Shown here: positions 1 through 64,000 of the stretch, piece by piece | Layout: each line of letters starts with the position of its first letter | Position numbering within the stretch: position 1 is the first letter of the stretch | Assembly: GCF_024462775.1 (NCBI RefSeq) | Contig: NZ_JANGCE010000022.1 | Location: forward strand, 1 to 64,000 | Length of the DNA stretch: 64,000 bases | From: Butyricicoccus faecihominis | Lineage (GTDB): Bacteria; Bacillota; Clostridia; Oscillospirales; Butyricicoccaceae | Direction of reading: 5' to 3' | Notes under the pieces: generated by a model | Told to the model about the DNA's origin: nothing | What the model saw: only the letters and a program-made list of their open reading frames with translations | The model's database searches: none | Program-made: the position numbers and the translations under genes

Positions 1-22
1 CGCTACCATGCCCGGTAATCAT
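1..22 (-). CDS. Possible start of next phage gene (partial)
   Basis: An ATG at 22-20 on the minus strand opens a frame (M-I-T-G-H-G-S) that runs off the left edge. It would be the next gene after the tail fibres, where lysis genes usually lie. Only seven codons are visible and the ribosome site is weak, so neither the start nor any function is secure. Confidence 0.2.
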
Positions 23-55
23 GGCGGTCACCGCCTAAAGGGTAATTAGGGGTTT

Positions 56-100
56 TTACCCCCCCCCCCCCCATATTTTTACATTTATTGTGTTGTACAT
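56..100 (-). CDS. Short ORF with a 14-base G tract
   Basis: On the minus strand a strong AAGGAGG site (115-109 region) precedes an ATG at 100-98. Ten codons (M-Y-N-T-I-N-V-K-I-W) run into 14 consecutive G residues (72-59) encoding glycines, then a TAA at 58-56. With 13 or 16 Gs the frame would continue to a TAG near position 3; with 15 it stops after a few more codons. The strong ribosome site says something is translated here. The tract could switch length in the cell, or its length may be a sequencing error. Product unknown. Confidence 0.4.
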   Translation of the reverse strand: MYNTINVKIWGGGG

Positions 101-113
101 ATGATTTCCCTCC

Positions 114-1037
114 TTAGTAGATTTCTGCGTCAATATCAATCCATGGTGATGTGGAACCATCGTTTCTTTGAAGCATTCCTAGAACCGTTGCGCTTATATT
201 CGGAATCGCCGTCGATATAGTAGCTATTGTTTTCATCACATCGTTAACGGCAATATCTGTCGGAGTTTCAGCGGATACAACGCTCCCATTCACTGGATTT
301 CTAAATATGATCCGGTATTGATCCGCTGATGATAGTTTAACGGTTGGAATTACTCTTTTAGTGGAATAGTTAATAGTGAATACACCTTGCGCAGATCCTT
401 CTTGAATATATTCATAGTCGGTTAATTGTGAGCTGTTCCAATTACCTAATCGCTCAAAATACCGTTTACACCTTGCTTCCTCCACCGCCATATCCGGCGG
501 CGCGTCATACATCAGCGTGGAGATAGGGCCGGGTTCCAGTTTGGCGCGGTGGAGATGAGCAACGGTGTCTTCAGTCGAGCAGTTGCAGATAAAGCACCTG
601 ATATAATGCACCCCATATGTGCCCGTTGGCATGGTGAAAGATAGCGTGTTAAGACCCTGTTGCAAATCGTGCCCGATCGTGTTGTTGCCGCCTGCGCCAG
701 TGCCATCGCTGCCCCGCACAGCCTGCGCATCGATATACCATCCGGGCGGCGGCGCTTCGGGGAAAATAGCGCTGAAAGTGAAAGTGTCCCCAGCGCGAAG
801 AAACAGTGCATCGGTGATCTGCCACACGCCGGAATACGCGATTCCCAACGAATGCACCTTAATACCGTCGCTTACCACGTCGATCTGCGCGTCAAGGTTG
901 GATTTCCATCGGTCTACGGTGTAGGTGTTATGCGGCACGCGGTAAGACGCTTGTGCCCTTTGGTTGACCCAAAACCCGCCGTTTACAAACATATCCGTCC
1001 CCGGCGCCCAAATCCCTGACCCAATCGTATTGACCAT
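114..1037 (-). CDS. Phage tail tip / receptor-binding protein
   Basis: 307 aa, the last of three tail-fibre-type genes read leftward. The N-terminal motif FVNGGFWVNQR and the following YTVDRWK are typical of fibre or receptor-binding proteins of Firmicute siphoviruses. The middle (about 40-170) is beta-rich, like a carbohydrate-binding jelly roll, and EEARCKRYFERL (near 190) is a motif shared by many phage fibre C-termini. The start ATG overlaps the stop of the upstream collagen-like gene by one base. It probably forms the host-contacting end of the fibre; the receptor is unknown. Confidence 0.7.
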   Translation of the reverse strand: MVNTIGSGIWAPGTDMFVNGGFWVNQRAQASYRVPHNTYTVDRWKSNLDAQIDVVSDGIKVHSLGIAYSGVWQITDALFLRAGDTFTFSAIFPEAPPPGWYIDAQAVRGSDGTGAGGNNTIGHDLQQGLNTLSFTMPTGTYGVHYIRCFICNCSTEDTVAHLHRAKLEPGPISTLMYDAPPDMAVEEARCKRYFERLGNWNSSQLTDYEYIQEGSAQGVFTINYSTKRVIPTVKLSSADQYRIIFRNPVNGSVVSAETPTDIAVNDVMKTIATISTAIPNISATVLGMLQRNDGSTSPWIDIDAEIY

Positions 1038-1765
1038 CAGCCATCCCCTCCAATCGTAACGCTAATCGGGATATCCACCGTATTCAGCGCTCCATAAGCC
1101 CGCAAAGTGATTTGTCCCGCCGCCTGCCCGCCATCTTGCAGCCCAAGTACTTGATACTGCTGTGCCGCCTGTACCGATGCATCCGACGCAAGCCGCACAT
1201 CCACCGTGCATGTCGCCGTGACACCCGGAATGGATATCGTCTGCGAATATGGATAGCCGCCTGTCCATGTAGGCGTGATCGTGGCCGTGGCCGCCAGCGG
1301 CTTACCTACTGCGTTTGTCAGCTTCGCCCGGTCTGCATCGGACAGATGCTTTGCCGCATCCTCTATGTGCTCCGGCATAGCGGCGGCGGCTTGATCGTAT
1401 TGCTGTTCGGTGCCGCTGTAACCGCCCTCGACGGCAGATTGATATTGACTTTTGCCGGTATCACCCTTCGGGCCTGTCGCGCCGGTATCGCCTTTTATGC
1501 CTTGTGGGCCTGCCGGACCGACAGGGCCCGTAGCCCCTTGAGGCCCAGTCGCACCCTTTGCGCCGGTCGCACCGTTATCTCCTTTGTCACCCTTCGGGCC
1601 CTGCGCGCCTTGGGGTCCGGTGTCACCCTTATCACCCTTTGGGCCTTGCACGCCCTGCTTACCTTGGGGACCTTGCGCACCTACCGGGCCGGTATCGCCT
1701 TGTGGCCCCTGCGGGCCGATCAACGGCCCACCGAGAGGGATATCTTCATATGTTACATCAGGCAT
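1037..1765 (-). CDS. Collagen-like tail fibre protein (short)
   Basis: 242 aa. After a short N-terminus, residues about 17-105 are uninterrupted Gly-X-Y triplets ([10 protein letters not shown]-type), which fold as a trimeric collagen-like stalk in phage fibres. A non-repetitive beta-rich C-terminal part (about 150-242) ends in [18 protein letters not shown] and probably caps the stalk. Its start overlaps the end of the upstream fibre gene by 8 bases and its stop overlaps the next start by one, so the three are translationally coupled. Repeat number is expected to vary between relatives. Confidence 0.8.
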
Positions 1766-2729
1766 TTACAATCTCCTTTCGCCAGTAAAGTATTCCGTCT
1801 TTTAAAACCAGCGGGGGCGGCGATGTACCAGTTGGCACACGAGCCATCAGCATACCATCCGCGCGCATCCACAGCGTAAAGAATCCATTAATCGGAGCTG
1901 TAACGCCACTGTCTCCGCGCTGTCCCGCGGTGCCTTTATCGCCCTTATCTCCTTTGGGGCCCTGAATGCCTTGCGCCCCCTGCGGGCCAACCGCGCCCTG
2001 TATTCCCTGCTCGCCTTTAGCACCTGCCGGGCCGATGGGGCCAGCAGGACCTTGCTCGCCCTGTATGCCGCGCTCGCCTTGGAGGCCCCTCTCGCCCGGC
2101 GGGCCGGTCGCGCCGGTTGGCCCCTGCCCGCCGGTTGCACCCTTTGGTCCGGTTTCGCCTTGCGGGCCGCGCGGGCCAGTTTGTCCGGTTTCACCGGTTT
2201 CGCCGCGCGCTCCTTTCGGGCCGACGTCACCTTTATCGCCCTTGTCTCCCTTTGCTACAATCCGCGTCCAAAAGCGACTATCCGGCGGAGCAATCCCAGT
2301 ACAGGTGGAAGTGCATATATAACTCGACCCATCGCGGTATACCTTGTTGCCGACAACGTATTCTCCTGCTGGATCGTAGGTTTCCCACAGCATCATTGCG
2401 GCGTTATTGGCTTGCCGCTGCGATTCCTGCCGCTGCCGGATGGCTTCATCATTCTTGCGCTGAATTTCAGCCGCCTTTCGCTCATTCTCGGCGGGCTGCA
2501 TGCTTGCCGCCGCCTGTTGGGCAGCTTGCGCGGCTTGCCGAGCGGTTTCCTCCGCTTGCCCTGCTTGCGTGGCCGCTTCTCGCGCTGCATCTCTGGCCGC
2601 TTGGGAGGCGTTTACAGCGCCTTGGATTTCAACTGAACCGGGCTGGCCGCCGATTGCTCCGCCGTTCAGGATATCAATAGCAGCGTCTATCTCCTCGCCG
2701 CCGTATCTGTGCATATAAGTCTTCGACAT
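1758..2729 (-). CDS. Collagen-like tail fibre protein (long)
   Basis: 323 aa. The N-terminus ([18 protein letters not shown]) probably attaches to the tail tip. An Ala/Gln-rich coiled-coil-like stretch (about 40-110, [15 protein letters not shown]) follows. Next is a small module with [18 protein letters not shown], resembling a carbohydrate-binding ChiC/BppU-like insert. Gly-X-Y collagen repeats span about 160-275, and the C-terminus is short ([17 protein letters not shown]). It shares the stalk type but not the ends with the shorter collagen gene downstream. A structural fibre is well supported; the ligand is unknown. Confidence 0.8.
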
Positions 2730-4825
2730 TAAACTATCAACCTCCTGCCGTATTTATCGAAGCATTCGCGTCCCTCGCGGTCGATTGCCGCGCCTGAACT
2801 GCGCGGATTGTACACGCGATAATACACGATCACGCAGCCGTCGCCACCAGCGCCGCCGCCTGAGCCGAGGCCACCAGTACCGCCACCGCCATTCCAAACG
2901 GCATTTGCGCGGCCTTTACCGCCGCCACCGCCGCCACCACCACCGTGGCCGCCGGTTCCACCGTTGCCGCGCGTCATTGGTTTGCTAGGCGTTGCAGTCG
3001 CATCCGCTCCTGCGCCACCGTTTCGGCCTGTCACCAAATATCCGGGGCCTGTACCCAGAACGTCGTCAACATACGAACATCTGCCGCTGCCGCCATCGGA
3101 ACCGTTATTGCCCATGGCGGCGCCACCGCCAGCGCCGCCACCAGCAAATGCTACGATTTGACCATTCGAGCCGATTGCCCCCCGGTTATCGCCCCCCTTG
3201 CCGCCGAGAAATGACAAAACGCTTTGACCGTCGCCTCCGGTACCAGACGCTTCTTCTGTTTTCCCGTCGCCACCGTCTCCGCCAGCAGTTCCGGGGTCTC
3301 CTGCCCTTGCATAGACAGCTCCGCTAAAGATATCTACAAACCCGTTCGCGTAGGAGGAGCCATTATCAGAACTGTAGCTTCCAAACGTTGTTGCGCTTCC
3401 CGGCGCTCCTGCATTTGAGCCGTCCTCTGAGGCAAGTGCACCGCCGCCGCCCAAACCAATAGATATTGAGAATTTCGCGCCGGGAGTGACATCAAGTACC
3501 ACCTGAAACACCTTTCCGCCCGCGCCTCCGTCGCCGCCGGAACCGCCTTTACCGCCCTTGTTACCTGCTCCGTCGTCCTGACCATTCTCGCCCTTATATC
3601 CGCTCATGCCGCCCTGCGCCCCGCCTATAATAACCACATGAACACTAAAGGTGTTTTCCGGTACAATAAATTCGCCGTTTTGAACGATCACCAACGCATT
3701 GTTATAGTATTCGTCCTCGCCTATGTCCGGCGGCGCATACCCCACCAAATACCGCGTAGCCGCCCGGAGGATACCGGACAAGGCAACGTCCGCACTTTCA
3801 ATGCAAGCCTGCACCGTGCCGCCGTAGGGATGCGCTACCGTTACGACATCGCCGGGGCTTTCACCGTCCATCACGGTGTCCGCTTCGATCACTTCCCGCG
3901 CGGCATAGTACCGCGCAAGGCGTTCGGCCACGGCGTTTGCATTTGCCAGTGATACAAGGGTTGCATCCTCCACACGCTTCACGTTTTCGGTATCACCGGG
4001 GTTGACAGCCTTGCTCACCTCGCGGGTGTTATGTACGTAGGCGGTGCCGGACAGCGTGCCGTTGCCAGAAGATACCTTTGCGTAATTGACGCCGCTCTCC
4101 AGAATACGGAACCCGTTCGCCACCAGATCATGCATCGGCGCGTCGAACGTGATGATGTCGCTCTCCGATGTGGTGCCCTCGTACAGCGTTTTAGATTCCG
4201 CGCCCTTGATGTACTGGTGTTCCGTGACGATGACCCGCGTTACCGGCGTGTCTGATTCCACCGAACCGCCCTCGAATACGCGATCCTCTCCGATTGTGGC
4301 GCTCACACCGTCCCACAAGCCTTCGATTCGCAGATAGCCGTTCATATCCACCTTGACCGTCGCCCCGATCGCAAACAGCACCTGCGACAGGTTTTCCCGG
4401 CGTGTGGCGATAGGCAGATACCCGTAAAGCTTGATATCTTTCAGGTTGGTCTTGACGTAATGCGGCGTGCTGCCGCAGATATCCGCCACGACCTCGGCCA
4501 CTGTCTGGCCGGTATAGATGCCGCCGTAGTGGTCCGTCTCATCCAGCAAGCCCATGGCTGACGTGCAGGTAAAGCTATACCGCGTCTTGGCTGTGCGCTT
4601 GATTTTCTGCACGAAGAAGATGCCTATCTGCTGGCCGTCGTTGTAGTACGTCAGCGGTGCGTTTCGCGTGAAGGTAAGCAGGCTGGTATCGTTACTCTCC
4701 ACCTCAAAATCCAGCGTGTTCATCTCGAGGGAAGCGCTCATCAGATCGTTTGCGAGGTGACATTCGCCGGATTTGACATCATCTTGCGTGAATGTTCGAT
4801 TTCCATATGTAATCTTCTGGCTCAT
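2729..4825 (-). CDS. Tail hub / tail-associated protein with glycine-rich C-terminus
   Basis: 698 aa. Residues 1 to about 370 look like the hub or tail-associated (Tal/gp27-like) protein of siphoviruses that follows the distal tail protein: FTRNAPLTYYNDGQQIGIFF, FTCTSAMGLLDETDHYGG, and a region ending GDVVTVAHPYGGTVQACIES. From about 385 to 675 it becomes a Gly/Ala/Asp-rich domain (GGKGGSGGDGGAGG, GGGGGGGGKGR) of the type found at the ends of phage adhesins. No clear endopeptidase motif is visible. The start is preceded by a GGAGG site inside the upstream gene's end. It probably plugs the tube and carries the fibres. Confidence 0.7.
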   Translation of the reverse strand: MSQKITYGNRTFTQDDVKSGECHLANDLMSASLEMNTLDFEVESNDTSLLTFTRNAPLTYYNDGQQIGIFFVQKIKRTAKTRYSFTCTSAMGLLDETDHYGGIYTGQTVAEVVADICGSTPHYVKTNLKDIKLYGYLPIATRRENLSQVLFAIGATVKVDMNGYLRIEGLWDGVSATIGEDRVFEGGSVESDTPVTRVIVTEHQYIKGAESKTLYEGTTSESDIITFDAPMHDLVANGFRILESGVNYAKVSSGNGTLSGTAYVHNTREVSKAVNPGDTENVKRVEDATLVSLANANAVAERLARYYAAREVIEADTVMDGESPGDVVTVAHPYGGTVQACIESADVALSGILRAATRYLVGYAPPDIGEDEYYNNALVIVQNGEFIVPENTFSVHVVIIGGAQGGMSGYKGENGQDDGAGNKGGKGGSGGDGGAGGKVFQVVLDVTPGAKFSISIGLGGGGALASEDGSNAGAPGSATTFGSYSSDNGSSYANGFVDIFSGAVYARAGDPGTAGGDGGDGKTEEASGTGGDGQSVLSFLGGKGGDNRGAIGSNGQIVAFAGGGAGGGAAMGNNGSDGGSGRCSYVDDVLGTGPGYLVTGRNGGAGADATATPSKPMTRGNGGTGGHGGGGGGGGGKGRANAVWNGGGGTGGLGSGGGAGGDGCVIVYYRVYNPRSSGAAIDREGRECFDKYGRRLIV

Positions 4826-4826
4826 A

Positions 4827-5210
4827 TTATGGCCTCCTATTGGGCTCCATGGCAGTGAACTTGATCGTCAGTTCACCCCACAGATTTACCTTATCGGTCA
4901 TGCGGCGCAGCACATCCGATGCATTGGACACATATGCCCGGAAGGTTTTCGTTTCCTGCCCATATGGCACCGTGATTGTGTGGTAGTCTACCGGCGCGGT
5001 CAGCGTTTCATACAGCGCGTCATAATCGGCCGGCGACATTATTGATGATCCAAATTTCAAGTTATAGTGATAGTAAGTGCCTATCAAATCGCGCACGTAT
5101 CGGCCAGACAGCAAAGGGCCGGAGTTGCTTCCGTCTTTCAATTCGGCATTCCGCACTAACTCAACAACGCCAACTGAAAAACTTTTCCCGTCCAAAACAA
5201 TAATACTCAT
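4827..5210 (-). CDS. Small tail protein, Dit-like
   Basis: 127 aa, between tape measure and hub, the usual place of the distal tail protein. It starts MSIIVLDGKSFSVGVVELVR and ends with a beta-rich segment (VNLWGELTIKFTAMEP), consistent with a one-domain tail-ring protein. It is much shorter than classic two-domain Dit proteins (about 250 aa), so it would be a minimal version. The start overlaps the tape-measure stop by one base. Role inferred mainly from position. Confidence 0.55.
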   Translation of the reverse strand: MSIIVLDGKSFSVGVVELVRNAELKDGSNSGPLLSGRYVRDLIGTYYHYNLKFGSSIMSPADYDALYETLTAPVDYHTITVPYGQETKTFRAYVSNASDVLRRMTDKVNLWGELTIKFTAMEPNRRP

Positions 5211-6775
5211 TAGGTATCTCCTTTGATTAAAGTGATCCCACGCCTACGGCTATTTTCGTCGAGCTCTATTCCGAGTGATCTCACAAACCCTGTAGTTGGT
5301 CGCAGAACTAATTCTATTCTTTGCACACCGCTCCCGCCGCCGCTTTCCTCCCGGACAATTTGTCGAAGCATCCCTTCGGGGGCTTCAAAGTTACGTCCGC
5401 TTTTCTGGTCACCAAGCACGGCAAGAAACTCGTTATTGGGTGGGATCACGGCTCCGGTTGCAAATTTGGGGATCGATGCCGACCGCGAATAATATGGGGT
5501 GACGCCTTTCCCTAGATTGGGGCTACTGGAAGAAGCATTCATTTGCGCGTTTGATTTTGATTCTGCTGATTGTATCGCCACCGTCATTGCTGTGATTCCA
5601 GCAACAATGGCCAGCGCCGCAATGCCCATCGTAATTGCCGACTGGAACGCTCCGACTGCCAACGCTGCCGCGAATGCGACGGCAACAATTCCGCCAAGCG
5701 CTGCAGCTACCTTTTCCACTCCTGACATGCTGTCCCATGCTGCTCCAAGGCGCGTCAGCATTTGAACCAAAAGACCAAACACCAATACTAGCGCTGCGAC
5801 TTTTCCGGCTGGTGTCGAAAGCACTTCGCCAAACTTTTGAAACGCTCCCCCTATCCCGCTTATCATTCCTATAATGTTTTTCGCTGTATAGTATGTGGCA
5901 ATTCCTGCAAGAAGCGACAAAATGATATTTGCCATGGTCTCAACAGCCGCTGGGTTTGCAGCGGCCCAGTCGGAAAACTCTACAAGCTTTGCAACAATAG
6001 CAGAAATACCATCCAACACCGGTTGAAGTAGTGGAATTAACGCGGTACCGATATTTCCCATTAGAACATTAATTTGTTCCGACAAAACGCGCGTTTGGTT
6101 AGCCCAACTGTCAGATGTCTTTGCAAAGTCGCCCTGTGCAAGCGATAACTGTTCGGTGACATATTTATATCGCAGTTCAACCTGTTCAGCTTGCGTCATT
6201 TTGTCAATGTTTTTTTGGATGCCCTGCTGATAAGCAAATTGCTGTAAATTGGTTTGTGTCATGACTACGCCGAACTGCTTTAGCGTCTCGGTTTCGCCGG
6301 TCCACACAGATTTCAAAGCCGTACTGGCTACATCCTGCGAGACATTGTAAAATGAAGCCATATCCGCGCTAAGAGCGGTCATATTAAGAGACATGTCTGC
6401 CGCCGCTTGACCTGTTACTCCCATGCCGGTTGACATTGCCATATAAGTGGAAGCTGTTTGCTTCGCTGCAAGCTCCGACATGCCGAACTGCTCAATAGAA
6501 GTTTTTGCAAACTCCTCCACTCGTCCGGCCATACCTCCAAACGCCGTATCAACAACGTTTTGTACCTCTTGTAAATCGCTTGCAGCTTCCAGCGCTCGCC
6601 CGCCAAAATCTTTAATCGCGCTAACGGTAAACACAGCTCCAATGGTTTTGCCTAACTTGCCTAGTGCTCCATCAATATTTGTAACCTTCGCTTGAACATC
6701 ATCAACACCTTTTGAAAAACCGTCAGTACTGATTTCTGTATCAATTTTTATACTGCCGTCATATCCTGCTGGCAT
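5210..6775 (-). CDS. Phage tail tape measure protein
   Basis: 521 aa. The N-terminal part (DGSIKIDTEISTDGFSKGV, then TNIDGALGKLGKTIGAVF) and the block around 75-190 (AKQTASTYMAMSTGMGV, KSVWTGETETLKQFGVVM) match the TP901-type tape measure core. Hydrophobic stretches follow at about 280-420. The ruler sets tail length, so 521 aa implies a short tail. The C-terminus has no lytic domain. The ATG at 6775 has a TAAAGGAGG site. Just upstream lies a hairpin terminator that separates it from the chaperone genes, an odd arrangement. Confidence 0.85.
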   Translation of the reverse strand: MPAGYDGSIKIDTEISTDGFSKGVDDVQAKVTNIDGALGKLGKTIGAVFTVSAIKDFGGRALEAASDLQEVQNVVDTAFGGMAGRVEEFAKTSIEQFGMSELAAKQTASTYMAMSTGMGVTGQAAADMSLNMTALSADMASFYNVSQDVASTALKSVWTGETETLKQFGVVMTQTNLQQFAYQQGIQKNIDKMTQAEQVELRYKYVTEQLSLAQGDFAKTSDSWANQTRVLSEQINVLMGNIGTALIPLLQPVLDGISAIVAKLVEFSDWAAANPAAVETMANIILSLLAGIATYYTAKNIIGMISGIGGAFQKFGEVLSTPAGKVAALVLVFGLLVQMLTRLGAAWDSMSGVEKVAAALGGIVAVAFAAALAVGAFQSAITMGIAALAIVAGITAMTVAIQSAESKSNAQMNASSSSPNLGKGVTPYYSRSASIPKFATGAVIPPNNEFLAVLGDQKSGRNFEAPEGMLRQIVREESGGGSGVQRIELVLRPTTGFVRSLGIELDENSRRRGITLIKGDT

Positions 6776-6800
6776 CTAACTACCTCCTTTAGGCATAATA

Positions 6801-6830
6801 AAACCACCCTACTTTTGCAAGGTGGTTGTT
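6801..6830 (-). terminator. Hairpin terminator upstream of the tape measure gene
   Basis: Read on the minus strand, ACCACC and GGTGGT pair around a loop and are followed by TTTTATTA. It lies between the chaperone genes and the tape measure gene, within the segment that carries the opposite-strand moron, so it may have arrived with that cassette. Confidence 0.55.
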
Positions 6831-6854
6831 TCGCATGTCGAATTATGGTAAACT
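6826..6854 (+). promoter_or_regulatory. Candidate promoter for the tail-region moron
   Basis: TTGTTT (6826-6831), 17 bases, TAAACT (6849-6854), in an AT-rich stretch just ahead of the plus-strand gene. The match is only moderate; a TATATT at 6854-6859 is an alternative -10. Confidence 0.3.
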
Positions 6855-6908
6855 ATATTAAAATAATCGCTCTGAGAGTGCGGATTCATTAAAATGGGGG
6901 TTATCTTT

Positions 6909-7475
6909 ATGGCGGCAGAATATATTGATAAATCGGGAGATAGCATTGATCTTACGGTCATTCTAGGGGTATATCGCACCCGTTCGGAGATTGTGCGTTT
7001 TTTTAAGCTTTGTACTAATTATAACGATGCAGAATGTCAGAACGCCGCCGACTACATATTAGAAAATATTACACCTGAACCATGCACAAAAATGGAATCA
7101 AAGAGAATACGAAAGCGCATCGAGGCGGAGTTTTGTAGTGAACCATGGCATGCTAGCAAAACAAAGCGTATGGTGGTGGCCGGTATTTGCGCTATACTTT
7201 TTTTCGGCATTCTTTTCTTTTCTCCACCCGCATTCATCACAAAGCTTATTACAGGAGCCGCTACTGTTGTTTCCGAAACACAGTTCAACAATGTGGATAA
7301 TGGAATGACCTATGAAGAAGTAAAAAATTTATTCGGGGGCGATGGCTCACTTCTTTCGTCATATGGAAACGTCGAAATATATAAATGGCCCGGAAACGGT
7401 ATGCTCGGTTCTAACTGTAATGTTTCATTTCAGGATAAGCGCGCATATAGTAAAGCTCAGTTTGGCTTGCGTTGA
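6909..7475 (+). CDS. Membrane-anchored moron protein with BLIP-like domain
   Basis: 188 aa from ATG 6909, preferred over ATG 6894 because GGGGG lies about 8 bases before it. It is the only rightward gene inside the structural operon. An N-terminal cytoplasmic part is followed by one membrane helix (about 90-110, MVVAGICAILFFGILFF). A C-terminal domain (about 130-188) has the MTYEEVKNLFG pattern of DUF3862/SmpA-type, BLIP-fold extracytoplasmic domains. The gene is visibly AT-richer than its neighbours and overlaps the end of the Gp15-type gene by 19 bases, convergently. A lysogeny-expressed surface protein is likely; target unknown. Confidence 0.6.
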   Translation: MAAEYIDKSGDSIDLTVILGVYRTRSEIVRFFKLCTNYNDAECQNAADYILENITPEPCTKMESKRIRKRIEAEFCSEPWHASKTKRMVVAGICAILFFGILFFSPPAFITKLITGAATVVSETQFNNVDNGMTYEEVKNLFGGDGSLLSSYGNVEIYKWPGNGMLGSNCNVSFQDKRAYSKAQFGLR

Positions 7476-8032
7476 CCTAGCTTCCGCATAAACTCGCTCT
7501 CGATTTCCTGCCATTCTGTATCCTTTTGCATAGGCAATTCTAAGATATCGTGTAATTGGCTGTAGGCTTGCCGTTCCTCGTTGCTCAGTTTTCCATCACG
7601 CTTTCGTCTGCGCAGATAGATCATCCGTTGAAAAAAGCTTTCTTCACTCAAATCCGTGAACATATAGCAGAATTTCCACCAGTGTAAATGATTGATCGAT
7701 TCAAGGTCAACCCCGTATGATTGATAATAAGCAGACCAGATATAGTCCGCGTCATGCGCAAAGCTGTACAGTCGAGCGTGTGGTTCTGTATCTCTTTGAC
7801 GGGTATCTCCACAATTTAAAAACAATACCGCCATTTCGCACGCTTCTGTGAGATTTGGCGGTATTGTTTTGTATAGGCGCGTCAGCATAACGGCTTGTTT
7901 TTCTTCATCCGTAAGTTCGTTGTCCTCAAACGCAAGGATGATTGTCAAACAGTCGCGGAAATCTGAATTTATTTCGTATTCCCTACCATCAATCTCTATT
8001 GCATCCGGGAAACGATCAGATAGTGCATTCAC
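7457..8032 (-). CDS. Phage Gp15-family tail assembly protein
   Basis: 191 aa. It starts FPDAIEIDGREYEINSDFRD and contains the LHWWKFCYMFTDL segment typical of bacteriophage Gp15 proteins (PF06854), thought to be the second tail assembly chaperone acting on the tape measure. The GTG start overlaps the upstream stop as GTGA, so the pair is translated by reinitiation rather than an obvious lambda-like frameshift. Its 3' end overlaps the moron. Normally the tape measure gene follows directly; here a cassette intervenes. Confidence 0.75.
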   Translation of the reverse strand: MNALSDRFPDAIEIDGREYEINSDFRDCLTIILAFEDNELTDEEKQAVMLTRLYKTIPPNLTEACEMAVLFLNCGDTRQRDTEPHARLYSFAHDADYIWSAYYQSYGVDLESINHLHWWKFCYMFTDLSEESFFQRMIYLRRRKRDGKLSNEERQAYSQLHDILELPMQKDTEWQEIESEFMRKLGQRKPN

Positions 8033-8424
8033 TTTCTTAGCACCTTAGTGACATTCGTGTACTTTGCAAGCTTTTTCTCCTGTTCGGCGGAAACGCATGT
8101 TTGAACCTCATATAAAAACTGGAATACCACATCAAGCGAAAAAGTATTACAGAATACCATTTCACTTGTTCCGTTTCCGAACAGATCATCAATGTCAGTG
8201 TAAATGTCCTTGCAAATTTTCTCTTCCAGATCGATGAATGCCGCCCCATCGCTTTGGGGGATTTTTTGCGCGTCTGCTATATATTTTTCCTGCCGCTGCT
8301 TAAATTTCCCTTGAAGCGCATAAAACGAACGCCTAAAATCAGTATTGCTAGGGTCAAACACCAGCTCTCCGACCGGTTTCCCGTTGCGCTCCACCGGAAG
8401 AATCAGATTTGTTTGAATATTCAT
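8029..8424 (-). CDS. Tail assembly chaperone (first)
   Basis: 131 aa, between the tail tube gene and the Gp15 homologue, the standard chaperone position. It resembles the DUF6673 group of phage proteins (FDPSNTDFRRSFYALQGKF, then EKYIADAQKI). It is helical and charged and has no membrane segment. Four-base overlaps at both ends couple it to its neighbours. Chaperone function rests on synteny and family resemblance. Confidence 0.6.
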   Translation of the reverse strand: MNIQTNLILPVERNGKPVGELVFDPSNTDFRRSFYALQGKFKQRQEKYIADAQKIPQSDGAAFIDLEEKICKDIYTDIDDLFGNGTSEMVFCNTFSLDVVFQFLYEVQTCVSAEQEKKLAKYTNVTKVLRK

Positions 8425-8930
8425 GCACTTACGCCCCCTTCTTCAGTAAATGTCTTGGTTTCGGGGTTAAATGTGCCGTGCACAGGGTCGCCTCGAAGGT
8501 TTAGGCTAAAGTTTAATTTCGTCGATTCACCGCCCGCGCCGCCAAAATCGTCCACCTGCACGCCACACTTGTTGCGCTCTGCCGGGTATGCGCCCTCGGT
8601 CGCTTCCTTGTATAGATAGACGAACAGCACATCGGTTACGCAATCGTCCAGCACCTTTCGCTTAATGCGGATATCGTCCACAAACTCAAATACTGGATCG
8701 CCTTTGATTGCGGTCATAGGGTTGTTTACGGTCGGCTTGTAGTTCTCCACGTCCGTCACGCCGGTGTCCTGATTGATGTAGGTTTCGTCGCTGGTCTGTG
8801 GGTTGTACGAGATCGTCTGCTCGGTCACGCCGTCGCCGATCAGCGACCACACCGGCGTTTCCTCGGTGCCCGTATTCAAAAACGATGCAAGCAGCTTACG
8901 CTTGATTTTGGATTTCTTCACTACGGCCAT
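8421..8930 (-). CDS. Major tail tube protein
   Basis: 169 aa. It is a beta-rich protein starting MAVVKKSKIKRKLLASFLNT, with paired strands throughout (YNPQTSDETYINQDTG, TAIKGDPVFEFVDDIRI) and ending in GTFNPETKTFTEEG. This matches the small major tail proteins of TP901/A118-like siphoviruses, which form the hexameric tube. It lies between the tail terminator and the chaperones, as expected. A GGAAGT site precedes the ATG. Confidence 0.8.
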   Translation of the reverse strand: MAVVKKSKIKRKLLASFLNTGTEETPVWSLIGDGVTEQTISYNPQTSDETYINQDTGVTDVENYKPTVNNPMTAIKGDPVFEFVDDIRIKRKVLDDCVTDVLFVYLYKEATEGAYPAERNKCGVQVDDFGGAGGESTKLNFSLNLRGDPVHGTFNPETKTFTEEGGVSA

Positions 8931-8931
8931 T

Positions 8932-9357
8932 TTACTTCCTCCATTTCGTGATTCTTAATTGTATTTGCACTTGATAAATGCCGCTCCCGTCCGTGTTCAC
9001 GTCGTACAGCAGCAAATTGGATACGTCGATTGCATCCACTGTATAGCCGCCGGGAATTTTGGGGAAATCGTCGTTGTCTGCACGGTTCTCAAGCCATTCG
9101 GTGAATCCCTCAAGAAAATCGTGGTTTTCAGCCCGATCAGCTTCATCCGTAACCGATTCGCAAGCATAAAACACATAGTTTTTTGTGTATTCCCGGTTCC
9201 CGGCAACATCGGTTTGCGTCTTGCCGTCCCCCGCCGGTGCCAGTGCATAGCTTGACGGCACATCCTTGGTCAGATCGGTCAGCACTTTGCTTAACGGTTG
9301 CAAACTCATGCCCGGATATTCGCCAAGCCAGTCTTGCATGACCTTAATGATACTCAT
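8932..9357 (-). CDS. Tail terminator / minor capsid protein
   Basis: 141 aa, third of three small genes between head-tail connector and tail tube. The beginning (MSIIKVMQDWLGEYPG) and ending (YQVQIQLRITKWRK) match the Firmicute phage family annotated as minor capsid protein from bacteriophage (PF12691-like), which occupies the tail-completion position. It probably caps the tail tube at the head side. Its ATG overlaps the previous stop. Confidence 0.65.
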   Translation of the reverse strand: MSIIKVMQDWLGEYPGMSLQPLSKVLTDLTKDVPSSYALAPAGDGKTQTDVAGNREYTKNYVFYACESVTDEADRAENHDFLEGFTEWLENRADNDDFPKIPGGYTVDAIDVSNLLLYDVNTDGSGIYQVQIQLRITKWRK

Positions 9358-9815
9358 TTGCCACCTCCCGCCAGTCGTCGTGCGCCCGCAAGGATATCTT
9401 GCTTGTGCGCAGATTTCATTCGCTCAAACCAAAAAGCTCCACGCATTGGCGCGCCGTGAAATTTAATTTCTTTGCCTGTTGGTTTCTTCGGGGCTGTAGG
9501 CGAGAAAAACCCGCCATCCGAGCGTGGGATATTCGGCCCATATACTTTGCCGTAGTACAGATACCGCGCATATGGCGCAATCCATTCAACCTCGCCACTT
9601 CCAATTATCGTGCCAAGAATGCCGGATTTCTTAAGCATGCCGGTTTGAAATGGAATAAGCGGATCGGATCGGCGCAAAACTTCGTTGTCGACAAACATCT
9701 GCGCACGATCATACCTGCCTTGCCAAGTATCCTGAAAACCCGGATTCCATACAAGTCTTGCTGTTTTCCCGTCTTTTGTATGAAATACCGTTCCTCGCGG
9801 CGTTTCAATTTTCAC
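9354..9815 (-). CDS. Minor capsid / head-tail joining protein
   Basis: 153 aa from GTG 9815, which overlaps the upstream stop as GTGA and follows GGAGGTGA; a longer in-frame extension upstream is only the shadow of the neighbouring gene. Features are VKIETPRGTVFHTKDGKTARLVW at the start and YARYLYYGKV, common to Minor_capsid_2-type proteins (PF11114) and other HK97 gp10-like joining proteins. Neighbour order supports a head-tail joining role. Confidence 0.65.
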   Translation of the reverse strand: MKIETPRGTVFHTKDGKTARLVWNPGFQDTWQGRYDRAQMFVDNEVLRRSDPLIPFQTGMLKKSGILGTIIGSGEVEWIAPYARYLYYGKVYGPNIPRSDGGFFSPTAPKKPTGKEIKFHGAPMRGAFWFERMKSAHKQDILAGARRLAGGGK

Positions 9816-10144
9816 TTCCCCGTCACCTCCCAGTGCGGCAACCCGCCGAAACCCAGCCGGTCGGCCGCGGATACCATCACGGCACCCGCGGCCAGCAGCT
9901 CCTTCGCGCTCTTGGGCTGCAGCGGGACGTCGCCCTGCATCATGTAGTCCTGCGCGCAAACAGAGAAACCCTCTGGCGCGCTCTCCATGGGAATAATGAC
10001 GAATATCCCATTGTCCGGCGAAACGCCCGTCTTGCGAAGCTGAACGCCCCGGTTGTCCTCCCAGTACGCGCCCTCGATCAGGACGCGGGTATAGGTTTCA
10101 TCGTCCGAGCGGTTCCAAACTGTGATTGTTGGCTGAAACATCAA
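9812..10144 (-). CDS. Head-tail joining protein
   Basis: 110 aa. TYTRVLIEGAYWEDNRG and a beta-rich layout resemble the Minor_capsid_1 family (PF10665), a stopper-type joining protein found right after the connector in A118-like phages. It overlaps both neighbours by 4 bases. No other domain seen. Confidence 0.65.
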   Translation of the reverse strand: MMFQPTITVWNRSDDETYTRVLIEGAYWEDNRGVQLRKTGVSPDNGIFVIIPMESAPEGFSVCAQDYMMQGDVPLQPKSAKELLAAGAVMVSAADRLGFGGLPHWEVTGK

Positions 10145-10485
10145 TACACCCCTCCGTACAATAATCCGGTTGGCGCCAGTACAAATGCGGCCACTCGATA
10201 CAGCCGCTGCTCAAAGCTTTGCCCACTTGACAGATAGGTTTTTGACCATTTCCCCACAGTCTCGCTCGCCACCTCGCCGCCGCTGTCCTGCCGCTGGTAT
10301 TCCTCGGCCAGCGCGCAGCACGCGGTCTTGATCTGCTCCGCGTGCTCCGTATCCTTGGCCGCGTTACCAAACGTCAGGCTGTCAATGTATGCCGAAGCAA
10401 GGCAGGACAGCCGCGCAAAGGCGCTCTCAGCAATCATCGTGCCGCCGTAGGTGGTCTTGTAGTAGCTGTAATCTGCATAGGCCAT
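10141..10485 (-). CDS. Head-tail connector (gp6-like adaptor)
   Basis: 114 aa, all-helical. It begins MAYADYSYYKTTYGG and continues with ASAYIDSLTFGNA and KTACCALAEEYQRQ, the pattern of gp6/gp15-like adaptor proteins that sit below the portal. It follows the capsid gene and a 39-aa ORF. Well supported by helical content and position. Confidence 0.7.
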   Translation of the reverse strand: MAYADYSYYKTTYGGTMIAESAFARLSCLASAYIDSLTFGNAAKDTEHAEQIKTACCALAEEYQRQDSGGEVASETVGKWSKTYLSSGQSFEQRLYRVAAFVLAPTGLLYGGVY

Positions 10486-10503
10486 TGCGCGGCCCTCCTT
10501 TCG

Positions 10504-10623
10504 TCAACCCTCGGGCTTTTCATCCTCGGGTTTCGTGCTTTCTGGTTTCTCACTCTCGGGCGGTTTATTGCCGCCCCGCTTCTTCTCTTTTTCGGGGAAC
10601 GTCAAACCGATTACTTTACCCAT
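10504..10623 (-). CDS. Small charged protein between capsid and connector
   Basis: 39 aa from ATG 10623 with a GGGAGGAG site. It starts MGKVIGLTFPEKEKKRGG and continues as a Pro/Glu/Lys-rich tail made of repeated K/EPE-type units. A very short gene at this place is common in related phages. It may be a capsid-associated peptide or decoration; function unknown. The strong ribosome site and codon pattern make it likely real. Confidence 0.65.
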   Translation of the reverse strand: MGKVIGLTFPEKEKKRGGNKPPESEKPESTKPEDEKPEG

Positions 10624-10637
10624 GGCGTTCTCCTCCC

Positions 10638-11504
10638 TTACGCCTTGTGGTGCAGGTAGATGCCCGCGACCTTGTTCGCGTAGGTGTCCGCGATGCCGAC
10701 GTTGCGGTAGCCGAACTTGTAAGCGTCGCTGTCCTGATTCACGTCGGGCGTGATGATCTTCGGCGCGATATGCTTGGGGAACTGAATCACAGCGGGCTTG
10801 TGCACGATCATGAAATTGATCTCGGCGCCGTCCGTGGCCTTGGCGTAGCCGCCCGCCTCCTCGCCAGCCTTGCCCGTCTTCTGCTCGATCGCCGTGTAAA
10901 AGCGGGTCTGCGGCACATCCTTGATCGCGGCGAAGCGCTGGAACACCTCGCGGCTCTTGGTCGTGTCCATGTCCTGCACAAGGCCGTGCAGCGTGGGCGT
11001 GATGTACAGATAGCGCTGGTCGATCGGCACCTCGGCTTCGTCCATGGCCGTGGTCGCCGCGCGCAGCGCCGCGATGACCGCCGCGCCGTCCGCCAGCGCG
11101 CCGCTTACCTTGGTGATGCCCGACTTGCCCGCGTAGCTTGCAAAGCGGAACGCGTCCAGCTCCGGCACCACCTTGGTGCGGATGAACTCGCCCGCCAGAC
11201 GGCCAAAGGCAATGCCCGCCGTTTCCAGATCGTCCATCGAATCAACGGTGAACATGCGGCCGCGGTCAAAGTTGCACTTTACCGTTTCATTTTTCAGCGT
11301 CACATCGCCCTTGACATAGCCGTCGTTGCGCGAATAATCGCCAAGGCCCTGCATGTCCAGCATCGGGATGATTAACTCGTTCGCGTTCGCGCCCTGCGTC
11401 GCCAGCTCGGGCGCGCCGTCCAGCTCGGACGTAAGGGACGCCAGCTTGTAAACCTCGTCCAGCAGCGGCACATAGGCCTTTGCCAGTTCAATCGCGTTTG
11501 CCAT
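10638..11504 (-). CDS. Major capsid protein
   Basis: 288 aa. It starts with an N-arm (NAIELAKAYVPLLDEVYKLAS) and carries HK97-fold features: GANANELIIPML, a long spine helix (AGIAFGRLAGEFIRTKVVPELDAFRF) and a C-terminal P-domain strand (PDVNQDSDAYKFGYRNVGIADTY). It lies directly after the scaffold gene, as in many Firmicute siphoviruses without a fused delta domain. It is the most GC-rich and strongly codon-biased gene of the block, consistent with high expression. Confidence 0.9.
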   Translation of the reverse strand: MANAIELAKAYVPLLDEVYKLASLTSELDGAPELATQGANANELIIPMLDMQGLGDYSRNDGYVKGDVTLKNETVKCNFDRGRMFTVDSMDDLETAGIAFGRLAGEFIRTKVVPELDAFRFASYAGKSGITKVSGALADGAAVIAALRAATTAMDEAEVPIDQRYLYITPTLHGLVQDMDTTKSREVFQRFAAIKDVPQTRFYTAIEQKTGKAGEEAGGYAKATDGAEINFMIVHKPAVIQFPKHIAPKIITPDVNQDSDAYKFGYRNVGIADTYANKVAGIYLHHKA

Positions 11505-11507
11505 AAT

Positions 11508-12095
11508 TTATAACTCCTTTTCACTCGTGGGCAGCCCAAACGCCGCGCGCAGCACAGCGCCCGCGCCGCCCGTATTGCCGCCGCTTGTTTTACTGACAAC
11601 GTGCGGGGCGGGTTCGCCGTCGTCCTCCGCGAATGCGTGCGGATCGCTTTCCTTGTAGGTCTTAACGAAATCCTCAAGGCCGAGCAGCTTGCCTTCCTGC
11701 ACCGGCAGTTTCTTCGCCGTCAGATCGGCGACAAAGGCTTTCCGCGCGCTTTCGCTGGTGAATTTCAGGCCGGTTACAGCACCATTGACCGAGTATTCGT
11801 ACTCCTTAGCTGCAAGCTGGTCTTTTAGCGCCTGCGTGTCGGTATTGTACTTGGTTTCCCATTCCGCCGCCTTGGTCTTGATGCCGTCGACATCGAGCTT
11901 TTCAAAGCCCTTGATCGCTTCGTTGGCTTCTCCGAGCTGGGTATTCAGCGTATCACGCTCCGTGGTCAGCGCCGTGATCTGGTTATCGAGCGCGGTCTTG
12001 GTCTTGCCGTGCTCAGCCATGATCGCTTCGATTGATTCCTTCGACAGCTTCGCACCGTCTCCAAGGTCAAGACCTTCTAAAAATTCGCGTTTCAT
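11508..12095 (-). CDS. Capsid scaffolding protein (GP20-like)
   Basis: 195 aa. It starts MKREFLEGLDLGDGAKLSKE, the signature of phage minor structural GP20/scaffold proteins (PF06810). A long coiled coil covers about 25-110 (TALTTERDTLNTQLGEANEA), followed by a C-terminal capsid-binding part (EGKLLGLEDFVKTYKES). It guides assembly of the major capsid protein encoded 3 bases downstream. A GGAAGAAG site precedes the ATG. Confidence 0.85.
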   Translation of the reverse strand: MKREFLEGLDLGDGAKLSKESIEAIMAEHGKTKTALDNQITALTTERDTLNTQLGEANEAIKGFEKLDVDGIKTKAAEWETKYNTDTQALKDQLAAKEYEYSVNGAVTGLKFTSESARKAFVADLTAKKLPVQEGKLLGLEDFVKTYKESDPHAFAEDDGEPAPHVVSKTSGGNTGGAGAVLRAAFGLPTSEKEL

Positions 12096-12191
12096 ACTTC
12101 TTCCTTTCTCCCGCTGCGCTGCTTTGGTTCGGGGTTGCGATCCCCGCGCGGGTGTGCCTCGTTGCGCCCGGCACGCGGCGAAAATAGTATA

Positions 12192-12221
12192 ACAAAAGGA
12201 CGATACGCTTCGTACCGTCCT
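12192..12221 (-). terminator. Rho-independent terminator
   Basis: On the minus strand AGGACGGTACG and CGTATCGTCCT form an 11-base stem (one G-T pair) followed by TTTTGTTA. Confidence 0.6.
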
Positions 12222-12242
12222 GTGCTATTAAATTTGCGCATA

Positions 12243-12272
12243 AGAAAACCGCCTTGCTTTCGCTTGGCGGCT
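12243..12272 (-). terminator. Rho-independent terminator
   Basis: On the minus strand CCGCC and GGCGG enclose a shorter GC-stem with a GAAA loop, followed by TTTTCTTA. It directly follows the stop of the small acidic gene, so two terminators stand in a row. Confidence 0.6.
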
Positions 12273-12273
12273 T

Positions 12274-12498
12274 CTACATGATGCTTTGAACGATCTCACG
12301 AAACGGCTTCCCGTCCACGATCCAATTGTCCAGCAGATCATTGATGTCCGTGAAGTCAAAGGTGTTTCCGTCTGAATCCCACGTTGCATAAAGATTATTC
12401 CTCGGACAGCAAACAGAATATTGCTTATCCCCAACTTCAAACGCAGGCTCGTTTATCATCAAAAACAAGGCGATATCGTCTTCATTCATCTGTTGCAC
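12274..12498 (-). CDS. Small acidic protein, candidate immunity protein
   Basis: 74 aa, strongly acidic (about 15 Asp/Glu against 4 Lys/Arg), no membrane segment, with FDFTDINDLLDNWIVDGKPF near the C-terminus. Its start lies 17 bases inside the end of the gene for the minor capsid protein with a toxin-like tail. Two terminators follow. Small acidic genes overlapping a toxin's 3' end are the usual arrangement of immunity genes, so that role is inferred. I do not recognise the family. Confidence 0.55.
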   Translation of the reverse strand: MQQMNEDDIALFLMINEPAFEVGDKQYSVCCPRNNLYATWDSDGNTFDFTDINDLLDNWIVDGKPFREIVQSIM

Positions 12499-14002
12499 CT
12501 CCTAAAATATCTGCATGTTGTATACGGTCTTGATCGCTTAATTCGTGTGGCTCTCTATCAATTGGTTTTCCATGCTCATCCCATTGATAATCGTGCGCAT
12601 GCTCCCCGTGCACCCCAAACTGATGATGCTTCGGGCGATTATGCTGTCCGGAATGGATCTGCTTCACCATCGTACCGCGTTTATCATAAATCGTGCGGTC
12701 GATTTGTATCGTGCCGCTCCGGTATTCCGTTTGTGTTTCCACTACCGCGTGCGGCCGGTAAGACTTCGGGATCGTCGTTTTACCCTTGCGCTTCCAATCG
12801 TCCGTGACGACAATCGTCCCGTCTTTATTATACCGGTACCGTTCGTATTTCGCAAGCTCATGCCGCGCCGCACCTGCTTCTTTGCGACCATAATTTGCGA
12901 TCTGCTCGCGGTCAGTTTGGCGCTTCAGGCCGGTCTGCCGCAGGAAATCGGCTTGCCTGTCCTGCCACTCCTTGACCTTTGCGGCGCTGTCATAAGCATC
13001 CTGCCCCGCGGCATTCATTGCCACGTTCTCTCGCTTCCAGCGCCTGATTTTCCGCTCGATATACCGCTGCTGCTGCGTCGCTTCATACTCGGTCATGGCG
13101 TGGCCGTCATACTCATATGACTTTTCATCAAACTTTTTGAGGTCATCTTCGCTATAAGCCCGCGGCGAACCCTCGAAGTATGGGAAAAAGCTGTGCCGGC
13201 AGTTCGCGCCGCCGAGACCGGTCACTGATCCGAACCCCGTAGCCTGCACGAAATCCGGGTATCCCTTAGTCTTTCCAGATCGGCTGAATACCTTGCCTTG
13301 CCAAACAACGTGTGTCGGGCGCGCGCCGCCGTGCGCCGTCGTCTCGACTAGATCGCACCCCATCTCATCGGCGAGCGTCCACTGTATTTGCAGCGCAGTT
13401 TGATTCACGCCCGTTACAACTGCGCGCCGCACCGCTACTTCGAGCGTATCCCTATGCCCTCCGGGGTAGCTGATTGCCGTCAAGCCCTGATTCGCAAGGT
13501 CTTTAATCGCTGATCGCACCGCGGCGCCGTAATCCATGCCGCCCGTTGTGATCTGCATGTAAGCCCGATCCAGAGCGGCCCCGAACTGCCCTGTTGCCCC
13601 CTTTGCCGTGGTCTTGGTTAAGTTGCGAAAGGTACCCGCGGTCTTTTTCAGGCCGGATTCCAATACCATTTGAAGCGGTTTCGATGTGTTCAGCGTCGGA
13701 GGTTTTAGTCCTTGTGCCTTATAGATCGTGCTGTCGGCGTCAAGCGCCTTGTGTCCTGCTTCTTTGAATAACTGCGCCAGCTCAGTATTGCTCTTGCCGG
13801 TCAGCTTGGACAATCGGCTCATGACATAATCATGCGTCGCGCCCATCTCAATCAGCTTTTGTCGCTGATATTCCGCGGCCGGTATCCAGTAATCATAGGT
13901 CGATATGCGGCGCGCCATGTCGGTCAAAATATCATCTACGGCCTGTGCGTACAGCTCGACAAGCTGCGCTGGCCGTCCCTCTAGGTAATCGGGCCGCAGC
14001 AT
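12482..14002 (-). CDS. Minor capsid (morphogenesis) protein with toxin-like C-terminal domain
   Basis: 506 aa. Residues about 1-330 match the phage minor capsid 2 family (PF06152): AEYQRQKLIEMGATHDYVM, the block HGGARPTHVVWQGKVF near 225, and GGANCRHSFFPYFEG near 265. A charged helical linker follows (320-410). The last 85 residues form a separate His-rich domain with QIDRTIYDKRGTMVKQIHSG and FGVHGEHAHDYQW, resembling small nuclease toxins (polymorphic-toxin type 50-like) found on such proteins. The head part acts at the portal vertex. The tail may be a toxin packaged with the head; that is inference. Confidence 0.75.
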   Translation of the reverse strand: MLRPDYLEGRPAQLVELYAQAVDDILTDMARRISTYDYWIPAAEYQRQKLIEMGATHDYVMSRLSKLTGKSNTELAQLFKEAGHKALDADSTIYKAQGLKPPTLNTSKPLQMVLESGLKKTAGTFRNLTKTTAKGATGQFGAALDRAYMQITTGGMDYGAAVRSAIKDLANQGLTAISYPGGHRDTLEVAVRRAVVTGVNQTALQIQWTLADEMGCDLVETTAHGGARPTHVVWQGKVFSRSGKTKGYPDFVQATGFGSVTGLGGANCRHSFFPYFEGSPRAYSEDDLKKFDEKSYEYDGHAMTEYEATQQQRYIERKIRRWKRENVAMNAAGQDAYDSAAKVKEWQDRQADFLRQTGLKRQTDREQIANYGRKEAGAARHELAKYERYRYNKDGTIVVTDDWKRKGKTTIPKSYRPHAVVETQTEYRSGTIQIDRTIYDKRGTMVKQIHSGQHNRPKHHQFGVHGEHAHDYQWDEHGKPIDREPHELSDQDRIQHADILGGATDE

Positions 14003-15402
14003 CAGCCACCACCGCCGAACATGGATTCAATGCCCGTTTCACGCTCCGGCAGCATCTTCGCGGCCTCCTCCTCGCTGCAATTAAAGTACCACGCGAGCAC
14101 GATCTCGGGCCGCAGCATGTCGGCCTGCGCGAGCTGCATCCGCTGCGCAAACTCCTTGTCCGTGTCGGTGATGATGCTGTCGTCCCACGTGTAGGCCGTT
14201 TCGTATTTGCCCGCGGGCGCGAGCTTCGCCACCGTCGCCCATACGTCCATGGCGTAGGTCAGATCGTCGAGCGCGGTCTCCAGCGCCCGCTGCATCGAGG
14301 ACACGGTCGCGTAACTGCGCTGCTTGCCGCTCCTGATCTCCTCGGCGGTCTTTTCCACCGTCTGCGGGTCGCTTAACGTCCCATAGGCTAGGCAGCACTG
14401 GAACTCGATGCGCCGCAGGATATCCTGAAAGCCACGGTACAGCGGCTCTTCCCGGATCGCGGGCGAGAACACTTCGTACAAGGGCTTTTCCGTTTCGCCC
14501 AGATCATGCGCGCGAAACAGTCGTTTCCACGCCTGCGGGATCTCGGGCTTGCCTGTTTTCGGGTCGGCCCGGAACGCGCGCGCCGAGATATCGACCGCCA
14601 GCTCCGTGCCCTTGAACTCCCACATGAGCCGCGCCCATTGCTCGTCCGCCTGACGAAACAGCTCGACCGCCCGCGCGTACACCGACACGCCGAGCGGGCT
14701 GCCCCGGTCCACTGTATTCGCGAGCGGCACGCGGAAATAGCCAAACAGCGGGCGTTTGATATTCGCCAGCGTCACTTCCTCATCCAGCGCCGCCCAAGGC
14801 TGCACCGCCCCCAGCGCCACAGGCTGGCCCAGCGCGTCGGGGTTATCCGATCCATACGCCTGATTTCGTATCACGTATAACCCATCGTCGCCAAGGCTGT
14901 GCGTTTCCAGCCTTGTGTAATAGCGTTTGCCCTGTGTGAAGCGATCGACGAACACGCCGCCCATCACGCGCCCCGAGCCGTCAAAGCCGGTCGGGAAAAA
15001 GCGGTCCGCTGGGGTGCAGTCCACCGCAAGACCGCCAGCGGATGGATACGGCTTGAACGCCATCCCGCCCAGCGCTCCGCCCTGTTCTACCTTGGCCTGC
15101 AGCCCTGCCATAAACGGCGCACGCTGTACCGCGAGCCAATCCGCCCGCGCGCTGCCGGTGATCGTGGCGTCCATCTCCAGTGTGACCAGCCGCGCCAGCT
15201 CCCCGGCCACCGCCGCGGGCAGTCCGAGCGGGATCGTCGTTTCCGTCGCCCAAGGCGGCTTGTTGGCGTATAGCCGCTCCCATCGGTCGATCGCCTCGGC
15301 CATGTCGTGACTGACTGCCACATCAACCCCGGCCGCCTGCTTGATATCCTGCCTGCCGATCATTTTCGCTACCACCTGCCTTACCCAAGCTAAAAACTTC
15401 AT
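14002..15402 (-). CDS. Portal protein
   Basis: 466 aa from ATG 15402 (AGGTGG site 6 bases before); an in-frame GTG at 15411 is possible. Family features of SPP1 gp6-type portals (PF05133) are ERLYANKPPW near 45, PYPSAGGLAVDCTPADRFFP around 135-155, KRPLFGYFRVPLANTVDRGS near 235, and the stem/clip helices with LEFQCCLAYGTLSDP-like sequence and KTAEEIRSGKQRSYATV. It forms the dodecameric DNA channel and partners the terminase upstream and the capsid protein downstream. Confidence 0.9.
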   Translation of the reverse strand: MKFLAWVRQVVAKMIGRQDIKQAAGVDVAVSHDMAEAIDRWERLYANKPPWATETTIPLGLPAAVAGELARLVTLEMDATITGSARADWLAVQRAPFMAGLQAKVEQGGALGGMAFKPYPSAGGLAVDCTPADRFFPTGFDGSGRVMGGVFVDRFTQGKRYYTRLETHSLGDDGLYVIRNQAYGSDNPDALGQPVALGAVQPWAALDEEVTLANIKRPLFGYFRVPLANTVDRGSPLGVSVYARAVELFRQADEQWARLMWEFKGTELAVDISARAFRADPKTGKPEIPQAWKRLFRAHDLGETEKPLYEVFSPAIREEPLYRGFQDILRRIEFQCCLAYGTLSDPQTVEKTAEEIRSGKQRSYATVSSMQRALETALDDLTYAMDVWATVAKLAPAGKYETAYTWDDSIITDTDKEFAQRMQLAQADMLRPEIVLAWYFNCSEEEAAKMLPERETGIESMFGGGG

Positions 15403-15404
15403 CT

Positions 15405-16574
15405 CTACCACCTGTAAACGCCGCGCAAGATGGTCATGCAGAAGTACCGCATATCGTCCATTGCGTGATCGTTCTCCTTGATTACCTGATCCTGCCCGGC
15501 TTTATCGTCCCACGCATAGGCCCCAAACTCACGAATGCTGTCGGCGCAGCTCGCGGCCACCTGCACCCTGCCGGCCGCGAGCAGGCGCGCCGTGTGCCGT
15601 ATGCCGTCCAGCACATGATTATTCGCCTTTTGCACCCGATACCGCCCGTGCCGTCTGATCGTTTCGATAAAGCTGGCCGCGGACGGGTCGACGACAATAT
15701 CCTGTATCGCGCGATCACCCGCGAGCTTTTCCAGCGCGGCATAGTATTCCTCGTCGGTTTGCTGCCGTTTTTCCTTGCGGCCGTCGTAGTAATACTCGGC
15801 CACGCGCACGGCCCGCTCCGGCGTCACGCACCAAAGCCCCGCCGAAAACGGGTTCATGGTGCCGTAGTCACAGCTTATGTACCACAAGCCGTCAGTCGGC
15901 AACGTGCGCGCGATATGCTCGTCCGCGTTAAACGTCGGGTAAACCAGCCCCTCCGCGCGCACCCAGCGCCCCAAGACAAAGCGGTCATAGTAGACCGTGC
16001 CGCCGTAGTCGCGCCTAATCTCAGCCGCGACACGTGGGTCGAGGAAAGGATTGTCGTCCAGCGTGTAGCTCTGCCGGTAGATGTCACTGTCACCCTTTAG
16101 GAAATCCAGAAACCAGTGCGTGGGCGCGTCCGGGTTGCAGGTTCCATCAAAAGTGCTGTTTGGATACGACAGTCGAGATTTCAGCATCGAGAACACATCC
16201 TCGTGCCACGTCGTCACCTCGTCGCCATAGCAATATTCAATGCCCGCGCCCTGTATCTTGCTGACCTGATTGACCTTATCCGCGCCCAGCACATAGACCG
16301 TCTTTCCGAAAAGCTGCACAGTGTTGTCGCTGATCGTAGAGCCTACAAGCCGGTCTGTCCATATCTCGCGCATAGGGTCAAGCAGGTTGCGCCGCAGCGT
16401 GCCCTGCGTGTTGCCCAACATGACGATTAGTCCGCCGTTATGACAAGCCCGGATGCGCTTGGGAATCATGAAATAATCAAGATAAGTCTTGCCCGAGCGC
16501 GTCGCGCCCTCCTTGATGTTCCAGCGGTGCGTCGCGTGCGTCCAGTATTCCTTTTGTTTAAGACTGAGCCGCAT
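15405..16574 (-). CDS. Terminase large subunit
   Basis: 389 aa from ATG 16574, chosen for its GGAGG site; it overlaps the terS end by 17 bases. The Walker A motif GATRSGKT lies at 23-30 and the Walker B-like IEYCYGDEV near 110-118. The nuclease half has WYISCDYGTMNPFSAGL (first acidic residue) and IVVDPSAASFI, and the C-terminus has NDHAMDDMRYFCM. Architecture and length fit the PBSX/T4-type (Terminase_3/6) ATPase-nuclease that packages DNA through the portal. Confidence 0.92.
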   Translation of the reverse strand: MRLSLKQKEYWTHATHRWNIKEGATRSGKTYLDYFMIPKRIRACHNGGLIVMLGNTQGTLRRNLLDPMREIWTDRLVGSTISDNTVQLFGKTVYVLGADKVNQVSKIQGAGIEYCYGDEVTTWHEDVFSMLKSRLSYPNSTFDGTCNPDAPTHWFLDFLKGDSDIYRQSYTLDDNPFLDPRVAAEIRRDYGGTVYYDRFVLGRWVRAEGLVYPTFNADEHIARTLPTDGLWYISCDYGTMNPFSAGLWCVTPERAVRVAEYYYDGRKEKRQQTDEEYYAALEKLAGDRAIQDIVVDPSAASFIETIRRHGRYRVQKANNHVLDGIRHTARLLAAGRVQVAASCADSIREFGAYAWDDKAGQDQVIKENDHAMDDMRYFCMTILRGVYRW

Positions 16575-17046
16575 CGTCGATCCCCTCCAATATCCTGTCG
16601 AGCTTTTCGAGAGCATCGGTATCCGCGCCCTTATCAAACAGCCCGACGTGCTTGCCGAGCAGTTCGAGGGCCTTTACCTTATCCGCGATCTTGACCTCAC
16701 GTTCGACGCCGGTATCCATCTTTTTGACCTTGACTCCGGCCAGCGCCGCCCGGTCGTCCTCGCTTGCATCCGGCAACACCTTTCCGCTTTTGAAATCCAC
16801 AAGCTGCGTCGGGTCGACGAAGGCCAGCCTCGCCAGCTCCCGCACGACACGGTCGGCATTGACGCCCGTCCGACGGCTTCGTTCAGCGATCGCTTTGTCT
16901 ATACGCGCGCGAATATTCGGGTTCTTCAATAACGCGCACCCTTGCTGCCCCGCACCGTCTGTCGAATACCCCGCCCTGATAGCCGCCTGCGTCGCATTTA
17001 GGTCGATGAGGTATTCCTCAGTAAACCGTATTTGCTTCTTGGTGAT
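16558..17046 (-). CDS. Terminase small subunit, no canonical start codon
   Basis: In-frame coding similarity to Terminase_2 proteins (PF03592) begins at ATC 17046 (I-T-K-K-Q-I-R-F-T-E-E-Y-L) and continues through LNATQAAIRAGYS, the DNA-binding helix-turn-helix. It runs without interruption into KNPNIRARIDKAIAERS and the C-terminal part. The first conventional start in this frame is a TTG at 16929, which would delete the DNA-binding domain. A TGA lies 7-9 bases before the ATC. AGGCGGTGAGG stands at a ribosome-site distance. Either ATC/ATT initiation, a mutated ATG, or loss of function; see findings. Confidence 0.7.
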   Translation of the reverse strand: MTKKQIRFTEEYLIDLNATQAAIRAGYSTDGAGQQGCALLKNPNIRARIDKAIAERSRRTGVNADRVVRELARLAFVDPTQLVDFKSGKVLPDASEDDRAALAGVKVKKMDTGVEREVKIADKVKALELLGKHVGLFDKGADTDALEKLDRILEGIDDAAQS

Positions 17047-17075
17047 AACACCTCACCGCCTTTCTTTCGGATATG

Positions 17076-17104
17076 AAAAAGCAGCCCCGTTTCCGAAGCT
17101 GCTC
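17076..17104 (-). terminator. Terminator between tRNA-like element and terS
   Basis: On the minus strand AGCAGC and GCTGCT pair around a 12-base loop and are followed by TTTTTC. It would end a leftward transcript carrying the tRNA-like element, before terS. Confidence 0.5.
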
Positions 17105-17174
17105 TTGGCCGGCTAAAATTTGTATTGGGATTGAAGAAGTTTTCAACTCCTTCGTTTTGATTTGCCGGCGATTG

Positions 17175-17286
17175 TGGGGAAGACGGGTCTCGAACCCATA
17201 TGCGTCCCGGCTACTGCTGGCCAACTTCACCGGGTGAACCACGATCATCTTACGCTGCGCTGCCTTACCCATTAGGCTACTTCCCC
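17175..17286 (-). ncRNA. tRNA-like element with expanded anticodon region
   Basis: Minus strand, 112 nt. The acceptor strands GGGGAAG (17286-17280) and CTTCCCC (17182-17176) pair perfectly over 7 bases, with an A discriminator. The D arm is GCCT-AATGGGTA-AGGC. The T arm is ATGGG-TTCGAGA-CCCGT, with the invariant TTCGA. Between D and T arms are 62 nt instead of about 23, containing extra hairpins (TTCAC-CCG-GTGAA; TTGGC...GCCGG) and no clean 5-bp anticodon stem. CCA is not encoded. Best described as a tRNA-derived or tRNA-mimicking phage RNA. Confidence 0.6.
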
Positions 17287-17288
17287 AT

Positions 17289-17307
17289 ATGCCCCTTATC
17301 GGGGCAT
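17289..17307. repeat. Perfect 7-bp hairpin next to the tRNA-like element
   Basis: ATGCCCC-TTATC-GGGGCAT, two bases upstream of the tRNA-like acceptor stem. Could be a processing or cos/pac-related structure. Confidence 0.5.
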
Positions 17308-17376
17308 GCTCCGCTGTTAAACAGACAGAGATAATACTTGGCCGCCCGCGGGTCGTGCCCCGCTTCGCGGCGTGTC

Positions 17377-17394
17377 GCCGCCCCGAAGGGCGGC
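17377..17394. repeat. Perfect 7-bp GC hairpin
   Basis: GCCGCCC-CGAA-GGGCGGC in the non-coding region ahead of terS, with no T run on either strand. Part of the structured leader of the packaging operon. Confidence 0.5.
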
Positions 17395-17413
17395 TATGAA
17401 CAGGAGGCTCAAC

Positions 17414-17470
17414 ATGGATATTTTCACTGATCCACGGTACCAGTATAAACCCTTGATAGGGTCGCGTTAG
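17414..17470 (+). CDS. Candidate 18-aa peptide on the opposite strand
   Basis: A consensus AGGAGG (17402-17407) stands 6 bases before ATG 17414; the frame gives MDIFTDPRYQYKPLIGSR and a TAG. It points away from the packaging genes. The ribosome site is excellent but the peptide is tiny and unknown, and the sequence also carries the putative late promoter on the other strand. Confidence 0.25.
   Translation: MDIFTDPRYQYKPLIGSR
17442..17470 (-). promoter_or_regulatory. Putative activator-dependent late promoter
   Basis: On the minus strand a TATACT (17447-17442) has no recognisable -35 hexamer. Instead the inverted repeat ACCCT-N4-AGGGT (17449-17462) fills the spacer region. It lies just downstream of the ArpU-like activator gene and upstream of the packaging genes. 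It is a natural candidate for the late promoter that this activator turns on. Confidence 0.4.
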
Positions 17471-17477
17471 GCAAACT

Positions 17478-17882
17478 TTATGGCAAGTCTAGAAATTTTT
17501 CAACACACCGGATAAATTCAGAGTTCCATGTATGGGCCGTCCTCTCACTCACCGGCACGCACAGCGCCGCCCCGTACAGCGTGTGCGACCGGTCCCAATA
17601 CACCCGCCGTATCAGCTCCAACCGGTGCCGCCCCTGCCGCATCCGCCCGGTCTCCTCAATTGCCGCGGTCACTGCGTCATACCGCCGCTGCTCCTTGTCC
17701 GTCAGCCTATCTACCACGGCCCGCTCCACCGGTCGCCCGACACCGCTGCCGTGCCCGCCGGACGGCCCATAGGCCGCCGTGACGCTCTGCCCGCCGACAC
17801 TCTCCGCCTTGCGCTTTAGCGCCGGATACGACCGTATGATGCGCTTTGTGTATTCCCACCAATCCTCGCGGGGTCTGCTCAA
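17478..17882 (-). CDS. Late gene activator, ArpU/RinA-type
   Basis: 134 aa from TTG 17882 (AAAGGAGG site inside the upstream gene). The C-terminal half RLELIRRVYWDRSHTLYGAA and VPVSERTAHTWNSEFIRCV is a sigma-70-region-4-like helix-turn-helix, as in ArpU/RinA/LtrA phage late regulators. The N-terminal half is basic (EDWWEYTKRIIRSYPALKRK). It is the last gene before the packaging operon, where such activators normally lie. It probably activates transcription of terS onward. Confidence 0.75.
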   Translation of the reverse strand: MSRPREDWWEYTKRIIRSYPALKRKAESVGGQSVTAAYGPSGGHGSGVGRPVERAVVDRLTDKEQRRYDAVTAAIEETGRMRQGRHRLELIRRVYWDRSHTLYGAALCVPVSERTAHTWNSEFIRCVEKFLDLP

Positions 17883-17886
17883 GATA

Positions 17887-18090
17887 TCAACCTCCTTTCA
17901 CATCACCGGGGCGGTTTTTATCGCAATGATCCGTGTCTGCCAAGGCGCAGTCCGCGCAACCCCTGTATAGCCAGCATTCCCGGCAAGTCCTGATCACCGG
18001 TATGCAGCACTCATCGTACTCGTCTTGCGCCATCGGACAAGTGCCGTCGACGCAGGCTACGCCGACATATCTATTGCATCTCTTATCCAT
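17887..18090 (-). CDS. Small cysteine-rich phage protein
   Basis: 67 aa with eleven cysteines, in pairs such as CRECWLYRGCADC, suggesting two metal-binding knuckles. It lies directly before the activator gene, and its last codons hold that gene's ribosome site. I do not recognise the family; proteins of this look are common before late activators in Clostridia prophages. Confidence 0.65.
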   Translation of the reverse strand: MDKRCNRYVGVACVDGTCPMAQDEYDECCIPVIRTCRECWLYRGCADCALADTDHCDKNRPGDVKGG

Positions 18091-18160
18091 TTTAATTCCT
18101 CCCCCGGCTCTGGCCGGACGTTAAAGTGTAGTTGTATCTTTGGCGGCGGAAGGTGCAGAT

Positions 18161-18460
18161 TTACAGACTGATCTGCCCCTCCAGCGGCCCGTTGTCTTGC
18201 TCTGCTCCACCGCGGCTGATGGTCTCGACGAGCGGCCTGCGCTTGGGCTTGAGCTCCGCAAACGGCTGGTTGTAGAGCCCGCAGGCCAGATACTTGGCCC
18301 TCCAGTCGGAGGCCTCGCTGTGGGTCAGGCCGTAGGCGGCGCATTTGGAATAACAGCGGTCATGATACCGCCCGTGGACAAAATTGCAGCAGTCACCGCA
18401 CCGTCCGCAGGTGGATAGGCCATACTCGCTGTGCATAGCATCAATCTTTCGCCGGGTCAT
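18161..18460 (-). CDS. Cysteine-rich zinc-finger-like phage protein
   Basis: 99 aa. The N-terminal half has STCGRCGDCCNFVHGRYHDR and CYSKCAAYG, a likely metal site. The C-terminal half is polar and probably disordered. The start overlaps the previous gene by 4 bases. No catalytic motif seen; function unknown. Confidence 0.6.
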   Translation of the reverse strand: MTRRKIDAMHSEYGLSTCGRCGDCCNFVHGRYHDRCYSKCAAYGLTHSEASDWRAKYLACGLYNQPFAELKPKRRPLVETISRGGAEQDNGPLEGQISL

Positions 18461-18714
18461 TCCTGCCCCTCCTCACGCTGCGGCGACTTTCTGCGGCGCT
18501 TAAACTGTTTGCAAATCCCGTCCGGTAGAAACACCGCGAGGCCTTTGCCCATATTGGTGGAATAATTTTTGTCCCCACCCTTGAAGCAGTAGCCATAGAT
18601 CACTGCACCGTCAGACCGCTCACGAGGATCCTTTAATGCTGAAAAGTGGTGGCAGACCGCGCACCCAGATTCTTTGGCCTCAGTGGGGAAAAGGCTGGTT
18701 TGTTCATTGCCCAT
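18457..18714 (-). CDS. Small cysteine-containing phage protein
   Basis: 85 aa from ATG 18714 (GGAGG 8 bases before; an ATG 33 bases further upstream lacks such a site). CAVCHHFSALKD near residue 20 and YCFKGGDKNY near 45, then a basic C-terminus (CKQFKRRRKSPQR), suggest a single zinc site on a nucleic-acid-binding protein. Overlaps its upstream neighbour by 11 bases. Confidence 0.6.
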   Translation of the reverse strand: MGNEQTSLFPTEAKESGCAVCHHFSALKDPRERSDGAVIYGYCFKGGDKNYSTNMGKGLAVFLPDGICKQFKRRRKSPQREEGQE

Positions 18715-18919
18715 TCCCGCCACCTCCAAGCGCCGTTTCCAGCTCATCCAGCGTCAGCGGCGGTTTTTCTTCGGTTTGGGCGCGTAGGGTTGCTATAGCC
18801 GCTTTCATAACTGTGCAACCGCGGATAGAACATTGATCCTCAAAACCGCAGCCCATACAGGCTTCCGGGCGACGTTCTACGGAAAGAACCTCAAGTTGTC
18901 TTATCATTGCATTTGTCAT
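18704..18919 (-). CDS. Small phage protein with Cys motif
   Basis: 71 aa from ATG 18919, which has GGAGGTG and overlaps the upstream stop as ATGA. ACMGCGFEDQCSIRGC near residues 20-35 is a four-Cys cluster; a helical tail follows. Unknown function; belongs with the two Cys-rich genes downstream. Confidence 0.6.
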   Translation of the reverse strand: MTNAMIRQLEVLSVERRPEACMGCGFEDQCSIRGCTVMKAAIATLRAQTEEKPPLTLDELETALGGGGNGQ

Positions 18920-19701
18920 GTAGTTTGCACCTCCAGCAGTTTGGCCTCCGGCAGATTTAGAATGATACCCTGTGCCTGCGCCGAGGCGAGTAGCGCCTTG
19001 ACCATATTGTCGTATTGACCTTGCAGTTGTGCCACCTTGCAACCGTACATAGCTTCTTGCTGATTATACAAATACTGGTTCGATTTCAATCCGAACATAA
19101 AATCGTCGTATGCCGTGCACAGCGCGCGGCTCTCCACAATTAGCTGACGCTCGTCTTCAAGGCGCATTCCTTTCAACTTTTTATACACCGCGCTGCATAA
19201 GTCCCCGTACGGGTTCACATAAACCGTGCATCTATTTTGCATAAGCGCATTTTTCAGCGCAGTCGAATTACTGTTAAAATCAAACCGGTTTAGTTCTTGC
19301 AGTTCCGCCTCGAAGGCTTTTGCCACCGCGTCATACAGCGATTTCATTCCGCCGCAAGCAGTGTCCACGAAAATCTTTTTGAAGCCGATTCGTTTCGCGA
19401 GTTCTTCGTTGCAAAGGGCTTCATATATCCATTCGTTTGCATCGTCGTCGGTCATTTGCCATGCTGCGACGTCCATCAGCCACATCTTATCACCATAGTC
19501 CGTGGCGTCGTTCCATCTCTCTTCCAGCTTCCCGCCGTTGTCCGTGTAATAGTAGTCCTGATTTTCCCACGATACATCACCAAACATTTCCGACAAAATT
19601 CCAATTTCCTCGCCTGACGCTACGGCCTGCAGCGCCTCATAAATATCCGCAGCGGTTTGATATTTCGGGATTCCGCTGTCGTACGGATCGTAATTATCCA
19701 T
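18916..19701 (-). CDS. Hypothetical phage protein
   Basis: 261 aa, soluble, acidic and largely helical, with many aromatic residues in the N-terminal third (WENQDYYYTDNGGKLEERWN). No motif, signal peptide or membrane segment recognised. It lies between the PAPS-reductase-like gene and the Cys-rich cluster, in an early-to-middle operon. Confidence 0.6.
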   Translation of the reverse strand: MDNYDPYDSGIPKYQTAADIYEALQAVASGEEIGILSEMFGDVSWENQDYYYTDNGGKLEERWNDATDYGDKMWLMDVAAWQMTDDDANEWIYEALCNEELAKRIGFKKIFVDTACGGMKSLYDAVAKAFEAELQELNRFDFNSNSTALKNALMQNRCTVYVNPYGDLCSAVYKKLKGMRLEDERQLIVESRALCTAYDDFMFGLKSNQYLYNQQEAMYGCKVAQLQGQYDNMVKALLASAQAQGIILNLPEAKLLEVQTT

Positions 19702-19708
19702 ATGTCAT

Positions 19709-19774
19709 TCATCCTCCATTGCGGTGTCTACCTGCTCTATCGCCCATCATAGCAGCGGTGATTTTATCGTCCAT
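19709..19774 (-). CDS. Possible 21-aa peptide
   Basis: An ATG at 19774 overlaps the upstream stop (TGATG) and follows GAGGGGGGTG. The frame gives MDDKITAAMMGDRAGRHRNGG and stops 8 bases before the next gene. It fills an otherwise empty gap; probably a translational coupler or a decayed gene. Confidence 0.3.
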   Translation of the reverse strand: MDDKITAAMMGDRAGRHRNGG

Positions 19775-20655
19775 CAGACACCCCCCTCAATCTCCATCTG
19801 TCCCGGCAAAACGCCGTCCGCCAGCCACCAGTGCATGATATCGCGTCCTGTGTGCCCGATACGCCATGTAGCATCCAACTTTCCCCTTTGCTGTCGTTCT
19901 GCCAGCATCGCGTCGAACGCCCTAATGTATGCCCGTTCATAGGTCGGGTATCGTGCAAATTCAAACTGCATCCCTTTGCGTCCTGCTATCGGACAACCAA
20001 TACAGCCGACGCGCTTAAACCCGCACTTGTACAACGGATTCATTTGGATTTTCTCGGCATGGATATAATCCCAAACGTCCGCGTCCGCCCAATCCACAAC
20101 GGGGTTACATACTCGCTTAGCTTGTAATTTGCAGTTTTCAAACAACTGCCGTGTATCGTCGTTATCATTATTTAAGATAATCTTTTTGTTGATATCACGT
20201 GGCATGGATTCGTATATCCCGCGTTTTTTCTTCCGTTTTACCGATTCCGCCCAGCGAACGCCGGTTGTTATCAACCGCCCCGCGCCGCCGCCCTCCTTTA
20301 GCACCTCACAGCAATACCGCGCCAACCTTGTCGGCGGAATCAGCTTTTGCGGGATCAGCGACCACATCGTAACCGGCTGTCCCTTGTATGCCGGCCAGTT
20401 GATCGTACACTTGATACCCTCGGCTTCCAGCCGCCGAAATTGTTCCCGCACATGTCGCACGGTTTCCGGCGCGTCCGCCGTCGTATGGTTGTGCTGCACC
20501 TCAAAGCGGATACCCGCCGCTCTGGCCAGTGCGATACACACGTCCGAATCCTTGCCGCCCGAGGTAGTGACGATCAACGGCGCGTTGTAGTATTCCTCAG
20601 ACATTTGTGCCGCCAGTTGCAGCCGAGCGATGGACTTGTGCTCTAGGTCAGCCAT
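19774..20655 (-). CDS. PAPS reductase-like PP-loop enzyme
   Basis: 293 aa. The PP-loop SGGKDSD lies at 32-38 (ATP pyrophosphatase), followed by HNHTTADAPETVRHV and YCCEVLKEGG. A C-terminal Cys cluster KCGFKRVGCIGCPIAGRKG lies near 225-240. This is the phosphoadenosine-phosphosulfate reductase family (PF01507), often carried by phages. Possible roles are sulfur transfer to nucleic acid or nucleotide modification; no Dnd partner genes are visible here. The 5' end overlaps a 51-aa gene by 8 bases. Confidence 0.8.
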   Translation of the reverse strand: MADLEHKSIARLQLAAQMSEEYYNAPLIVTTSGGKDSDVCIALARAAGIRFEVQHNHTTADAPETVRHVREQFRRLEAEGIKCTINWPAYKGQPVTMWSLIPQKLIPPTRLARYCCEVLKEGGGAGRLITTGVRWAESVKRKKKRGIYESMPRDINKKIILNNDNDDTRQLFENCKLQAKRVCNPVVDWADADVWDYIHAEKIQMNPLYKCGFKRVGCIGCPIAGRKGMQFEFARYPTYERAYIRAFDAMLAERQQRGKLDATWRIGHTGRDIMHWWLADGVLPGQMEIEGGV

Positions 20656-20803
20656 CGCCCTTCACCAGCACCGACCTCTTCGCCGCCTCAATCTCCCGGC
20701 GGATCTTCTCGTCGGGCTTGCTTTCCGCCAGTTTCACGGCGCTGTTGATATTGTAGTCCTTGATCGCGCGAACCGTATCGCGGTGTTTTGTATTTTTAGT
20801 CAT
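20648..20803 (-). CDS. Small helical phage protein
   Basis: 51 aa from ATG 20803 with GGAGGAAG upstream, starting MTKNTKHRDTVRAIKDYNIN and continuing as charged helix. It overlaps the replication gene's end and the PAPS-reductase gene's start by 8 bases each, so it is embedded in the operon. Unknown function. Confidence 0.6.
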   Translation of the reverse strand: MTKNTKHRDTVRAIKDYNINSAVKLAESKPDEKIRREIEAAKRSVLVKGDG

Positions 20804-21761
20804 AGCCGTCTTCCTCCTGTTTCCTCGCCCTCACGACCTCCTCGCGCCGCCGGCGCTCCATGGCTTCCAACTCCGCGGCAGTTGGCCCACCCGGATACAG
20901 CGGCTTGTCGGGGCCGCGGGACATGACGTGCTCCGGCGCCGGTTTCTTTTGCGTTGCATTCAGATCGGCCACTGTCCAAACACCGTCGCGCTCGTAGCCT
21001 TGCAGTATCGTCCGCAGGTACGCCGCCGGGTTCTTTGGCCGGTTGTCCGCTGTGCGCTCTGCGGCATTATAAAACACCTCGTTCTGCATGCCGGCTTCCA
21101 TCATCCGTGCAATGTCCAATCTAAAATTGCGGTCAATTTCTGTTTTGATAAGCTCTTCAAGGTCAGCAGTCAGCGCGTCCGCGCGTTCTCTGCTGTTCTC
21201 TGCTTTACTGTACTTTTCTGTACTTTTCTGTTCTCTGCTTTGTGTACCGCTCGGCTGATTTTCTCCGTTTTCCGTCCGATCTTCTGCATTTATCGGGCGA
21301 GAAATAAAAGACCCGAGAATAACAGACTTCGAGCTGAGCTTCTTCATGTCGGATTCAGACAAAAGCCAGATGTCAAAGTTGATATCGACGTACTTCCGAT
21401 CGACCGTGGCCGTGTAGTACGCTTTCTGTGATCGCTTCGAGGTGATAATGTCCCGGCTGTACAGGTCGCCGCTGAATAGTTCACACGCCGCCAGCTCGTC
21501 TATCACCATCGAGATCGTTTCCATTGTGACCGCATAGCGGCCGTTAAGCATGTCGTTTACCTGCCAGATCACATCGTCCCGTTTTTCGCCGCCGTATGGG
21601 ATGTAATACCCTTTGTCCCTGTACAGGATACAAAGCAGCGCTATGTAGATCATCTGCGCCAAATACCCATACTTCTGTCGCGGCCGCCGCAGCTTTGGGT
21701 CGCTGAGAAGTCCCACATCAAACGGAAAATAGTCTAACCCCTGTTTGGGTTGCCTGCCCAC
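20796..21761 (-). CDS. Phage replication initiator, Lin1244/DnaD-like
   Basis: 321 aa from GTG 21761 (GGGAGGTG site). The N-terminal domain (about 1-135: GLDYFPFDVGLLSDPKLRRP, YIALLCILYRDKGYYIPYG) matches the Lin1244/Lin1753-like (DUF4373) winged-helix domain of phage replication proteins. A low-complexity polar linker (150-200) precedes a DnaD-like helical C-terminal part (NPAAYLRTILQGYERDGVW). The linker DNA contains repeated 9-10-base words that could be an origin. It probably loads helicase at the phage origin. Confidence 0.75.
   Translation of the reverse strand: MGRQPKQGLDYFPFDVGLLSDPKLRRPRQKYGYLAQMIYIALLCILYRDKGYYIPYGGEKRDDVIWQVNDMLNGRYAVTMETISMVIDELAACELFSGDLYSRDIITSKRSQKAYYTATVDRKYVDINFDIWLLSESDMKKLSSKSVILGSFISRPINAEDRTENGENQPSGTQSREQKSTEKYSKAENSRERADALTADLEELIKTEIDRNFRLDIARMMEAGMQNEVFYNAAERTADNRPKNPAAYLRTILQGYERDGVWTVADLNATQKKPAPEHVMSRGPDKPLYPGGPTAAELEAMERRRREEVVRARKQEEDGYD
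21187..21240 (-). repeat. Iteron-like repeats inside the replication gene
   Basis: On the plus strand TTCTCTGCT occurs three times and TGTACTTTTC twice within about 54 bases. They lie within the linker-coding part of the initiator gene, a common place for phage origins. Confidence 0.45.
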
Positions 21762-21788
21762 CGTATCACCTCCCGCCGGGCAACGGAG

Positions 21789-21808
21789 GGGCGGATTTTT
21801 CCGCCCCA
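21789..21808. repeat. Perfect 8-bp hairpin between replication genes
   Basis: GGGGCGGA-TTTT-TCCGCCCC in the 59-base gap between the DUF2303-like gene and the initiator gene. No T run follows on the minus strand, so it may stabilise or attenuate the transcript rather than end it. Confidence 0.45.
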
Positions 21809-21820
21809 GCGCCCACCGGA

Positions 21821-22561
21821 TCAGGCAAGGATGATAACATCTTGCCGCTGTTCATCGGTCAGCTCCATCGTAAACCAGTCACGGATCCGCAGTATTGTTT
21901 CCCGCTTCCACCCGTCACCGTCCGCCGCGAACAGGGCCGCATAGATAGCGGTGCCCTCCTTTTTTACGCGGAACACAAACGGACTTGCCGGCTGCTCGAT
22001 CTCCGGGAAAGTGCGGAACGGCGCGAGCATTACCGGGTTCGGCACATCGACCTTTTTGACCAACGAAATGCCTGTCCGCGCTGTGACCTTCTGTGTCACG
22101 CCGTCATCTGCAAGGGTTGTCCCGTCCTCTGCGGTAACTGTGCCCGCCAGCGCGACCAGCGCGTCGCAGTTTTCCGTCGGCACAAAATGCGTCTGCATAT
22201 TGATGATGAACCGCTCCATATCCATCCAGTTTCCAAACGGGAACGTCGGCACCGCAATTTCCGCTTCCAGCAAGCACTCGCGCGCCTTGTCGCTGTTCAG
22301 TTCGCGGTATAAGTACACCCGGTCGAAGTCCGCCACATGCACCACAAACCGGCGCTGGATCGCCTCTTCGCTCTCTGCGGCCTCGTCCGCGCCCTCCGTA
22401 ATGTAGTCCACAAGCGCGGACAACGTATGCACTTGCAGCGGCGCCGCGACCAGCTCCTTCTTAATGCGTTGCAGCGTGCGGTCTGCATATCGCTCGCCGT
22501 CGATCTCTGTGATTGTCGGGGCGGCCAAACTCAAAATGCGGTCGATTGCTTCCTTTAACAT
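21821..22561 (-). CDS. DUF2303/YfdQ-like phage protein
   Basis: 246 aa. The order of motifs matches the DUF2303 (YfdQ) family: QVHTLSALVDYI near 42, FVVHVADFDRVYLY near 70, AEIAVPTFPFGNWMDMERFI near 100, DDGVTQKVTARTGISLVKKV near 152, and MLAPFRTFPEIEQPASPFVF near 178. The family is frequent in phage replication/recombination regions; its biochemical role is not established to my knowledge. ATG 22561 has a TAGGAGG site. Confidence 0.65.
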   Translation of the reverse strand: MLKEAIDRILSLAAPTITEIDGERYADRTLQRIKKELVAAPLQVHTLSALVDYITEGADEAAESEEAIQRRFVVHVADFDRVYLYRELNSDKARECLLEAEIAVPTFPFGNWMDMERFIINMQTHFVPTENCDALVALAGTVTAEDGTTLADDGVTQKVTARTGISLVKKVDVPNPVMLAPFRTFPEIEQPASPFVFRVKKEGTAIYAALFAADGDGWKRETILRIRDWFTMELTDEQRQDVIILA

Positions 22562-22576
22562 TGTTATATCCTCCTA

Positions 22577-22966
22577 TTACGCGCGTTTCGCGCCCATTTT
22601 TACTACTTTCGCGTCTGCCTGTTCCCCGCCGCCCATGTTGAGCTGGCCGGGAATCGCCTTGGGCTGTTCTACGGCCACCAGCTCACCGTTCTGGCTGCCC
22701 AAAATCACCTTGGTCATGACATCCTTGATCGGGATGAGCTTGCAGTCCACCATCGTCTTGACCTGCACGTCCTCGCGCTGATCGTCCGCCGCAAAGGTAA
22801 ATTTCACAGTCAACGTGCGAGCCTTGCATGGGTCAGTGTTCAGGTCGCGGATATTCTCAAGCACCTGTTTCAGCACCAGACCGGCCCGTTCCTTCACCGC
22901 ACCGTCCATCAGATCAAACAGGGTGATTTCCTCCGCTTCACCGCTTGCGGGATTGATTTTTAACAT
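22577..22966 (-). CDS. Phage replication-region protein
   Basis: 129 aa from ATG 22966 (TAGGAGGAG site). It starts LKINPASGEAEEITLFDLMDG and continues with a beta-rich core (KARTLTVKFTFAADDQRED). It resembles small proteins annotated as replication terminator protein in Firmicute prophages, though that name is not backed by biochemistry I know of. Conserved neighbour of the DUF2303-like gene. Confidence 0.55.
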   Translation of the reverse strand: MLKINPASGEAEEITLFDLMDGAVKERAGLVLKQVLENIRDLNTDPCKARTLTVKFTFAADDQREDVQVKTMVDCKLIPIKDVMTKVILGSQNGELVAVEQPKAIPGQLNMGGGEQADAKVVKMGAKRA

Positions 22967-22977
22967 GTTTGCTCCTC

Positions 22978-23676
22978 CTACTTTTCGCAAATTTCAAACC
23001 GTATCCCCGGAAACTCCGCGGAAAACCGCTCTAAAAACTCATTTTCATTGGAATGACTGTCCGATAAATGCAGCAGCCAAACCGTCAACACGCCGCTGAG
23101 ATCCTGTTTGCGCAGCCACCGCATCACGCGTTCTATATCCATGTGCGTGTGCCGGATGCGCTCCCGCACCTTGGGGTTGATGCGCTGGGACAGCCCCAGC
23201 TTTTGATCGTCGTAGTTACATTCGACCGCTATGTAGGTCAGCCGCCCGGCCACAACGCAGTCAAGGTTCCGCGTGTCCGCCGCGAACAGCAGCCGCTCCC
23301 GCGTCCGCACATCCTCGATCAAATAACCAACCGGTTGCTTTGCGTCGTGCCAAACCCGGAACGCCATAACCCGCAAGCCGCCTACCGCCACCGGTACGCC
23401 CGGATCGATGATCTCGGCCTCTGGCAGCTCCAGCGCTCGCGCTGTCCCCTCGGACATATAAACCGGTATCCCCTGCTTGATCAGCAGCCCCGCTGCGTGC
23501 GCATGATCTTGATGCTCGTGCGTCACAAAACACGCACCCACCGCGGATAGCGTAAACCCGGTCAGCTTTTTAAGCCGAGGCAGCGTTAGCCCGCATTCCA
23601 AAAGCAGCGTGGTTTCCCCATCTGTCACCAGATACGCATTCCCCGCCGACGAGCTTGCAAGGCTCCGAAACGTCAA
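22978..23676 (-). CDS. MBL-fold metallo-hydrolase
   Basis: 232 aa from TTG 23676, which overlaps the upstream stop as TTGA and gives the family's usual start (MTFRSLASSSAGNAYLV). The metal motif HEHQDH lies at 53-58, with later ligands in LFAADTRN (Asp) and LLHLSDSHS (His). This is the beta-lactamase-fold group related to YycJ/WalJ exonuclease-like proteins. Next to an SbcC-like ATPase and an ssDNA-binding-like protein it is probably the nuclease of a phage recombination set. Confidence 0.75.
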   Translation of the reverse strand: MTFRSLASSSAGNAYLVTDGETTLLLECGLTLPRLKKLTGFTLSAVGACFVTHEHQDHAHAAGLLIKQGIPVYMSEGTARALELPEAEIIDPGVPVAVGGLRVMAFRVWHDAKQPVGYLIEDVRTRERLLFAADTRNLDCVVAGRLTYIAVECNYDDQKLGLSQRINPKVRERIRHTHMDIERVMRWLRKQDLSGVLTVWLLHLSDSHSNENEFLERFSAEFPGIRFEICEK

Positions 23677-24284
23677 ATCGGGCACCCCTCTTCGTTGCCG
23701 TCCGCCGTGCCTTCTTCCTCCGGCATGTCCAGTTTTTTGCTCGGCGGGTCTTGTTGGTATTGCTCGCTCTTTTCGATGATTTCTTGCACCCAATCGGGCA
23801 ACGCAAAAAACGCTTCACTCTCAAATCCGTCCTCATCAATATCGAAGGTAAGAATCGGGCTGCTGTTCTTCGGTATCGATACGCCACGCTTTAATGGCTT
23901 AATGTTTTCAATTTTATTTTTTCCGTTATCGCCAATGCCAGTCATAATCCGCGCACCCATACCGGCAAAATCGAACAAGTCCAAATCGAGCATTTCCGAT
24001 TTTGTCATGTTGCTTTTACCGAGCCATGAAGTCAATGCAGGTTTGAGTGCCCCTTTGTCGTCTACGGTATAGTTAAACCATCGTGGAATCGTCCTTGGCG
24101 CTTGTTTTCCGTCTCGTTCTACGATTTGAGACGGGATCTCAAACAAAAACAATACCCGATTTTCTATCTTTTGGTTAAAAGGGTTGACCTGTTGCCCCAC
24201 ATCCGCCACCATCACACAAACCGCATCGTAAATATCATCTTCCAGCGGCGGGTCGGAAGGCCGAATCTTATCTTTCAGTTTCAT
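23673..24284 (-). CDS. Phage replication/recombination protein, ssDNA-binding-like
   Basis: 203 aa. YDAVCVMVADVGQQVNPFNQ and NRVLFLFEIPSQIV form an OB-like start, and the C-terminus is acidic (KLDMPEEEGTADGNEEG), as in single-strand-binding proteins. The pattern resembles the phage replication family typified by NGO0469. Sandwiched between the SbcC-like ATPase and MBL-hydrolase with 4-base overlaps on both sides. ssDNA binding is inferred. Confidence 0.6.
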   Translation of the reverse strand: MKLKDKIRPSDPPLEDDIYDAVCVMVADVGQQVNPFNQKIENRVLFLFEIPSQIVERDGKQAPRTIPRWFNYTVDDKGALKPALTSWLGKSNMTKSEMLDLDLFDFAGMGARIMTGIGDNGKNKIENIKPLKRGVSIPKNSSPILTFDIDEDGFESEAFFALPDWVQEIIEKSEQYQQDPPSKKLDMPEEEGTADGNEEGCPI

Positions 24285-26203
24285 ACCGCGATCCTCAACT
24301 CCTCATCTGATACGCACAGCCGGATCACCTGCGACGTGACCGACGGGAAATCGGTAACGCTCTCGGCCCCGTCCACGAACAGCGGCACCCGCACGCCGTA
24401 ATAGTCGGACAGCGTCTGCATCACATCCAGCCCAATTTTAATCTTTTCCCCATCGGACAGGTCCGCATAGGGTATCCCGTCCCACATCACGTCGCAGCAG
24501 TCGCGCACGCCACCGTTGATCTGTGTGTCAAACAGTCGGAACCGCGCCATGTGGAACATCGCGTTCACCGCGTCCGTGATCGAATCCACCTTGCAGCGGC
24601 CAAACTCGTCGCACTGGTCGATCATCCGGTCGATCCGCTCGATCTCGGCCGCCAGCTCTCTCTGCTGCTCTTTCAATTCGTCTACGCGCGCCCGCAGCCC
24701 TTCGAGCCCAGCCTCCTTCGCCAGCCCCTCGCGGATGCTGTTCAGCACGCCGTTCAGCCGATCAACCTCGGCTTGCAGCGCCGCGCGACGGCTGTCCTTT
24801 GCCGTCACGATCTCGTTCAGGCGCGTCTTTCCTTCCGCGACCGCCGCGTCCAACTCCCCGACCCGTTCCGCATAGCCCGGCAGGTCGTCGATCACCGGCG
24901 GCTCCGGGGCGCGCATCGTCGCAAGCTGGTTTGTCAACTTGTCGGCCGCCGCTGAAAGTTTTTCTACTTCCGCGCGCTTTGCTGATTCTACTTTTCCCTG
25001 TTCGGCAATCGTCTTTTTCAGCAGCTCGCTGTCCACGAGCAGCGCGTCCTGTCGCGCCTTCTTGTCGCCTTCAAACTTTGTCTTTGCCGCGGCCACCTTG
25101 TCCGCAGGCATCGTCTGTCCGCAGGTCGGGCAAACGCCTGCCGCCGGTACCTTCTCCCGGTCGATTTCTCGCCAGCGCTTCCGGTAATCGTCCAGCCGCA
25201 TACTGCCCATTTCGATCTGCGTGTGCGCGTCGCTCGCCGCGGCGGTGGCCTCCCGCAGCTTGGTCTTGATCTGTTCCAGTTCGGCCTGTACCGCCGCCCG
25301 CGGATCCTCTACCGGTACCTCCTGACTGCGCCGGTGCGCCTGATTCTCCTGTTCCAGCCGGTTTCGCTCGTTTTCCAGCGCGTCGAGCTGGTTTTTCGCT
25401 TCGGCCTGCGCCGTGTCGTTGTCCAGCTTGACAATATCGCCCGCCCGCGCTTCGCGCTCGGTCTGTATTTCGTCCAGTTGCAGCCGCAGCGCGTCAAAAT
25501 CGATCGCGGACAACTCGCCCGCCGACCGCTCGCATTCGTCAATCCGCGCCGGCAGCTCGTCCAACGCGCCGTTTACCGTGCGCCGCTGCGCCGTCAGCGC
25601 CTTCTTGTAATCGTCTACCGTCAATTTGCCGATCGCCCCGGCCAGTTCCGCGCATTGCGGCAACGCCGCCAGCAATTCAGCGTCAGCGCTCGCGTGGCAC
25701 ATGTCAAACAGCATTTTGCGCCGATCCTGCCACTTGATGTCCCGGCAAAAACGGTACACGCTCGTCAGCAGCCGAAAAGCGTCCTCGCCCACCAGCCCGC
25801 CGACGATTTGCTTATATTCGGTCTCGGTGCGCGGCACGCCGTCCGTGAAAAAATCGGTCGTATGACCCGTCAAAACCGCATCTGTGCTGCCGCGCTTTTT
25901 CGTCCAAACCTCGCTGTATACGCGGCGCAGCGTTGTTTGCTCGCCGTCCACCGACAAGACCGCCACGACCTCCGGAGATACGCCGTGTTTCTCCTCCCCG
26001 TTTTCCAGCGGCATCAGGTCGAACGTCGCGCTCCCCTTGCTGTCCTTGCCGAACAGCAGCCAGCACAGCGCGTCATAGATCGTCGACTTGCCCGCGCCGT
26101 TGCGCCCGTAGATCGCGCCATCCCGGCCGCCAAATTCGATATCGGCAAACGCGCAGCCCTTAAAATTTTCAATCTCAAGCTGTAAAAGTTTGATTTCTTT
26201 CAT
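24281..26203 (-). CDS. SbcC/RecN-like SMC-type ATPase
   Basis: 640 aa. LQLEIENFKGCAFADIEFGG precedes the Walker A GRNGAGKST (34-42). Two long coiled-coil arms (about 190-345 and 375-560) flank a zinc hook CPTCGQ (near 357). The C-terminal lobe has the ABC signature LSDGEKIKIGLD near 583 and a Walker B-like LFVDGAESV. This is the Rad50/SbcC plan in compact form. The usual SbcD nuclease is absent; the MBL-fold hydrolase two genes on may replace it. DNA end processing is inferred. Confidence 0.85.
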   Translation of the reverse strand: MKEIKLLQLEIENFKGCAFADIEFGGRDGAIYGRNGAGKSTIYDALCWLLFGKDSKGSATFDLMPLENGEEKHGVSPEVVAVLSVDGEQTTLRRVYSEVWTKKRGSTDAVLTGHTTDFFTDGVPRTETEYKQIVGGLVGEDAFRLLTSVYRFCRDIKWQDRRKMLFDMCHASADAELLAALPQCAELAGAIGKLTVDDYKKALTAQRRTVNGALDELPARIDECERSAGELSAIDFDALRLQLDEIQTEREARAGDIVKLDNDTAQAEAKNQLDALENERNRLEQENQAHRRSQEVPVEDPRAAVQAELEQIKTKLREATAAASDAHTQIEMGSMRLDDYRKRWREIDREKVPAAGVCPTCGQTMPADKVAAAKTKFEGDKKARQDALLVDSELLKKTIAEQGKVESAKRAEVEKLSAAADKLTNQLATMRAPEPPVIDDLPGYAERVGELDAAVAEGKTRLNEIVTAKDSRRAALQAEVDRLNGVLNSIREGLAKEAGLEGLRARVDELKEQQRELAAEIERIDRMIDQCDEFGRCKVDSITDAVNAMFHMARFRLFDTQINGGVRDCCDVMWDGIPYADLSDGEKIKIGLDVMQTLSDYYGVRVPLFVDGAESVTDFPSVTSQVIRLCVSDEELRIAV

Positions 26204-26227
26204 TGACTTCCCGCCTCCCAGCGGCTA

Positions 26228-26488
26228 TTATAAAGGTGTGATATTTGTACTTGCCGCCTTCGGAATTGCCGTTCCGGGGCGGCTTTCTTTTGTTTGAAAC
26301 AGCTCATCCATATTGATTCCCGTGATATCCGACAACCGCCGCGCCGTCGCAAGCGGCATATCCGTCCGCCCGTGCAGCCAGTTGCGTACCGTCGTATGGC
26401 TTGCCGGTATCATAGCGGCCAGACGTTTTTCGTTCATCCGGTTGTCGACCATCCAGTGCTCCAACTTTGGGTAAATGATCGCCATCAT
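26228..26488 (-). CDS. Phage HTH regulator
   Basis: 86 aa from ATG 26488 (GGAGAAGGAGGGG site, ATGA overlap with the upstream stop). MVDNRMNEKRLAAMIPASHT and TVRNWLHGRTDMPLATARRL form a Cro/C1-type helix-turn-helix covering about 10-65; a short disordered tail follows. One of three small HTH proteins in the early leftward operon. Confidence 0.65.
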   Translation of the reverse strand: MMAIIYPKLEHWMVDNRMNEKRLAAMIPASHTTVRNWLHGRTDMPLATARRLSDITGINMDELFQTKESRPGTAIPKAASTNITPL

Positions 26489-26709
26489 GCGCCCCTCCTT
26501 CTCCGGGTCTGCTCCCGATGCCGCTTGTCCACCGTGCCCCGCTGGTACCCCAGCCACGCCCACAGCGCCAACACACCGCATACCATCAGCCCGACCGCCG
26601 TCTGCCATACCGGCGCTCCCGCATCCGACCGCGCGGCCAGCATCACCACCGCGATCCATGCGGCAAGACCGGCGACTTTGTAGCGCTTCATACCTCGCCC
26701 CAGCATCAC
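26485..26709 (-). CDS. Small phage membrane protein
   Basis: 74 aa from GTG 26709 (overlaps the upstream stop); an internal ATG at 26691 is also possible. Two membrane helices (KVAGLAAWIAVVMLAA; AVGLMVCGVLALWAWLGY) and a very basic C-terminus (KRHREQTRRRRGA) are visible. Unknown function. Confidence 0.5.
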   Translation of the reverse strand: MMLGRGMKRYKVAGLAAWIAVVMLAARSDAGAPVWQTAVGLMVCGVLALWAWLGYQRGTVDKRHREQTRRRRGA

Positions 26710-26939
26710 ATTAAGTACCTCGACAAATCCGTTTTCAGCACCTGCTGCATTCTGCGCAGCTCGCTGATCTCGAAAGTCCCCGGCGCTTTTATCCTTCGGT
26801 GCAGCGTCCTTAAGTTCATGCAGCTTCTTTTCGCCAGCTCGGCCAGCGTCTGCACGTCGGCCAAGACCATGGCTTTTCTGAACTCCGCGCGAAACATCAG
26901 GTCGTTATCCGCATATTGCGATTTTGCTTTTGCCGCCAT
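26706..26939 (-). CDS. Small HTH phage protein
   Basis: 77 aa. TLAELAKRSCMNLRTLHRRI fits a helix-turn-helix, followed by FEISELRRMQQVLKTDLSRY. Its GGAGAAT-type site lies inside the gap shared with the rightward moron promoter. Probably an early regulator or excision-type DNA-binding protein. Confidence 0.55.
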   Translation of the reverse strand: MAAKAKSQYADNDLMFRAEFRKAMVLADVQTLAELAKRSCMNLRTLHRRIKAPGTFEISELRRMQQVLKTDLSRYLM

Positions 26940-26969
26940 TTTGATTCTCCTTTCTCTCGTCTCTCTTGC

Positions 26970-26998
26970 TTGTCCTCCTGTCTGCTCAGTGGTATACT
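26970..26998 (+). promoter_or_regulatory. Promoter of the early-region moron
   Basis: TTGTCC (26970-26975), 17 bases, TATACT (26993-26998); an AAGGAGGG ribosome site and ATG follow 10-25 bases on. A full stand-alone promoter inside a leftward operon. Confidence 0.65.
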
Positions 26999-27022
26999 GG
27001 AAGTCTAAGGAGGGAAACTTAA

Positions 27023-27490
27023 ATGCAAAATTTTCTTGCTTACGTCATTCCAATATTGTCTGTTTTCCTTTCATACCTTTGCGGGCGTTTGCAGTCGTCT
27101 GCATCTCAAAAGAAGGATGCGATTAGAAAACGATACGAAAGCTTTTATGTCCCCTTTATTTCTCTGCTCTATCGCGGCCGTGCAGACTTGATCCCATACA
27201 GTCAACATGGGATGGAGGGACGCGGTCAATTTATGGATCTGATTTTTGAGAACATACAATACATTGATGAACAAACTCAGTCAATTCTGCTCGACTTCTA
27301 TACCGCGAATCTGGATTTTTTAGAGTATGACGATGGAACGCCAGGGTATGAGGATGCTCCCGTTCGCGCCGACCGTCTCTTTGAACAAATCACAGAACAT
27401 GTATTGCTTGAATCAGCAAAATTGAGCAAAGAGCTACACCTACCACAAATAGGAGCAGCGTTTTGCAGCGTACGTCGAACGACAAAATAA
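27023..27490 (+). CDS. Membrane-anchored moron protein
   Basis: 155 aa, rightward within the leftward early operon, with its own promoter and AAGGAGGG site. One N-terminal membrane helix (NFLAYVIPILSVFLSYLCG) is followed by a soluble, mostly helical domain (AIRKRYESFYVPFISLLYRG, EQTQSILLDFYTANLDF). Lysogen-expressed, membrane-tethered proteins of this build often alter infection by other phages, but no known exclusion family is recognised. The last 15 residues overlap an opposing hydrophobic ORF. Confidence 0.55.
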   Translation: MQNFLAYVIPILSVFLSYLCGRLQSSASQKKDAIRKRYESFYVPFISLLYRGRADLIPYSQHGMEGRGQFMDLIFENIQYIDEQTQSILLDFYTANLDFLEYDDGTPGYEDAPVRADRLFEQITEHVLLESAKLSKELHLPQIGAAFCSVRRTTK

Positions 27491-27545
27491 AAACCATGAG
27501 TAGTGCAAGCAAAGCGTTGATTTCTGCTCCGTATTCAATAATCAC
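27390..27545 (-). CDS. Candidate 51-aa two-helix membrane peptide
   Basis: The frame from GTG 27545 gives MIIEYGAEINALLALLMVFI, then FDVRCK, then a second hydrophobic run (LLLFVVGVALCSILLIQ). The GAGGGG ribosome site is 15 bases from this GTG but only 8 from an in-frame ATC. It follows the Cro-like gene in the same direction and overlaps the 3' end of the opposing moron by about 100 bases. A hydrophobic hairpin could be a small toxin, holin-like or exclusion peptide; unproven. Confidence 0.35.
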   Translation of the reverse strand: MIIEYGAEINALLALLMVFILSFDVRCKTLLLFVVGVALCSILLIQAIHVL

Positions 27546-27587
27546 GCTGATAAATGTTTCCCCTCTTTTCCTCGTCTCTTGCCTTTT

Positions 27588-27603
27588 GTCGCATAATTGC
27601 GAC
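27588..27603. promoter_or_regulatory. CI-type operator 1
   Basis: GTCGCATAATTGCGAC: perfect 6-bp arms around four bases, touching the stop of the Cro-like gene. Confidence 0.55.
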
Positions 27604-27815
27604 TACTCAGACAAAAAAATTTCCCTCGCGTCTTCGTTCGTTAGGGTAAGAATTTCACACATTTTGTGCATTTCTTCGACAGAAAAATCTAATGCGTTGC
27701 TTCTCATTTTACGAGAAAACGTGCTTCTGTCCATCCCTATTAGATTAGCTACATTCTCTTGCGTAAAGCCGTGTTCCACAATCTTACCGCGAAGCATATC
27801 TGTATTAACCCGCAT
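27603..27815 (-). CDS. Cro-like HTH protein
   Basis: 70 aa. GKIVEHGFTQENVANLIGMD and RSTFSRKMRSNA form the helix-turn-helix of XRE/Cro proteins; no further domain. It is divergent from the CI-like repressor, behind a strong consensus promoter, with operators at both ends. It presumably competes at the shared operators and opens the leftward lytic operon. Confidence 0.75.
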   Translation of the reverse strand: MRVNTDMLRGKIVEHGFTQENVANLIGMDRSTFSRKMRSNALDFSVEEMHKMCEILTLTNEDAREIFLSE

Positions 27816-27830
27816 TGCATCACCTCCTTA

Positions 27831-27844
27831 TCGCATTTTTGCGA
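27831..27844. promoter_or_regulatory. CI-type operator 2
   Basis: TCGCATTTTTGCGA, between the -10 of the Cro promoter and its ribosome site; occupancy would block leftward transcription. Confidence 0.65.
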
Positions 27845-27857
27845 CTTTTATGTGCTT

Positions 27858-27886
27858 ATAATACCACTGCGGGCATAGCATGTCAA
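27858..27886 (-). promoter_or_regulatory. Early leftward promoter (Cro side)
   Basis: On the minus strand TTGACA (27886-27881), 17 bases, TATTAT (27863-27858). Flanked by operators 2 and 3. This is the strongest consensus promoter in the prophage. Confidence 0.75.
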
Positions 27887-27895
27887 TATAAATTT

Positions 27896-27909
27896 TCGCG
27901 TTTTTGCGA
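27896..27909. promoter_or_regulatory. CI-type operator 3
   Basis: TCGCGTTTTTGCGA, about 10 bases upstream of the leftward promoter's -35; one arm differs by one base from operator 2. Confidence 0.6.
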
Positions 27910-27934
27910 TTTATTTTTTCTTCTTCACATTTTT

Positions 27935-27954
27935 ATGTTGCATTTTTGCAACAT
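27935..27954. promoter_or_regulatory. CI-type operator 4
   Basis: ATGTTGCATTTTTGCAACAT, 8-bp arms with the same TTTT centre, covering the -35 of the repressor's own promoter: suited to autoregulation. Confidence 0.65.
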
Positions 27955-27966
27955 ATATGATATAGT
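27938..27966 (+). promoter_or_regulatory. Repressor promoter
   Basis: TTGCAT (27938-27943), 17 bases, TATAGT (27961-27966), reading into the CI-like gene; the -35 lies inside operator 4. Confidence 0.65.
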
Positions 27967-27992
27967 GTCTATGTTGACAGGGGGTGAAACAC

Positions 27993-28625
27993 TTGACTAC
28001 TGGAGATAGAATGAAATGCCGGCGCAAGGAACTTGATTTAAGCGCAGATGATGTTGCTGCCGCATTAAATGTATCGCGGGCCACTATATTCAGATACGAA
28101 AAGGGAGATATCGAAAAATTACCCGGATATGCACTTGAGCCTTTAGCAAAGGTATTGCGCACATCTGTATCCTACCTCATGGGCTGGGAAGACGAATTCG
28201 ACAGCACCATCGACTTCCCCACCATCCGCTATATCGGTCCTGTCGCCGCGCACTTCAACGCGACGCCGTCCGAAGAATACGAATACCGGCCCATTCCGCC
28301 CGAGTGGCTGGGGCGCCGCAAGCCGGAGGATTTCTTCATCGCCACAGTTGACGGCGACAGCATGTACCCGCACTATCAGCACGGCGACGAGCTGCTCTGC
28401 CTGCACTGTGAAGATATGGGGCTGTCCGGCCGCGTCGGCATTATGCTGCTGGGAGACGGAGAAGCCACGTTGAAAACGATCAAATATAAGTCCGGCGAGG
28501 ATTGGATTGACCTCGTGCCCGCAAACCCGGAATATAAAACCCGCCGCATCGAAGGTGCCGACCTTGAAAAATGCCGTGTCATCGGACGTGTCCTGCGTGT
28601 GATCCGCACGGTGGATGAAATATAA
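27993..28625 (+). CDS. CI-like phage repressor (HTH + S24 peptidase)
   Basis: 210 aa from TTG 27993, which gives the standard start MTTGDRMKCRRKELDLSADD with GGGGGTG 6-7 bases before; a GTG 9 bases upstream is the alternative. The N-terminal XRE helix-turn-helix covers about 1-65 (NVSRATIFRYEKG). The C-terminal LexA/CI-type S24 domain has VDGDSMYP (catalytic Ser) and LKTIKY (catalytic Lys). It should keep the prophage silent and self-cleave after RecA activation. Confidence 0.85.
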   Translation: MTTGDRMKCRRKELDLSADDVAAALNVSRATIFRYEKGDIEKLPGYALEPLAKVLRTSVSYLMGWEDEFDSTIDFPTIRYIGPVAAHFNATPSEEYEYRPIPPEWLGRRKPEDFFIATVDGDSMYPHYQHGDELLCLHCEDMGLSGRVGIMLLGDGEATLKTIKYKSGEDWIDLVPANPEYKTRRIEGADLEKCRVIGRVLRVIRTVDEI

Positions 28626-28679
28626 AAATCCCGCCCACTGGCTGCAACCGGCGAACGTGTAAAAATGAGGAGAGGTTTT

Positions 28680-29528
28680 ATGGATAAAAAACTAATTTCC
28701 AAATACAAACAAACATTTGATTCTATTATGCACATCGAAGACGGAGTAGAATTTTGGTTTGCCCGAGAATTGCAGGAGGTTCTTGGCTATAAAACATGGG
28801 AAGGTTTTGCTGACACAATCACACGCGCTCAAAATGCCTGCTCAAATTCTGGAGTTAAGACAGATGACCATTTTCGAGACGTCTCGAAAATGGTTGCTAT
28901 CGGCTCCAAGGCGCAGCGAGACATTGGGGATATTATGCTCACTCGCTATGCCTGTTACTTAATCGCACAAAACGGTGATCCCCGCAAAACGGAAATTGCA
29001 TTCGCGCAAACGTATTTTGCTTTACAGACCCGCAAGCAGGAGCTGATCGAGCAGCGACTTGACGCCATGAATCGGCTTCAGCTGCGCGAACAGCTAAAAA
29101 CTGCTGAAAAACGTCTTTCACAAAACATTTATGAGCGCGGTGTAGATGATCGCGGTTTTGGACGAATCCGTTCCAAAGGTGATGCCGCCCTGTTTGGCGG
29201 ACATACCACCGACGAAATGAAGTACCGATATCACGTAAAGGACGGAAGACCCCTTGCTGATTTTCTCCCTCCTGTTACGATTGCCGCCAAAAGCCTTGCC
29301 ACAGAAATGACCAATTTAAACATCGATGAAAAGGATTTGCGCGGAGAAGACCACATTACGCACGAACACGTTCAAAACAACCGAAGCGTCCGACAGATGT
29401 TGGGAACCCGTGGCATTCGCCCTGAATCCTTGCCGCCTGCCGAAGATATAAAAAAACTGGAACGACGTGTAAAATCGGAAGAAAAGAAACTGGCAAAATC
29501 CGAAACGCTTCCAGACTTGGACAAATAA
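28680..29528 (+). CDS. dinD: DinD-like DNA damage-inducible protein
   Basis: 282 aa from ATG 28680 (GAGGAGAGG site). MHIEDGVEFWFARELQEVLG and WEGFADTITRAQNAC belong to the BRO-N-like N-terminal part. IGSKAQRDIGDIMLTRYACY and PRKTEIAFAQTYFALQTRKQ are the conserved DinD core; FGRIRSKGDAALFGGHTTDE follows. E. coli DinD is SOS-induced and inhibits RecA filaments. Next to a LexA-like repressor it could tune induction. It lies between repressor and integrase, co-directional. Confidence 0.75.
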   Translation: MDKKLISKYKQTFDSIMHIEDGVEFWFARELQEVLGYKTWEGFADTITRAQNACSNSGVKTDDHFRDVSKMVAIGSKAQRDIGDIMLTRYACYLIAQNGDPRKTEIAFAQTYFALQTRKQELIEQRLDAMNRLQLREQLKTAEKRLSQNIYERGVDDRGFGRIRSKGDAALFGGHTTDEMKYRYHVKDGRPLADFLPPVTIAAKSLATEMTNLNIDEKDLRGEDHITHEHVQNNRSVRQMLGTRGIRPESLPPAEDIKKLERRVKSEEKKLAKSETLPDLDK

Positions 29529-29564
29529 AAATCCCGCCCCGGTGTTGGCGCACCGAAGCGGGAC

Positions 29565-29610
29565 GAGGTACAGATTAAACTTGGTCGGTCAAATCTGTAC
29601 CTCTATTTTA
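29565..29610 (+). terminator. Terminator after the DinD-like gene
   Basis: GAGGTACAGATT and AATCTGTACCTC form a 12-base stem followed by TATTTTA. A second GC hairpin (CCCGC...GCGGG, 29532-29562) stands just before it. Confidence 0.65.
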
Positions 29611-29648
29611 CCATACCTATTTCAGTATGTAAACGGAGGTTTTTTATT

Positions 29649-30665
29649 ATGGCAAAAGCAAAAAAGCTACCGTCCGGCAGCTACCGCGTGCTGATCTACG
29701 ACGGCAAGGATGAATACGGCAAGCGCCAGTACAAATCCTTCACTGCACCGGACAAAGCACAAGCCGAATTTCTCGCATCCGAATACCGCGTGAAAGGTAA
29801 AAAAGCAAAGTCTAATGCTAATGATATGACGCTTGCTCAAGCGCTTGAGAAATATATCGATGCAAAGGAAAATGTTCTTTCTCCATCCACGATCCAAGCC
29901 TATCGTTCGATCTCAAGGCATCGTCTTCATGCCTTGCAAAAGCTTAAACTGATCGAGTTGAACAGCGCAATCGTTCAAAGCGCAATAAACCGTGAAGCTA
30001 TCAGCCTGTCCCCCAAAACCGTGGCAAATGTGTACGGACTGATTTCTGCTACCTGCTCTATGTTTATGCCAGACTTACGGCTTCATGTTACATTGCCTGC
30101 CAAAAGACGGCAAATGCGCCAGCTCCCAACGCCGGATGCGGTAGTTGCTGCTGTGCATGGCAGTGCCGTAGAACTGCCCGTCATGCTTTCGCTTTGGCTT
30201 TCTCTTCGCCTTAGCGAAGTCCGTGGCCTGCAATACGGAGACATTGACGGCGACATTCTTACAGTGCGACGTGTCTTGCTGATTATATCCGGGAGCGATG
30301 TTATTCGAGAGCAAACCAAGACCTACAACAGCACACGGCAACTTCGTATTCCAGATCGGTTAAAAAATATGATCGGTACCGGAGAGCCTGACGAGCCGAT
30401 TGTAAAGGATAGTGCCGCCGTGATCTATAACCATTTTACTAAGTGCATTAAGACCGCCGGCCTGCCGCACATGCGTTTTCACGACCTGCGCCACCTGAAC
30501 GCATCCGTCATGCTTCAGCTCGGCGTTCCGGACAAATACGCCATGGAACGCGGCGGTTGGTCAACCAACGCGGTTTTGCAATCTGTATACCAGCACACAT
30601 TTTCCGATAAGCGGAAGGATGTGGACGCGAAAATCGATAAATATTTCAACGCCCTGTGCGAGTAA
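29649..30665 (+). CDS. int: Tyrosine-family phage integrase
   Basis: 338 aa. The N-terminal AP2-like arm-binding part (SGSYRVLIYDGKDEYGKRQY), a core-binding SAM-like domain (about 58-150) and the catalytic domain are visible. Catalytic residues visible are Arg in LRLSEVRGLQYGDI (near 187), HDLRH (near 278), GGWS and the nucleophile Tyr in VYQHTF (near 313). It sits at the prophage edge facing the tRNA gene, as expected for integration at the tRNA 3' end. Confidence 0.92.
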   Translation: MAKAKKLPSGSYRVLIYDGKDEYGKRQYKSFTAPDKAQAEFLASEYRVKGKKAKSNANDMTLAQALEKYIDAKENVLSPSTIQAYRSISRHRLHALQKLKLIELNSAIVQSAINREAISLSPKTVANVYGLISATCSMFMPDLRLHVTLPAKRRQMRQLPTPDAVVAAVHGSAVELPVMLSLWLSLRLSEVRGLQYGDIDGDILTVRRVLLIISGSDVIREQTKTYNSTRQLRIPDRLKNMIGTGEPDEPIVKDSAAVIYNHFTKCIKTAGLPHMRFHDLRHLNASVMLQLGVPDKYAMERGGWSTNAVLQSVYQHTFSDKRKDVDAKIDKYFNALCE

Positions 30666-30813
30666 ACCATGTTGCATTTTCGTGTTGCATTTTGTCTGTT
30701 TCCTACGTCTGAACTACGTCTTTGATAGAATCATAGGTGACAGCGTAGGCGCTCCGAACCCACACCATATCTGGGTAAAAAGAAAAGCACCGCATTACGC
30801 GGTGCTTTTTCTA
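30666..30813 (+). other. Probable right attachment region
   Basis: Non-coding DNA between integrase and the tRNA-Gly 3' end. It contains two direct copies of GTTGCATTTT (30671-30680, 30683-30692), possibly integrase arm sites or CI half-sites, and ends in a bidirectional terminator. The crossover itself would normally lie within or next to the tRNA 3' end (30814 onward); the matching left copy is outside the window. Confidence 0.5.
30783..30811. terminator. Bidirectional terminator at the prophage-host boundary
   Basis: AAAAGCACCGC-ATTAC-GCGGTGCTTTTT. It ends transcripts of the tRNA (leftward) and of the integrase (rightward). Confidence 0.7.
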
Positions 30814-30887
30814 TGGAGCGGATGATGGGAGTCGAACCCACCTATGCAGCTTGGGAAGCTGCCGTTCTACCGATGAACTACACCCGC
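30814..30887 (-). tRNA. tRNA-Gly(CCC)
   Basis: Minus strand, 74 nt with encoded CCA. The acceptor GCGGGTG/CATCCGC (one G-T) has discriminator T. The D arm is in GTTCATCGGTAGAAC. The anticodon arm GCAGC-TTCCCAA-GCTGC has CCC anticodon. The T arm is GTGGG-TTCGACT-CCCAT. The 3' end faces the prophage, the classic integration target. Confidence 0.92.
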
Positions 30888-30900
30888 GATTTGCTTTCTT

Positions 30901-30929
30901 ATTGTACCGTTTTTCCTGCCGTTTGTCAA
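30901..30929 (-). promoter_or_regulatory. Promoter of tRNA-Gly
   Basis: On the minus strand TTGACA (30929-30924), 17 bases, TACAAT (30906-30901), 14 bases before the tRNA. Confidence 0.7.
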
Positions 30930-30955
30930 GCAGGGGAAATAAGCGAAAATTGTTA

Positions 30956-30984
30956 TTGACATATGTTCATAACCTTGTTATCAT
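30956..30984 (+). promoter_or_regulatory. Promoter of the DUF134-reductase operon
   Basis: TTGACA (30956-30961), 17 bases, TATCAT (30979-30984), followed by an AGAAGGTG ribosome site. Confidence 0.7.
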
Positions 30985-31010
30985 CGTCTTATAGAAAGAA
31001 GGTGACGCGT

Positions 31011-31373
31011 ATGGCAAGGCCGCAAAAATGCCGGTGCATTTGCTCCAAGCCGCAGACCACCCGTTTTGTTCCTGAAAATGGCGGGGCGGGCCCGGCGGTG
31101 ACCCTCGGCTACGACGAATACGAGGTGATCCGCCTGCTCGATCATGTCCGGCTCACACAGGAGCAGTGCGCCCTGAAAATGCGCGTTTCCCGCACCACCG
31201 TGACGCGCATGTACGACGCGGCGCGCCGCAAGATCGCCGAAGCGCTTGTATGCGGCAAGGGTATTGACATCGCCGGTGGCGACGTCATCGTCTGCGCCGG
31301 GCCCAAGCCCCAATGTTCGCAAGAACCGCATTGCTGCCACCGCAGCAGCGGAAACAAGGAGGAAACTGCATGA
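31011..31373 (+). CDS. DUF134 family regulator
   Basis: 120 aa from ATG 31011. It starts MARPQKCRCICSKPQTTRF, the DUF134 signature, with YDEYEVIRLLDHVRLTQEQC and RVSRTTVTRMYDAARRKIAE forming a sigma-region-4-like helix-turn-helix. C-terminal cysteines (CAGPKPQCSQEPHCCH) suggest metal or redox sensing. It overlaps the reductase gene by 4 bases, so it probably controls that operon. Confidence 0.8.
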   Translation: MARPQKCRCICSKPQTTRFVPENGGAGPAVTLGYDEYEVIRLLDHVRLTQEQCALKMRVSRTTVTRMYDAARRKIAEALVCGKGIDIAGGDVIVCAGPKPQCSQEPHCCHRSSGNKEETA

Positions 31374-33952
31374 AAATTCTGATCATCGGCGGCGTTGCCG
31401 CCGGCACAAAGACCGCCGCGAAGCTCAAACGCCTCGACCGCGGCGCCGAAGTAACGCTCATTACCAAAAGCCGCGATATTTCCTACGCCGGCTGCGGCCT
31501 GCCCTACTATGTGGGCGGCATGATCGAAACGCGCGACGAGCTGATTGTCAACACCCCTGAAAAATACGCCGCGCTGACCGGCGTGACCGTGCGCACCGGG
31601 CGCGAGGCCGTCAAACTCGACGCGGAAGCGAAGACCGTGACCGCGAGCAACCTCGATTCCGGCGAACAGGAGGTTTATGAATATGACCGGCTGGTCATCG
31701 CGGTAGGCGCTTCTCCCTCCGTTCCGCCGGTTGAGGGACTGCACCTCGGCGGCGTGTTCACCATGCGCACCCCGGACGACGCCGAAACCATGCGCACGTA
31801 CATCGAAAAGCAAAATGTCAAGAAGGCTGTCGTGGTGGGCGGCGGTTTCATCGGCCTTGAGGTCGCGGAAAACCTGCACGCGCGCGGCGTTTCGGTCACT
31901 GTAATCGACTTTGCCTCCCAGATCATGCCGAACGTACTCGACCCCGAGCTGGCCGACTGGGCCAAAAAGAAGCTGGCTGCCGCGGGCGTGCGCGTCATCA
32001 CCTCCACCGCCGCGCAGGCGATCGAAGGCGAGGAGCGCGTTTCCGCCATCCGCACCAGCGCGGGCACGCTGGCCTGCGATTTGGTCGTGCTTTCCGCCGG
32101 TATCCGTCCGAACACCGGCTTCCTCGCCGATACCGGCCTTGCCATGGTCAAGGGCACCATCGTGGTAGATGAGCAGATGCGCACCAACCTGCCCGACGTT
32201 TACGCCGCGGGCGATTGCGCCATGGTGAAAAACCGCCTGACCGGCGCGCCCCAGTGGTCGCCGATGGGCTCCACCGCCAACCTTTCCGGCCGTACGCTGG
32301 CCGAGGGGCTGATGGGCGCGGATAAGCGCTACCCCGGCGTGCTCGGCACGGGCGTTGCCAAGCTGCCCGGCCTGAGCTGCGGCCGCACCGGCCTGACCGA
32401 ACGGCAGGCAAAGGACGCGGGCTTTGACCCGGTCTGCGCCGTGGCCGTGACGGATGATAAGGCGCACTACTATCCCGGCGCCGCCTACTTTGTCACCAAG
32501 GTTGTGGCGGACCGCGCGACGCGACGCTTGCTGGGCGTGCAGGTGCTCGGCCCCGGCGCGGTCGACAAAATGGTCGATATCGCGGCAATGGGCCTGAATA
32601 TGGGCGCAACGCTGGAAGACTTTGAAAACGCAGACTTCGCCTACGCGCCCCCCTTTTCCACCGCCATCCATCCGCTCGTGCAGGCGGTATACGTGCTGCT
32701 CAATAAGCTCGACGGCGCGCTTACCAGCATTACGCCGGCGGAATACCTTGCAGGCGCGGCGGAAGGCCGCCGCGTGCTCGACGTGGGCCTCGCCCCGTCC
32801 ATCCGCGGCGCGCAGTACATCGACCTGCCTAAGGTCAACGGCCCGATCGAGGGCATTGCGCAGGATGAAAAGCTGCTGCTCGTCTGCACCAAGGGCAAGC
32901 GCGCGTACTTCCTGCAAAACCGCCTCCGGCACTTTGGCTATACCGATACGCTGGTGCTGGAAGGCGGCGTGTTTGTGAGCGATGTCAAGCTCAAGAACGT
33001 CGCGGCCGCCGTCACCCCGGCGGAGGAAAAAGCGGTAAAGGCGCTCGGCTTCCTGCGGGATAAGACCACGCCGGACTGCTTCAACGGCCGTGTGATCACC
33101 CGCAACGGCAAGATCACGGCCGAGGAAAGCCGCGTGATCGCGGAAGCCGCCGAAAAGTTCGGCAGCGGCGAAGTGACCATGACCTCGCGCCTGACGCTTG
33201 AAATCCAAGGCGTGCCGTTTGACCATATCGAGCCCATGCGCGCCTTTTTGGCCGAACGTGGGCTGGAGACCGGCGGCACGGGCTCCAAGGTGCGCCCGGT
33301 CGTTTCCTGCAAGGGCACGACCTGCCAGTACGGCCTGATCGATACCTTTGCCCTATCCGAGGAGATCCACGAACGATTCTTCCACGGCTACAGCGATGTC
33401 AAGCTGCCGCATAAGTTCAAGATCGCGGTGGGCGGCTGCCCGAACAACTGCGTCAAGCCCGATCTGAACGATCTGGGCGTGATTGGCCAGCGTGTGCCCG
33501 CGGTCGATTATGAGAAGTGCCGCGGCTGTAAGCTGTGTCAAGTAGAGAACGGCTGCCCGATCAAGGTGACCCGAATGCAGGACGACAAGCTCGTGATTGA
33601 TGAAGCCGCGTGCAACCATTGCGGCCGCTGCATCGCCATGTGTCCGTTCGGCGCGCTGGACGCGCAGATGGAGGGCTACCGCATCTATATCGGCGGACGC
33701 TGGGGCAAGAAGGTCGCGCAGGGCCGCCCGCTCGATAAGGTATTCACCGACAAGGAAGAAGTCATGAGCGTGATTGAAAAGTCCATTCTGCTGTTCCGCG
33801 AGCAGGGCGTCACCGGCGAACGCTTTGCCGATACCGTTTCCCGCCTTGGCTTTGAAAATGTACAGGAGCAGCTGCTTTCCAATGAGCTGCTGGCCCACAA
33901 GCAAGAAAACCTTTCCGCGCAAAAGCACTTGCAGGGCGGCGCGACCTGCTAA
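31370..33952 (+). CDS. CoA-disulfide reductase/rhodanese/sulfite reductase-like fusion
   Basis: 860 aa from ATG 31370 (ATGA overlap, GGAGG site). Residues 1 to about 440 are an FAD/NAD(P) disulfide reductase: KILIIGGVAAGTKTAAKLKR, the redox-Cys region SYAGCGLPYY, and a second Rossmann VVVGGGFIGLEVAENL. A rhodanese domain (about 455-545) has the loop LVCTKGKRA. The C-terminal part (about 590-860) resembles a siroheme-sulfite reductase half with VSCKGTTCQYG and GGCPNNC. Two 4Fe-4S clusters follow (CRGCKLCQVENGCP; CNHCGRCIAMCP). The likely role is reduction of sulfur species with electrons from NAD(P)H. Confidence 0.85.
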   Translation: MKILIIGGVAAGTKTAAKLKRLDRGAEVTLITKSRDISYAGCGLPYYVGGMIETRDELIVNTPEKYAALTGVTVRTGREAVKLDAEAKTVTASNLDSGEQEVYEYDRLVIAVGASPSVPPVEGLHLGGVFTMRTPDDAETMRTYIEKQNVKKAVVVGGGFIGLEVAENLHARGVSVTVIDFASQIMPNVLDPELADWAKKKLAAAGVRVITSTAAQAIEGEERVSAIRTSAGTLACDLVVLSAGIRPNTGFLADTGLAMVKGTIVVDEQMRTNLPDVYAAGDCAMVKNRLTGAPQWSPMGSTANLSGRTLAEGLMGADKRYPGVLGTGVAKLPGLSCGRTGLTERQAKDAGFDPVCAVAVTDDKAHYYPGAAYFVTKVVADRATRRLLGVQVLGPGAVDKMVDIAAMGLNMGATLEDFENADFAYAPPFSTAIHPLVQAVYVLLNKLDGALTSITPAEYLAGAAEGRRVLDVGLAPSIRGAQYIDLPKVNGPIEGIAQDEKLLLVCTKGKRAYFLQNRLRHFGYTDTLVLEGGVFVSDVKLKNVAAAVTPAEEKAVKALGFLRDKTTPDCFNGRVITRNGKITAEESRVIAEAAEKFGSGEVTMTSRLTLEIQGVPFDHIEPMRAFLAERGLETGGTGSKVRPVVSCKGTTCQYGLIDTFALSEEIHERFFHGYSDVKLPHKFKIAVGGCPNNCVKPDLNDLGVIGQRVPAVDYEKCRGCKLCQVENGCPIKVTRMQDDKLVIDEAACNHCGRCIAMCPFGALDAQMEGYRIYIGGRWGKKVAQGRPLDKVFTDKEEVMSVIEKSILLFREQGVTGERFADTVSRLGFENVQEQLLSNELLAHKQENLSAQKHLQGGATC

Positions 33953-33963
33953 TCCAAATCAAT

Positions 33964-34005
33964 ACGGCCCGCTGTTTCCGATGGGGAACAGCAGGCCGTT
34001 TTTTA
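33964..34005 (+). terminator. Terminator of the reductase operon
   Basis: ACGGCC.GCTGTTTCC / GGGAACAGC.GGCCGT stem followed by TTTTTTATT. Confidence 0.8.
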
Positions 34006-34014
34006 TTCTTTCAT

Positions 34015-34043
34015 TTGCATTTCACGGCGGGCTGTGCTAATAT
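34015..34043 (+). promoter_or_regulatory. Promoter of the MarR gene
   Basis: TTGCAT (34015-34020), 17 bases, TAATAT (34038-34043). An AT-rich inverted repeat around TTAGATTAATTAAAT follows and is a plausible MarR operator. Confidence 0.6.
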
Positions 34044-34080
34044 TTAGTTAGATTAATTAAATTTGAGGTGGTGGACCCGC

Positions 34081-34530
34081 ATGGCTGGCTCGGAGCAGAT
34101 CAATTCCTTTCTGGTGGACGTATTCGGACGCGTCAATAAAATAGAAGAACGCGCAATGGCAGAGGGCTTTGGCAGCTCCATCTCCGTGACCGAGATCCAT
34201 ATCATTGAGAAAATTGGCGACCTTGAGCCTGCCCGTATGAGCGACGTGGCAAAGTCGATCGGCGTGACCCTTGCCACCCTTACCGTCGCCTGCGACAAGC
34301 TTTCCGCCAAAGATCTGGTGCAGCGCACGCGCGACAAGACCGACCGCCGCGTTGTCAACGTCACGCTGACCGCCAAGGGCCGCGCCGCGTACGAATACCA
34401 TAAGGATTTTCACGCCCGTATGATCGACGCCGTCATGGAAACGCTGACGCCGGGCGAGGCTGCCGTACTCGGCCAGAGCCTTGAAAAGCTGATGGAATTT
34501 TTCCTTACGGAGGAACAAAGCCATGGCTGA
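34081..34530 (+). CDS. MarR family transcriptional regulator
   Basis: 149 aa from ATG 34081 (GAGGTGG upstream). The winged helix is visible: SVTEIHIIEKIGDLEPARMS, then the recognition part VTLATLTVACDKLSAKDLVQ and the wing RTRDKTDRRVVNVTLTAKGR. Overlaps the transporter gene by 8 bases, so it probably controls its own operon and senses a small organic acid or phenol; ligand unknown. Confidence 0.8.
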   Translation: MAGSEQINSFLVDVFGRVNKIEERAMAEGFGSSISVTEIHIIEKIGDLEPARMSDVAKSIGVTLATLTVACDKLSAKDLVQRTRDKTDRRVVNVTLTAKGRAAYEYHKDFHARMIDAVMETLTPGEAAVLGQSLEKLMEFFLTEEQSHG

Positions 34531-35467
34531 TCTGCTGTTTTGCCTGAACGCGACTGTGCCGATCTTCGCTATCATCCTGCTCGGCCGCCTGCTGCGCGGC
34601 CGACATTTTTTTACGCCCATAACGCTTGGCGAGCTAGACCGGCTGGTATTCAAGGTGCTGCTGCCGATCCTGCTATTCCGCGATATTGCGACCGGCCGCA
34701 TCACGGAGCAGTTCGACGCAAGATTCTTCTTTTTCTGCGCCGGTACCACCACGCTTTATTTTTTCGCCATATGGCTGATCGCCGCGAAGGGCCTGCGGGA
34801 TAAAAGCATGGTCGGCGCGTTCACGCAGGGCGCGTTTCGCGGATCACAGGCGGTGCTTGGCGTTGCCTTTGTGCAAAACCTGTACGGGGACGCGGGGCTG
34901 GTGCCGCTGATGATCGTTGCGACCGTGCCGCTTTATAATATCTATTCCGTCACGGTGCTCACCGTCACCGCGCCGCGCGGCGAACAGCACCACGGCGTTG
35001 TCGCCCGCACGCTCGGCGGCATCGTGACCAACCCAATCATTCTGGGCATTCTGGCCGGCCTGCCCTTTTCTCTATTGCAGGTGGACTTTCCGCCCATGCT
35101 GTCCAAACCGCTCGACATGCTGGCGGGCTGCGCGACGCCGCTGGCCTTGCTCAGCATCGGCGCGGGCTTCGAGGGCGCTAAGGCGCTGAAAAAGCTGGGC
35201 CCCACCTGTGCCGCCGTGTTCATCAAGCTGATCGCGCTGCCCATCCTGTTTCTGCCCGTCGCGGCGTATATGGGCTTTCGCGAGCAGGCCATGGTCGCGC
35301 TCGTCATTCTGTACGGCGCGCCGAGCACGGTCACCGGCTATGTCATGGCCAAAAATATGGGCGGCGATCATGTGCTGTCCTCGTCCATCATCGTGCTGTC
35401 CACCGCGCTTTCCGCCGTTACGCTGACCGCTACACTGTTCATCCTGCGCACGCTGGGCTATATTTAG
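34523..35467 (+). CDS. AEC family transporter
   Basis: 314 aa, about ten membrane helices in two halves. The first half starts with LNATVPIFAIILLGRLLRGR and has FKVLLPILLFRDIATG; the second with MLAGCATPLALLSIGAGFEG and ILYGAPSTVTGYVMAKNMGG. This is the auxin-efflux-carrier family (PF03547), which in bacteria includes malate and other organic-anion permeases. MarR-linked; substrate not readable. Confidence 0.8.
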   Translation: MADLLFCLNATVPIFAIILLGRLLRGRHFFTPITLGELDRLVFKVLLPILLFRDIATGRITEQFDARFFFFCAGTTTLYFFAIWLIAAKGLRDKSMVGAFTQGAFRGSQAVLGVAFVQNLYGDAGLVPLMIVATVPLYNIYSVTVLTVTAPRGEQHHGVVARTLGGIVTNPIILGILAGLPFSLLQVDFPPMLSKPLDMLAGCATPLALLSIGAGFEGAKALKKLGPTCAAVFIKLIALPILFLPVAAYMGFREQAMVALVILYGAPSTVTGYVMAKNMGGDHVLSSSIIVLSTALSAVTLTATLFILRTLGYI

Positions 35468-35519
35468 CAGCCGTACGGGCGGCCCCGCGGCGCGTTTTAT
35501 TTCAAAAGGGGGCTTTCCC

Positions 35520-36920
35520 ATGCTCACCTATCATCTCGATCCCAAAAGCCAAACGCCGCTTTATGAGCAGCTTTACCGCGCGGTGCGCGGGGATATCATG
35601 TCCGGCACGCTCGCCGCCGGGGACAAGCTGCCCTCCAAGCGGCAATTCGCCGCGCACCTGCGCGTCAGCCAGATCACGGTGGAGACCGCCTACGGCCAGC
35701 TTTTGGCCGAGGGCTACCTTGTTTCCGAGCCAAGGCGCGGCTATTTTGTGCAAAAGCTGGCCGCGCTGCCGGTGCGCGAACCGACGCGCGCCGCGCCGCA
35801 GGCCGCGCCCGTAACCGCGCCTATGGACGCGGTAAAATTTGATTTCCGCACCAATATCGTCGATACCGGCTGTTTTCCGTTCAGCATCTGGGCCAGACTG
35901 AGCCGCAGCGTGCTGAGCGAGTACTCGGAACGCCTTTTGCGCGCGGCGGCCCCCGGCGGCGCACGCGAGCTGCGCGAGCAGATCAGCCGGTATTTGCACG
36001 ATTTTCGCGGGCTGGACGTTTCGGCCGACCGTATTTTGGTCGGCGCGGGCTCGGAATACCTGATCCATCTGATGATCGAACTGCTGGGACGCGACCGTGT
36101 ATACGCGCTTGAAAACCCCGGCTACCGCAAGCTGTACCAGATTTTCGCGGTAAACGGCGCGGCGGTGCGCCCGCTCCCGCTCGACGAGAGCGGCCTGCGC
36201 GTGGACGCGCTGCGGCAAAGCGACGCCTCCGCCGTTTATCTCACGCCCTCGCACCACTTTCCTCTTGGGCTGGTCATGCCCGCCGGACGGCGCACCGAGC
36301 TGCTGCACTGGGCCGCCGCCGCGCCCGACCGCTATTTGATCGAGGACGATTACGACAGCGAATTCCGCTATTCCTCCCGTCCGATCCCCGCGCTTGGCGA
36401 GCTGGACCACGCGGGGCGCGTGATCTATGTCAACACCTTTGCCAAAAGCCTCGCGCCCTCGCTGCGCATCGGCTATCTGGTGCTGCCGGAAGCGCTGATG
36501 GCGCGCTACCGCGAAACCTTTTCGCTCTATTCCTCCACCGTGCCCAGCTTCGAGCAGCACACGCTGGCCGAATTCATGCGTTCCGGTGGGTTCGAGCGGC
36601 ACATCAGCCGCAGCCGAAAGGTGTACCAGTCCCGCCGCGACGCGCTGCTCGCGGCGCTGACGCGCGAGCTTTCGCCCATTCCCTTCGAGGTATCGGGCGC
36701 GGAAGCCGGGCTGCATATTCTGCTGCAAGTGAAAAACGGCATGGATGAGCAAACGCTCATCGCCCGCGCGCTTCAAACCGGGGTTCGCGTATACGGCCTG
36801 TCCGGCTATTATACGCCGCCCGTCCGTCCGCCGCGCGCCACGCTCGTCCTCGGCTACGCCGGCCTGACCGAAACCGAGATCGCCGCCGCCGTCAAGCTGC
36901 TGGCCAAAGCTTGGCGGTAG
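35520..36920 (+). CDS. MocR/PdxR-type regulator (GntR HTH + aminotransferase)
   Basis: 466 aa. The N-terminal GntR winged helix (about 10-75) has PLYEQLYRAVRGDIMSGTLA and HLRVSQITVETAYGQLLAEG. From about 105 on it is a fold-type I aminotransferase domain: VGAGSEYLIHLMIELL, LTPSHHFPLG, IEDDYDSEFRY and the PLP-lysine region YVNTFAKSLAPSLRIGYLV. Such proteins sense PLP and control vitamin B6 or amino-acid genes; no target gene is adjacent, so the regulon is unknown. Confidence 0.85.
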   Translation: MLTYHLDPKSQTPLYEQLYRAVRGDIMSGTLAAGDKLPSKRQFAAHLRVSQITVETAYGQLLAEGYLVSEPRRGYFVQKLAALPVREPTRAAPQAAPVTAPMDAVKFDFRTNIVDTGCFPFSIWARLSRSVLSEYSERLLRAAAPGGARELREQISRYLHDFRGLDVSADRILVGAGSEYLIHLMIELLGRDRVYALENPGYRKLYQIFAVNGAAVRPLPLDESGLRVDALRQSDASAVYLTPSHHFPLGLVMPAGRRTELLHWAAAAPDRYLIEDDYDSEFRYSSRPIPALGELDHAGRVIYVNTFAKSLAPSLRIGYLVLPEALMARYRETFSLYSSTVPSFEQHTLAEFMRSGGFERHISRSRKVYQSRRDALLAALTRELSPIPFEVSGAEAGLHILLQVKNGMDEQTLIARALQTGVRVYGLSGYYTPPVRPPRATLVLGYAGLTETEIAAAVKLLAKAWR

Positions 36921-37366
36921 CTGCCGTGCCCCCGGCCGCGTGAGGTCACGCGGCCCTACGGCTGCCTGTGTTGTGGAGCGGCGTGACTGTATAGCCCACA
37001 TGCTATACAGAGGGCGTCACGCCCTACAGCATCGGTGAGTGGTTTTCCCGCTTACGGCGGCGGCAGCCGCTTTATTGTAGGGCGCGACGCCCTCGGCGCG
37101 CCGGGAGCGAAGCACCGGTATATGTGGGCGCGCCTATCACGCCGGTCCGGCGGAGCGAAGGCACCCGTCCACTGAATCCCTAGGCACCCGGAACGGCACC
37201 ACGACACATTTTTGTAAAACAAAAAGTCGGCAAGCAACTCCCCTGGACAGAGCGAGGGAAAGGAATGGAGATCAAAGGGGAAGGGAAAACCGCCAAGGTT
37301 TTCCCTTCCCCTTTGCCCCCGCGCCGGGCGGCGCATCGTCTCTTCTCGCCGGGCGCCGTATCCCGT
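36921..37366. other. Hairpin-rich intergenic region with REP-like repeats
   Basis: 446 bases without a convincing gene. Perfect palindromes are GGCCGCGTGA-GG-TCACGCGGCC (36934-36955), CTGTATAGC...GCTATACAG (36987-37010) and GGGCG-TCA-CGCCC (37012-37024). The phrase TGTAGGGCGCGACGCCCT (about 37075-37093) looks like a dispersed REP-type element. The right end holds an 18-bp hairpin described separately. Confidence 0.5.
37274..37314. terminator. 18-bp perfect hairpin downstream of dinB
   Basis: AAAGGGGAAGGGAAAACC and its complement around GCCAA. Read leftward it follows dinB, with a short TTT end; also usable from the other side. Confidence 0.55.
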
Positions 37367-38566
37367 CTACTTTTTCTTCTTCACCGCGGAGCCGTACTGC
37401 ACGGCGTCCGTGCCGAATTTCTCGCGCAGAGCGTCCATGGCGCGGTCTAAGCTGCGCTGTTTGTCCACGTTCTTCAGTCCGTCCGCGCCGTCAAACAGCG
37501 ATAGCTGCTCGCCAGCCGCCTCGGCGGGCAGCAGATTCATCGCAGTCACGGCAAGCAGGCGCACCGGCTTTTCCGGCTTCCAGCGGGCGCGCCAGATCGA
37601 CATGGCGGTGTCAATCAGCATGCGGGTGGAATCCGTTGGCCGGTCGAGCGTCACCTGCCGCGAGATGTTGCGGAAATCCGGGTCGCGGATGATGAGCTGC
37701 ACGGTCTGGCACCGCAGGCCGCGCCTGCGCAGGCGGCGGCCCACGGTGTCGCACAGCGCGGTGATGCCGAAATGGCACTCGGTCTCACCCAGCAGGTTGT
37801 GCGAAAACGTCATGCTGTTGCCGACGGACTTAACCTCGCGTTCCTCATAAAACGAACGCACGGGCTCATCGTCCTCGCCCCGCGCATAACGCCACAGCGT
37901 ATCGCCCATTTTGCCGAACACGCTGTGGGCCAGCGCCCGGTCGCACGCGGCCAGATCGCCGATGGTATGCACGCCCAGCGCGCTTAAGCGATCCGCCGCG
38001 CGCTTGCCGACATACAGCAGCGTATTTACCGGCAGGCTCCAAACCAGTTTCTGATAGTTTTCGCGGGAAAACACCGTGGTCGCGTCCGGCTTTTTGTAAT
38101 CGCTGCCCAGCTTGGCATAGGCCCGGTTCCACGATACGCCGACCGAGATCGTCAGCCCGATCTCTTCCCGCATACGCCGCCGCAGCTCGTTTGCGATCTG
38201 CTCGCCTGTGCCGAACAGATGCAAGGAGCCGGTGACGTCCAGAAACGATTCGTCAATGCCGAACGGATCGACCAGATCGGTATAGCCCAGATACAGCTCG
38301 TTGCACTGGCGCGAAATGCGCACGTATTCGTCCCGGTGCGGCGGGATCAGCCTCAGCTCCGGGCACTTTCGCCGGGCCTGCCAGATGGTTTCCGCCGTTG
38401 TCACGCCAAAGCGCTTGGCTTTTTCATTCTTGGCAAGGATGATGCCGTGACGGCTTTCCGGATCGCCGCATACCGCCATGGGGCCCGCGTCCAGCGAAGG
38501 ATCGAGCAACGTTTCGACTGAGGCGTAAAACGCGTTGCAATCGCAATGCAAGATGGTCCGGTCCAT
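37367..38566 (-). CDS. dinB: DNA polymerase IV
   Basis: 399 aa from ATG 38566 (AAAGGAGGAGG site). Y-family motifs are ILHCDCNAFYASVE at the start (first metal Asp), GIDESFLDVTGS near 105 (catalytic Asp-Glu), AKLGSDYKKPDATTVF near 150 and the helix-hairpin-helix DRLSALGVHTIGDLAACD near 190. The C-terminal little-finger domain runs to about 350. Translesion polymerase of the DNA damage response. It shares a divergent promoter region with the thiamine genes. Confidence 0.9.
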   Translation of the reverse strand: MDRTILHCDCNAFYASVETLLDPSLDAGPMAVCGDPESRHGIILAKNEKAKRFGVTTAETIWQARRKCPELRLIPPHRDEYVRISRQCNELYLGYTDLVDPFGIDESFLDVTGSLHLFGTGEQIANELRRRMREEIGLTISVGVSWNRAYAKLGSDYKKPDATTVFSRENYQKLVWSLPVNTLLYVGKRAADRLSALGVHTIGDLAACDRALAHSVFGKMGDTLWRYARGEDDEPVRSFYEEREVKSVGNSMTFSHNLLGETECHFGITALCDTVGRRLRRRGLRCQTVQLIIRDPDFRNISRQVTLDRPTDSTRMLIDTAMSIWRARWKPEKPVRLLAVTAMNLLPAEAAGEQLSLFDGADGLKNVDKQRSLDRAMDALREKFGTDAVQYGSAVKKKK

Positions 38567-38602
38567 GCACCCTCCTCCTTTCAGCGAACATTTGTTTCTA
38601 TT

Positions 38603-38631
38603 ATTATACTGGATTTTTCTTTTCTTGACAA
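38603..38631 (-). promoter_or_regulatory. dinB promoter
   Basis: On the minus strand TTGTCA (38631-38626), 17 bases, TATAAT (38608-38603). Confidence 0.65.
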
Positions 38632-38653
38632 GCCGCACGCATGGCGTTATACT
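38625..38653 (+). promoter_or_regulatory. thi operon promoter
   Basis: TTGACA (38625-38630), 17 bases, TATACT (38648-38653). Its -35 overlaps the dinB -35 on the other strand by five bases, so the two promoters probably exclude each other. Confidence 0.7.
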
Positions 38654-38663
38654 GAAACTTGCA

Positions 38664-38752
38664 AGCAGGGGTGCCGTGATGAGCGGCTGAGAGGGCGAGA
38701 GCCTAACCCTTTGAACCTGTTGGTTAGAACCATCGTAGGGAAGCTGCCGCAT
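38664..38752 (+). ncRNA. TPP riboswitch (THI element)
   Basis: Conserved blocks in order: GGGGTGCC (38668-38675), GGCTGAGAGG, ACCCTTTGAACCTG (38706-38719), then GGTTAGAACC and ATCGTAGGGA. It senses thiamine pyrophosphate and, with the terminator just downstream, reduces thiSF transcription when TPP is plentiful. Confidence 0.93.
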
Positions 38753-38774
38753 CGAGAAATACTTAGGGATATCG

Positions 38775-38817
38775 AATGCCCCGGTTTTACCGCATGGTAA
38801 AACCGGGGCATTTTTTC
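38775..38817 (+). terminator. Riboswitch-controlled terminator
   Basis: A 17-bp perfect stem (AATGCCCCGGTTTTACC and complement, GCAT loop) followed by TTTTTT. It stands between riboswitch and thiS. Confidence 0.88.
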
Positions 38818-38838
38818 TTGCGAAAAGAGGCGTGACCA

Positions 38839-39033
38839 ATGAAAGTAAACGGAAAAACCATACCGCTGGATGCGGAAATGACCGTGCATTCGCTCCTGAT
38901 GCAGCTGGGACTGAACCCCAAGCGCGTCGCGGTGGAGCGCAACGGCCAGATCGTGCCCCGCGCGCGCTTTGCCGACCAAGCGCTCGGCGAGGACGACGTT
39001 TTAGAGCTCGTTGAGTTCGTGGGAGGCGGCTGA
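38839..39033 (+). CDS. thiS: Sulfur carrier protein ThiS
   Basis: 64 aa, ubiquitin fold. [20 protein letters not shown] starts it, [12 protein letters not shown] lies mid-way, and it ends in the required Gly-Gly (EFVGGG). The C-terminal glycine is adenylated by ThiF and then carries sulfur as thiocarboxylate to ThiG for the thiazole ring. Directly behind the TPP riboswitch. Confidence 0.9.
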
Positions 39034-39665
39034 TGGTCACACGTGAAGAACTGCACGCCGCGCTCGTCCAGCGGCACGGCGAAGTTGTTCAGCAAAGGCT
39101 GGATCGGGCCTGCGTCGGCATTGCGGGGCTGGGCGGGCTGGGCTCCCATATCGCGGCGCACATGGCGCGGTTGGGCGTTGGGCGGCTCACGCTGGTCGAT
39201 TACGACGTGGTCGATATCACCAACCTGAACCGCCAGTACTACACGGTGAAGGATATCGGCATCCCCAAGACCTTGGCTTTACAGGAACAACTAGAAGCAA
39301 TCAATCCATATTTATATTACGATACGTATACCGAGCGCATCGTGCCCGCCAACGCCGCGCGGTTATTCACCGGCTGCGACGTGGTGTGCGAAGCCTTTGA
39401 TCGGGCCGACCAAAAGGCCATGCTGATCGAAACCCTGCTCTCCGCCCTGCCGGATACGCCGGTAGTATCGGCCAGCGGTATGGCGGGCTACGGCTCGCCG
39501 AACGCCATCCGCACCGAACGCCGCTTCGGTCATTTATATGTGTGCGGCGACGGAACCAGCGATATCGCGGACGGCCTTGGCCTGATGGCCCCGCGCGTGG
39601 CGCTGTGCGCCGCCCATCAGGCGACGACGGCGCTTCGCCTGCTGCTGGGCGAGACCGAGCCGTAA
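39033..39665 (+). CDS. thiF: ThiS adenylyltransferase ThiF
   Basis: 210 aa. The E1-like Rossmann start VGIAGLGGLGSHIAAHMARL, then TLVDYDVVDITNLNRQYY and VCEAFDRADQKAMLIETLL, are as in the short ThiF form paired with ThiH. It activates the ThiS C-terminus with ATP. Overlaps thiS by one base (TGATG). Confidence 0.88.
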   Translation: MVTREELHAALVQRHGEVVQQRLDRACVGIAGLGGLGSHIAAHMARLGVGRLTLVDYDVVDITNLNRQYYTVKDIGIPKTLALQEQLEAINPYLYYDTYTERIVPANAARLFTGCDVVCEAFDRADQKAMLIETLLSALPDTPVVSASGMAGYGSPNAIRTERRFGHLYVCGDGTSDIADGLGLMAPRVALCAAHQATTALRLLLGETEP

Positions 39666-39698
39666 AAAAGAAGACGCTGCGAAATGCAGCGCCTTCTA
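39664..39698 (-). terminator. Terminator between thiF and mscL
   Basis: Stem of AGAAG.CGCTGC / GCAGCG.CTTCT type; read leftward it ends in TTCTTTTTTA, so it chiefly serves mscL and may also stop thiSF transcripts. Confidence 0.65.
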
Positions 39699-39707
39699 TA
39701 CGAGTTC

Positions 39708-40112
39708 TTATTCGCTCTCTACCGGCAATTCGGACGCGCAGTGCGCGCATTTGGTCGCGCCGAGTGGGATTTCACTCAGGCAAAACGGACAGATCTTGGT
39801 GGTCGGCGCGGCGGGCGCTTCCTCTTTATGGCCCAAGTGGGTCAACTTGTTCACCGCCTTCAGAATACAGAAAAGGATGAACGCCATGATCAGAAAGTTA
39901 ACTACCGTACCGAGGAAGTTGCTGACAAAACCCGTCACCTGCTCCATGCTGTAACGCGTTCCGCCAATCAGACTGATGATCGGCGTGATGAAATTATCGG
40001 TCAGCGAAGTAACGATACCGGAAAACGCGCCGCCGATGATAACGCCTACCGCCATATCCATGACATTGCCGCGCAGCGCAAAGGCTTTAAATTCCTCTAT
40101 GAACTTTTTCAA
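39708..40112 (-). CDS. mscL: Large-conductance mechanosensitive channel with zinc-ribbon tail
   Basis: 134 aa from TTG 40112 (GGGGAGG 8 bases before), giving the standard start [20 protein letters not shown]. Two membrane helices ([36 protein letters not shown]) are typical of MscL. The C-terminus adds a [18 protein letters not shown] zinc ribbon, a known variant in Firmicutes. Emergency release valve for osmotic downshock. It lies on the opposite strand, splitting the thi genes. Confidence 0.9.
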
Positions 40113-40145
40113 AACAATTCCTCCCCATTTCATTTATTACCTATT

Positions 40146-40173
40146 ATTTTACGCCCCACGCCGGGGTTGTCAA
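40146..40173 (-). promoter_or_regulatory. mscL promoter
   Basis: On the minus strand TTGACA (40173-40168), 16 bases, TAAAAT (40151-40146). Confidence 0.6.
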
Positions 40174-40204
40174 TGCAATAATCGACAAAAGGAGTGTTTT
40201 TTAC

Positions 40205-40981
40205 GTGAAAGATGAGCTTATTCTGCGCGGACACGCGTTCCGCTCCCGTTTTATCCTTGGCTCAGGCAAGTATTCGCTGGAGCTGATCCGCGCTGCGGTC
40301 GAATCGGGCGGCGCGGAAATGATCACGCTGGCCCTGCGCCGGGTGAACGAGGGCGGCGCGGCCAATATCCTCGACCATATCCCGGAGGGGGTGACCCTGC
40401 TGCCCAATACCTCGGGCGCGCGCAACGCGGACGAGGCCGTGCGCATCGCCCGGTTGGCGCGCGAATGCGGGTGCGGCGACTTTGTCAAGATCGAAATCAT
40501 GCGCGACAGCAAATATCTGCTGCCCGATAACCAAGAAACCGTTCGGGCAACCGATATTTTGGCGGGCGAGGGCTTCATCGTCATGCCGTATATGTACCCC
40601 GATCTGAACGTGGCGCGCGATCTGGTGAACGCGGGCGCGGCGTCCATCATGCCGCTGGCCGCGCCGATCGGCACCAACAAGGGACTGGCAACGCGCGAGT
40701 TTATCAAAATCTTGATCGACGAGATCGATCTGCCCATCATCGTGGACGCGGGCATCGGCCGCCCGTCGCAGGCGTGCGAGGCCATGGAACTGGGCGCGGC
40801 CGCCGTCATGGCGAACACCGCCATCGCGACCGCGGGCGACGTGCCCGCGATGGCGGGCGCGTTCCGTCAGGCAATTGAAGCCGGGCGCGCCGCGTACCTT
40901 GCCGGGCTGGGCCGCGTGCGGGATACCGCCGCCGCTTCCTCTCCGCTGACCGGCTTTCTGCGCGACGAGGGGGAGGACTGA
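40205..40981 (+). CDS. thiG: Thiazole synthase ThiG
   Basis: 258 aa from GTG 40205 (AAAGGAG site). TIM-barrel family marks are [56 protein letters not shown] (the Schiff-base Lys region), [12 protein letters not shown] and [20 protein letters not shown]. It joins deoxyxylulose phosphate, dehydroglycine from ThiH and sulfur from ThiS. No riboswitch is visible directly upstream, so how it is transcribed past the mscL insertion is unclear. Confidence 0.93.
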
Positions 40982-40984
40982 TCC

Positions 40985-42172
40985 ATGTTAGACCCAGTAA
41001 CGAACGCCCAATACATCACCGCCGAGACCGACCACATGCAATACCAGCCGGGCATGGACGACATCGGCAGTGAAACGCAGGATGAAGTGATCGCCCGCAT
41101 GCAGGCCATGGAGTTCGACCGTTTCACCGCGCGGGATGTGACCCGCGCCCTTGCAAAGGACGTGCTCGCGCCGGACGATTTCGCGGCCCTGCTCTCCCCC
41201 GCCGCCGCGCCGTTTTTGGAGCAGCTCGCGCGCCGCGCGCAGCAGGAAACGCGAAAGCACTTCGGTACCTCGGTGCAGATGTTCACCCCGCTCTATATCG
41301 CCAATTACTGTGAAAACTACTGCATTTACTGTGGCTTCAACTGCCACAATAAGATCCGCCGCGCGAGGCTGGATACGGATGAGATCGAACGCGAATTGCA
41401 GGCGATCGCCCAAACCGGCTTGCAGGAAATCCTGCTGCTCACCGGCGAAAGCCGCTCCATGTCGCCGGTCGATTACATCGGAGAGGCCTGCCGTCTGGCG
41501 CGCAAATACTTCCGCGTGGTCGGCGTTGAGATATACCCGCTCAATGTGGAGGAGTACGCGCATTTACACGCGTGCGGCGTGGACTATGTCACCGTTTTTC
41601 AGGAGACCTACGACGCGGACAAGTATTCCACGCTCCATCTGGGCGGACACAAGCGCATTTTCCCCTACCGGCTGAACGCGCAGGAACGCGCGCTCATGGG
41701 CGGCATGCGCGGCGTGGGGTTCGCGGCGCTTTTGGGCCTATCGGATTTCCGAAAGGACGCCTTTGCCACCGGCCTGCACGCCTATTTGCTGCAACGCAAG
41801 TATCCGCACGCCGAGATCGCCTTTTCCTGCCCGCGCCTGCGGCCCATCATCAACAACGATAAAGTGGGTCCCAAGGATGTGCATGAGCCGCAGCTTTTGC
41901 AGGTCATCTGCGCCTACCGCGTCTTCATGCCCTTTGCCTCCATCACGATCTCCACGCGCGAACGCGCCGGGTTCCGCGATCATATCATCGGCATTGCGGC
42001 GACCAAGATATCCGCCGGCGTTTCGACCGGCATCGGCGAGCACAGCGAGGACAACGCGGACAAGGGCGACGCGCAGTTTGAGATATCGGACAACCGCACG
42101 GTCGACGAGGTTTACGCCGCGATTGAGCGCCACGGCCTGCAGCCCGTCATGGCCGATTACATTTATGTATAA
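40985..42172 (+). CDS. thiH: 2-iminoacetate synthase ThiH
   Basis: 395 aa. The radical SAM motif CENYCIYCGF lies near 113-121, then EIERELQAIAQTGLQEILLL and the C-terminal biotin/thiamin-synthase-associated part (RTVDEVYAAIERHGLQPVMA). It cleaves tyrosine to dehydroglycine for ThiG, oxygen-sensitive, consistent with an anaerobe. ATG 40985 follows a GGGGGAGGA site. The N-terminus is about 25 residues longer than usual. Confidence 0.9.
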   Translation: MLDPVTNAQYITAETDHMQYQPGMDDIGSETQDEVIARMQAMEFDRFTARDVTRALAKDVLAPDDFAALLSPAAAPFLEQLARRAQQETRKHFGTSVQMFTPLYIANYCENYCIYCGFNCHNKIRRARLDTDEIERELQAIAQTGLQEILLLTGESRSMSPVDYIGEACRLARKYFRVVGVEIYPLNVEEYAHLHACGVDYVTVFQETYDADKYSTLHLGGHKRIFPYRLNAQERALMGGMRGVGFAALLGLSDFRKDAFATGLHAYLLQRKYPHAEIAFSCPRLRPIINNDKVGPKDVHEPQLLQVICAYRVFMPFASITISTRERAGFRDHIIGIAATKISAGVSTGIGEHSEDNADKGDAQFEISDNRTVDEVYAAIERHGLQPVMADYIYV

Positions 42173-42197
42173 GTAAAACGAGTAAGGAGAAGCGCAA

Positions 42198-43523
42198 ATG
42201 AGAAATTACGCCACCCAAATGGACGCCGCCAAGCGCGGCATCGTCACGCCGGAGATGGAAACGGTAGCAAAAAAGGAAAACCGCACGGCAGAGTACATCC
42301 GCGCGCGCGTCGCTAAGGGCACGATCGCCATCCCGGCAAACGTGAACCACAAGAGCCTGTCCGCCGAGGCGGTGGGCGACGGCACGCGCGTCAAAATCAA
42401 CGTAAACCTTGGCATTTCGGGCGACGCAAAGGATTATGAGCTGGAAATGCGCAAGGTAAAGCTTGCGATTGACATGGGCGCGGAATCCATTATGGATCTT
42501 TCCAACTACGGCAAGACAAATACATTCCGTAATAAATTGATCGATTATTCCCCCGCGATGATCGGCACCGTACCGATGTATGACGCGATCGGCTATCTGG
42601 AAAAGGACTTGCTCGAGATCACCGCGCAAGATTTTCTAAAGGTCGTCGAGGCGCACGCCAAGGAAGGCGTGGATTTCATGACCATCCACGCCGGGATCAA
42701 CCGCCGCGCGGTGGAAACCTTTATGCGCGAGGGGCGCGAAATGAATATCGTTTCGCGCGGCGGCTCGCTGCTGTTCGCTTGGATGCAGATGACCGGCAAC
42801 GAAAACCCGTTTTTTGAGTATTACGACGAGGTGCTGGACATTCTGCGCGCCTATGATGTGACCATTTCGCTGGGCGACGCGCTGCGCCCCGGCTGCCTGA
42901 AGGATGCGTCCGACCACGGCCAGATCGCCGAGCTGATCGAGCTGGGCCACCTGACCGAGCGCGCGTGGGCGCGCGACGTGCAGGTCATGGTGGAGGGGCC
43001 GGGCCATATGGCCATGAACGAAATCGCCGCCAATATGGTGATGGAAAAGCGCCTTTGCCACGGCGCGCCGTTCTACGTGCTCGGCCCGCTCGTGACCGAT
43101 ATCGCACCGGGATACGATCACATCACCTCGGCCATCGGCGGGGCGATCGCGGCGAGCAGCGGCGCCAACTTCCTGTGCTACGTCACCCCGGCCGAGCACC
43201 TGCGCCTGCCCGATTTAGACGATGTGCGCGAGGGTATCGCGGCTTCCAAGATCGCGGCGCACGCGGCCGATATCGCGCTGGGCCTGCCGGGCGCGCGCGA
43301 CCGCGACGACGCGATGGCGGCGGCCCGCCATAAGCTGGACTGGGACGAGCAGTTCTCCCTTGCGCTCGACCCTGAAAAAGCGGAACGCTTCTATCATCAG
43401 GTGCCGCCGACCGAGCGCCACACCTGCTCAATGTGCGGCAAAATGTGCGCTGTGCGCACGACCAATTTGATCCTTGAGGGCAAGAAGGTAGAGTTTTGCT
43501 CCGAGCAAGGCGCGTGCTCCTAA
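42198..43523 (+). CDS. thiC: Phosphomethylpyrimidine synthase ThiC
   Basis: 441 aa. It has [40 protein letters not shown] and [23 protein letters not shown]-like substrate residues lie near 230-240. The C-terminal cluster motif [10 protein letters not shown] (radical SAM, CX2CX4C type) follows. Length matches the short bacterial form without the N-terminal extension. It converts AIR to HMP-phosphate. Last gene of the thiGHC set. Confidence 0.95.
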
Positions 43524-43845
43524 GAAGCACGCCGCAACGCAGCAAGCGTAAAATTTTCCGTTTCCTCTTTTCCGATTCCTCATTCTTTTCCGCGCCGATC
43601 TATGGTATAATAGCCGCAAAGCGGCTATTATACTTTGATTAAATTAATTATACCATCAGCGGCTCTTAGGTGTGTTTTGACTCTTCGGAATTGCTTGCCG
43701 CTGTGGTATAATAGCCGCAAAGCGCCTATTATACACGGATTAAATCATTATACCACCAGCGGCGCACAAGCGTTTTTTAACACTTTGAAAATGCTTGCCG
43801 CTGTGGTATACTGGGTGCAATACATATCAAGGGGGATTTGATAAA
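43524..43845 (+). repeat. Tandem ~100-bp repeats each carrying an extended -10 promoter
   Basis: GCTTGCCGCTGTGGTATA occurs at 43692 and 43792, and GGTATAAT recurs at 43604, 43705 and (as GGTATACT) 43805: spacing 101 and 100 bases. Two copies hold a palindrome GTATAATAGCCGC-AAA-GCGGCTATTATAC (43605-43633 perfect; 43706-43734 one mismatch). Reverse-strand GGTATAAT copies also occur. The region leads into the lipoprotein gene and holds no ORF. Confidence 0.7.
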
Positions 43846-44472
43846 ATGATGAAACGGATATGCTCCGTCCTGCTCGCGGCGGCGCTCGCGCTGTCGCTTA
43901 CCGCGTGTGGCGGAACCAAGCGGGAATCCGCACAGGCGGTTGTGGAAAGTGCGATCGGCGCTGTGCAAAACGTGGACTTTGCCGCCATGAAGACCTATTG
44001 GGGCGAGGATACGCTGGGCAAAGTGGAATCCGCCGCCCAGCCGGAGGCGGACGATGAGGACGCGCAGGTTATGAAAGCCGTAACCAAGCACCTTTCCTAC
44101 ACCGTTAAGGAAAGTAAGGAAGACGAAAAAGCCGGCACGGCCACCGTTACGGTGGAGTTCACCAACGCCGACATGACGGCCATTATGTCCGAATTTATTC
44201 AGCAGGCGTTTTCGGACGCGCTCAATTACGCCTTCCTGCCCGAGGACCAGCAGCCCTCCGAAGAAGAAATGGACCAGAAGTACTTAGGCATTCTGACCGG
44301 ACTGTTGGCGCGCGAGGATAACAAGATGGTCACCAACACCGTCGATATCAGCCTAAAGCTGACAGACGACCAGTGGACGATCGAGTCCGACGACAAGGTG
44401 TTGGACGCCATGCTTGGCGGCATGCTGTCCTCTGCGGACTCCATATCCGATTCGCTCGGCGGCGATTCGTAA
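43846..44472 (+). CDS. Lipoprotein of unknown function
   Basis: 208 aa from ATG 43846. The signal peptide MMKRICSVLLAAALALSLTA is followed by CGG (lipobox LTAC). The mature domain (SAQAVVESAIGAVQNVDFAA, TATVTVEFTNADMTAIMSEF) looks like a small NTF2/DUF4878-type alpha-beta lipoprotein domain; the C-terminus is Ser/Asp-rich. Surface-anchored; role unknown. Transcribed from the repeated promoter region just upstream. Confidence 0.65.
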   Translation: MMKRICSVLLAAALALSLTACGGTKRESAQAVVESAIGAVQNVDFAAMKTYWGEDTLGKVESAAQPEADDEDAQVMKAVTKHLSYTVKESKEDEKAGTATVTVEFTNADMTAIMSEFIQQAFSDALNYAFLPEDQQPSEEEMDQKYLGILTGLLAREDNKMVTNTVDISLKLTDDQWTIESDDKVLDAMLGGMLSSADSISDSLGGDS

Positions 44473-44487
44473 ATACCGAACAGATAC

Positions 44488-44523
44488 AAGGCCCCGATGT
44501 TCCAAAAGGAACATCGGGGCCTT
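44488..44523. terminator. Bidirectional terminator
   Basis: A 16-bp perfect stem AAGGCCCCGATGTTCC / GGAACATCGGGGCCTT with AAAA loop, between convergent genes; little T run on either side. Confidence 0.6.
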
Positions 44524-44537
44524 CGTAGTGCTTACCT

Positions 44538-45089
44538 TTATAAACTGCACAGCGCCGCGCACAGAACGCGGAGCAGCGCGCTGGCCGCGGCAAGGGCAAG
44601 GCAGATCATGTAGGGTATGCGGCAGTCGGACAGCAGCGCGGTGCTGCGCCCTGCCGCGCGCTGCTCGGAGGCACACCATACCATGGCCGCCGCCGCGAGC
44701 AGCGCGGGCGCGGAAAGCACCGCGGGCAGCCCGGTGGTCAGCACCGAAAGAAAAATACCGTTCTTTTGCGCCACGCCTACCGCGACCGTCAGCGCCAGCA
44801 CGAAGCCGCGCGCCGCGCAAAGCCCCGCGAGGAACAGCGCCGCCGGGCGCAGCATTGCGCACAGTAGAGGCAGGATGACCCATAGGAGCGCGCACAACAC
44901 GCTTTTCAGCGCCTGCGCGGGCAGGGCCGAGATCAGGCCCGCGAGCTGCACAGCGCCGTCCTCCTCGCCCGCGATCAGGCCGGTCAGGCCGCCCGCCACC
45001 GCGCCGCATAAAAACATCGCGCTTAGGAATAAAAACGCCGGTGTGCGTACAATTTCATCAAAAAAGCCGAGAACATGCCGTTTTCTCAT
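44538..45089 (-). CDS. Multi-pass membrane protein, SpoIIM-like
   Basis: 183 aa from ATG 45089 (AAGGGGGAG site). About five membrane helices: PAFLFLSAMFLCGAVAGGLT, then ALKSVLCALLWVILPLLCAM, LFLAGLCAARGFVLALTVAV, LPAVLSAPALLAAAAMVWCA and a C-terminal helix. N-terminal shape and topology resemble SpoIIM-type sporulation membrane proteins, but identity is weak, so treat as unknown membrane protein with that suggestion. Confidence 0.5.
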   Translation of the reverse strand: MRKRHVLGFFDEIVRTPAFLFLSAMFLCGAVAGGLTGLIAGEEDGAVQLAGLISALPAQALKSVLCALLWVILPLLCAMLRPAALFLAGLCAARGFVLALTVAVGVAQKNGIFLSVLTTGLPAVLSAPALLAAAAMVWCASEQRAAGRSTALLSDCRIPYMICLALAAASALLRVLCAALCSL

Positions 45090-45155
45090 ACGTCTCCCCC
45101 TTGCGGAAGGTTGATAATACAGCATATTCCCGGCTATTCGGTTTTAGAACCCGCC

Positions 45156-45629
45156 TTAGTCGATCAGCGCGTTGACCAGATCGCGGCACGGCTGGTGCAG
45201 GAAGATACGCGCGGAACGCGACGCATCGAACTGAACGGACAGCTTGCCGTTTTCATCCCTCGACAGGGTCGCGGAAACGACCTCGGTGCCGAACTGTACG
45301 CGCTCCAAGATAAAATCGGCGTTCACGCGAGGATCCTCGCAGACAGGCACGACCGTGCGCGTGCGCGTGCACTGCGAGACCGGCGCCAGAACCGTGCCCA
45401 TTTCGCGTTTGGAGGCGGGCACCAGCACGATCTCGCTCTTGACCACCGCCGCGGCTTCGTCTTCGCAAAGCACCACGTCGTACCCGGCGGCCGCTTCCTT
45501 GGCCGTCTGGTTTTTGGCGGATATAAACATATTATTGGCGGGTATAACCTGTTTTTCCAGTATCGCACGGATCAGGCGCGTCAGGTTCTCCCCTTCTCCA
45601 ATCACTGCTACACGAATCTTGTGTGGCAT
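45156..45629 (-). CDS. P5C-reductase-like Rossmann protein (N-terminal domain only)
   Basis: 157 aa from ATG 45629 (AAGGAG site). HKIRVAVIGEGENLTRLIRA and AAGYDVVLCEDEAAAVVKSE follow the pyrroline-5-carboxylate reductase/ComER Rossmann pattern. The glycine motif is altered (GEGENL) and the helical C-terminal catalytic domain is missing; a unique C-terminus ends SARIFLHQPCRDLVNALID. Probably a regulatory or degenerate dehydrogenase-fold protein. Confidence 0.5.
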   Translation of the reverse strand: MPHKIRVAVIGEGENLTRLIRAILEKQVIPANNMFISAKNQTAKEAAAGYDVVLCEDEAAAVVKSEIVLVPASKREMGTVLAPVSQCTRTRTVVPVCEDPRVNADFILERVQFGTEVVSATLSRDENGKLSVQFDASRSARIFLHQPCRDLVNALID

Positions 45630-45739
45630 TTGAATCAACTCCTTCAGGGACGCTCATAATATTTCAGCATTATTATACGGCAAAAAACGTGCAACTTGCA
45701 ATGCCTTTTACATTATTTTTAAATGTTTTGGTGTATTGA

Positions 45740-47110
45740 CTAATCTGCACAAATTTTCTCCGCCGCTTTCAGATAGATTGCACACTCCAACCGCTTGCGC
45801 TCCATCTCACAGCCGAGATCGTACGAATCATTCATATCGCCGTTCATGTTGTAATTTGCCGCCGAGCAGCCGCCCGAGCAGTAGAATTTAGCCCAGCACT
45901 TCTGGCACTTGGGCCGGGAATAAATGTTCATGCCCGCGAATTTTTGCGCGATATCCATGTCAAACGAGCCGTCCAGCACGCTGCCCTGCCGAAATTCTTC
46001 CTTGCCGACGAACTGGTGGCAGGGGTAAATATCGCCGTCCGGCGTGACGGCGACGTACTCATAGCCCGCGCCGCAGCCGCGCAGCCGCTTGACCACGCAC
46101 GGCCCCTGATCCAGATCGACCATGAAGTGGAAGAAGGAAAACGGTTTGCCCGCTTTCCGCCGCTCCAGCATGATCTCGGTCAGACGGTCGTACTCCGCTT
46201 CAATTCTCGGCAGGTCGTCCTCGGTCAAGTCGTAGCCGCAGCCGGGGTCGGCTGTGACCGGTTCGACCGAAAGGCGGTCAAAGCCCGCGTCCGCGATGTG
46301 CGTCACATCCTCGGCAAAGTCAAGGTTGTGCGAGGTAAAGGTGCCGCGCGCGTAATAATCCTTTTCCGGGTCGCGCTCGTCTACCAGCGCCTTAAATTTA
46401 GGCACGATCACATCGTAGCTGCCCGCGCCCGACACGGTCTTGCGGAACTCGTCGTTGACGGCCGGACGGCCGTCGAGCGACAGGACGACATTGTCCATAT
46501 TCTCGTTGATGTAGCGGCGTTTGTCCTCATCGAGCAGCACGCCGTTGGTCGTGATGGTGAAGCGGAACTTTTTATTGTGCTTTTGCTCGATTGACCGCGC
46601 GTAATCGACCGCGCGCACCACCGTGTCCCACGCCATCAGCGGTTCGCCGCCGAAGAAGTCGATCTCGATATTGTGCCGCGCGCCCGAACGGCTTACGACA
46701 AAGTCGATCGCGCGCTCGGCCACCTCGGGCGGCATGATCTTGCGGCCCTGACCGAAGTCGCCGGTCGAAGCAAAGCAGTATTTGCATCGCAGGTTGCAGT
46801 CATGCGCGACATGCAGGCACAGCGCCTTGACCGGCGCGCCGACCGGCACATAGCGGGAAACGTCGATATAATCGTCGTCCGCGAAAAGCTGGCCGTTCTT
46901 TTTCAGCGCGTACAGTTCGCCCCAAGCTTCCCGCACCGCGTCCGCTTCAAACTGGCCGAGCGCGTCCACCACCTGCTGCGGGCAGGTTTCCCCCATGGTT
47001 TCATCGGCAAGGCCGGAAACGGCGTAGCTTACGTCATCCAGCACATGCACCGCGCCGGAATTAACGTCCAGCACAAAATTGAGTCCGTTTTTCTGATAGC
47101 GATGGATCAT
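45740..47110 (-). CDS. scfB: SCIFF peptide radical SAM maturase
   Basis: 456 aa. The N-terminal peptide-binding (RRE-like) part is FVLDVNSGAVHVLDDVSYAV. The radical SAM core has CNLRCKYCFASTGDFGQG near 107, then DFFGGEPLMAWDTV. The C-terminal SPASM/twitch clusters are CGAGYEYVAVTPDGDIYPCH, CQKCWAKFYCSGGC and a last Cys in LGCEMER. It installs thioether bridges in the SCIFF peptide encoded 87 bases upstream. Universal in Clostridia in this context. Confidence 0.93.
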   Translation of the reverse strand: MIHRYQKNGLNFVLDVNSGAVHVLDDVSYAVSGLADETMGETCPQQVVDALGQFEADAVREAWGELYALKKNGQLFADDDYIDVSRYVPVGAPVKALCLHVAHDCNLRCKYCFASTGDFGQGRKIMPPEVAERAIDFVVSRSGARHNIEIDFFGGEPLMAWDTVVRAVDYARSIEQKHNKKFRFTITTNGVLLDEDKRRYINENMDNVVLSLDGRPAVNDEFRKTVSGAGSYDVIVPKFKALVDERDPEKDYYARGTFTSHNLDFAEDVTHIADAGFDRLSVEPVTADPGCGYDLTEDDLPRIEAEYDRLTEIMLERRKAGKPFSFFHFMVDLDQGPCVVKRLRGCGAGYEYVAVTPDGDIYPCHQFVGKEEFRQGSVLDGSFDMDIAQKFAGMNIYSRPKCQKCWAKFYCSGGCSAANYNMNGDMNDSYDLGCEMERKRLECAIYLKAAEKICAD

Positions 47111-47196
47111 TTCTATTTGTTCCTCCGATGTAAGTAAAAAACAAGGCGCGCCGCATCGGCACGCCTTGCGATTGGACTTCAGTAGGAGCTAACTGC

Positions 47197-47340
47197 TCAC
47201 TTAGAGTGCTCGCACTTCTGGTTGGCCACCGTGCAAGAAGTCTTGCAGGCGGACTGGCAGGAAGTCTGGCACTCGCCGCAGCCGCCCTTAGCGGCGGTCT
47301 GCTTCAGGGTCGCCGAAGTCAGAGTCGTAACATGCTTCAT
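47197..47340 (-). CDS. scfA: SCIFF ribosomally made peptide (six cysteines)
   Basis: 47 aa from ATG 47340 (AGGAGGG site). Starts MKHVTTLTSATLKQTAAKGG; six cysteines follow in GGCGECQTSCQSACKTSC and NQKCEHSK. This is the six-Cys-in-forty-five precursor, modified by the adjacent maturase to thioethers; the final role in Clostridia is still open. Adjacent TIGR04086 and yajC genes complete the conserved neighbourhood. Confidence 0.95.
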   Translation of the reverse strand: MKHVTTLTSATLKQTAAKGGCGECQTSCQSACKTSCTVANQKCEHSK

Positions 47341-47352
47341 GGTGTTTCCCTC

Positions 47353-47766
47353 CTATTTTTTCAGGTGCTTATGGCGTTTTTTTCTGCGCATGCTCGCACC
47401 GGCAAAACCGCCGAGCGCTGCGCCGACAACCATCGAGGCAAAACTGATGACCGTGCGCGGAATATGTACCGGCTGCCGCAGGACAAGAGCGCCCACGGCA
47501 AGCAGGACTAGAAAAATCAGCGCGCCGGCGCCGACCGCCCAAAGGAATTTGCCGCCCGGCGCGCGCTTTGCCGATAGAAAGGCCGCCGCCGCACTGCCGA
47601 CCGCTAAAAAAGCGAGCGCCAGAGGAGCGATCGCGCCTTCGCCGACCGTGCCGCGCTGCACCAGCAGCGCGCCGGCCAGCATCAGCAATAAAGTAAGCCC
47701 CAGGCCCAGTAGCGCCGACGGCAACAAAATGCCGATAGGCGACAGGTCATCATTCGTTTTTTTCAT
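47353..47766 (-). CDS. TIGR04086 family membrane protein
   Basis: 137 aa. Four membrane helices are visible: PIGILLPSALLGLGLTLLLM, IAPLALAFLAVGSAAAAFLS, FLWAVGAGALIFLVLLAVGA and VISFASMVVGAALGGFAGAS. The C-terminus is basic (RRKKRHKHLKK). The family is known for its fixed place beside the SCIFF precursor. A role in peptide export or sensing is a guess. Confidence 0.8.
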   Translation of the reverse strand: MKKTNDDLSPIGILLPSALLGLGLTLLLMLAGALLVQRGTVGEGAIAPLALAFLAVGSAAAAFLSAKRAPGGKFLWAVGAGALIFLVLLAVGALVLRQPVHIPRTVISFASMVVGAALGGFAGASMRRKKRHKHLKK

Positions 47767-47851
47767 CTGCGCTTTCCTCCCGCCGAAAGTTTGGCGCGTC
47801 CGGGTGAAGGACGAACCTTTGCGCTATCTTATTCGGCAAGGCGCCGGGATA

Positions 47852-48172
47852 TTACTTCGCGTCCTTGGGCGCTTCTACCGACTCGGTCGGCTCCGCTTCC
47901 TTGCCGCGGATAGCCCAGCGGTAGATCTTCAGCTTGGTGCGGTCGTTCGAGGTCTCGATGATCAGCACATCGTCCTTGATGTTGACCACACGGCCGATAA
48001 AACCGCCGATGGTGGAAATCTCATCGCCGATATCGATCGAGTTACGCATTTCCTTCTCCGCCTTGTCGCGCTTACGCTGCGGGCGGATCAGCATGAAGTA
48101 GAACAGCACAATCAGCAGCACGAGCGGCGCAAACTGCATAATCGCCTGCAAGTATTGTTGTCCACTTGGCAT
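47852..48172 (-). CDS. yajC: Preprotein translocase accessory subunit YajC
   Basis: 106 aa from ATG 48172 (GAGGAGGTG site). One membrane helix (QFAPLVLLIVLFYFMLIRPQ) is followed by RKRDKAEKEMRNSI and the small beta domain GDEISTIGGFIGRVVNIKDD. Sec translocon auxiliary. Commonly next to scfA in Clostridia. Confidence 0.9.
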   Translation of the reverse strand: MPSGQQYLQAIMQFAPLVLLIVLFYFMLIRPQRKRDKAEKEMRNSIDIGDEISTIGGFIGRVVNIKDDVLIIETSNDRTKLKIYRWAIRGKEAEPTESVEAPKDAK

Positions 48173-48211
48173 TTTTAACACCTCCTCGTGCAATTTGCCG
48201 TTAATACTGTT

Positions 48212-48240
48212 ATTATACTAAACCGTACCGCAAATTACAA
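48212..48240 (-). promoter_or_regulatory. Promoter of the yajC-SCIFF cluster
   Basis: On the minus strand TTGTAA (48240-48235), 17 bases, TATAAT (48217-48212). Confidence 0.65.
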
Positions 48241-48276
48241 GCTTTTCTTTATCAAACGGCGCGTTTTTCGCGCATG

Positions 48277-48311
48277 AAAAAGAGAAGCGCAATGCTTGCC
48301 CTTCTCTTTTT
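48277..48311. terminator. Terminator after the Gfo/Idh gene
   Basis: AAAAAGAGAAG / CTTCTCTTTTT stem around a 13-base loop, with A and T runs, functional either way. Confidence 0.65.
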
Positions 48312-48323
48312 TCGGTCCGCTTT

Positions 48324-49343
48324 TTAATAAACCGGCTGTACCGGCTTGCCGGAATGGAAGGAATTTGTGATCGCGTAGGTGACGATCGTGGCCTTGGTCC
48401 CGTCGTACACGGTGATCTCCGGCTTGCGCCCCTGCTGAATGCAGTCGATAAAATCCACCATTTCGAGCAGGTACGCCTCGGCAAAGCGCTGCGGGAAGTT
48501 TTCAATGATGGGCTGTACCGCGCCGTTTTCGTCAAAGATCATGGCGCGGTTTTTCCACGGCACGCCCGCTACGCGAATGTGCGCGTCCGTGCCGACGATC
48601 TCGGTCTCGGTATGGTAGCCGTGCGGCGCCGTTCGCCCGACGTGCAGGAAGGCCACGGTGCCGTTGTCCAGCTTGAGCATGGCCATGCCGGTCTCGGTGT
48701 CGCCGCCCTGCGCAAATTCGGGATGCTTAAAGGTCGTGCCGGCAGCGTAAACTTCGGTGATCTCGCCGCCCAAAAACCAGCGCATCAGGTCGATATCGTG
48801 GCTCGCGGCGTCAATGAAAATACCGCCCGAGGTCTTGCAGAACTTGATGCAGCTTTCGACGCACGCCTCGGGATCGAGCCCCGTGGCCTTAACCAGATAG
48901 GGCTTGCCGATCCGGCCCGCGTCGATCTGGGCCTTGGCGTCCGCGTAGGACGGATCGTACCGGCGCATGAAGCCTAGGAAAAACAGCTTGTCCGGATGGC
49001 GCTCAACGGCCGCCTCGGCGCGCTTGCACTCCTCCAGCGAGCAGCCCAGCGGCTTGTCGGTAAACACATGCTTGTCCGCGTCGAGCGCGTATTCGATCAT
49101 CCAGCAGTGCTCGGGCGAAGACGATACGATCACCACCGCCTCGATATCGGCCTGATCGACCATTTCCTTATAATCAAGATAGGTCTGCGGCACGTTCAGT
49201 TCGTCCCTCGCGCGGTCGAGCTCGCTCTGCTCCAATGAGCACGCGGCGGTCAGGCGGCAGCCCGGTATTTTAAAGGCCAGATTTTGTGCATGAACCCAGC
49301 CCAGACGGCCCAGACCGACAATGCCAACTTTGATTTGCTTCAT
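48324..49343 (-). CDS. Gfo/Idh/MocA dehydrogenase, inositol dehydrogenase-like
   Basis: 339 aa. The Rossmann start VGIVGLGRLGWVHAQNLAFK and the substrate-site lysine block HVFTDKPLGCSLEECKRAEA (about 93-110) are clear. FLGFMRRYDPSYADAKAQID, GGIFIDAASHDIDLMRWFLG (catalytic Asp/His) and GYHTETEIVGTDAHIRVAGV follow. Closest in feel to IolG-type inositol 2-dehydrogenases. Sits behind two LacI genes and beside a sugar ABC operon; likely oxidises an imported polyol or sugar with NAD. Exact substrate unknown. Confidence 0.8.
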   Translation of the reverse strand: MKQIKVGIVGLGRLGWVHAQNLAFKIPGCRLTAACSLEQSELDRARDELNVPQTYLDYKEMVDQADIEAVVIVSSSPEHCWMIEYALDADKHVFTDKPLGCSLEECKRAEAAVERHPDKLFFLGFMRRYDPSYADAKAQIDAGRIGKPYLVKATGLDPEACVESCIKFCKTSGGIFIDAASHDIDLMRWFLGGEITEVYAAGTTFKHPEFAQGGDTETGMAMLKLDNGTVAFLHVGRTAPHGYHTETEIVGTDAHIRVAGVPWKNRAMIFDENGAVQPIIENFPQRFAEAYLLEMVDFIDCIQQGRKPEITVYDGTKATIVTYAITNSFHSGKPVQPVY

Positions 49344-49486
49344 TTGGGTTTCCCTCTCTTCTTTCTCTTGGGTGTTTCTTCTCTCGCGCCTCCCATTTTA
49401 TAGAAGGCCTGCCGCGAAAGCAATACGCGCCGGTAAAATACGCGCATTTGCACAGAACCCACCGTTTCCGCTGCGGCGGTTTGCAT

Positions 49487-49511
49487 AAAAAAACCGGCCC
49501 AATAGGCCGGT
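49487..49511 (-). terminator. Terminator after LacI gene
   Basis: ACCGGCC / GGCCGGT stem; read leftward it is followed by a run of seven Ts. Confidence 0.8.
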
Positions 49512-49540
49512 CTTGCATGTGCGCTGTGCGGGGAACGTGC

Positions 49541-50566
49541 TTACAGCAGCTCCTGTGAAATGATGAAGCTGTCCGTATAAAGCTTGTCCTTTTTCGGCGG
49601 CATACCGCGGCGCAGCAGGTTATATAGCGTGATCACGGCTTTGTACGCCTTTTGGGTAAAGGTTTGCCCGATGATAAAGTCGATCTGCCCGTTTTGCAGA
49701 TATTTTTTCGCCGCCGGCGTCAAATCGTTGCAAATGATGCGCACCGGATGCCCGGCCTGCGCCTTACGCACCCCATCGACACAGCCGGAAACGCTTTCAT
49801 TCGCCATATAAATGTACTTCAGGCGCGGCCTTTCCTTTAGTGCGCTGCATACGGTGGCGCTGGTCGCGTCAAACCGCTCGTAGCATTCCGCGATGGTGTA
49901 GCAATCGGGCGAAAAGCCCTGCGATTGCAGGTAACGCACAAAGCCGTCGACGCGGGCCTTGCCCGTTTCAAAGTCCATGCGCCCCGTAACGATGAGCACC
50001 TCGTCGTTCGGCCGCATAAAGCGCGCCATCAGCCCGGCCGCGATCGCGCCCGACCGGTACAGGTCCTGCCCGATATAGCACACGCGCTTGGAATTGGGCA
50101 CATCCGAATCATAGGTGACGACCGCGATGCCGCGGGCCGCGAGCTCGTCTATTTTCATCTCGATCACCGAGGATTGCGCCGCGCTCAGCACAATGCCGTT
50201 CACGCCCTGCCCGGCCAGCCGGTCCAGCAGCGCGATATACTCATCCGGCGAGCGCGAGGTCATCTCGTACGTCAGTACGCGCAGCGCGCTGTCGTTGATG
50301 GCGTGCTCGGCGTCGTTGATGCCCGCGTAGGTCTGCCGCGCAAAGTAGCTGTCATGCCACTTGGGCAGCAATACCGCGATCGTCACGATTGAGGACGAAA
50401 CGGGCTCCCTTCCGGTTCCGCCGACCGAATAGCCGCTTTCCCGCAATACCGACTCTACCTTTGCCCGGGTCTCGGGCAGCACATGCGGCCTGCCGTGTAA
50501 AACACGGTCCACCGTGCCGCGGGAAACGCCGCACGTCCGCGCAATATCGCTGATTGTCCGCTTCAC
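49541..50566 (-). CDS. LacI family regulator A
   Basis: 341 aa. The HTH is TISDIARTCGVSRGTVDRVL, and the hinge is VESVLRESGYSVG. A periplasmic-binding-like effector domain follows (PRLKYIYMANESVSGCVDGV, RIICNDLTPAAKKYLQNGQI, DFIIGQTFTQKAYKAVITL). Closely paralogous to the gene just upstream, with a 4-base overlap. Together they are divergent from a sugar ABC operon they probably control. Confidence 0.85.
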   Translation of the reverse strand: MKRTISDIARTCGVSRGTVDRVLHGRPHVLPETRAKVESVLRESGYSVGGTGREPVSSSIVTIAVLLPKWHDSYFARQTYAGINDAEHAINDSALRVLTYEMTSRSPDEYIALLDRLAGQGVNGIVLSAAQSSVIEMKIDELAARGIAVVTYDSDVPNSKRVCYIGQDLYRSGAIAAGLMARFMRPNDEVLIVTGRMDFETGKARVDGFVRYLQSQGFSPDCYTIAECYERFDATSATVCSALKERPRLKYIYMANESVSGCVDGVRKAQAGHPVRIICNDLTPAAKKYLQNGQIDFIIGQTFTQKAYKAVITLYNLLRRGMPPKKDKLYTDSFIISQELL

Positions 50567-51624
50567 AGCTGTTCACCCGTGCGCTGCAGCATTTGCTGCG
50601 TGTAGATCGCCAGTCCGGTGTAGCACCGCTGCGATCGCGGCTCGATGCCAAGGCACAGCATTTGGTACATGCTTTCGACGGCCTGCGCCGCCGTCCGCGC
50701 CACGCTCTGCCCGATCACGAAGTCCACATCGCCCGACGCGAGGAACCGGCGCGCGGCAGCCGTCGTATCGTTGCAAATCACGGTGATCTTATAGGGAAGC
50801 TGCGCGCGGCGAATGCCCTCTATGCAGCCGGACACGCTTTGCGTGGCCATATAAATGTAGCGGATATGCTCATCCATGCGCAGTTGATGGTGCACGGTGC
50901 GCGCCGTTTCCTGAAATATCTCGTTGCAAAATACGATGGTAACGATACCTCTCCCTTCATGAACCGCCTGAGAAGGCGGAATAAGCTCGCCCAGCCGCTC
51001 TTCAAAGCTTTCCACGCGCTTGCGGTGCGAATAAAACTGCATATCGCCCGATACGGCCAGCACGCGCTCGCCCGGGCGCAGGTACTTTGCCATCAGGCCC
51101 CCCGCCACACGGCCGGCGCGCGCGACGTCCTGCCCGACATAAAAAGCCGCCGGACACTGCGGCAGCTCGTCCATGCAGGTCACGATGCGCACGCCCTTGT
51201 CCGCCGCGCGGTTCAGGCGGGAGGTGATCTCGTTTTCCATGGGCGCGTTGAGGATGACGCCCTCCACCCCTTGCGCGAGCAGCCGGTCGATCGCTTCCGC
51301 GTGCTCGCCTACCGAACGCCCCGCAAGCTGCTCAATGATGAGGGAAAACTCCCTTTTATCGGTCTTGGCCAGCGCCGTGCGGATGCCCCGCTGCGAATGA
51401 CGGAAAAAATAGCGGTCCGGCCAGCCGGGAAGAATCACTCCCGCCGTATGGCGAACCGTGCATTTTTCAATCTGTGAAGGGGAGCGATAGCCTGTACGCG
51501 CCAGCGCGGACAGCACATTCCGCCTGATTTGCGGATGCACATAAGGCCGGTTATGCAAAACACGGTCCACGGTGCCGCGCGATACGTTGCACATTTTCGC
51601 GATTTGCTCGATCGTTACCTTCAT
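50563..51624 (-). CDS. LacI family regulator B
   Basis: 353 aa. The HTH is TIEQIAKMCNVSRGTVDRVL, followed by RRNVLSALARTGYRSPSQIE. The effector domain (IRYIYMATQSVSGCIEGIRR, DFVIGQSVARTAAQAVESM) parallels the downstream paralogue nearly block for block. The pair looks like a tandem duplication with diverged recognition. First gene behind the leftward consensus promoter. Confidence 0.85.
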   Translation of the reverse strand: MKVTIEQIAKMCNVSRGTVDRVLHNRPYVHPQIRRNVLSALARTGYRSPSQIEKCTVRHTAGVILPGWPDRYFFRHSQRGIRTALAKTDKREFSLIIEQLAGRSVGEHAEAIDRLLAQGVEGVILNAPMENEITSRLNRAADKGVRIVTCMDELPQCPAAFYVGQDVARAGRVAGGLMAKYLRPGERVLAVSGDMQFYSHRKRVESFEERLGELIPPSQAVHEGRGIVTIVFCNEIFQETARTVHHQLRMDEHIRYIYMATQSVSGCIEGIRRAQLPYKITVICNDTTAAARRFLASGDVDFVIGQSVARTAAQAVESMYQMLCLGIEPRSQRCYTGLAIYTQQMLQRTGEQL

Positions 51625-51673
51625 TCCATACAGTCTCCTTGGTCTCGCTTATGTCCGGGCGTGTTTTTGAATC

Positions 51674-51702
51674 ATTATACACTGAGCCTATGGGCATTTC
51701 AA
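51674..51702 (-). promoter_or_regulatory. Promoter of the LacI pair
   Basis: On the minus strand TTGAAA (51702-51697), 17 bases, TATAAT (51679-51674). Confidence 0.7.
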
Positions 51703-51813
51703 AAAACGCACAGTGCACACAATCAAACCAAGGAAAAACACTCTTATTGATGCACAATATATGCAAAAGTACAGGAGCTATCATAGTGAAAACGACGATA
51801 TAAAATATGCACA

Positions 51814-51842
51814 TTGACTTATTATGGTGAACTATCTAGAAT
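51814..51842 (+). promoter_or_regulatory. Promoter of the sugar ABC operon
   Basis: TTGACT (51814-51819), 17 bases, TAGAAT (51837-51842); GCACA palindromes lie 15-40 bases downstream, well placed for repression. Confidence 0.7.
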
Positions 51843-51957
51843 TTTATTGTACGCATCGCACAAATGCTGTGCAGTGTGTGCATCTTATAAACCGGTTAGA
51901 GGACCGGCTTATCGGAAGACGCACAGAAAATGAGAAGAGAAAGAAGAGGTACAAACT

Positions 51958-52992
51958 ATGAAAAAGAGACTATTTGCCATGTTGCTCGCTAGCGCGATGT
52001 TGACCGGCATGCTGTCCGGCTGCGGCGACAAGCCCGCCGAGCCCACGGCAGACGGCGATTCCGCCGGTACGTCCGACGCGTCCACGCCTGCCGGCGACGG
52101 CAACTACTCGATCGACGTGATCCTTAAGACCACGGCTTCCGAGTACTGGCAGTACGTACAGGCCGGCGCGCTGGCCTACGCCAAGGAGAACCCGAACGTA
52201 AAGGTAGAAGTCAAGGGCGCGCCGAGCGAGACCTCCTATGACGAGCAGCTGAACATGATCCAGACCGACCTTTCGAGCGATTACGACGGCTACGTCATCG
52301 CGCCGCTGCAGGCCGACATGGTCGCCAATCTGGTCAAGGGCCAGACCAAGCCGATCGTCGCGGTTGATACCAAGATCGAAGCACCCGAAGTACTTAGCTT
52401 CATCGGCACCGGCAACGAGTCCGCCGGCAAGCTGGGCGGCGAAGCCGCTGCCAAGCTCGCGAAGGAGCGCGGCTGGGAAGAGATCAAGTGCATCGAAATC
52501 GCCGGCGTACAGGGCGACACCACCAACACCGACCGTATGAACGGCTATAAGGCTGGCGTTGAAGCTGCCGGCGGCGAGTTCCTCGACAGCGAAGTACAGT
52601 ACGCGGACGCCGTGCCGGACAAGGCCGTTGCCGCGATGGAAGGCATCATCTCCAAGTTCCCGGAAGGCGTTGCGATCATCTGCGCCAACAACGACGACAT
52701 GGCGATGGCAGCCGCTAAGGTAGCCGCGGATAACGAAAACTACAAGAACACCGTGTTCCTTGGCTTTGACGGCATCCAGTCCGCCTGCACCGCCATCCTC
52801 GAAGGCCGCCTGACGATGTCTGTCGCGCAGCAGGGCTACGAGATGGGCTACAAGTCTGTTGAAGCAGTCGTCAACAAGCTCAATGGTCAGGAGATCGAAG
52901 CCTTCATCGACTCCGGCGCCGACATCGTAAACGCGGACAACGCACAGGAGCGCAAGGATACGCTGCAGGGCTATCTGGATTCGGTAAAATAA
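51958..52992 (+). CDS. Sugar ABC substrate-binding lipoprotein (RbsB-type)
   Basis: 344 aa. The signal peptide KKRLFAMLLASAMLTGMLSG is followed by lipobox Cys (LSGC) and an acidic linker. The type I periplasmic-binding fold follows: SIDVILKTTASEYWQYVQAG, GYVIAPLQADMVANLVKGQT, PIVAVDTKIEAPEVLSFIGT, and the second lobe AIICANNDDMAMAAAKVAAD and VFLGFDGIQSACTAILEGRL. It is a ribose/inositol-class binding protein feeding the ATPase and permease downstream. Confidence 0.88.
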   Translation: MKKRLFAMLLASAMLTGMLSGCGDKPAEPTADGDSAGTSDASTPAGDGNYSIDVILKTTASEYWQYVQAGALAYAKENPNVKVEVKGAPSETSYDEQLNMIQTDLSSDYDGYVIAPLQADMVANLVKGQTKPIVAVDTKIEAPEVLSFIGTGNESAGKLGGEAAAKLAKERGWEEIKCIEIAGVQGDTTNTDRMNGYKAGVEAAGGEFLDSEVQYADAVPDKAVAAMEGIISKFPEGVAIICANNDDMAMAAAKVAADNENYKNTVFLGFDGIQSACTAILEGRLTMSVAQQGYEMGYKSVEAVVNKLNGQEIEAFIDSGADIVNADNAQERKDTLQGYLDSVK

Positions 52993-53031
52993 CGATCACA
53001 CAGGTTTGAGTGCAATCATAAACCAATAATT

Positions 53032-53083
53032 GACGCCTCTGTCAACAGTTTTGCTGAAAAACGAAAACAGAGGCGTCTCTCTT
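53032..53083 (+). terminator. Hairpin between binding protein and ATPase genes
   Basis: GACGCCTCTGT / ACAGAGGCGTC, 11-bp stem with 24-base loop, then TCTCTTT. Probably attenuates, giving more binding protein than transporter. Confidence 0.55.
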
Positions 53084-53216
53084 TCCGCAGGGTCAAAACA
53101 AAGCCCCCTCTGCGGTAGCCGGTATTAGCCAACAAGCGGCGGCCGTGACGAACACGGCCTCCGCTTTGGTTTGCCGGGCACGTACGCATCTCGGAGAAAA
53201 GGGTGATCTAATATTT

Positions 53217-54719
53217 ATGAGTGAATACGTAGTAGAACTAAAAAACGCTACCAAACGATTTCCGGGCGTGGTGGCGCTGAAAAACATGAGTCTCGCGGTC
53301 AAGCCCGGAGAAATACTGGGGCTGATCGGAGAAAACGGCGCGGGCAAGTCGACGCTGATCAAGGTACTGACCGGCGTGCATCAGGCGGATGAAGGGCATA
53401 TCTATGTCAACGGACAGGAAATGCACTTTAAGGATCCGAACGATTCTGCGGCTGCAGGCATCGCGTGTGTATATCAGGAACTGAATATTGAGCCGCTTTT
53501 GAGCATCACGGATAATATTTTTATCAACAAGTGGCTGAAAAAGGGCGGTCTGCTCGACTATTCCGCCATGCATAAAAAGGCCAAGGAGGTCATGGAATCC
53601 CTTGGTCAGGATGTCGACCCGACCAAGGCCGCGGGTACGTTCGGCATGGGCGTGCAGCAGATGATTGAGATCGCCAAGGCCGTGCTGATCGACGCGAAAA
53701 TGATCATCATGGACGAGCCGACCTCTTCCCTTGGCGAAAAAGAAGTAGACCAGCTGATGAAAACGTGCCGCGAGCTCCGCGAGCGCGGAATCGGCATCGT
53801 ATTTGTTTCGCACAAACTCGAAGAGCTGTTCGAGCTGTGCGACCGCGTAACGGTCATGCGCGACGGCGAGCATATCTGGACCAAAAAAGTGACCGATACC
53901 GACAACGACGACCTGATCACCGGCATGGTGGGCCGCAGTCTGGAGAACCAGTTCCCGAAGGAATTCGGGGAAAAGGGCGATTGCGCGCTCAAGGTAGAGG
54001 GCCTGCAGGAAGGCGGCGTGCTGTACGACGTCGGCTTTGAGGCTTACAGCGGCCAGATCTTGGGCTTTGCGGGTCTGGTAGGCGCCGGACGCACGGAGAC
54101 GATGCGCGCGATTTTCGGCGCGGACCCGATCGACGGCGGCAAGGTATATATCCATGGCAAGGAAACGCGCATTGGCTCTCCGCGCGACGCGATTCGCAAC
54201 AAGATCGCCTTCCTGACCGAGGACCGCAAGGGACAGGGCCTGGTGCTGGCGCAGACCATTCGCACCAACCTGATCATGGCAAATATGAAGGGCTTTTGTA
54301 ATGGGCCGTTCTTGGATGAAAAGCGGATAGAAGATTCCGGCGAGCAGCACATCAGCTCGCTGCGCATCAAGACGCCGTCGATCGACGAGATCGTCGGCCA
54401 GCTGTCGGGCGGCAACCAGCAAAAGGTGGTCATCGGCAAGTGGGTCAACACGGACGCGGACATTTTCATTTTCGACGAGCCGACGCGCGGCATCGACGTC
54501 GGCGCAAAGGTCGAGGTCTACAACGTCATGAACAGCCTTGTCATGGCGGGTAAATGCGTGATCATGGTATCGTCGGAAATGCCCGAAATCCTCGGCATGA
54601 GCGACCGGGTGGTCGTTATGCGCGGAGGCCGGGTCATGGCGACGATCGATCGCGACAGCAAGCATTTCAACCAAGAGGATATCATGAAAGCTGCATGGGG
54701 AGGAACATTAGATGACTAA
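53217..54719 (+). CDS. Sugar ABC transporter ATPase (RbsA/MglA-type, duplicated)
   Basis: 500 aa from ATG 53217. It carries two ABC domains. The first has GLIGENGAGKSTLIK (Walker A) and IIMDEPTSSLGEKEVDQLMK. The second has the degenerate FAGLVGAGRTETMRAIFG and the intact LSGGNQQKVVIGKWVNTDAD with DEPTRGIDVGAKVEVYNVM. This is the CUT2-class plan for monosaccharides. Overlaps the permease gene by 8 bases. Confidence 0.9.
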   Translation: MSEYVVELKNATKRFPGVVALKNMSLAVKPGEILGLIGENGAGKSTLIKVLTGVHQADEGHIYVNGQEMHFKDPNDSAAAGIACVYQELNIEPLLSITDNIFINKWLKKGGLLDYSAMHKKAKEVMESLGQDVDPTKAAGTFGMGVQQMIEIAKAVLIDAKMIIMDEPTSSLGEKEVDQLMKTCRELRERGIGIVFVSHKLEELFELCDRVTVMRDGEHIWTKKVTDTDNDDLITGMVGRSLENQFPKEFGEKGDCALKVEGLQEGGVLYDVGFEAYSGQILGFAGLVGAGRTETMRAIFGADPIDGGKVYIHGKETRIGSPRDAIRNKIAFLTEDRKGQGLVLAQTIRTNLIMANMKGFCNGPFLDEKRIEDSGEQHISSLRIKTPSIDEIVGQLSGGNQQKVVIGKWVNTDADIFIFDEPTRGIDVGAKVEVYNVMNSLVMAGKCVIMVSSEMPEILGMSDRVVVMRGGRVMATIDRDSKHFNQEDIMKAAWGGTLDD

Positions 54720-55710
54720 GACCAAAAAGAAGAGCGCCGGTGCGTCGCAGCTTGGCACACTGATCGCGCTGATACTGCTGTGTATCGTGCTTTCGATCGT
54801 AACCAAGGGCAAGTTTCTCAATCCAAGTAATTTAATGAACGTATTGAGCCAAACCTCGTTCAACGCCCTGCTGAGTATCGGCATGCTGCTGTGTCTGATC
54901 ACGGCCGGCATCGACCTGTCGGTAGGCGCGAATGCAACGTTTTGCGCTTGTATGGCGGGCATGCTGGTACAGCGCGGTTCGAGCAACGCCGTACTGATGC
55001 TGGTGATCGCCATTGCCTCCGGCACGCTGATCGGCTGGGTCAACGGCATGCTGCTCACGCGCCTGCACCTGCCTCACCCGTTCGTATCCACCTTGGGCAT
55101 GAAAAACTTCCTGTGGGGCCTCGCGCTGCTGGTAACCAGCTCGCAGATGGTATCCGGCTTCCCGGCCGGCGTTATGTGGCTGGGCGACGCGCGCGTGTTC
55201 AAGTCCTTCGGCGGCGGCGTGCCGGTCAGCTTCCTGCTGGTTATCGTTCTTTACATCATCATGCATGTGTTCCTGACGCGCTCGGCGCTGGGCCGCTCGA
55301 TCTACTGCGTGGGCGGTAACCCGGAAGCCGCGCGGCTGTCCGGTATCCACTCGGCTAACGTACTTACCTTCTGCTATACCCTTTCCGGCCTGTGCGCGGC
55401 CCTCGCGGGCATCGTATCGATCGGCCGTTCGTCTATCACCAACGGCGTTAACGCCGTGCAGCCGTTCGATACCGACGCGATCGCGGCCTGCATCATCGGC
55501 GGCGCATCGTTCATGGGCGGCAAGGGAACCATGCTCGGCACCATCATCGGCGCGCTGATCATCGGCGTGCTGCGCAACGGCTTTACGCTGCTGGCCGCTT
55601 CCTCGGCCATCCAGAACATGGTGCTTGGCCTTGTTATTATCATCGCCGTCTTTATCGACGTCACGCGTGAGCGCATGGAGGCTAAGGCCCGCCGGCTCGC
55701 CGCTAAATAA
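54712..55710 (+). CDS. Sugar ABC transporter permease (RbsC-type)
   Basis: 332 aa, about nine membrane helices. LGTLIALILLCIVLSIVTKG starts it; family words are ITAGIDLSVGANATFCACMA, PFVSTLGMKNFLWGLALLVT, GRSIYCVGGNPEAARLSGIH and DTDAIAACIIGGASFMGGKG. It is the CUT2 permease partner of the preceding ATPase. It ends the operon before a strong terminator. Confidence 0.9.
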   Translation: MTKTKKKSAGASQLGTLIALILLCIVLSIVTKGKFLNPSNLMNVLSQTSFNALLSIGMLLCLITAGIDLSVGANATFCACMAGMLVQRGSSNAVLMLVIAIASGTLIGWVNGMLLTRLHLPHPFVSTLGMKNFLWGLALLVTSSQMVSGFPAGVMWLGDARVFKSFGGGVPVSFLLVIVLYIIMHVFLTRSALGRSIYCVGGNPEAARLSGIHSANVLTFCYTLSGLCAALAGIVSIGRSSITNGVNAVQPFDTDAIAACIIGGASFMGGKGTMLGTIIGALIIGVLRNGFTLLAASSAIQNMVLGLVIIIAVFIDVTRERMEAKARRLAAK

Positions 55711-55746
55711 GCCCATATCATTTCATTTTTCTTCTATTATCCCTAG

Positions 55747-55790
55747 CAAAGACGCTGACCGCCGGTTTTCCGGCGGTCGGCGTCTTTGTT
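55747..55790 (+). terminator. Terminator of the first sugar ABC operon
   Basis: CAAAGACGC.ACCGCCGG / CCGGCGGT.GCGTCTTTG with TTTT loop, followed by TTG. Confidence 0.75.
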
Positions 55791-55900
55791 GCCGTTATCC
55801 TGCGGTGTGATGCCGCAATCGTCTATTTCGCGCTCAAACGCATAGGACAGCCCGCCCCGCGCATAGGTTACCGTAAAACGACGAAATGAGGTGCACCGCC

Positions 55901-56602
55901 ATGTTTTGGACGGCCCTGCTCGCGCTTTCGGGCGCATTTTTCTTTTTTGTCCTGCGTGTGCAAGGCGCGGACGGTTCGTTTCCCAAACCGCTTTCGCCCG
56001 AAGAGGAACAAGACCTGCTCCGCCGCATGAACGAGGAGGGCGACCAAGACGCCCGCACCGCTCTGATCGAGCACAATCTGCGGCTGGTGGCCCATATTGT
56101 AAAGAAGTATTACTCCGACAAATCCGAGCAGGACGATCTGATCTCGATCGGCACGATCGGGCTGATCAAGGCGGTGGGCACCTTCCGGCCGGATAAAAAC
56201 ATCAAGCTGGCTACCTATGCCTCCAAATGCATCCAAAACGAACTGCTCATGCATTTTCGCCAAAAGCGCAAAAGCGCGGGCGAGCTTTCGCTCTCCGACG
56301 CGCTCGACACCGACGGCGAGGGCAACGCTCTTGCCCTGATGGACGTGATCTGCTGCGAGGACGAAAACCTTTGCGCCGTGGACGATCACGACCGGTACGA
56401 CGCCATGTATCAAGCCCTTGCCCATGGCCTGACCCCGCGTGAACGCGAGATCATCCGCCTGCGCTACGGCCTCGGCCTTCCCGCCGCACTCCCCCAGCGC
56501 GAGATCGCCAAACAGCTCGGCATCTCGCGGAGCTATGTATCGCGCATCGAGAAAAAAGCGCTGGAAAAAATGAAGGAGCGGCTCGGGCAGCGAAGCGAAT
56601 AA
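55901..56602 (+). CDS. sigK: Sporulation sigma factor SigK, uninterrupted
   Basis: 233 aa from ATG 55901 (GAGGTG site). A hydrophobic pro-sequence (WTALLALSGAFFFFVLRVQG) is of the type removed before activation. Region 2 (LIEHNLRLVAHIVKKYYSDK, DDLISIGTIGLIKAVGTFRP, LATYASKCIQNELLMHFRQK) and region 4 (LTPREREIIRLRYGLGLP, REIAKQLGISRSYVSRIEKK) follow. One reading frame, no skin element. Late mother-cell sporulation factor; marks a spore-former. Confidence 0.9.
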   Translation: MFWTALLALSGAFFFFVLRVQGADGSFPKPLSPEEEQDLLRRMNEEGDQDARTALIEHNLRLVAHIVKKYYSDKSEQDDLISIGTIGLIKAVGTFRPDKNIKLATYASKCIQNELLMHFRQKRKSAGELSLSDALDTDGEGNALALMDVICCEDENLCAVDDHDRYDAMYQALAHGLTPREREIIRLRYGLGLPAALPQREIAKQLGISRSYVSRIEKKALEKMKERLGQRSE

Positions 56603-56674
56603 GCGGCACGCCGACAGCACGCCGGCGCGCCGCTATGACTTGCCGCCTGGGACAGGGTTCGCGCGGACGGCGTT

Positions 56675-57745
56675 TTACTTTTCTTGGGCCGGGCGAATCG
56701 AGCCGCCCTCTATCCAAGTCACCTCTACGATCTGCCGCCGCAGCGGCGCCTTACCGCCGCCGATACGATCCGTCAGTGTGCTGACGATCAGATCGGCTTG
56801 CGCGGCGTTGCCGGGGTCGAGGGTGGTCAGCCGCGGCTGGACGTTCAGCGTCAGGTCGATATTGTCGAACCCGACCAAACCGATATCATCCGGGATACGC
56901 AGTCCCAGATCCTGCGCCGCTTCCATCACGCAAATGGCGATCTGGTCGCAGCCGCACAAAAACACCTCCGGCAACGCCGGGTGGGCTTGCAAATAGCGCT
57001 TCTGATCATGAAACAGCGTTTCGGTATCCGCGGCGCAGTCGGTCAAGACCCATTCTGGACGGCGTTCCAGCCCCAGCGCGTCGAGCGCGGCCTGAAACCC
57101 CATATATCGTTCCCGCTGTCCAACGCCCAGCGAGACATTGCCCAGAAAGCCGATCTTGCGGTAACCGCGCTCGTACAGCCGGTACACCGCGTTGTGGATG
57201 GCGGACAGATTATCCTCCATCACGCAATCTGTGAACCTGTCGCAAAAATAAAACCCGCTGGTGACAACCGGAATGTCCAGATCAAACACCAGATGAATCT
57301 GTTCAAACGCCATGTCCCCCAGTATGATAACGCCCTTGATGCTATTGATCTGGCAGAACGTGCCAAGCTGCTCCCGGGTCATACGGGGATTGAACATGCT
57401 TTCTACGATCAGTCCATAGCCCAGACTGTTCAGCCGGCTTTCCAAAAACGTCTTGAGCTCTGTATAAAAATAAAAGGTGGAAAAATAGCTGGAATCGGTG
57501 AAGATACAGATATTTTGCTGGGTCTGTACTTTTCCGCCAGCCGGGGCAAAGCCTGTTTGCGCGCCGCTTTCGTTATAAACATAACCCAGTTCGTCCGCCA
57601 TGCGGAGGATCTCTTCCCGGGTCTCCTTTTTGATCGTTGGTATATTGCGCAGCGCTAGGGAAACCGTGTTCTGTGATATGTCCAGACGCTTTGCAATGTC
57701 CTTCATCGTCACTTTTCCCTTTTTTACTCCTGCTGCGTTTTTCAC
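56675..57745 (-). CDS. LacI family regulator C
   Basis: 356 aa. The HTH is VTMKDIAKRLDISQNTVSLA, then REEILRMADELGYVYNESGA. Effector-domain words are VESMFNPRMTREQLGTFCQI, FLCGCDQIAICVMEAAQDLG and DDIGLVGFDNIDLTLNVQPR. It is unlike the two tandem LacI genes (different HTH) and follows a terminator. Probably controls the MglBAC-like operon with its two Gfo/Idh genes, which reads toward it. Confidence 0.82.
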   Translation of the reverse strand: MKNAAGVKKGKVTMKDIAKRLDISQNTVSLALRNIPTIKKETREEILRMADELGYVYNESGAQTGFAPAGGKVQTQQNICIFTDSSYFSTFYFYTELKTFLESRLNSLGYGLIVESMFNPRMTREQLGTFCQINSIKGVIILGDMAFEQIHLVFDLDIPVVTSGFYFCDRFTDCVMEDNLSAIHNAVYRLYERGYRKIGFLGNVSLGVGQRERYMGFQAALDALGLERRPEWVLTDCAADTETLFHDQKRYLQAHPALPEVFLCGCDQIAICVMEAAQDLGLRIPDDIGLVGFDNIDLTLNVQPRLTTLDPGNAAQADLIVSTLTDRIGGGKAPLRRQIVEVTWIEGGSIRPAQEK

Positions 57746-57959
57746 AAGTTATCAGCCCCTACCGGCGGCGTTGGCCGCCGCAACATTAAAATCTATTTTT
57801 GCGCATTATGAGATCGCCTTTTGTTCATTCTACCACAAATTAAGCGAAAAGTCTTTACCCGATCACGCCGTACGGCCGCGCTTATAGGCAGCCGTTCACA
57901 CGAAATGCCGCCTGCAAGCAAAGCATTCTTGCAGGCGGCGTTTTTCTTTTGGAAAAAGC
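57746..57959. other. Intergenic region with terminator
   Basis: It holds the 5' region of LacI regulator C (AT-rich, no consensus promoter pinned down) and the terminator described next. No ORF of note. Confidence 0.4.
57907..57950. terminator. Terminator after the mgl-Gfo/Idh operon
   Basis: GCCGCCTGCAAG / CTTGCAGGCGGC, 12-bp stem; T run (GTTTTTCTTTT) on the plus side, ATTTC on the minus side. Confidence 0.65.
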
Positions 57960-59063
57960 TTAAAAATCAAACGTGGTGGTCAGCTCCATGGTTCTGCCGG
58001 TCTCCGCGGCTTCGTACCCTTTTTCGATGATCTCAATGACGTGAGCGGCGCGGTCCGCCGTGTTGAGCGGCTTTTCTCCGGTTTCCATACATGCGCAGAT
58101 ATGCAGCACATCCTGCACGGTGTGCACGGTTTCGGGCTTGCTGGGCGCGGCGATATCCTCCGCGGGCTGATACCAGCCGTATGTACTGCCATTGACCGGC
58201 TGGCTGGTATAGTACTCAAACGGCACCTCCCGCTTGCTCCAACCGCCGATGCGGGCAATGCCCTTGGTGCCGAACATTTCCACCAGCGGCCCGCAGCGGA
58301 ACTGCGGCGTGCAGAAATTACCGGTGATGGCCGCAAAGCGGCTTTCGCCAAAGTCGATCAGCAGGTAGGTGTTGTCATCCATTTGCACATCCAGCTTTTT
58401 GCCGTTCCAGAAGCGGTCGGGCTCGGCAATGCCGGAAAAACCGCACACGCGCTTGGCGGGACCGAGCAGATTGACCAGCGTGGTGATGGAATACACCGCA
58501 ACGTCGCCCATCGGGCCGCCGCCCTTTTTGTAATACCAAGAGGGATCGATGCCGAAAAGCTCCTGCTTTTCATGCCCGGGATGACCGCCGAAGCCGCGCG
58601 CCCAGCACACCTTGCCCAGCACGCCTTGCTCCATCAGCTTTTTAACCTCTTGATTTTCCGCGAGCACCATCTGGCCCGGCGCGGCGCACAGGATCAGGCC
58701 CTTTTCTTTTGCCAGCGCGACCAGCTCGGTCGCTTCCGCGGCGGTCTCGGTAAAGGTTTTTTGACAGTACACATTCTTACCCGCGAGCAGCGCCTTTTTC
58801 ACCTGCTGATAGTGCAGCGGGATGGGCGATAACACGATCAGCAGATCCATTTCGGCTTCGGCCAGCATTGCGTCATAATCCGTGTAGGCCTTTGCCGAAA
58901 AACCGAACTTTTCAATGTGCTCCGCCGCGCGACCGGACACCGGATCGCAGATCGCGGTCACTTCCACCAGATCGCGGATATCCTCGCGGACAAACGCCGG
59001 ATAATAATCGGTATAGGCAATGAAGCCGCTGCCCAAAACCGCCAATTTAGTTGCCTTGCTCAT
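57960..59063 (-). CDS. Gfo/Idh/MocA family dehydrogenase
   Basis: 367 aa from ATG 59063 (AAAGAGG site). The Rossmann start is LAVLGSGFIAYTDYYPAFVR; the catalytic-lysine block is GKNVYCQKTFTETAAEATEL. The larger C-terminal part has ARGFGGHPGHEKQELFGIDP and GGPMGDVAVYSITTLVNLLG. Last gene of the operon that begins with the MglB-like binding protein; probably oxidises an imported sugar derivative. Substrate unknown. Confidence 0.8.
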   Translation of the reverse strand: MSKATKLAVLGSGFIAYTDYYPAFVREDIRDLVEVTAICDPVSGRAAEHIEKFGFSAKAYTDYDAMLAEAEMDLLIVLSPIPLHYQQVKKALLAGKNVYCQKTFTETAAEATELVALAKEKGLILCAAPGQMVLAENQEVKKLMEQGVLGKVCWARGFGGHPGHEKQELFGIDPSWYYKKGGGPMGDVAVYSITTLVNLLGPAKRVCGFSGIAEPDRFWNGKKLDVQMDDNTYLLIDFGESRFAAITGNFCTPQFRCGPLVEMFGTKGIARIGGWSKREVPFEYYTSQPVNGSTYGWYQPAEDIAAPSKPETVHTVQDVLHICACMETGEKPLNTADRAAHVIEIIEKGYEAAETGRTMELTTTFDF

Positions 59064-59082
59064 AATAATAACCTCTTTCCAT

Positions 59083-60081
59083 CTATTTTGTTGAAACATC
59101 GTATTGCAGGCCAATCCGCTCCCGTATCGTATCCATGCAGCGCATGACCCGGCACGTCGTTTCGATCGGGATCACGTCGCTGTCGGTCTTGCCGTCGCGG
59201 ACGCACTGGTTAAACGCGCGGATCATAAAATCGTGGTGCTCCTTCTGGGTGGACACCGAGCCGCCGAACGACCGGGTCTCCCATTCGCCGCCGTGCATTT
59301 TAATATCGTACGAGGTGGAGTACCAGATGTTATCGATAAAGATTTTCCCCTTGGTGCCGACGATCGTCCAATCCTGCCGTTCCTCGGATTCGATGGAGGC
59401 GTTCAGATAGGCCGTGCAGCCGTTTTCGTATTGGTACAAGATCGAGGTGGTCTGGTCCACGCCGGTCTCGCCGAAATGCGCCTGCGCGTCGATACGCACC
59501 GGATCGCCTCCCGCGAAGAAATCCGCGAGCGACGTGACGTACACGCCCACATCCATCAGCGCGCCGCCGCCGAGTTTGCGGTTGAACATGCGACCCTGCG
59601 GCTGATAGGGCGTGATAAAGCTGCAATGGCCCTCCATCAGCACGATATCGCCCAGCGCGCCTTCCAACAGCTTTTGTCTGGCATCCTGAAACTCCGGCTT
59701 GAACCGCGTCCACATAGCCTCCATCAGCAGCAGGCCCTTTTGTTTGGCCAGCGCCATGACCTCTTCCAGTTCCGCCGTGCATAAGGTGATGGGCTTGACG
59801 CAAAGCACATGCTTGCCGTGCTCCAGCGCCAGCTTGATCCCCTCCTTATGGAAGCAGTGCGGCGTTGCCACATATACCGCGTCGATCTCCGGATCTTGCA
59901 GCATTTCCTCGGGCGAGCCGTAGGCGCGCGGCACGGAAAATTCCTTTTGATACGCCTTTGCGATCTCCAGCGATACATCCGCTATGGCAATGATCTCGCT
60001 GTTATCGATCGTTTGGTTTGTTTTGGCGAACATATGCGCGATCCAGCCCGAACCGATAACGCCCCATTTGATTGTTTTCAT
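59083..60081 (-). CDS. Gfo/Idh/MocA family dehydrogenase
   Basis: 332 aa from ATG 60081. IKWGVIGSGWIAHMFAKTNQ, AVYVATPHCFHKEGIKLALE and the Lys block HVLCVKPITLCTAELEEVMA are seen, with GGGALMDVGVYVTSLADFFA near 170 and a beta-sheet dimer domain. Differs from the preceding paralogue; resembles the trans-1,2-dihydrobenzene diol/glucose-fructose oxidoreductase group. Two different dehydrogenases in one operon suggest an oxidation-reduction relay on one carbohydrate. Confidence 0.8.
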   Translation of the reverse strand: MKTIKWGVIGSGWIAHMFAKTNQTIDNSEIIAIADVSLEIAKAYQKEFSVPRAYGSPEEMLQDPEIDAVYVATPHCFHKEGIKLALEHGKHVLCVKPITLCTAELEEVMALAKQKGLLLMEAMWTRFKPEFQDARQKLLEGALGDIVLMEGHCSFITPYQPQGRMFNRKLGGGALMDVGVYVTSLADFFAGGDPVRIDAQAHFGETGVDQTTSILYQYENGCTAYLNASIESEERQDWTIVGTKGKIFIDNIWYSTSYDIKMHGGEWETRSFGGSVSTQKEHHDFMIRAFNQCVRDGKTDSDVIPIETTCRVMRCMDTIRERIGLQYDVSTK

Positions 60082-60125
60082 ACCAGTCTCCTTTCCGCTT
60101 ATAACACAAATAGATAGCCGGCCTT

Positions 60126-61328
60126 TTATTGACGCACATTCTTGTGCATATCCATAGCGACCGCGGTGGCGATGATCACGCCTTTGATCACTTGCTGCCA
60201 CATGGGATCGAGGCCAATGAAGTTTAAGCCGTACGAAATGATGTTGAAGATCAATACGCCGATGAACACGCCGCTGACCTTGCCACCGCCGCCCGAAATG
60301 GAGAAGCCGCCGACCACGCAGGAGGCGATCGCGTCCATTTCGTAGTTGGTGCCGTAAACGTTGGTCGCGCCCGCCGTCCGCGTCGCTTCCATGATACCGG
60401 CGCAGCCGTACAGCACGCTGGCCAGCAGAAACAGGCAAAAGATCGTTAGCCGCACGTTGATGCCCGAAACCACGGCGGCCTGCCGATTGCCGCCGACCGC
60501 GTATATGTTTTTGCCAAATTCGGTGTAATTGAGGATGAACCACATGATCGCCATGATGCCCAGCGCGATGGGGATCAAAATCGGTATCTCGCCGAACAGC
60601 CTCGTCTGGCCGATCGCCGCGAAATCCTCCCGCAGACCGCCGACGGGCTGCGACCCGTTCAGGCCATAGTAAAGCGAGTTAGAGCCGTAAATGATGACCT
60701 GTGTGGCCAGCGTGGCAATGATGGCGGGCACATCGAACACCGCGACCAGCGCCCCGCAGAGCGCGCCGAATAGCATGCAGACCAACAGCGCGACGCCGAT
60801 GCCGACCACGAGCGGCAGCTTCGGCAGATTTGGGAAAAACAGATTGGCGTAATCGCGGTCCTGCAGCAGCGACGAGCTGACCACCGCCGACAGGCCGACC
60901 ATGCGCCCCGTGGTCAGATCGCACCCGCCGATCAGGATCGCCAGACCGCCGCCCAGCGCGACCACCAGCCGGGGCGACATCTGCGTGAGGATGTCGCGCA
61001 TGACGCGAAGCTGCAAAAACTTGGGCTGTACCACCGCGATGAGCACGACCAGCGCGACCAACGCGATGATGAGCGCGTTATCGCCAATCAAGTGCATGAT
61101 ATGGCGGCGGGACAGATCGACCGTGTCCGCATACCGTTTTTTGCGCACCGCCATATCCAACGCGCCGACCGCGACGGCCACGCCGATCACGATGAGGTAA
61201 AGCGGCAGATCGTAAATGCTTTTAGGACCGATCCCATGCAGCAGCACGCCCACGGCCGCAACGGCCGCGCCGGCAAGCAACTGGATCGACGCATATCGTT
61301 TTCTGGTGATGGTTCCTTGTTTGGTCAT
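60126..61328 (-). CDS. mglC: Sugar ABC transporter permease (MglC-like)
   Basis: 400 aa, longer than the usual 330-340 because of an extra N-terminal membrane pair (RKRYASIQLLAGAAVAAVGV; YDLPLYLIVIGVAVAVGALD). The core has GGGLAILIGGCDLTTGRMVG, ATLATQVIIYGSNSLYYGLN, GKNIYAVGGNRQAAVVSGIN and EMDAIASCVVGGFSISGGGG. Its stop is followed by the two dehydrogenase genes. Symbol assigned by analogy to the neighbouring MglB-like protein. Confidence 0.8.
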   Translation of the reverse strand: MTKQGTITRKRYASIQLLAGAAVAAVGVLLHGIGPKSIYDLPLYLIVIGVAVAVGALDMAVRKKRYADTVDLSRRHIMHLIGDNALIIALVALVVLIAVVQPKFLQLRVMRDILTQMSPRLVVALGGGLAILIGGCDLTTGRMVGLSAVVSSSLLQDRDYANLFFPNLPKLPLVVGIGVALLVCMLFGALCGALVAVFDVPAIIATLATQVIIYGSNSLYYGLNGSQPVGGLREDFAAIGQTRLFGEIPILIPIALGIMAIMWFILNYTEFGKNIYAVGGNRQAAVVSGINVRLTIFCLFLLASVLYGCAGIMEATRTAGATNVYGTNYEMDAIASCVVGGFSISGGGGKVSGVFIGVLIFNIISYGLNFIGLDPMWQQVIKGVIIATAVAMDMHKNVRQ

Positions 61329-62857
61329 TCTTTCATGCCCTCCATCCTCATTTCGTTTTCAAACGCCGTGGCGAGACGCATGACGCTGACCTGCGACGCC
61401 TCCGCGCGCTCTAACATACCGGTCATCCGCCCGGCGCACATCACCATGACGCGGTCGCTCATGCCCAAAAGCTCGGGCATTTCGGAGGAGATCATGATAA
61501 TGCTTTTGCCCTGCTCCGCGAGGCGGTGCATGATCACATAGATTTCGTATTTCGCGCCGACGTCGATGCCGCGCGTCGGTTCGTCCAGAATCAGGATATC
61601 CGGGTCGACGAGCAGCCACCGTGCAAGCAGCATCTTCTGCTGGTTGCCGCCCGAGAGATTGCGCGCCAGCGCTTCGATCCCCGGCGTTCGCACGTTCAAC
61701 TCCTTGCAGTATTCGCCGCCCTCCCGCCGGCGGCGTTTGGTGTCGATCACACGGATCGGCCCCCGCCCGTAGCTGTGCTGATTGGCGACGACGATATTAT
61801 CCAAAACGGACAGCCCGCCGAAAATGCCGTTTTTGCGGCGTTCCTCCGTCAAAAGGACGATACCGTTGCGTTTGGCGTCCCGCGGCGAGCGCACCGTGAT
61901 CTTGGCCCCATTTTTATAGAGCGCGCCGCTCTCGATCGGGCGCAGGCCGAATATCGATTCGACCAGCTCGGTGCGCTGCGCTCCCACCAAACCGCCGATG
62001 CCCAATATTTCGCCCCGGCGCAGTGTGAAGCTGACGTTTTGAAACGACATGCTGTCGCCCGATGTATAGTTTTCCACCCGCAGCACCTCCTCGTCCCTCG
62101 GGGCGTAGTGCTTTTCCGGGAAGCGGCTCGACAGGGTGCGCCCTACCATGGTATTGACGATAAAATCCGTCGTCATGCCCTCGCACGACCAGGTGCCCTG
62201 ATAGGCGCCGTCGCGCATGATGGTGATTTCGTCGCAGATCGTAAGAATCTCGTCGATCTTGTGCGAGATAAAGATCACCGAACGGTTTTCCGCCTTGAGC
62301 TGACGGATGATGCGGAACAAGTGCTCGGTCTCGGTATCGGTAAGCGACGAGGTCGGCTCGTCCATGATAATGATCTCCGCGTTATAGCTGACCGCTTTGG
62401 CGATCTCGGCCTGCTGCAGCTTGGAAACCGACAGATCGCGCGCCAGCACGGTGGGGCTGATGCGGATATCGAGGCTTTCAAACAGCGCGGCGGTCATCTC
62501 TTCCATTTTTTTATGATCGACCACCGGCCCTTTTTTGGGAAACCGGCCGAGCCAGATGTTTTCCATGATCGGGCGAAGCGGGATGGGGCTCAGCTCCTGA
62601 TGGATCATGGCGATGCCGTTTTGCAGCGCGTCGCGCGTGTCGGACAGCGCGACCTCCCTGCCGTTCAGGCGGATCGTTCCGCCGTTTGGTATGTACATGC
62701 CGAACAGGCATTTCATCAGCGTGGATTTTCCCGCGCCGTTTTCTCCCATCAATGCGTGTACGGAACCGGGCTTTACTTTCAGCGACACATCATCGAGCGC
62801 TTTGACGCCCGGGAAGCTTTTAGAGATATGCTCCATTTCCAGACGATACTCCGGCAT
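61325..62857 (-). CDS. mglA: Sugar ABC transporter ATPase (MglA-like, duplicated)
   Basis: 510 aa from ATG 62857 (GGAGGAAAGG site). The first ABC domain has HALMGENGAGKSTLMKCLFG and IIMDEPTSSLTDTETEHLFR. The second has IGGLVGAQRTELVESIFGLR and LSGGNQQKMLLARWLLVDPD with LDEPTRGIDVGAKYEIYVIM. The Gly in the second Walker A is altered (GAQRTE), as is usual. Overlaps the permease gene by 4 bases. Confidence 0.88.
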   Translation of the reverse strand: MPEYRLEMEHISKSFPGVKALDDVSLKVKPGSVHALMGENGAGKSTLMKCLFGMYIPNGGTIRLNGREVALSDTRDALQNGIAMIHQELSPIPLRPIMENIWLGRFPKKGPVVDHKKMEEMTAALFESLDIRISPTVLARDLSVSKLQQAEIAKAVSYNAEIIIMDEPTSSLTDTETEHLFRIIRQLKAENRSVIFISHKIDEILTICDEITIMRDGAYQGTWSCEGMTTDFIVNTMVGRTLSSRFPEKHYAPRDEEVLRVENYTSGDSMSFQNVSFTLRRGEILGIGGLVGAQRTELVESIFGLRPIESGALYKNGAKITVRSPRDAKRNGIVLLTEERRKNGIFGGLSVLDNIVVANQHSYGRGPIRVIDTKRRRREGGEYCKELNVRTPGIEALARNLSGGNQQKMLLARWLLVDPDILILDEPTRGIDVGAKYEIYVIMHRLAEQGKSIIMISSEMPELLGMSDRVMVMCAGRMTGMLERAEASQVSVMRLATAFENEMRMEGMKE

Positions 62858-62887
62858 TTCCTTTCCTCCATGATTTGTGGGAGAGGA

Positions 62888-62925
62888 CAAGGTCCCTGTC
62901 CCCCTGCCCGGCGGGCAGGGACTTT
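62888..62925. repeat. GC-rich hairpin between mglB-like and mglA-like genes
   Basis: CCCTGCCC-GGC-GGGCAGGG, with a competing outer arm GTCCCTG. Likely protects the binding-protein transcript end and lowers downstream expression. Confidence 0.5.
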
Positions 62926-62975
62926 GCCGTTCTCCGGTTTATAAGGTAACAGCTACGCTGTCAATGGGGGCTGGG

Positions 62976-64000
62976 TCAGCTTTTATAATCTTTTTGGATC
63001 TGTTCCCAGTTGTCCTGCGAAACCTTGACGTGATCGATGCGGACATACTTTTCATCTTCTATGGCAAATCCCAAGTTTTGCTCCGTCAGCTCGGCGCCGT
63101 TCGCGGCGGCGATCAGTAGGTCGGTGCAGTAGCGCGCATAGGTTTTCGCATCGTTCAGCACCGTGCCCCACATCTGCCCGGTCGACATCGAATCAAAGCC
63201 CGCGTCCGTACCGTCGATACCGACGACCGGGATATACTTACCGTCGCCCGGCGCGCCGGTATTATAGCCGTTTACCTTGAGCGCCTCGATACAGCCGATG
63301 GCCATATCGTCGTTGACCGCGAGCACGCCGTCGATATTTTCCAGACCGATGGAGGAGATAAAGCCGCTCATTTGGTCGTACGCGGTGGCGCGCGACCACT
63401 CGCCGACCGAATTGCCCGCCATTTCAGCGCTAACGCCCGCGTCCGCCAGTACCTTTTCAATAAACTGCGAACGCACCTCAGAGGTCGTGTCACCTACCTG
63501 CCCTTCAATTAAAATATAGCTGAACTTACCGTCGCCGTTATGATCGGCGTTATCGAACGTATTCCAGTAATCCAGCATCAGCTCGGCCATGAAGGTGCCG
63601 CCCTGCTCATTGTTGGAGCCCACGGTCCAGCATTTGTCATAGGTATCCATATCCTTTTTATCCGGCTCGTGTTCAAAGAATACGACAGGCAGGTCGGCGT
63701 CCGCCGCGGCCCGTAAAATGATCGTGGTTGCGGTCGTATCGATAATGTTGACCATCAGGCCGTTCACGCCCTTGGTGATATAGCCGTTCAGCGCGTCGGT
63801 CTGGTTGGGCTGGCTGCCCTGCGCGTCGCTGAATTCAAAGGAAGCGCCGTATTCCTCGGCAAATTGCTTGACATGGCTGGAAATGTTGTTGATGAAGGTG
63901 TCGTTGAACGACCAGCAGGAACCGGCAAACACCATTCCCGTGCCGTCCATGGTCGCGCCGCCCGCCGCCGAGGCCCCCTCGCTATCCGCTTCGGGCGGCG
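62976..64000 (-). CDS. mglB: MglB-like sugar-binding lipoprotein (partial, 5' end outside)
   Basis: The frame is open to the right edge; upstream of an internal ATG (63,950) it continues through an acidic Ala/Ser/Gly linker typical of the stretch after a lipobox. Type I binding fold: VFFEHEPDKKDMDTYDKCWT, SRATAYDQMSGFISSIG, VLAVNDDMAIGCIEALKVNG and IPVVGIDGTDAGFDSMSTGQ. A calcium-loop word ADHNGDGKFSYILIEGQVGD parallels the DLNKDGK loop of E. coli MglB, supporting galactose/glucose-type binding. Confidence 0.8.
   Translation of the reverse strand, partial: PPEADSEGASAAGGATMDGTGMVFAGSCWSFNDTFINNISSHVKQFAEEYGASFEFSDAQGSQPNQTDALNGYITKGVNGLMVNIIDTTATTIILRAAADADLPVVFFEHEPDKKDMDTYDKCWTVGSNNEQGGTFMAELMLDYWNTFDNADHNGDGKFSYILIEGQVGDTTSEVRSQFIEKVLADAGVSAEMAGNSVGEWSRATAYDQMSGFISSIGLENIDGVLAVNDDMAIGCIEALKVNGYNTGAPGDGKYIPVVGIDGTDAGFDSMSTGQMWGTVLNDAKTYARYCTDLLIAAANGAELTEQNLGFAIEDEKYVRIDHVKVSQDNWEQIQKDYKS

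Follow-up and report, generated by a model that had tools for sequence, protein, structure and literature searches.

The window, by which we mean the whole stretch of 64,000 nucleotides that was analysed, contains a prophage in which a gene with similarity to phage transcriptional activators is followed by a tRNA-like element, by the gene for the small subunit of the terminase (terS), and then by the genes for terL, the portal and the major head protein. The features of this region are listed in Table 1. The element lies on the same strand as terS and is thereby oriented in the late direction, as had been claimed in an initial annotation of the sequence.

Table 1. Features of the late leader upstream of terS and its neighbouring genes, in the order of the minus strand (coordinates of the window).
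Feature	Position	Strand	Basis or remark
Gene resembling phage transcriptional activator	17478..17882	minus	phrog_248, E 4.6e-7; no Pfam match
Proposed late promoter: palindrome ACCCTATCAAGGGT (17449-17462) and TATACT (17442-17447)	17442..17462	minus	kept in sister prophage
G+C-rich leader hairpins	17340..17394	minus	fold
Hairpin of 7 bp just 5' of the element	17289..17307	minus	sequence and fold
tRNA-like element	17175..17286	minus	112 nt including discriminator A; Rfam RF00005, 41.3 bits
Acceptor stem, 5' strand GGGGAAG	17280..17286	minus	sequence
D arm, 4 bp, loop AATGGGTA	17262..17277	minus	sequence
Insert of 62 nt replacing anticodon arm and variable loop	17200..17261	minus	no canonical arm; unstructured compared with shuffles
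T arm, loop TTCGAGA	17183..17199	minus	sequence
Acceptor stem, 3' strand CTTCCCC	17176..17182	minus	sequence; CCA not encoded
GCCGGC stem around a small hairpin, 3' of the element	17108..17169	minus	fold
Terminator-like hairpin with T run	17076..17106	minus	fold; 26/27 bases kept in L041
terS, terminase small subunit, apparent ATC start	16558..17046	minus	PF03592, E 2.8e-39; phrog_51

The tRNA model of Rfam (RF00005) recognizes the element with a score above the gathering score (41.3 against 29 bits; E 2.5e-5 for the 64-kb window), and in the alignment the two halves of the element match the ends of the model while the anticodon region stands as an insertion. Read from the sequence, pairing is complete in the acceptor stem (7/7), the D arm (GCCT/AGGC, 4/4) and the T arm (5/5, including one G-U), and the bases that form the elbow are present in the form of T8, A14 and a G-G in the D loop. 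The initial annotation was thus correct about the element with its exact ends, the three canonical arms and the replacement of the anticodon part by 62 nt, which correspond to positions 26-87 of the element. Of the 40 listed matches of the tRNA model in the genome, the element is both the longest and the lowest-scoring, and ARAGORN, when applied to the window, reported tRNA-Gly and tRNA-Lys only. An anticodon stem of 5 bp with a 7-nt loop and U33 is absent from the insert, both as it stands and after any one excision, which agrees with the earlier view that this is not a normal tRNA, and neither ARAGORN nor Rfam gave a tmRNA match to the element, as had also been anticipated. Judging from these features of its sequence, the element is a gene for a tRNA-like RNA that lacks the anticodon arm and for which an ordinary role as a tRNA is impossible. 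The catalytic core of a group I intron comprises a few hundred nucleotides, and such an intron had been dismissed as an explanation on account of size. No intron match to the element was obtained with Rfam, in support of the dismissal, but the shortness of the insert is not a valid reason for it, because inserts of just 41-48 nt are conserved in phage tRNAs, as described below. We also observed a 9-nt repeat, GCATATGGG, located on the minus strand at the 5' border of the element (17284-17292) and again in the T stem (17195-17203), which is either due to chance or a trace of recombination.

The insert itself was said to contain two other hairpins, a claim that we could not uphold since 817 of 1000 dinucleotide-shuffled sequences fold at least as stably (minimum free energy -14.8 kcal/mol, compared to a mean of -17.2 kcal/mol for the shuffles). 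The folding of the whole element is likewise close to that of its shuffles (z -0.95). No likeness was detected between the insert and the other inserts found in this study (177/200 shuffles score as high), and the search for its source recovered from the window at most a stretch of 18 nt with one mismatch, and nothing from the corresponding locus of a sister prophage (L041). A search for a parent tRNA was conducted with 38 distinct ARAGORN tRNAs, a set in which 30 of the 40 tRNA matches of the same genome were represented by loci and some loci came from other sources; the best of these shares 34 of 50 end positions with the element. An antisense interaction between the insert and terS was considered and rejected, as 173 of 500 shuffles pair equally well with the terS start.

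The leader that surrounds the element (17060-17420, 361 nt) is more stable than shuffled sequences (z -3.5, 0/100), which we attribute mainly to the flanking hairpins. The hairpin that had been noted on the 5' side of the element was recovered. A terminator had been placed on the 3' side, and a terminator-like hairpin does indeed stand between the element and terS and is almost fully kept in the sister prophage, but it is located about 70 nt away from the element. A consensus scan listed neither this hairpin nor the proposed late promoter, and both calls rest on the fold and on conservation in the sister prophage. In phage lambda, a late promoter is followed by a terminator (pR'-tR'). By analogy, we infer that a late promoter and then a terminator, with optional sequence between or behind them, may form the common plan of the leader in the window and in the sister prophage.

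The sister prophage (L041) is located in the same genome and encodes TerS and TerL proteins that are 93% and 96% identical to those of the window. It has kept the activator gene, the palindrome beside TATACT and the hairpin with the T run, whereas the tRNA-like element is absent; the palindrome and the hairpin are nearly adjacent, and an ORF (899-1393) is situated between the hairpin and terS. The absence of the element next to such a similar terS gene means that it is not a required packaging element, and the suggestion of a cos/pac structure was therefore discarded. The terS genes of both prophages appear to start with ATC (17044-17046 in the window, 1501-1503 in L041), with no in-frame ATG, GTG or TTG before it, where relatives have ATG; in a more distant relative, L032, the codon at this position is ATA and a GTG three codons earlier is a possible start.

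We inspected another 49 terS loci (24 viral loci, 15 from genomes of the same order and 10 from named genomes), 45 of which have at least 600 nt upstream of terS. T arms of the tRNA type with complete stems were identified upstream of terS in L016, L024 and L032, and tRNA-like signals of any kind were confined to L032, L044 and the lineage of L024 and L016. ARAGORN, applied to the 25 genome loci, predicted tRNA(CAT) genes in L032 (2041-2115, minus strand, 67.2 bits with Rfam, CCA encoded) and in L044 (2606-2679, 50.8 bits). The former belongs to a genome of the same family as the window (G033; TerS identity 57%), and by eye its gene order is that of the window, with an activator-like gene, a hairpin, the tRNA with CCA, a terminator-like hairpin and terS. 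In L044, about 320 nt, which include a small ORF, separate the tRNA from the terS match that follows it. These ordinary tRNAs are found at the same place and on the same strand as the element but differ from it by their canonical CAT arm and encoded CCA, and since their sequence similarity to the element is poor, place alone is shared. Since L032 and L044, two prophages with related terS genes, have tRNAs in place and L041 has none, the late leader is best understood as offering a slot for tRNA genes upstream of terS that is used repeatedly but not obligatorily, and the element as filling that slot.

The tRNA(CAT) of L032 carries a C1-A72 mismatch and A11-U24, which we take to be marks of bacterial initiator tRNAs. 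Another element with an acceptor stem and a T arm is present upstream of terS in L024 (2392-2490) and in L016. It was called tRNA-Pro in L024 by ARAGORN in the survey of the 24 viral loci, but reached only 21.4 bits as tRNA-Sec at a cut-off of 47, and is weak as a candidate for a tRNA; Rfam searches of 20 of the 24 viral loci gave nothing over the cut-off. A general link between long tRNA-like genes and terS was not seen at 20 loci judged by their neighbouring ORFs; at one of them (L204), an ORF resembling a terminase follows at a distance of about 1.3 kb.

Viral contigs were scanned for long tRNA-like genes with a pattern in which the D arm and the T arm are separated by 46-76 nt. The scan yielded at least 120 stretches, at least 90 of which passed the filters on the acceptor and T stems, and together with a narrower scan and some genome loci at least 114 distinct long genes were kept. 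Among the 114 listed genes, 30 have a 5/5 stem and a 7-nt loop near the usual place and 84, including the window's own copy, do not. Removal of one segment yields an anticodon stem of 5 bp in 50 of these 84 genes, and in 29 of them with p<=0.05 against shuffled inserts. A motif group of genes with sizes of 109-123 nt was represented by 20 aligned members, picked by eye for the motif, which is thus not an independent finding; 17 of the 23 predicted pairs have changed on both sides. The extra segments in this group comprise 41-48 nt and follow after nt 28 or 29, and their removal would leave anticodons for Thr, Gln, Arg, Lys, Asn, Gly, Ile and Phe. When removed in a fixed register, which had been read from the same members beforehand, the canonical arm is restored in 13 of the 20 members (L089, L092, L098, L116, L131, L149, L150, L178, L185, L192, L200 and two genes in L203) and fails to be so in 7, compared to 0.161 expected from shuffles and 2 of 66 among the other genes.

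An alignment of 14 inserts revealed a hairpin in which 6/6 pairs have changed on both sides, next to an invariant core, C-N-GCA, mostly in the form of ACAGCAA or ACTGCAA. The covariation score of the hairpin is 0.729 (shuffles 0.283, 0/500; best slid version 0.236), a value that leans toward the hairpin because the structure was derived from the same 14 inserts. A model of the insert only (R2) finds more cases in L107, L137, L153, L267, L268 and L274, where the matches in L107 and one each in L137, L153 and L268 are genes of alignment A1 and not of alignment A2, and the only match of the full-length model outside A1 is L235:1369-1487. A match to the motif group was also found in an uncultured phage of 735 kb (L281), with 72% identity over 88%. 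We regard the conserved inserts as a candidate family of mini-introns, a suggestion drawn from sequence comparisons.

Searches for homologs of the element itself gave none that was convincing. In its own genome, the element matches only itself, and a DNA search of 87 genomes of the family gave nothing convincing, with one further match (E 0.0018) at a locus with several tRNAs. The D-arm string was found with two mismatches in G024 among 60 relatives and in none of the viral contigs. A pattern built on the D and T arms identified no homolog in 391 genomes of the class, where it matched the element's own copy, G566, with just 3/7 acceptor pairs, and G714, where the match belongs to the conserved-insert kind. 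A looser pattern matched 5 of 394 genomes of the order, with L274, L275, L277 and L278 among the loci concerned, of which L274 is of the conserved-insert kind (23.7 bits with R2); this pattern is noisy, as its backward control matched about 20 times. With the leader as a DNA query, the 391 class genomes gave two matches of 32-34 nt, both outside the element, and the matches from phage and plasmid DNA searches span only 7% and 17% of the query. The T arm together with the acceptor was recovered from one viral contig (L282), in a gene with 18.6 bits as tRNA-Sec at a cut-off of 47. Located at about 8060-8260 on the minus strand, this gene shares the acceptor GGGGAAG/CTTCCCC and the T loop TTCGAGA with the element but has no evident D arm, and it adjoins a second T-arm element that is followed by CCA. 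Six viral genes with a similar D arm (L215, L217, L219, L223-L225) have inserts that differ from that of the element and are not restored to a stem of 5 bp (four of the six tabulated).

The reading that we tentatively prefer, although the odds are somewhat against it, is that the element is a remodelled phage tRNA gene in the optional late-leader slot before terS, which is still made and matured. This is suggested by the intact body of acceptor, D and T arms, by the failure of any one excision to turn the element into a tRNA, by the ordinary tRNAs at the same place in L032 and L044, and by the lack of the element in L041. The preserved elbow-forming bases, the structured leader and the poor codon score of an overlapping ORF speak in the same direction. 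Against this reading count the unstructured insert, the poor sequence similarity to the tRNAs of L032 and L044, the higher codon score of the first 96 nt of the overlapping ORF, the silence of the consensus scan on the proposed promoter and terminator, and the lack of a homolog, and thus of both covariation and any sign of selection on the insert. According to this reading, the element would be transcribed from the late promoter, after which its 5' end would be cut by the RNase P of the host and its 3' end finished by RNase Z and the CCA enzyme, for all of which an intact tRNA body should be enough. The product would be an RNA of about 112 nt that is unable to decode, and its most likely use might be that of a decoy, exposing an elbow and an acceptor to tRNA-binding enzymes or to defences that target tRNAs. 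Both an RNA matured by RNase P/Z and a decoy had been among the possibilities named in the initial annotation. Maturation of the element would also separate the leader from the terS message.

Almost as probable is that the element is a decaying relic of a tRNA gene in the late-leader slot, which recently became non-functional through the exchange of its anticodon arm for 62 nt. The two explanations come so close because the insert bears no sign of selection and the relatives keep ordinary tRNAs in the slot. The insert, unstructured compared with its shuffles and unlike any other insert found, would be expected from a relic, and the element is present in a single copy and absent from the sister prophage. 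On the other hand, all 16 pairs of the three arms are intact, as are the elbow bases.

Alternatively, the element could act in cis, either as a cutting site for RNase P and RNase Z in the manner of tRNA punctuation, or in the service of the late activator or of antitermination before terS. The anticodon arm would then be free to change, the flanks are structured, and L032 has the same slot, strand and order. However, the sister prophage manages nearly the same late genes without the element, few of the 49 terS loci have anything tRNA-like upstream (L032, L044 and the L024/L016 lineage), and the insert pairs no better with the terS start than its shuffles do. We therefore consider a cis-acting role unlikely.

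It is also quite unlikely that the element is a tRNA gene interrupted by an unfamiliar kind of intron, the removal of which would yield a working tRNA. Inserts of phage tRNAs without which a canonical arm is regained do exist in the motif group, and three basal pairs, GCG/CGC, are possible in the element. Yet the best stem obtained after any one excision has 3 bp, for which 0.98 of the shuffles are as good, and the canonical arm is not restored in the conserved register after nt 28 or 29. The insert scores -0.1 bits with R2 with filters off, lacking both the covarying hairpin and the C-N-GCA core, and the full-length model gives 41.1 bits, as compared to about 24-51 for ordinary host tRNAs and 84.3 for a held-out member, with a poor alignment of the inner part. 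Having failed on excision, register and both models, membership of the element in the conserved-insert family was rejected. On present sequence comparisons, the element has its architecture in common with the conserved-insert tRNAs but is not of their family. Finally, the explanation that the element is the start of a protein-coding gene (ORF 17018-17272, 84 codons) with tRNA likeness as a by-product is highly improbable, for although the frame is open through the element, with an ATG in the D loop, GGGGAAG as a possible ribosome site and first 96 nt that score 0.18 per codon, in the low range of the genes, the tRNA-model E-value is 2.5e-5, the full ORF has a codon score of 0.083, less than any of the 18 prophage genes used for comparison (0.137-0.509 per codon), searches of Pfam and PHROG and a tblastn search of phages with the first 41 codons gave no match, and the frame continues through the terminator-like hairpin into terS.

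The remodelled tRNA gene that we prefer may be compared with a few known systems. Like the element, the stable RNAs species 1 and 2 of phage T4 (rnaC and rnaD) are small phage-encoded RNAs, and by eye a T arm of the tRNA type can be recognized close to the 3' end of rnaC, as in the element. They differ, as far as a comparison by reading alone can tell, in that they belong to a tRNA cluster and display no canonical D arm. The available text on cabRNA describes a structured RNA from terS-terL that activates CBASS (PMC10686824), and the element would resemble it in being a structured late RNA of the terminase region; cabRNA arises inside terS and terL, however, and is based on hairpins, with no likeness to a tRNA described in that text. 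No tRNA-like RNA before terS was found in the titles and abstracts of the literature searched.

A broader hypothesis, which we think of as doubtful, is that phages repeatedly convert tRNA genes into non-decoding RNAs by keeping the chassis of elbow and acceptor while swapping the anticodon domain, the RNAs being made and matured as tRNAs are, in order to occupy host tRNA enzymes or defences that cut tRNAs. If true, the element would belong to these RNAs, and its slot is one that holds an ordinary tRNA in relatives. Provided that the RNA is made and matured, it would represent a natural tRNA body free of decoding and could serve as a probe for proteins that read just the elbow and the acceptor, for which the ordinary tRNA genes in the late-leader slot of relatives offer a ready comparison. 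Genes of this type are missed by annotation, as was the element by ARAGORN, or taken for ordinary tRNAs, as exemplified by a member of the motif group that is annotated as tRNA-Val in the Aeromonas phage Aeh1 (L280) and as tRNA-Leu in PX29, and is left without annotation in others. Annotation may therefore be concealing a class of phage RNAs.

The conserved inserts reach further than the element, in that a segment of 41-48 nt, far smaller than a group I intron, is found at one site in phage tRNAs of at least eight identities, with occurrences in Aeromonas phages, the 735-kb phage and Clostridia genomes. These tRNAs resemble the element in size (109-123 nt) and in having an insert within the anticodon arm of a tRNA body, but the covarying hairpin and C-N-GCA core on the one hand and the site at nt 28/29 or 29/30 on the other are both features that the insert of the element does not fit. 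According to a review from 2014, all phage group I introns observed by then were located in protein-coding genes (PMC3984707, in the part available). The Lak megaphages have tRNA genes with "enigmatic introns" (Devoto et al., 2019; PMC6784885), and among titles and abstracts this is the only paper that treats inserts in phage tRNAs. From what is accessible of that paper, the Lak genes resemble the element as phage tRNA genes enlarged by extra sequence, but they were assigned to a tRNA type after removal of the insert, whereas no excision turns the element into a tRNA. The conserved inserts are possibly the same as the Lak introns.

Several additional cases were noted. A conserved-insert gene in L267 (about 4996-5126, G273:C29:9995-10125; 67 bits with R1, 18.8 bits with the insert model), from a genome of the same order as the window, is immediately followed by an ORF that reads as alaS. 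Two conserved-insert genes in tandem, in a Clostridia genome (L268, G714:C62; also L235), are followed by an ORF that looks by eye like an HNH endonuclease. Phage tRNA genes in L177, L189, L152 and L157 contain about 20-25 inserted nucleotides in the region of the anticodon loop, and apparently represent a second kind of interrupted tRNA.
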